Below are positions 1 to 10,263 of a DNA stretch of 10,263 nt, piece after piece. The notes beneath the pieces are model-generated. The model was not told the DNA's origin, ran no database searches, and saw only the letters and a list, made by a program, of their open reading frames with translations. Every line of letters begins with the position of its first letter. Position 1 is the stretch's first letter. The stretch is from the NCBI GenBank assembly GCA_023145595.1, contig JAGLDM010000171.1, positions 1 to 10,263 on the forward strand, written 5' to 3'. A program made the translations under genes and the position numbers. The DNA is from Flavobacteriaceae bacterium. GTDB taxonomy: Bacteria; Bacteroidota; Bacteroidia; Flavobacteriales; Flavobacteriaceae.

Positions 1-467
1 AAATGAAAGAAAAGAAAGACCGTGTTGATGATGCTTTGCATGCAACAAGAGCTGCTGTAGAAGAAGGAATTATTGCTGGTGGTGGAGTTGCTTTAGTTAG
101 AGCAAAATCTGTTTTAGAAAAAATTACTACAGACAACCTTGATGAAGTAACTGGAATCAAAATTATTGACAGAGCCATTGAAGAGCCTTTACGTCAGATT
201 GTTGAAAATACAGGTAAAGAAGGTTCTGTTGTTGTTTCAAAAGTGATGGAAGGTAAATCCGATTTTGGCTACAATGCTAAAATTGGTGAATATGTAAAAA
301 TGTTTAAAGCAGGTATTATAGATCCTACTAAAGTAACACGTATCGCATTAGAAAATGCAGCATCTGTTTCTGGAATGATTCTAACTACAGAATGTGCTTT
401 AATCGATATTAAAGAAGATGCTCCTGCTATGCCAATGGGCGGAGGCGGAATGCCTGGAATGATGTAA
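1..467 (+). CDS. groL: Chaperonin GroEL (HSP60), C-terminal part; 5' end outside the window
   Basis: This is the last ~155 residues of the 60-kDa chaperonin GroEL, which forms the double-ring ATP-driven folding chamber in the cytoplasm with GroES. The visible frame opens with [18 protein letters not shown], the typical GroEL segment just before the returning intermediate and equatorial domains. It continues through [15 protein letters not shown] and ends with the Gly/Met-rich disordered tail GGGGMPGMM that projects into the ring cavity. The first two bases fit the end of a Glu codon (V-E-M-K-E-K-K in the family), so the ATG at position 3 is internal and not the start. The frame is intact to its TAA and a strong terminator follows 23 bp later. 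groES would be expected upstream, outside the window. The identification is certain. Confidence 0.97.
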
Positions 468-489
468 TCATTATTTCTTACAAATATTT

Positions 490-530
490 AATACCCGTTT
501 CAAATTCATTTTGAAACGGGTATTTTTTTT
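490..530 (+). terminator. Rho-independent terminator of groEL
   Basis: A perfect 15-bp stem (490-504 paired with 510-524, arms AATACCCGTTTCAAA and its complement) has a 5-nt loop and runs into a T tract at 523-530. It begins 23 bp after the groEL stop. The other strand lacks an equally good U tract, so it probably acts mainly on groEL, although it may also slow transcripts of the convergent gene at 668-1183. Confidence 0.93.
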
Positions 531-667
531 AATAAATCTAAGGGTTTGGATAAAAAACCAACAACTAATTTAGGCGTAATAGACAAAATGGTTGATGAAA
601 ATATCTCCCTATTTTTGATTTTATTAATAAGCCGTTTATGATCCTTTTATAAATTTAAAATAGTTTA

Positions 668-1183
668 TTAAAACATATACTGAACAGCAACTCCAATTCT
701 AAAATACGAACCATCCATTACGGTAAATCTCATCTCAGGAGCAAGATTTAAGTTGTCAGTTAATTTGTAATTTGCACCTACACCAAGGTTCAAACCAATA
801 CTAGTGTCTTTACCAGTCATTTCAGGTGAGGTATATCCATATCCGTAATCCATAGCTGGTATTGTAAATTTCCAAAACGTAACAGCCAAACCTGCCAAAC
901 CATAAACATTAAGTTTTTCATCATGTTGGTAAAAATTATAATGCCCATCAAAATCAAGCATATTCCATTTCATATAATCTTTTTCAAATATATGCGTAAA
1001 CGCAATAGCCACCTCGTACTTTTCTGTTATTTCGTAAGCTCCATTTAAACCAATTCCAATATTGCCAATTTCTGAGGCATAATAAACCCCACCACCTGCA
1101 CGTAGGTTTGCAATATCAAATGACTGAGAAAATGAATTAATACTTAGAAATACTGTTAATGTTAAAAAAAATACTTTTTTCAT
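668..1183 (-). CDS. Small outer-membrane beta-barrel protein (porin/OmpW-like superfamily)
   Basis: The protein has 171 residues. Residues 1-20 form a Sec signal peptide: MKK, then a hydrophobic core (VFFLTLTVFLSI), then a SFSQ cleavage region typical of Bacteroidota. The mature part is a chain of alternating hydrophobic/polar strands rich in Gly, Tyr and Phe (e.g. AGGGVYYASEIGNIGIGLNG, LNVYGLAGLAVTFWKF, GLNLGVGANYKLTDNLNLAP). It ends in IGVAVQYMF, a final strand with C-terminal Phe, which is the recognition signal for the BAM machinery. The size fits an 8-stranded barrel of the OMP_b-brl type. I cannot assign a substrate. The gene stands alone and converges on groEL. The ATG at 1183 is the only start that keeps the full signal peptide. 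The barrel fold is well supported; the specific function is unknown. Confidence 0.8.
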   Translation of the reverse strand: MKKVFFLTLTVFLSINSFSQSFDIANLRAGGGVYYASEIGNIGIGLNGAYEITEKYEVAIAFTHIFEKDYMKWNMLDFDGHYNFYQHDEKLNVYGLAGLAVTFWKFTIPAMDYGYGYTSPEMTGKDTSIGLNLGVGANYKLTDNLNLAPEMRFTVMDGSYFRIGVAVQYMF

Positions 1184-1262
1184 AGTTGTGAAAATTTGTG
1201 TTAAATTATTTATATAGATTAAATTTTACGTATTTCGCTTTAGTTTAGTAAGAAATACTAAT

Positions 1263-1270
1263 CAAATGTA
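1263..1270 (-). promoter_or_regulatory. Candidate -7 box (TACATTTG) for the beta-barrel gene
   Basis: On the minus strand the sequence is TACATTTG, an exact match to the Bacteroidota -7 consensus TAnnTTTG. It lies 79 bp upstream of the ATG of the beta-barrel gene and would give a leader of roughly 75 nt. No TTG sits at the ideal -33 distance; the nearest, at 1296-1298, is a few bases too far. The call is therefore tentative. Confidence 0.4.
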
Positions 1271-1423
1271 ATATAAAAATCTATTTCGCCCTAAACAATT
1301 ATAAAAAATCACAAGACAAACGCATTAAAATATTTTTGAATGTTTAGATTTTATTTTTTCGCAAGAAAGACGGTAAAAACAAACCACTATAAATGAAATA
1401 CCCATAATTTCAGGCTCGTGATT

Positions 1424-1481
1424 GAAAGCCAGCCCAAAGGCACTTATTATAGAATTATTCCACCTGTATCTTCTGGCTTTC
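1424..1481. repeat. Inverted repeat, 9-bp perfect arms 40 bp apart
   Basis: GAAAGCCAG (1424-1432) and CTGGCTTTC (1473-1481) are perfect inverted copies. They are noticeably more GC-rich than their surroundings. The interval carries no open frame. This could be the base of an RNA structure in the transcript running from the sulfur cluster or a remnant of a small mobile element. It could also be chance, and nothing here decides between these. Confidence 0.4.
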
Positions 1482-1657
1482 TATGATCTTCTAAGACTTA
1501 CTTCCTTTTCATCTGTAATACTTACCTGTATTCAAAATAAAAAGCGATTTTTTTAGAAACTGAAATCAAAATGTACTAAAGTGTACAATATCTAATTAGC
1601 ACCCTTTTTTTCTAACTAATCAACTAACATAATCTTTAACTGTTTTTATCCTTTAAT

Positions 1658-3058
1658 CTATAAAATAAATGTCGTTAAAGGAGTATCTACTTCTTTAATC
1701 GCTTGAAAGCCTCCTGCAACATTAATAATATTATGAATCCCTTTACTTTTTAATATTGACGATGCAATCATTGAGCGATAACCTCCTTGACAATGCATAT
1801 AAAAAGTTTTATCTTTTGGGAGTTCTGATAAATTATTTGGAAGTATACTTAAACACATGTGTTTGGCATCAATAATATGCTGAGATAAAAATTCTGGTTT
1901 CCTCCTAACATCATACACAGGAACATGTTTTTCTTCTATAGCATTTTTAAACTTCATTGCGTAAATTGAAGTTACAGTATCATAATCTTTAGCGGCAGTT
2001 TTCCACGCTTCAAATCCACCTCTCAAATACCCAATAGTATTGTCGAAACCGATTCTTGAAAGACGTGTTAACGCCTCTTCTTCTCTTCCTTCTGGTGCAA
2101 CCAACAGAATAGATTGCTTCACATCTGAGACTAAAACACCTACCCATGGTGCAAATTCACCATCTAAACCAATAAAAATTGATCTAGGAATATGTCCTTT
2201 ACTATACTCATCTTGATGACGAACATCTAAAATAATGGCATCCGATTCATTCGCTTGTTTTTCAAATTCGTTTGGTAAAAATGGTTTATTTGATTTTTCT
2301 AATATCGCATCAAAACTTTTGTAACCGTTTATATTCATAAGCACGTTTGAAGGAAAATATGTTGGCGGTGCTTCTAAACCAACTAACAATTCCGTCACAA
2401 ACTCTTCTTTAGTCATATCTGCTCTTAAAGCATAATTTGTCTTTTTTTGATTTCCTAGTGTGTCGGTGGTTTCACTACTCATATTTTTACCACAAGCAGA
2501 ACCTGCACCATGGTTAGGATACACTATTAAATCATCACTTAAAGGCATAATTTTATTACGCAATGAATCAAATAAATAACCTGCTAATAAATCTTCAGTT
2601 AAGTCTGGAACGAGATGCTGCGCTAAATCTGGACGACCTACATCTCCAATAAACATTGTGTCTCCTGTAATAATACCGTGCTCATCTCCATTTTCATCAA
2701 TTAACAAAAAAGTAGTACTCTCCATGGTATGCCCTGGAGTATGAATCACCTTTATTTTATAATCACCAACTTCAAATATTTGATTGTCTTTTGCAACGAT
2801 AATCTCATAACCAGGTTTGGCTGTTGGACCAAACACAATATCGCCACCTGTTTTTCTTGCTAAGTCGATATGACCACTTACAAAATCGGCATGAAAATGA
2901 GTTTCAAAAATATACTTGATTTTTGCATCGTCAATTTTTGCACGGTTTAAATACGGTTGAACTTCTCTTAATGGATCAAATATAGCCGCTTCACCATTAC
3001 TTTCAATATAATATGCCGCATGCGCTAAACAACCTGTATAGATTTGTTCTATTTTCAT
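1658..3058 (-). CDS. CstB-like MBL-fold persulfide dioxygenase fused to two rhodanese domains
   Basis: The protein has 466 residues in three domains. Residues 1-~240 are a metallo-beta-lactamase fold of the persulfide dioxygenase type. It shows THFHADF (His54, His56, Asp58), TPGHT (His110) and TGDTMFIGDVGRPDL (Asp133); by alignment with ETHE1, His54, His110 and Asp133 would bind the single Fe(II). The sixth position of HxHxDH is Phe59 instead of His. GAGSACGK carries Cys189, which corresponds to a conserved Cys of CstB. Residues ~262-360 are a rhodanese-like domain without an active-site Cys (LLVAPEGREEEA in the loop). Residues ~365-466 are an active rhodanese with the loop CQGGYRS (Cys423, CxxGxR). 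In CstB this layout oxidises persulfides and passes sulfur to sulfite, yielding thiosulfate. The gene is last in the cluster and has its own operator and promoter upstream. The protein appears cytoplasmic, with no signal peptide. The family is certain; the exact substrate is inferred. Confidence 0.9.
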   Translation of the reverse strand: MKIEQIYTGCLAHAAYYIESNGEAAIFDPLREVQPYLNRAKIDDAKIKYIFETHFHADFVSGHIDLARKTGGDIVFGPTAKPGYEIIVAKDNQIFEVGDYKIKVIHTPGHTMESTTFLLIDENGDEHGIITGDTMFIGDVGRPDLAQHLVPDLTEDLLAGYLFDSLRNKIMPLSDDLIVYPNHGAGSACGKNMSSETTDTLGNQKKTNYALRADMTKEEFVTELLVGLEAPPTYFPSNVLMNINGYKSFDAILEKSNKPFLPNEFEKQANESDAIILDVRHQDEYSKGHIPRSIFIGLDGEFAPWVGVLVSDVKQSILLVAPEGREEEALTRLSRIGFDNTIGYLRGGFEAWKTAAKDYDTVTSIYAMKFKNAIEEKHVPVYDVRRKPEFLSQHIIDAKHMCLSILPNNLSELPKDKTFYMHCQGGYRSMIASSILKSKGIHNIINVAGGFQAIKEVDTPLTTFIL

Positions 3059-3121
3059 TTGATTCCATTTATTATTCCTGAATTTCTACAAAACAACTCA
3101 TACAATTCTATTAATTTGATT

Positions 3122-3129
3122 CAAAGGTA
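3122..3129 (-). promoter_or_regulatory. -7 box (TACCTTTG) of the CstB-like gene
   Basis: TACCTTTG on the minus strand matches TAnnTTTG exactly and predicts a start of transcription near 3117, with a leader of about 60 nt. No -33 TTG is evident; the dyad centred 33 bp upstream takes its place, as expected at an activator-dependent promoter. Confidence 0.65.
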
Positions 3130-3151
3130 TAGCTTCTCTTAAATTTTTGAA

Positions 3152-3165
3152 GTAACATTGATTAC
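3152..3165. promoter_or_regulatory. Crp/Fnr-type operator (GTAACATTGATTAC) before the CstB-like gene
   Basis: The dyad GTAA-N6-TTAC has the spacing of Crp/Fnr-family sites (CRP: TGTGA-N6-TCACA). It starts 2 bp past the exporter stop codon and its centre (3158.5) is 33 bp from the centre of the -7 box, so about -41 from the predicted start. It differs from the site at 4031-4044 in two of 14 bases. The likely ligand is the regulator encoded at 4055-4687. Confidence 0.7.
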
Positions 3166-3167
3166 AT

Positions 3168-3977
3168 TTACTGTCCTATAAAAAACTCCATATAAAACAT
3201 GAAAATTGCCATTACAAAGATAAAGTACCCAAACCCTTTTTTTAATTTTTCACCGTTAATAAAACTGCTTAGATAACTTCCTATAAATATCCCTACAAAA
3301 GAAAGCCCCGCAAATATTGATAAGAATATCCAATCAATTTCCATATTAAAGGCATCACCCAAGAAAAAGCCCATCAAAGACTTAAGGGCTATGATAATCA
3401 ATGAAGTACCAACGGCTACTTTCATCTCAACGTTTGCTAATATTACCAATGCTGGGATAATTAAAAATCCTCCACCGGCTCCAATAAACCCCGTAATTAC
3501 ACCAACAAATAATCCTTCAATTAGTATTAAAGGGTAATTGTATTTTACTTTTCTGGTTAAATTTGTCGAACTATCTTTTTCTTTCAGCATTGAAAAAGCC
3601 GCAGGTATCATTAACACTGCAAATAAGCCAAACATGCCCATTCTACGTGTAAATTCAAAATCATTGAAGGTAAATAATACATCTGGTAATGCTGGAACTA
3701 CATAATATCTTACCACAGACACACCAATAACAGAAGGTACTCCAAACACGAATGCTGTTCTCCAGTCTACAAAACCTTTTTTGTGTTGCTTAAATCCTCC
3801 TACAAGAGCACTTGCTCCGACTACAAATAATGAATATGCAGTCGCTACTTTTTCATTAACAGCAAATAAATACGCTAAAACTGGCACTGCTAAAATAGAG
3901 CCACCTCCCCCTATAAGTCCGAGAGATATTCCTATAATAAGCGCACTTATATATCCAAATATTTCTGTTAATAACAT
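3168..3977 (-). CDS. TauE/SafE (TSUP) family anion exporter
   Basis: The protein has 269 residues, almost entirely hydrophobic, with about eight inner-membrane helices in two homologous halves. Each half has the TSUP signature: GLIGGGGSILAVPVL at 20-34 with ATAYSL at 46-51, and GFIGAGGGFLIIPAL at 163-177 with VGTSL at 189-193. The family (TauE, SafE, CysZ-like functional analogues) exports sulfite, sulfoacetate and other organosulfur anions. Its position between a Crp/Fnr regulator and a CstB-like enzyme parallels tauE in the staphylococcal cst operon, where it is thought to remove sulfite or thiosulfate. Length and topology are normal. A private operator and promoter lie in the 77-bp gap upstream. 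The ATG at 3977 gives a natural N-terminal helix. The substrate is inferred from context, not from residues. Confidence 0.9.
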   Translation of the reverse strand: MLLTEIFGYISALIIGISLGLIGGGGSILAVPVLAYLFAVNEKVATAYSLFVVGASALVGGFKQHKKGFVDWRTAFVFGVPSVIGVSVVRYYVVPALPDVLFTFNDFEFTRRMGMFGLFAVLMIPAAFSMLKEKDSSTNLTRKVKYNYPLILIEGLFVGVITGFIGAGGGFLIIPALVILANVEMKVAVGTSLIIIALKSLMGFFLGDAFNMEIDWIFLSIFAGLSFVGIFIGSYLSSFINGEKLKKGFGYFIFVMAIFMFYMEFFIGQ

Positions 3978-4000
3978 GTGCTGTCATTCTTTTGAAAAAA

Positions 4001-4008
4001 CAAATTAA
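4001..4008 (-). promoter_or_regulatory. -7 box candidate (TTAATTTG) of the TSUP exporter gene
   Basis: TTAATTTG on the minus strand matches TAnnTTTG at all defined positions but one. Its centre lies exactly 33 bp from the centre of the dyad at 4031-4044, the same distance as in front of the CstB-like gene, which is the main reason for choosing it. Confidence 0.5.
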
Positions 4009-4030
4009 CGACATCATTTAAATTTATACG

Positions 4031-4044
4031 GTAACATTTGTTAC
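4031..4044. promoter_or_regulatory. Crp/Fnr-type operator (GTAACATTTGTTAC) before the TSUP exporter gene
   Basis: This dyad has 5-bp arms, GTAAC-N4-GTTAC, perfect apart from the centre. It lies 10 bp beyond the stop of the Crp/Fnr gene and 53 bp upstream of the exporter ATG. The architecture is the same as that of the 3152-3165 site. It is probably bound by the adjacent regulator as a class II activator site; repression is possible but less suited to this position. Confidence 0.72.
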
Positions 4045-4054
4045 GAAGAATACC

Positions 4055-4687
4055 CTAATATTCTAACATAATAATGCGATTCCTTTGTAGTTCTATCACT
4101 TTTTGATTTTCCAATGCCTTTAACAGTCTTGATATTACAACCCTTGATGTATGTAGGTCATAGGCAATTTCTTGGTGGGTACTATGAATTTCACGATCAT
4201 TTGTAACTTTAACTTTATCATGTAAATACCGTAATAAACGTTCATCCATTTTCAAAAAGGCAATGTTATCAATAGTGTCTAACATTTCCATCAAACGATT
4301 ATGATAACTATTAAAAACAAAATTTCTCCAAGTTTTATATTTGCTTGTCCACTCTTCCATTTTTTCAACAGGAATCATGATTAATTTAGAATCTGTTTCA
4401 GCAATTGCCTTAATTTCACTTTTCGTATTACCAATACAGCACGAAAGCGTCATTGCACAAGTATGCCCTTTTTCTAAAAAATATAGAAGAAGTTCATTTC
4501 CTTCGGCATCTTCTCTAAGAATTCTAATAACACCATTGACTAATAATGGCATTGATTTAATGTATTCTCCAACTTCTATAAATGTATAACCTTCTGGGAC
4601 CTCTTTAAAAACGCCAACATTATTAATCTCTTTTAATAATTCGTTTTCAAATAAATGCCCGTAATTTTCTCTAAGTTCTTCAATCAT
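4055..4687 (-). CDS. Crp/Fnr-family transcriptional regulator with a cysteine-rich effector pocket
   Basis: The protein has 210 residues, the usual family length. Residues ~15-115 form the cNMP-type beta-roll, ~118-150 the dimerisation helix, and ~150-210 the winged helix-turn-helix (HQEIAYDLHTSRVVISRLLK at 171-190). The C-terminal part aligns with E. coli CRP without gaps: Arg182 and Arg187 correspond to CRP Arg180 and Arg185, but Val183 replaces Glu181. In the pocket CRP Glu72 becomes Met79 and Arg82 becomes Lys89, so cAMP binding is unlikely. Cys77, Cys83 and Cys84 cluster there (CAMTLSCC). There is no N-terminal FNR-type Fe-S cysteine set. The gene starts 21 bp after the YedE-type gene, so it is probably co-transcribed with it. 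It lies immediately before two matching operators. The role as a sulfur-responsive local activator is inferred; the family is certain. Confidence 0.93.
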   Translation of the reverse strand: MIEELRENYGHLFENELLKEINNVGVFKEVPEGYTFIEVGEYIKSMPLLVNGVIRILREDAEGNELLLYFLEKGHTCAMTLSCCIGNTKSEIKAIAETDSKLIMIPVEKMEEWTSKYKTWRNFVFNSYHNRLMEMLDTIDNIAFLKMDERLLRYLHDKVKVTNDREIHSTHQEIAYDLHTSRVVISRLLKALENQKVIELQRNRIIMLEY

Positions 4688-4708
4688 AACACAAAAATAC
4701 TAAAAATA

Positions 4709-5122
4709 CTAATGAGGTAATTTATCTTTTAAAATACCATAAACATAGGTTCCTAAAACAGCAGAAATAATCACAATTATCATAGAGTAAAAGCCTGCCC
4801 CTAGAAGCGTAAACATAGGGCCTGGACATGCACCAGCAAGCACCCAACCGAGTCCAAAAATAATTCCCCCAACTAAATATCGTGTAATTCCTTTTTGTTT
4901 TTTATCAAAGGTAATCTCATCTCCATAAAAAGATTTGACTTTAAATCGTTTGATTACTTGTACTATTACAATCCCTAAAACAACGGCCACTCCAATAATT
5001 CCATACATGTGAAATGCTTTAAATTGAAACATTTCATAGATACGAAACCAAGATGCCGCTTCTGACTTGTACATGGTAATTCCGAATAAAATTCCTATAA
5101 ATAAATAAAATATACTTCTCAT
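4709..5122 (-). CDS. YeeE/YedE-type (DUF6691-like) half-size sulfur transporter subunit
   Basis: The protein has 137 residues with four predicted membrane helices. The hallmark is LAGACPGPMFTLLGAGF near residues 96-111, the Cys-containing signature of the C-terminal half of YeeE/YedE proteins; in the full-length thiosulfate transporter TsuA such conserved Cys residues line the path. The gene is the second of a pair: the preceding gene ends TAG and the sequence reads TAGTGATG, so the two are translationally coupled. I chose the ATG at 5122; a GTG at 5125 overlapping the stop by one base would add one residue. Two-gene half-size versions (PmpA/PmpB) also occur in the Xylella bigR persulfide operon. 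It probably works with the neighbouring subunit in the inner membrane to take up or expel a reduced sulfur species. Confidence 0.87.
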   Translation of the reverse strand: MRSIFYLFIGILFGITMYKSEAASWFRIYEMFQFKAFHMYGIIGVAVVLGIVIVQVIKRFKVKSFYGDEITFDKKQKGITRYLVGGIIFGLGWVLAGACPGPMFTLLGAGFYSMIIVIISAVLGTYVYGILKDKLPH

Positions 5123-5124
5123 CA

Positions 5125-5682
5125 CTAAAAAATTAAAGGGAACAACAAATGCACCATTACTAGGCCTCCAATAAAGAAACCAATCACTGCAATTAAGGAT
5201 GGTAATTGAAAATCACTCAAACCAGAAATGGCATGACCTGATGTACACCCTCCGGCATACCTAGTACCAAAGCCCACTAAGAAACCGCCAACAACTAAAA
5301 TCATAATACTTTTAACGCTAAAAAGTGCTTCATTCGAAAATAATTCAGTTGGCAAATAAGAGGTTCCTGCACTTGTAATTCCGTAGGAATGCAATTCTAT
5401 GATCACATCACTATTAAGAGATACCACTTCTGAATTTGATAAAAAATTTGCAGCAATAAAGCCGCCAATAATAGTTCCTAATGCAACCAGTAGATTCCAT
5501 CGATCAACTTTCCAATTAAACTTAAAAAAATCAGTATGGTTTCCGGCACCACATATTGTACATACAGTTTTTAAATTTGAAGACATACCAAACTTTTTTC
5601 CAGCCATAAGAAGTAAAAGCATTGTACAAGCAATTAATAACCCTCCAAAGTACCATGGCCATGGTTCAAAAATCCAATTCAT
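5125..5682 (-). CDS. YeeE/YedE-family sulfur transporter subunit, first of the pair
   Basis: The protein has 185 residues with about four or five membrane helices. The conserved YeeE/YedE motif YAGGCTSGHAISGL (Cys146, His150) is present near the C-terminal end. A second cysteine pair, Cys41 and Cys44 (TVCTICGAG), sits in a cytoplasmic or interfacial loop after the first helix, followed by TDFFKF(N)W, as in other short YeeE proteins. Full-length homologues such as TsuA move thiosulfate through a chain of cysteines. Here the function is divided between this gene and the one directly behind it. This is the first gene of the cluster in transcription order. The ATG at 5682 starts directly before the first helix. 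The family is certain; substrate and direction of transport are inferred from the neighbours. Confidence 0.88.
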   Translation of the reverse strand: MNWIFEPWPWYFGGLLIACTMLLLLMAGKKFGMSSNLKTVCTICGAGNHTDFFKFNWKVDRWNLLVALGTIIGGFIAANFLSNSEVVSLNSDVIIELHSYGITSAGTSYLPTELFSNEALFSVKSIMILVVGGFLVGFGTRYAGGCTSGHAISGLSDFQLPSLIAVIGFFIGGLVMVHLLFPLIF

Positions 5683-5735
5683 ATTTGATATTCTACAATT
5701 TGCGGCAAATGTCGATATTTCTGAACAAAATAAGC

Positions 5736-5746
5736 GTAATTATTAC
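5736..5746. promoter_or_regulatory. Possible degenerate operator (GTAATTATTAC) upstream of the sulfur cluster
   Basis: GTAAT-T-ATTAC is a perfect 11-bp dyad 53 bp upstream of the first YeeE start. As a dyad its spacing (GTAA-N3-TTAC) is wrong for a Crp/Fnr site. The left GTAA, however, sits exactly where the promoter-proximal half-site would be if the near-consensus box GACATTTG (minus strand, 5706-5713) is the -7 element and the 33-bp rule holds. The distal half does not match. It is weak on its own. Confidence 0.3.
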
Positions 5747-5801
5747 AAAATAAACAACAATTTTACTGGTTTTATAGAATTCATCGAAGTAAATGTATTT
5801 T

Positions 5802-5940
5802 GACTCTCCGAAACACTGCTCTAACTTTACAATATGCGATTGATTTGGCAAAATAATTGAAAGTAAGTATTTATGCCGTCTATACTAAGTTAGCATCGAA
5901 GGCCGGAACAATTACAAATATTAATAATTTTCTTCCTTAG
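5802..5940 (+). pseudogene. Decayed fragment, probably of a universal stress protein (UspA) gene
   Basis: From 5815 one frame reads TALTLQYAIDLAK, then a TAA at 5854-5856, then LKVSIYAVYTKLASKAGTI and TNINNFLP before a TAG at 5938. The pattern ALxYAIxLAKKLxVxIYxVH is the start of a Usp domain. Upstream, GAC at 5802 followed by TCTCCGAAAC can be restored to D-F-S-E-N by two single-base insertions, and this DFSE(N) motif opens Usp proteins just after the first beta-strand. So about 46 codons of an N-terminal Usp domain appear to survive with two small deletions and one stop, and the rest of the gene is gone. It has no function as a gene now. Assignment to Usp rests on my reading of the motif; that it is a coding relic is more certain. 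Confidence 0.5.
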
Positions 5941-5970
5941 AAAAAATATTTCCTTTTTAAATTGACACTT

Positions 5971-6423
5971 CTATTTCAAAATTTGATTCGTGTGATCCTT
6001 TGTTTTAACTTTTAGGATTACATCTTCAATGATTCCGTTTTTATCAATTACAAAAGTTGTACGGTGAATACCATCATAGATTTTTCCCATAAACTTTTTA
6101 AGTCCCCAAACACCAAAGGCATTAATCACCTCTTTTTCTTCATCTGCTAAAAGCGGATAAGGAAATTCATGCTTATTTCTAAAATTTTGTTGTCTTTTTT
6201 GAGAATCTGCACTCACACCTAGAATTTCATAGCCTTTACTTGTAAAGGTATGATAATTATCTCTCAAGTTACATGCTTCCCATGTGCAACCTGGAGTACT
6301 CGCCTTTGGATAAAAGAAAACTACAAGTTTCTTTCCCTTATAATCTTTTAACGAAATGGTATTCCCGTCTTGATCAAAACCCTTAAAGTTTGGTGCTTGA
6401 TCTCCTATTTTTAATGTATTCAT
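5971..6423 (-). CDS. bcp: Thiol peroxidase / peroxiredoxin Q (Bcp)
   Basis: The protein has 150 residues, full length for the Bcp/PrxQ class, and is cytoplasmic. It is a thioredoxin-fold peroxidase that reduces H2O2 and organic hydroperoxides. FFYPKASTPGCTWEACNLRD holds the peroxidatic Cys46 (in TPGC, with Thr43 and Pro44) and the resolving Cys51 five residues later, the arrangement of atypical 2-Cys PrxQ enzymes; W48 stands where V is usual. Arg121 in RTTFVIDKNG completes the active site. LGVSADS and FPLLAD-type segments (here FPYPLLADEE) are conserved. It is transcribed divergently from nth, with only 34 bp between the two starts, a pairing that suits oxidative-damage defence. The frame is intact. 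The ATG at 6423 gives the normal N-terminus (LKIGDQAPNF). Confidence 0.94.
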   Translation of the reverse strand: MNTLKIGDQAPNFKGFDQDGNTISLKDYKGKKLVVFFYPKASTPGCTWEACNLRDNYHTFTSKGYEILGVSADSQKRQQNFRNKHEFPYPLLADEEKEVINAFGVWGLKKFMGKIYDGIHRTTFVIDKNGIIEDVILKVKTKDHTNQILK

Positions 6424-6429
6424 ATTGCT

Positions 6430-6437
6430 TATTTTTG
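6430..6437 (+). promoter_or_regulatory. -7 box (TATTTTTG) of nth
   Basis: This is an exact TAnnTTTG match 20 bp before the nth ATG, predicting a leader of about 17 nt. No clear -33 TTG is visible in the bcp coding sequence upstream. Confidence 0.55.
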
Positions 6438-6442
6438 TGCTG

Positions 6443-6450
6443 TAAATTTA
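6443..6450 (-). promoter_or_regulatory. Candidate -7 box (TAAATTTA) of bcp, overlapping the nth leader
   Basis: The sequence TAAATTTA is self-complementary and matches TAnnTTTG except for the last base. It lies 19 bp before the bcp ATG. If used, the bcp and nth promoters overlap within the 34-bp gap and would compete. Confidence 0.35.
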
Positions 6451-6457
6451 CTTAAAA

Positions 6458-7093
6458 ATGACAAAAAAAGAAAAAGTTCAATTCGTAATAAACACACTTG
6501 AAGAAATTTATCCTGAAACACCTATTCCTTTAGATCATAAAGACCCATATACGCTACTAATAGCAGTACTTTTATCCGCTCAAAGCACTGATAAAGGTGT
6601 AAATAAAATCACACCTATTCTCTTTGCAAAGGCAGATAATCCATACGACATGGTGAAATTAACTGTTGATGAAATTCGAACTATTATTCGACCATGTGGA
6701 CTGTCTCCAATGAAATCAAAAGGGATTCATGGTTTATCAGAAATATTAATCGAAAAGCATAAAGGTAAAGTTCCTGTGAGTTTTGAGGCTTTAGAAGAAT
6801 TACCTTCGGTAGGTCATAAAACGGCGAGTGTAGTTATGAGTCAGGCTTTCGATATTCCTGCATTTCCTGTAGATACGCATATACATCGATTAATGTATCG
6901 TTGGAATTTAACCAATGGAAAAAATGTTGTTCAAACAGAAAAAGATGCTAAGCGGTTGTTTCCAAAAGAACTTTGGAACAAATTACATTTACAAATCATT
7001 TATTATGGGCGAGAATTTTCGCCGGCTCGTGGCTGGAATGTTGAGAATGATATTATCTTTAAAACCATTGGAAGAAAATCGGTTTTAAAATAA
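6458..7093 (+). CDS. nth: Endonuclease III (DNA glycosylase/AP lyase) lacking the Fe-S cluster
   Basis: The protein has 211 residues. It removes oxidised pyrimidines and nicks the abasic site in base-excision repair. The helix-hairpin-helix LEELPSVGHKTASVVMS carries the catalytic Lys121, and FPVDTHIHRLMYRW carries the catalytic Asp139, the equivalents of E. coli Lys120 and Asp138. LLIAVLLSAQSTDKGVNK (33-50) is the conserved DNA-binding helix. E. coli Nth ends in four cysteines holding a [4Fe-4S] cluster. Here the C-terminus (YYGREFSPARGWNVENDIIF) has none, and the only Cys in the protein is Cys80. As far as I know this cluster-free form is common in flavobacteria, so it is not damage. The gene is divergent from bcp. 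The ATG at 6458 is supported by the -7 box just upstream. Confidence 0.95.
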   Translation: MTKKEKVQFVINTLEEIYPETPIPLDHKDPYTLLIAVLLSAQSTDKGVNKITPILFAKADNPYDMVKLTVDEIRTIIRPCGLSPMKSKGIHGLSEILIEKHKGKVPVSFEALEELPSVGHKTASVVMSQAFDIPAFPVDTHIHRLMYRWNLTNGKNVVQTEKDAKRLFPKELWNKLHLQIIYYGREFSPARGWNVENDIIFKTIGRKSVLK

Positions 7094-7118
7094 AGTTCTA
7101 TTATATAATTCTTTGGGT

Positions 7119-7181
7119 GATGTTCCTGCAACTATTCAAGAACGTACTTGGTCTAGTCCTATTCGGCACACAACAAAGTAA
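7119..7181 (+). pseudogene. Relic 1: 3' end of a DUF3604-type gene
   Basis: Twenty codons in one frame read DVPATIQERTWSSPIRHTTK and then TAA. This is the C-terminal signature of DUF3604 proteins (usually ...TIQERAWTSPIWYTP). Nothing recognisable of the gene survives upstream; the nth stop is only 25 bp away. It matches relic 2 at 7755-7817 in 54 of 63 bases by my count. It is followed by a good terminator, which was probably the terminator of the lost gene. Confidence 0.72.
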
Positions 7182-7203
7182 AATATTAATATATTGATTG
7201 AAG

Positions 7204-7231
7204 AGGCTGCCTTTATTGGCAGCCTTTTTTT
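7204..7231 (+). terminator. Rho-independent terminator after nth / DUF3604 relic 1
   Basis: An 8-bp stem, AGGCTGCC (7204-7211) with GGCAGCCT (7218-7225), has loop TTTATT and a run of seven T at 7225-7231. It now lies 110 bp beyond the nth stop and is the first terminator available to it. Confidence 0.92.
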
Positions 7232-7619
7232 AGCAACTTTCACTAATGCTTTTTGATCTAAAATCTCTTTTTTAACTCAAAAAGCACGTTAAATAAAAAT
7301 GCGTATATTTGTTTATCAACTATTATTTAATAGACATCTACCTAAGGTACAACTAGTAAACGCAGATATAATTCTAACGCCTTTTGTAATATTACATATA
7401 ACTCAATAATAAATTTAAGGTTCTACCACGAATATTGTGGAATGACTAACTCAATTATTATAAATCAATAATTGGTTTAATATTAAACCCGCAGGGAATT
7501 TCTTTATAAAAAGATGTAATGTATATTATTGGTGTAACGAAAGAATGAATGAACAGAAATTTATGAATAAGAATATTGGGGTATAAAACAAATAAAATCC
7601 ATCCAATAGAAAACAGTAA
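7232..7619. other. 388-bp gene-free stretch with clustered palindromes
   Basis: There is no credible coding frame on either strand. An exact TAnnTTTG box (TATATTTG, 7304-7311, +) points towards relic 2 and may be an orphan promoter. Between 7426 and 7496 four dyads are packed together and are listed separately. The rest is AT-rich and unremarkable. Confidence 0.6.
7426..7496. repeat. Cluster of four adjacent palindromes
   Basis: The four are CCACGAATATTGTGG (7426-7440, one mismatch either side of the centre), CAATTATT-N7-AATAATTG (7452-7474), the perfect 16-bp palindrome GGTTTAATATTAAACC (7474-7489), and CCC-GCA-GGG (7488-7496). The second to fourth touch or overlap. They could be operators of the lost gene, a protein-binding array or a structured RNA. 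No function is assigned. Confidence 0.5.
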
Positions 7620-7817
7620 GTTGTTTATTGGGTCAGGGCAGAATCAAATTTTGATGCTTCAATAAATGCGTTATATTATGTGAGAGCATTAGAAACCCCT
7701 ACTCCACGTTGGAGTTCCTATGATGTAGTAAAAGCCAATTTAGAATTACTAGATGATGTTCCTGCAACTATTCAAAAATGTGCTTGGTCTAGCCCTATTT
7801 GGCACACTGTAAAATAA
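7620..7817 (+). pseudogene. Relic 2: C-terminal 65 codons of a DUF3604-family protein
   Basis: A frame open from a TAA at 7617 to a TAA at 7815 reads VVYWVRAESNFDASINALYY, then VRALETPTPRWSSYDVVKAN, then LELLDDVPATIQKCAWSSPI and WHTVK. It carries the DUF3604 landmarks in order: xDPxFDxxxxAFYYxRVLExPTPRW and the end TIQERAWxSPIWYT. It has no start codon near its beginning and lacks the several hundred residues that should precede it. The ER of the final motif is changed to KC. DUF3604 proteins are large secreted or periplasmic proteins of unknown biochemistry in marine bacteria. The surviving part shows no stop or frameshift, so the truncation may be fairly recent. Confidence 0.8.
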
Positions 7818-7874
7818 AATTTTAAAACGCTGATAACAAACACATTTACAGTTATATATTACACTTTAATTAAG

Positions 7875-7882
7875 TAATTTTG
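7875..7882 (+). promoter_or_regulatory. -7 box (TAATTTTG) of the AsmA-like gene
   Basis: This is an exact TAnnTTTG match placing the transcription start near 7886-7889, so it supports the ATG at 7904 and excludes the in-frame TTG at 7880, which overlaps the box. The predicted leader is about 17 nt. No good -33 TTG is seen. Confidence 0.6.
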
Positions 7883-7903
7883 CCCTCTAATAATTTTCTT
7901 ATA

Positions 7904-10072
7904 ATGAAAAAAAAAATGTCAAAAATAACGTTGATTTTATCAGGTATAATCATACTTGTATTAATAGTACTTCCTGGATTTATAAAACGTTATGCCGTAA
8001 ATAATAGCAAAGAGTTAGTAGGTCGTCAACTTCAAATTGATAAATTAAAATATAATTATTTTACAAGTACTGTTAGTATTTATGATTTTAAAATGCTGGA
8101 ACAAGATGAAAAAGATAATTTTGTGAGTTTTGATACTTTAATTCTAAATCTAGAACCTTTACAATTATTTAAAGATAAAGTAGTAATTGAAGAATTCTTT
8201 CTGAAAGGTTTAGACATAACCGTAATTATGAGAGACTCCTTGTTTAATTTTGATGATCTTATTGAATTTTATGCAACCGAAGAAGATTCTATTCCTAATA
8301 ACACTGATGAAGAAGCCTTTAAATTCAGTATTTCAAATATAAATTTTAAAGAAAGTGGTTTTCATTTTAACAATCAAAATATAAAGCAGATAACAGATAT
8401 TGAAGACCTATCCTTTAGCATACCTTTTATTGGTTGGGATCAAGAAGAAAAGAGTAATGCCGATGTGAAATTCAATTTTCCAAGAGGTGGTTATTTCGAA
8501 TCAAAATTCAATTTCAATCCGATAGATGGAGCGTATGATGCAGACATCACTATAAGTGATTTACACCTAGATCCTTTTTATAAATATGTTGAAGAATACG
8601 CAGAAATTAATAGTTTTAAAGGTGTAGTTAATTCAAATATTCATTTAGAAGGAAACACGAATCAAGCTGACAAAACAATTGTTTCTGGCCATATAAACCT
8701 TTCTGATTTTGAAATGACCGACACCAATGACAAAAAGTTTCTTTCGGCTAAAAATATAGGTGCAGAGATTCAAAAAATAGATTATTATAATAGTTCTTAT
8801 GTTATAAACTCTTTGAAAATTGACGATTCATATACCTTTTTTCAATTAGATTCTATTACCAATAATTTTTATACAATTTTTAAATTAGACGAAAATACCG
8901 AATCTACTCAAGAGGAAAATCAACTTAATGCTAAAGATTCAATATCAAATGATAATGAACTCTATTATGCAATTAATCATTTTGAAATTAATAAAGGTGT
9001 TGTAGATTACACAGACAATTTAACAGGGAAGAGTTTTAATTATCATTTAAGCAATATTGAAATTGAATCGGATAGTATTTTTAGCGACTCGGAATGGATA
9101 GCATTGAATGCTGATATGCTACTTAACAATCGCGGGACATTGGTGGCCGAGTTAGGTACAAACCCTTCAAACCCATACTACACGAATTTAGACTTTACAA
9201 TAGAGAAATTTTTATTATCAGATTTAAATATTTACACCAAACATTACATGGGGCACAATATTTTAAAAGGTGATATGTATTATTATTCGAATTCGATCAT
9301 ATCAAATGGAAAAATAAAAAGTGACAATAAATTATTGGTTAAAAACGTAACATTAAGTAATACAAAAGGTGGTTTATATAGTTTACCCTTAAAGTTTGCA
9401 ATTTTTCTTTTAAAAGATAAAAATGGTGATGTAAATTTAGAACTCCCTGTACGCGGTGACATGAACGACCCTACATTAAATGTGGGCAAACTAGTTTGGA
9501 ATACTTTCAAAAATCTAATAGGAAGAGCAGTGGCTAGTCCGGGTCGGTTATTATCAGGATTGGTTGGTGGAGACCCCAAAGATATTGAAGAAATTAACTT
9601 TAATTACCTAGACACAATACCTTCTGATAAAAACAAAAAACAATTGAATAAATTGTTGGAATTAGAGCAGAAGAAAGAAGGTCTTAAAATTGAAATGGCA
9701 TACTATGTCGATAAACAACTACAGCAAGAATCGGTTGCCAAAGACGAAGCTGGAAAAATTTATTTCAATGAAACTCAAAAAGATTATTTAACCAATAAAG
9801 TAGATTTTGAAACATTCATTTTAAATAAAACTGTTGCCGATTCATTAGATATTAAACAATCATATAAAGCATTAACAAATCCTTTAACGATCGATTCAAT
9901 TGCAAAAAACAATACTGAATTATTGCTTTCAAATATTAAAACATACCTAAAAACAGTGAATGATTCTACTCAAATAAAGATTAATATTTCGGATCCAAAA
10001 GCACCTGAAAATGTAGGTTCAACCCCTAAATTAAAGGTTGATTTTTCTATGTTAGATACTACTCAAGAATAA
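7904..10072 (+). CDS. AsmA-like / DUF748 envelope protein
   Basis: The protein has 722 residues. One N-terminal membrane helix (~7-27, LILSGIIILVLIVLPGFI) anchors a long periplasmic part. It begins with the DUF748/AsmA pattern, NNSKELVGRQLQIDKLKYNY (variants of this open the family), followed by LILNLEPLQLFKDKVVIEEF and GLDITVIMRDSLFNFDDLIE. ISNINFKESGFHF (~140-152) is also typical. Then comes a long beta-rich stretch, and at ~508-560 the conserved end DVNLELPVRGDMNDPTLNVG...SPGRLLSGLVGGDP. A Lys/Glu/Gln-rich, probably helical tail closes the protein. AsmA-like proteins (AsmA, YhdP, TamB) form hydrophobic grooves that bridge the envelope and are implicated in phospholipid transport or outer-membrane assembly. 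No partner gene is adjacent; it has its own promoter and terminator. The ATG at 7904 is chosen over an upstream TTG; ATG 7916 is an alternative. The precise role is unknown. Confidence 0.85.
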   Translation: MKKKMSKITLILSGIIILVLIVLPGFIKRYAVNNSKELVGRQLQIDKLKYNYFTSTVSIYDFKMLEQDEKDNFVSFDTLILNLEPLQLFKDKVVIEEFFLKGLDITVIMRDSLFNFDDLIEFYATEEDSIPNNTDEEAFKFSISNINFKESGFHFNNQNIKQITDIEDLSFSIPFIGWDQEEKSNADVKFNFPRGGYFESKFNFNPIDGAYDADITISDLHLDPFYKYVEEYAEINSFKGVVNSNIHLEGNTNQADKTIVSGHINLSDFEMTDTNDKKFLSAKNIGAEIQKIDYYNSSYVINSLKIDDSYTFFQLDSITNNFYTIFKLDENTESTQEENQLNAKDSISNDNELYYAINHFEINKGVVDYTDNLTGKSFNYHLSNIEIESDSIFSDSEWIALNADMLLNNRGTLVAELGTNPSNPYYTNLDFTIEKFLLSDLNIYTKHYMGHNILKGDMYYYSNSIISNGKIKSDNKLLVKNVTLSNTKGGLYSLPLKFAIFLLKDKNGDVNLELPVRGDMNDPTLNVGKLVWNTFKNLIGRAVASPGRLLSGLVGGDPKDIEEINFNYLDTIPSDKNKKQLNKLLELEQKKEGLKIEMAYYVDKQLQQESVAKDEAGKIYFNETQKDYLTNKVDFETFILNKTVADSLDIKQSYKALTNPLTIDSIAKNNTELLLSNIKTYLKTVNDSTQIKINISDPKAPENVGSTPKLKVDFSMLDTTQE

Positions 10073-10076
10073 TTTT

Positions 10077-10099
10077 GAGCAGCGTTACCTGCTCTTTTT
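10077..10099 (+). terminator. Rho-independent terminator of the AsmA-like gene
   Basis: The 6-bp stem GAGCAG / CTGCTC (10077-10082 and 10089-10094) has a 6-nt loop CGTTAC and five T. It starts 5 bp after the stop codon. It is short but well placed. Confidence 0.75.
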
Positions 10100-10101
10100 C
10101 T

Positions 10102-10263
10102 AGATGCGTCTTCAATATCCGCTAACAACTTCGGTTGATTTACTTTAACAGCTAAAATATAGTCAGCATCGTACGCTTTTATTTTTTTTGCTATTTCTTT
10201 TTAATTTCCCATAGCATCAATAGTAATGGTGTTTCCTGTAATAAAAAATTTCTTAAAACTGAC
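10102..10263 (-). pseudogene. Broken ISAs1-family (H-repeat-type) DDE transposase fragment, continuing past the window end
   Basis: On the minus strand, one frame from the window edge reads TGNTITIDAMGN, a TAA at 10201-10203, then KEIAKKIKAYDADYILAVKV and NQPKLLADIEDA. This is the core of ISAs1 transposases, where ITIDAMGxQxEIAxxI carries the second catalytic Asp and ADYxLAVKGNQ follows. The stop replaces the Gln of MGxQ (CAA to TAA), and the Gly of KGNQ is Val. Similarity ends at about 10102, next to the terminator of the AsmA-like gene, so the 3' part and that IS end are missing. The element cannot move by itself. How much of its 5' part survives cannot be seen from this window. Confidence 0.82.

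What the first reader, a model, noticed from the sequence alone, without database searches (positions are those of the whole stretch)
3122..4044. Two identical-geometry Crp/Fnr promoters inside a persulfide-detoxification cluster
Seen: GTAACATTTGTTAC (4031-4044) and GTAACATTGATTAC (3152-3165) are the only GTAA-N6-TTAC dyads I found, and each precedes one gene of the cluster. Each centre is exactly 33 bp from the centre of a TAnnTTTG-like box (4001-4008, 3122-3129). Neither promoter has an obvious -33 element. Known: CRP-type activators at about -41.5 replace the -35 contact (class II). Inferred: the regulator at 4055-4687 activates the exporter and the CstB-like gene independently of read-through from the upstream genes. 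Characterised cst, bigR and sqrR systems use CsoR or ArsR repressors, so activation by a Crp/Fnr protein would be a different control logic. I am not aware of a characterised example in Bacteroidota.
Basis: partly seen in the sequence, partly recalled or inferred. Interest (0 to 1): 0.72.

Follow-up and report, generated by a model that had tools for sequence, protein, structure and literature searches.

The report
Flavobacterial sulfide-detoxification activator and its promoters
Two matched DNA switches in a sulfur-detoxification gene cluster belong to a widely conserved set of promoters in Bacteroidota that appear to be turned on by one cysteine-bearing relative of the classic CRP protein.

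Summary
The two dyads are the only exact GTAA-N6-TTAC sites in the window, each 33 bp (centre to centre) from a sigma-A -7 box (0 and 1 mismatch). None of 2000 shuffled windows held two such modules. In loci with regulator relatives, box spacing has one sharp peak at 33 bp. In 249 family genomes 118 of 150 printed free-gap matches sit at 33 bp; matches occur in 176 of 206 genomes with the regulator and 6 of 43 without. With the published -12..-5 position of the box, the dyad centres at -41.5, the class II position. Downstream genes include persulfide dioxygenase/rhodanese, TauE, YeeE, SQR-like, SulP, thioredoxin and bd oxidase genes, and a TolC-RND pump. The regulator carries a conserved C-x5-CC where CRP has its cAMP cassette; direct sulfur sensing is inferred, not shown. 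Corrections: activation logic is not new (FisR), and the motif was described for HcpR2. No binding, start-site or expression data exist here. I rate it a new variant of a known kind.

The parts
4031..4044 (-). Dyad 1, GTAACAAATGTTAC, predicted operator centred at -41.5 of the TauE promoter
   Evidence: module conserved in orthologous loci
4001..4008 (-). -7 box TTAATTTG (1 mismatch to TAnnTTTG), 33 bp from dyad 1; predicted +1 about 3996
   Evidence: box position -12..-5 from PMC9723704
3152..3165 (-). Dyad 2, GTAATCAATGTTAC (1 mismatch to GTAAC-N4-GTTAC), predicted operator of the CstB-like gene
3122..3129 (-). -7 box TACCTTTG (exact), 33 bp from dyad 2; predicted +1 about 3117
4055..4687 (-). 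Crp/Fnr-family regulator, 210 aa, predicted activator
   Evidence: PF00027 and PF13545 above cut-off; the only match at E<=1e-3 to itself in its own genome, which is 77% complete
4436..4459 (-). Codons 77-84, with Cys77, Cys83, Cys84, aligned over the CRP phosphate-binding cassette
   Evidence: Cys in 109, 106 and 103 of 109 aligned rows, window included; alignment to CRP
4109..4153 (-). Recognition helix HTSRVVISRLLKALE; Val at the CRP Glu181 position
   Evidence: specificity argument PMC1274295
3168..3977 (-). TauE/SafE family exporter, 269 aa, target 1
   Evidence: PF01925
1658..3058 (-). CstB-like metallo-beta-lactamase plus two rhodanese domains (putative persulfide dioxygenase-sulfurtransferase), 466 aa, target 2
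   Evidence: PF00753, PF00581; best PDB relatives 3tp9 and 3r2u over nearly full length
5125..5682 (-). YeeE/YedE sulfur transporter part 1; no module upstream in this genome
   Evidence: PF04143; no site
4709..5125 (-). YeeE/YedE sulfur transporter part 2 (DUF6691)
   Evidence: PF20398, PF04143

Best explanation
The Crp/Fnr protein at 4055-4687 is the activator of a sulfide/persulfide-detoxification regulon. As a dimer it binds GTAAC-N4-GTTAC centred at -41.5 and recruits sigma-A RNA polymerase as a class II activator at promoters with a TAnnTTTG -7 box and no -33 element. It thereby fires the TauE exporter and the CstB-like gene from separate promoters, and elsewhere in the genome a TolC-family gene and a thioredoxin gene. 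Shown by sequence comparison: the module, its preferred spacing, its conservation, its statistical link with the regulator, and the genes downstream. Inferred: that this protein is the one that binds, that binding activates rather than represses, and that the conserved Cys77/Cys83/Cys84 site in the former cAMP pocket is the switch, most simply by forming di- or polysulfide links with reactive sulfur.
For: Spacing: exact box at 33 bp in 42 of 191 distinct dyad-side contexts, at most 2 at any other distance; the reversed-dyad control gave 6 contexts, none at 33. Family scan: 118 of 150 printed matches at 33 bp. Link with regulator: matches in 176 of 206 genomes with it (E<=1e-35) and 6 of 43 without, p=1e-19; order sample 17 of 79 and 0 of 69. 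Placement: TauE module in 17 of 19 loci when the gap to the regulator gene exceeds 40 nt and 0 of 28 when it does not; 21 of those 28 carry one upstream of the regulator. Own genome: exact modules upstream of a TolC-family gene and a thioredoxin gene, and one regulator match. Sister genome: eight co-oriented transcription units in 25 kb each preceded by a dyad. Helix: Val at position 181 in 103 rows (100 exact dyads in 720 kb), Glu in 6 (0 in 29 kb).
Against: No binding, start-site or expression data. The dyad alone is not enriched in the own genome. The regulator gene and the YeeE operon of the window have no module. Modules are missing in 13 of 62 CstB-like, 34 of 51 TauE, 13 of 21 YeeE1 and 80 of 105 regulator upstream regions; exact dyad plus exact box at 33 occurs in only 21, 12, 0 and 1 of these. 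The loci are not independent: most of the 28 short-gap loci are Flavobacterium, one genome is in twice (L022, L099), and their upstream site is mostly GTAACAAAAGTAAC with TATCTTTA at 34 bp, one mismatch in each part, so the relocation may be a single event. Of three orthologues that lost Cys83 and Cys84 (L027, L032, L037), L032 still has an exact dyad. The Val/Glu contrast rests on 6 loci, two pairs of which look closely related. In the order sample regulator presence goes with genome size.
Confidence: 0.82

Rival explanations
1. The DNA logic is right but the signal is not reactive sulfur: the C-x5-CC site holds a metal or Fe-S cluster, or senses O2, NO or electrophiles, and sulfur genes are only part of a redox regulon.
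For: Downstream genes include bd oxidase, cytochromes, a peroxiredoxin, thioredoxins and TolC-RND pumps. Three cysteines could bind a cluster. L032 lost Cys83/84 and keeps an exact dyad.
Against: The next commonest target groups after TolC are persulfide dioxygenase/rhodanese, TauE and SulP, with YeeE and SQR-like genes also present. The window protein has no cysteines outside 77, 83 and 84, so no FNR-type N-terminal cluster. Bd oxidase tolerates sulfide (recalled), so it fits a sulfide response.
Confidence: 0.3
2. A different Crp/Fnr protein, such as an HcpR-type regulator, uses these sites.
For: HcpR2 was assigned the same consensus (PMC1274295). In a class-level relative the same 33 bp module precedes a prismane-family (hcp) gene (L242). 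Six of 43 genomes without the regulator at E<=1e-35 still have a free-gap match.
Against: The regulator is the only match to itself at E<=1e-3 in the window's genome (that genome is incomplete). The module sits beside the regulator gene and its placement follows the gene order. HcpR2 is described with Pro, this family has Val, at position 181.
Confidence: 0.08
3. The protein is a repressor at these sites, relieved by sulfur.
For: BigR, which controls a yeeE-yedE-pdo2 operon, is a repressor (PMC7315123 passages); SqrR and CstR too (recalled).
Against: An operator centred at -41.5 with no -33 element is the class II activation geometry; a repressor would not need one fixed spacing.
Confidence: 0.06
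4. Chance co-occurrence of dyads and boxes.
For: The dyad alone is common in this DNA.
Against: 0 of 2000 shuffled windows hold two modules, and the spacing peak is seen across many genera.
Confidence: 0.01

Closest known systems
FisR (sigma-54 activator in Cupriavidus and Acinetobacter)
   Same: An activator, not a repressor, of a sulfide oxidation/detoxification operon (PMC7315123 passages); in Cupriavidus said to sense through three conserved cysteines (PMC9774590 passages)
   Different: Described as an AAA+ sigma-54 activator; here a Crp/Fnr protein at sigma-A promoters. A. baumannii FisR does not keep those cysteines
BigR / SqrR / CstR repressors
   Same: BigR controls a yeeE-yedE-pdo2 operon, a similar gene set (PMC7315123 passages)
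   Different: Repressors of the ArsR or CsoR families (families recalled); no such domain here
HcpR2 (Crp/Fnr, predicted at hcp genes)
   Same: Same consensus GTAACnnnnGTTAC (PMC1274295); the same 33 bp module is found at a prismane-family gene of a class-level relative
   Different: Val not Pro at the Glu181 position; sulfur genes rather than hcp; P. gingivalis HcpR binds heme with Met68 (PMC12750200 passages)
E. coli CRP at class II promoters
   Same: Fold and -41.5 geometry (class II rule recalled)
   Different: cAMP cassette segment replaced by a C-x5-CC; half-site GTAAC; TAnnTTTG box
3dv8, Crp/Fnr protein of known structure
   Same: Closest solved relative by sequence (E 9.9e-14); has a C-x5-C aligned to Cys77 and Cys83
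   Different: Glu at position 181; I found no function for it

Membership tests
Crp/Fnr superfamily | cNMP-binding-like domain plus Crp-type HTH | tested here: met
   PF00027 32.6 bits (cut-off 27.5), PF13545 36.9 bits (cut-off 27); fold agrees
cAMP-CRP orthologue | NCBIfam CRP equivalog cut-off | tested here: not met
   58.1 bits against cut-off 266
FNR (4Fe-4S O2 sensor) | N-terminal cysteine cluster plus one central cysteine | tested here: not met
   Cysteines only at 77, 83, 84
HcpR2 | Pro at the Glu181 position | tested here: not met
   Val in 103 and Glu in 6 of 109 rows
HcpR2 | hcp as target | tested here: not met
   no hcp recognised downstream of the 82 sites with an ORF (representatives scanned; not every ORF)
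HcpR2 | Heme binding | not testable with these tools
   needs purified protein
Class II Crp/Fnr-dependent promoter | Operator 33 bp from the sigma-A -7 box (= -41.5 if the box is at -12..-5) and no -33 element | tested here: met
Class II Crp/Fnr-dependent promoter | Mapped start at that place and activating contacts with RNA polymerase | not testable with these tools
   needs 5'-end mapping and in vitro transcription
CstR/BigR/SqrR repressors | CsoR or ArsR domain | tested here: not met
   only cNMP_binding and HTH_Crp_2 found
FisR | AAA+ domain | tested here: not met
   no AAA+ domain
CstB-like persulfide dioxygenase-sulfurtransferase | MBL domain followed by two rhodanese domains | tested here: met
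   enzyme activity not tested

The most novel reading that the evidence does not exclude
A Crp/Fnr lineage of Bacteroidia has turned its cyclic-nucleotide pocket into a three-cysteine reactive-sulfur sensor and runs a dispersed class II regulon, in which a TolC-MFP-RND pump and a bd oxidase serve sulfide defence alongside SQR-like enzymes, persulfide dioxygenase and TauE. It would be a Crp/Fnr persulfide-sensing activator and would make an RND pump part of sulfur detoxification.
Probability: 0.5. Interest if true: 0.82.

Novelty: new variant of a known kind. Interest (0 to 1): 0.7.

Why it matters
My searches found no described activator of sulfide defence in Bacteroidota, which include many abundant marine and freshwater bacteria. 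This gives a protein, an operator, a promoter geometry and a target list that simple reporter assays can test. It also ties a TolC-family efflux gene, the largest single group found downstream (23 of 86 sites), to sulfur defence, and so raises the question of what that pump exports.

Tried and rejected
Chance was rejected. HcpR as the acting protein was considered because the motif is the same; disfavoured, not excluded. No chain named HcpR was among the 54 PDB sequences matched at E<=0.001 by the family profile or in the 50 rows; absence there proves nothing. The Foldseek 'pdb' search was not run.

Looking for another operator in the six Glu181 loci found no GTGAC-N4-GTCAC; two other palindromes with a box near 33 bp (L040, L121) were not convincing.

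The phylum scan found, outside the class, 3 of 223 genomes with one match each at spacing 34 or 35, where the reversed control had 7 matches: no signal there.

Literature searches for a Crp/Fnr regulator of persulfide genes. Searches returned no paper; one search returned only PMC1274295 for the motif. Searches listed 20 of 65, 288, 59 and 1,633 papers. No listed title or abstract start showed such a regulator. The library is open-access PMC only, so this is no proof of absence.

Full report
What is there. The window carries, on the minus strand, two halves of a YeeE/YedE sulfur transporter (5682-5125, 5125-4709), a 210-residue Crp/Fnr protein (4687-4055), a TauE/SafE exporter (3977-3168) and a CstB-like metallo-beta-lactamase with two rhodanese domains (3058-1658). 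The two dyads are at the stated places and are the only exact GTAA-N6-TTAC sites. Each centre is 33 bp from a TAnnTTTG-like box, exact at 3122-3129 and with one mismatch at 4001-4008. Shuffled windows held 0.29 exact dyads on average; two modules (dyad plus box with up to one mismatch at 33 bp) occurred in 0 of 2000. The dyad alone is not over-represented in the genome: 44 sites with up to one mismatch against 92 for the reversed pattern. The composite with up to two mismatches is: 8 matches against 1 control in the window's genome, 20 against 6 in a sister genome.

Conservation of spacing. I fetched 80 named loci with regulator relatives and more loci from an order sample in which 79 of 148 genomes had a match at E<=1e-3. 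Across L017-L125, among 191 distinct dyad-side contexts (each palindrome is counted from both sides), an exact box lay at 33 bp in 42, at 32 bp in 2, at 34 bp in 2, and once each at six other distances. With one box mismatch allowed it was 75 at 33 bp and at most 8 elsewhere. The reversed dyad gave 6 contexts, none at 33; dyads with one mismatch gave an exact box at 33 bp in 22 of 126 contexts. Some genomes are in this set twice, through two searches; identical 70-base contexts were counted once. In a scan of 249 family genomes with the gap free between 10 and 40, 182 had a match; of the 150 matches printed (more exist), 118 were at 33 bp, 8 at 34 and 6 at 32.

Link with the regulator. In the same family set 206 of 249 genomes matched the protein at E<=1e-35. 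Free-gap motif matches occurred in 176 of the 206 and 6 of the other 43 (Fisher p=1e-19); I derived the 43 by comparing the two printed lists. In the order sample the fixed 44-base module was found in 17 genomes, all among the 79 with a protein match and none among the 69 without (p=1e-5); many genomes without it are small, so that test is confounded by size. The reversed 44-base control gave 1 match against 31.

Placement. For 47 loci with the exporter gene just after the regulator gene, the exporter has a module (up to one mismatch in each part, spacing 32-34) in 17 of 19 cases with a gap over 40 nt (the window is one) and in 0 of 28 with a smaller gap; in 21 of those 28 a module lies upstream of the regulator gene instead, and one could not be tested. 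Most of the 28 are Flavobacterium, one genome is there twice (L022, L099), and their site is mostly GTAACAAAAGTAAC with TATCTTTA at 34 bp, so this may be one event with a weaker module. Over all distinct upstream regions the module is present at 49 of 62 CstB-like genes, 17 of 51 TauE, 8 of 21 YeeE1, 0 of 20 YeeE2 and 25 of 105 regulator genes; the exact dyad with exact box at 33 bp at 21, 12, 0, 0 and 1. Shuffled regions gave a rate of 0.0002 or less. I dropped CstB-like hits under 45% identity, hits starting beyond residue 12, starts within 160 nt of a locus end, and identical upstream regions.

Geometry. In F. psychrophilum the sigma-A TAnnTTTG box lies at -12 to -5 (PMC9723704; passages and the first part of section 15 seen). 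A 33 bp distance then puts the dyad centre at -41.5, the class II position (rule recalled). In 116 distinct exact modules an A-rich stretch begins at the predicted +1 (61% A, 14% G) and continues downstream, where some positions are as A-rich, so this is only compatible with a start there. No TTG element is conserved between dyad and box.

Genes downstream. Of 86 distinct modules (spacing 32-34) whose loci I held, 82 had an ORF of 60 or more codons starting within 250 nt. Grouped by similarity: TolC family 23, persulfide dioxygenase or single rhodanese 21, TauE 8, SulP 7, thioredoxin family 5, DUF983 3, an unassigned protein of about 121 residues 3, YeeE 2, cytochrome 2, and eight singles, among them an SQR-like protein, a peroxiredoxin, CydA, a Thioredoxin_9 protein and a marginal DsrE-like protein. 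Representatives were scanned, not every ORF. This is not a census: the loci are 30 of the 31 sites, about one per genome, and 30 sites from ten genomes that I chose because they had many matches. In the window's own genome the exact module also precedes a TolC-family gene and a thioredoxin gene. In the sister genome eight co-oriented transcription units within 25 kb have a dyad: two CstB-like genes, TauE, the YeeE-YeeE2-regulator run, TolC-MFP-RND, an SQR-like gene, cydAB, and an HMA protein with a cytochrome. Seven have a perfect dyad in register; at the second CstB-like gene the dyad in register has one mismatch and a perfect one lies beside it. The box at 33 bp is exact at 2 (TolC, cydA), has one mismatch at 4 and two mismatches at 2 (SQR-like, HMA). 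Other genes in the stretch have no module. Both SQR-like assignments rest on similarity to a type III SQR model below its curated cut-off. That bd oxidase resists sulfide is recalled.

Wider spread. In 296 genomes across the phylum, 31 had a match with gap 20-24: 18 of the window's own family (itself included) or order, 10 of 37 class-level relatives, and 3 of 223 outside the class, these last at 34 or 35 bp with 7 control matches. In one class-level relative a module at 33 bp precedes a prismane-family (hcp) gene (L242). That fits an HcpR-type promoter with the same spacing (inferred; the regulator there was not examined) and warns that the motif alone does not name the regulator.

Prior knowledge. 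FisR is a sigma-54 activator and BigR a repressor of sulfur-detoxification operons in Acinetobacter (PMC7315123 passages); a 2022 review names FisR as an activator with three conserved cysteines, and in it the word Crp occurs only in the reference list (PMC9774590 passages). I also saw passages of PMC12750200, PMC13370916, PMC12531629 and PMC9603854; those passages do not describe this system. So activation is not new and the motif is not new, but the combination with a cysteine-bearing Crp/Fnr protein and this gene set was not found in the searches named under Tried and rejected.

Verdict. That the module is real and tied to this regulator is well supported; that the protein activates is likely; that it senses reactive sulfur directly is an even bet.

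Noticed in passing
L238:9782-15796: A TolC-MFP-RND operon sits among sulfur genes of the sister genome behind a perfect module; TolC-family genes are the largest group downstream of modules (23 of 86 sites). What the pump exports is unknown.
   Followed up: partly
L242:1-1464: A prismane-family (hcp) gene of a class-level relative is preceded by the same module at the same 33 bp spacing, perhaps an HcpR2-type promoter.
   Followed up: partly
L027, L032 and L037: Regulator orthologues that lost Cys83 and Cys84; L032 keeps an exact dyad, upstream of a SulP gene (L141), so their signal may differ.
   Followed up: no
L051:4638-4668: Two perfect dyads, starts 17 bp apart, upstream of YeeE1, a possible tandem operator.
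   Followed up: no
7118-7198 and 7754-7834: Two copies of an 81-nt direct repeat, 83% identical, between the listed ORFs; they look like remnants of a duplicated gene end.
   Followed up: no
5683-5970: The YeeE operon and the regulator gene have no module in this genome, while the sister genome has a perfect dyad upstream of YeeE1.
   Followed up: partly
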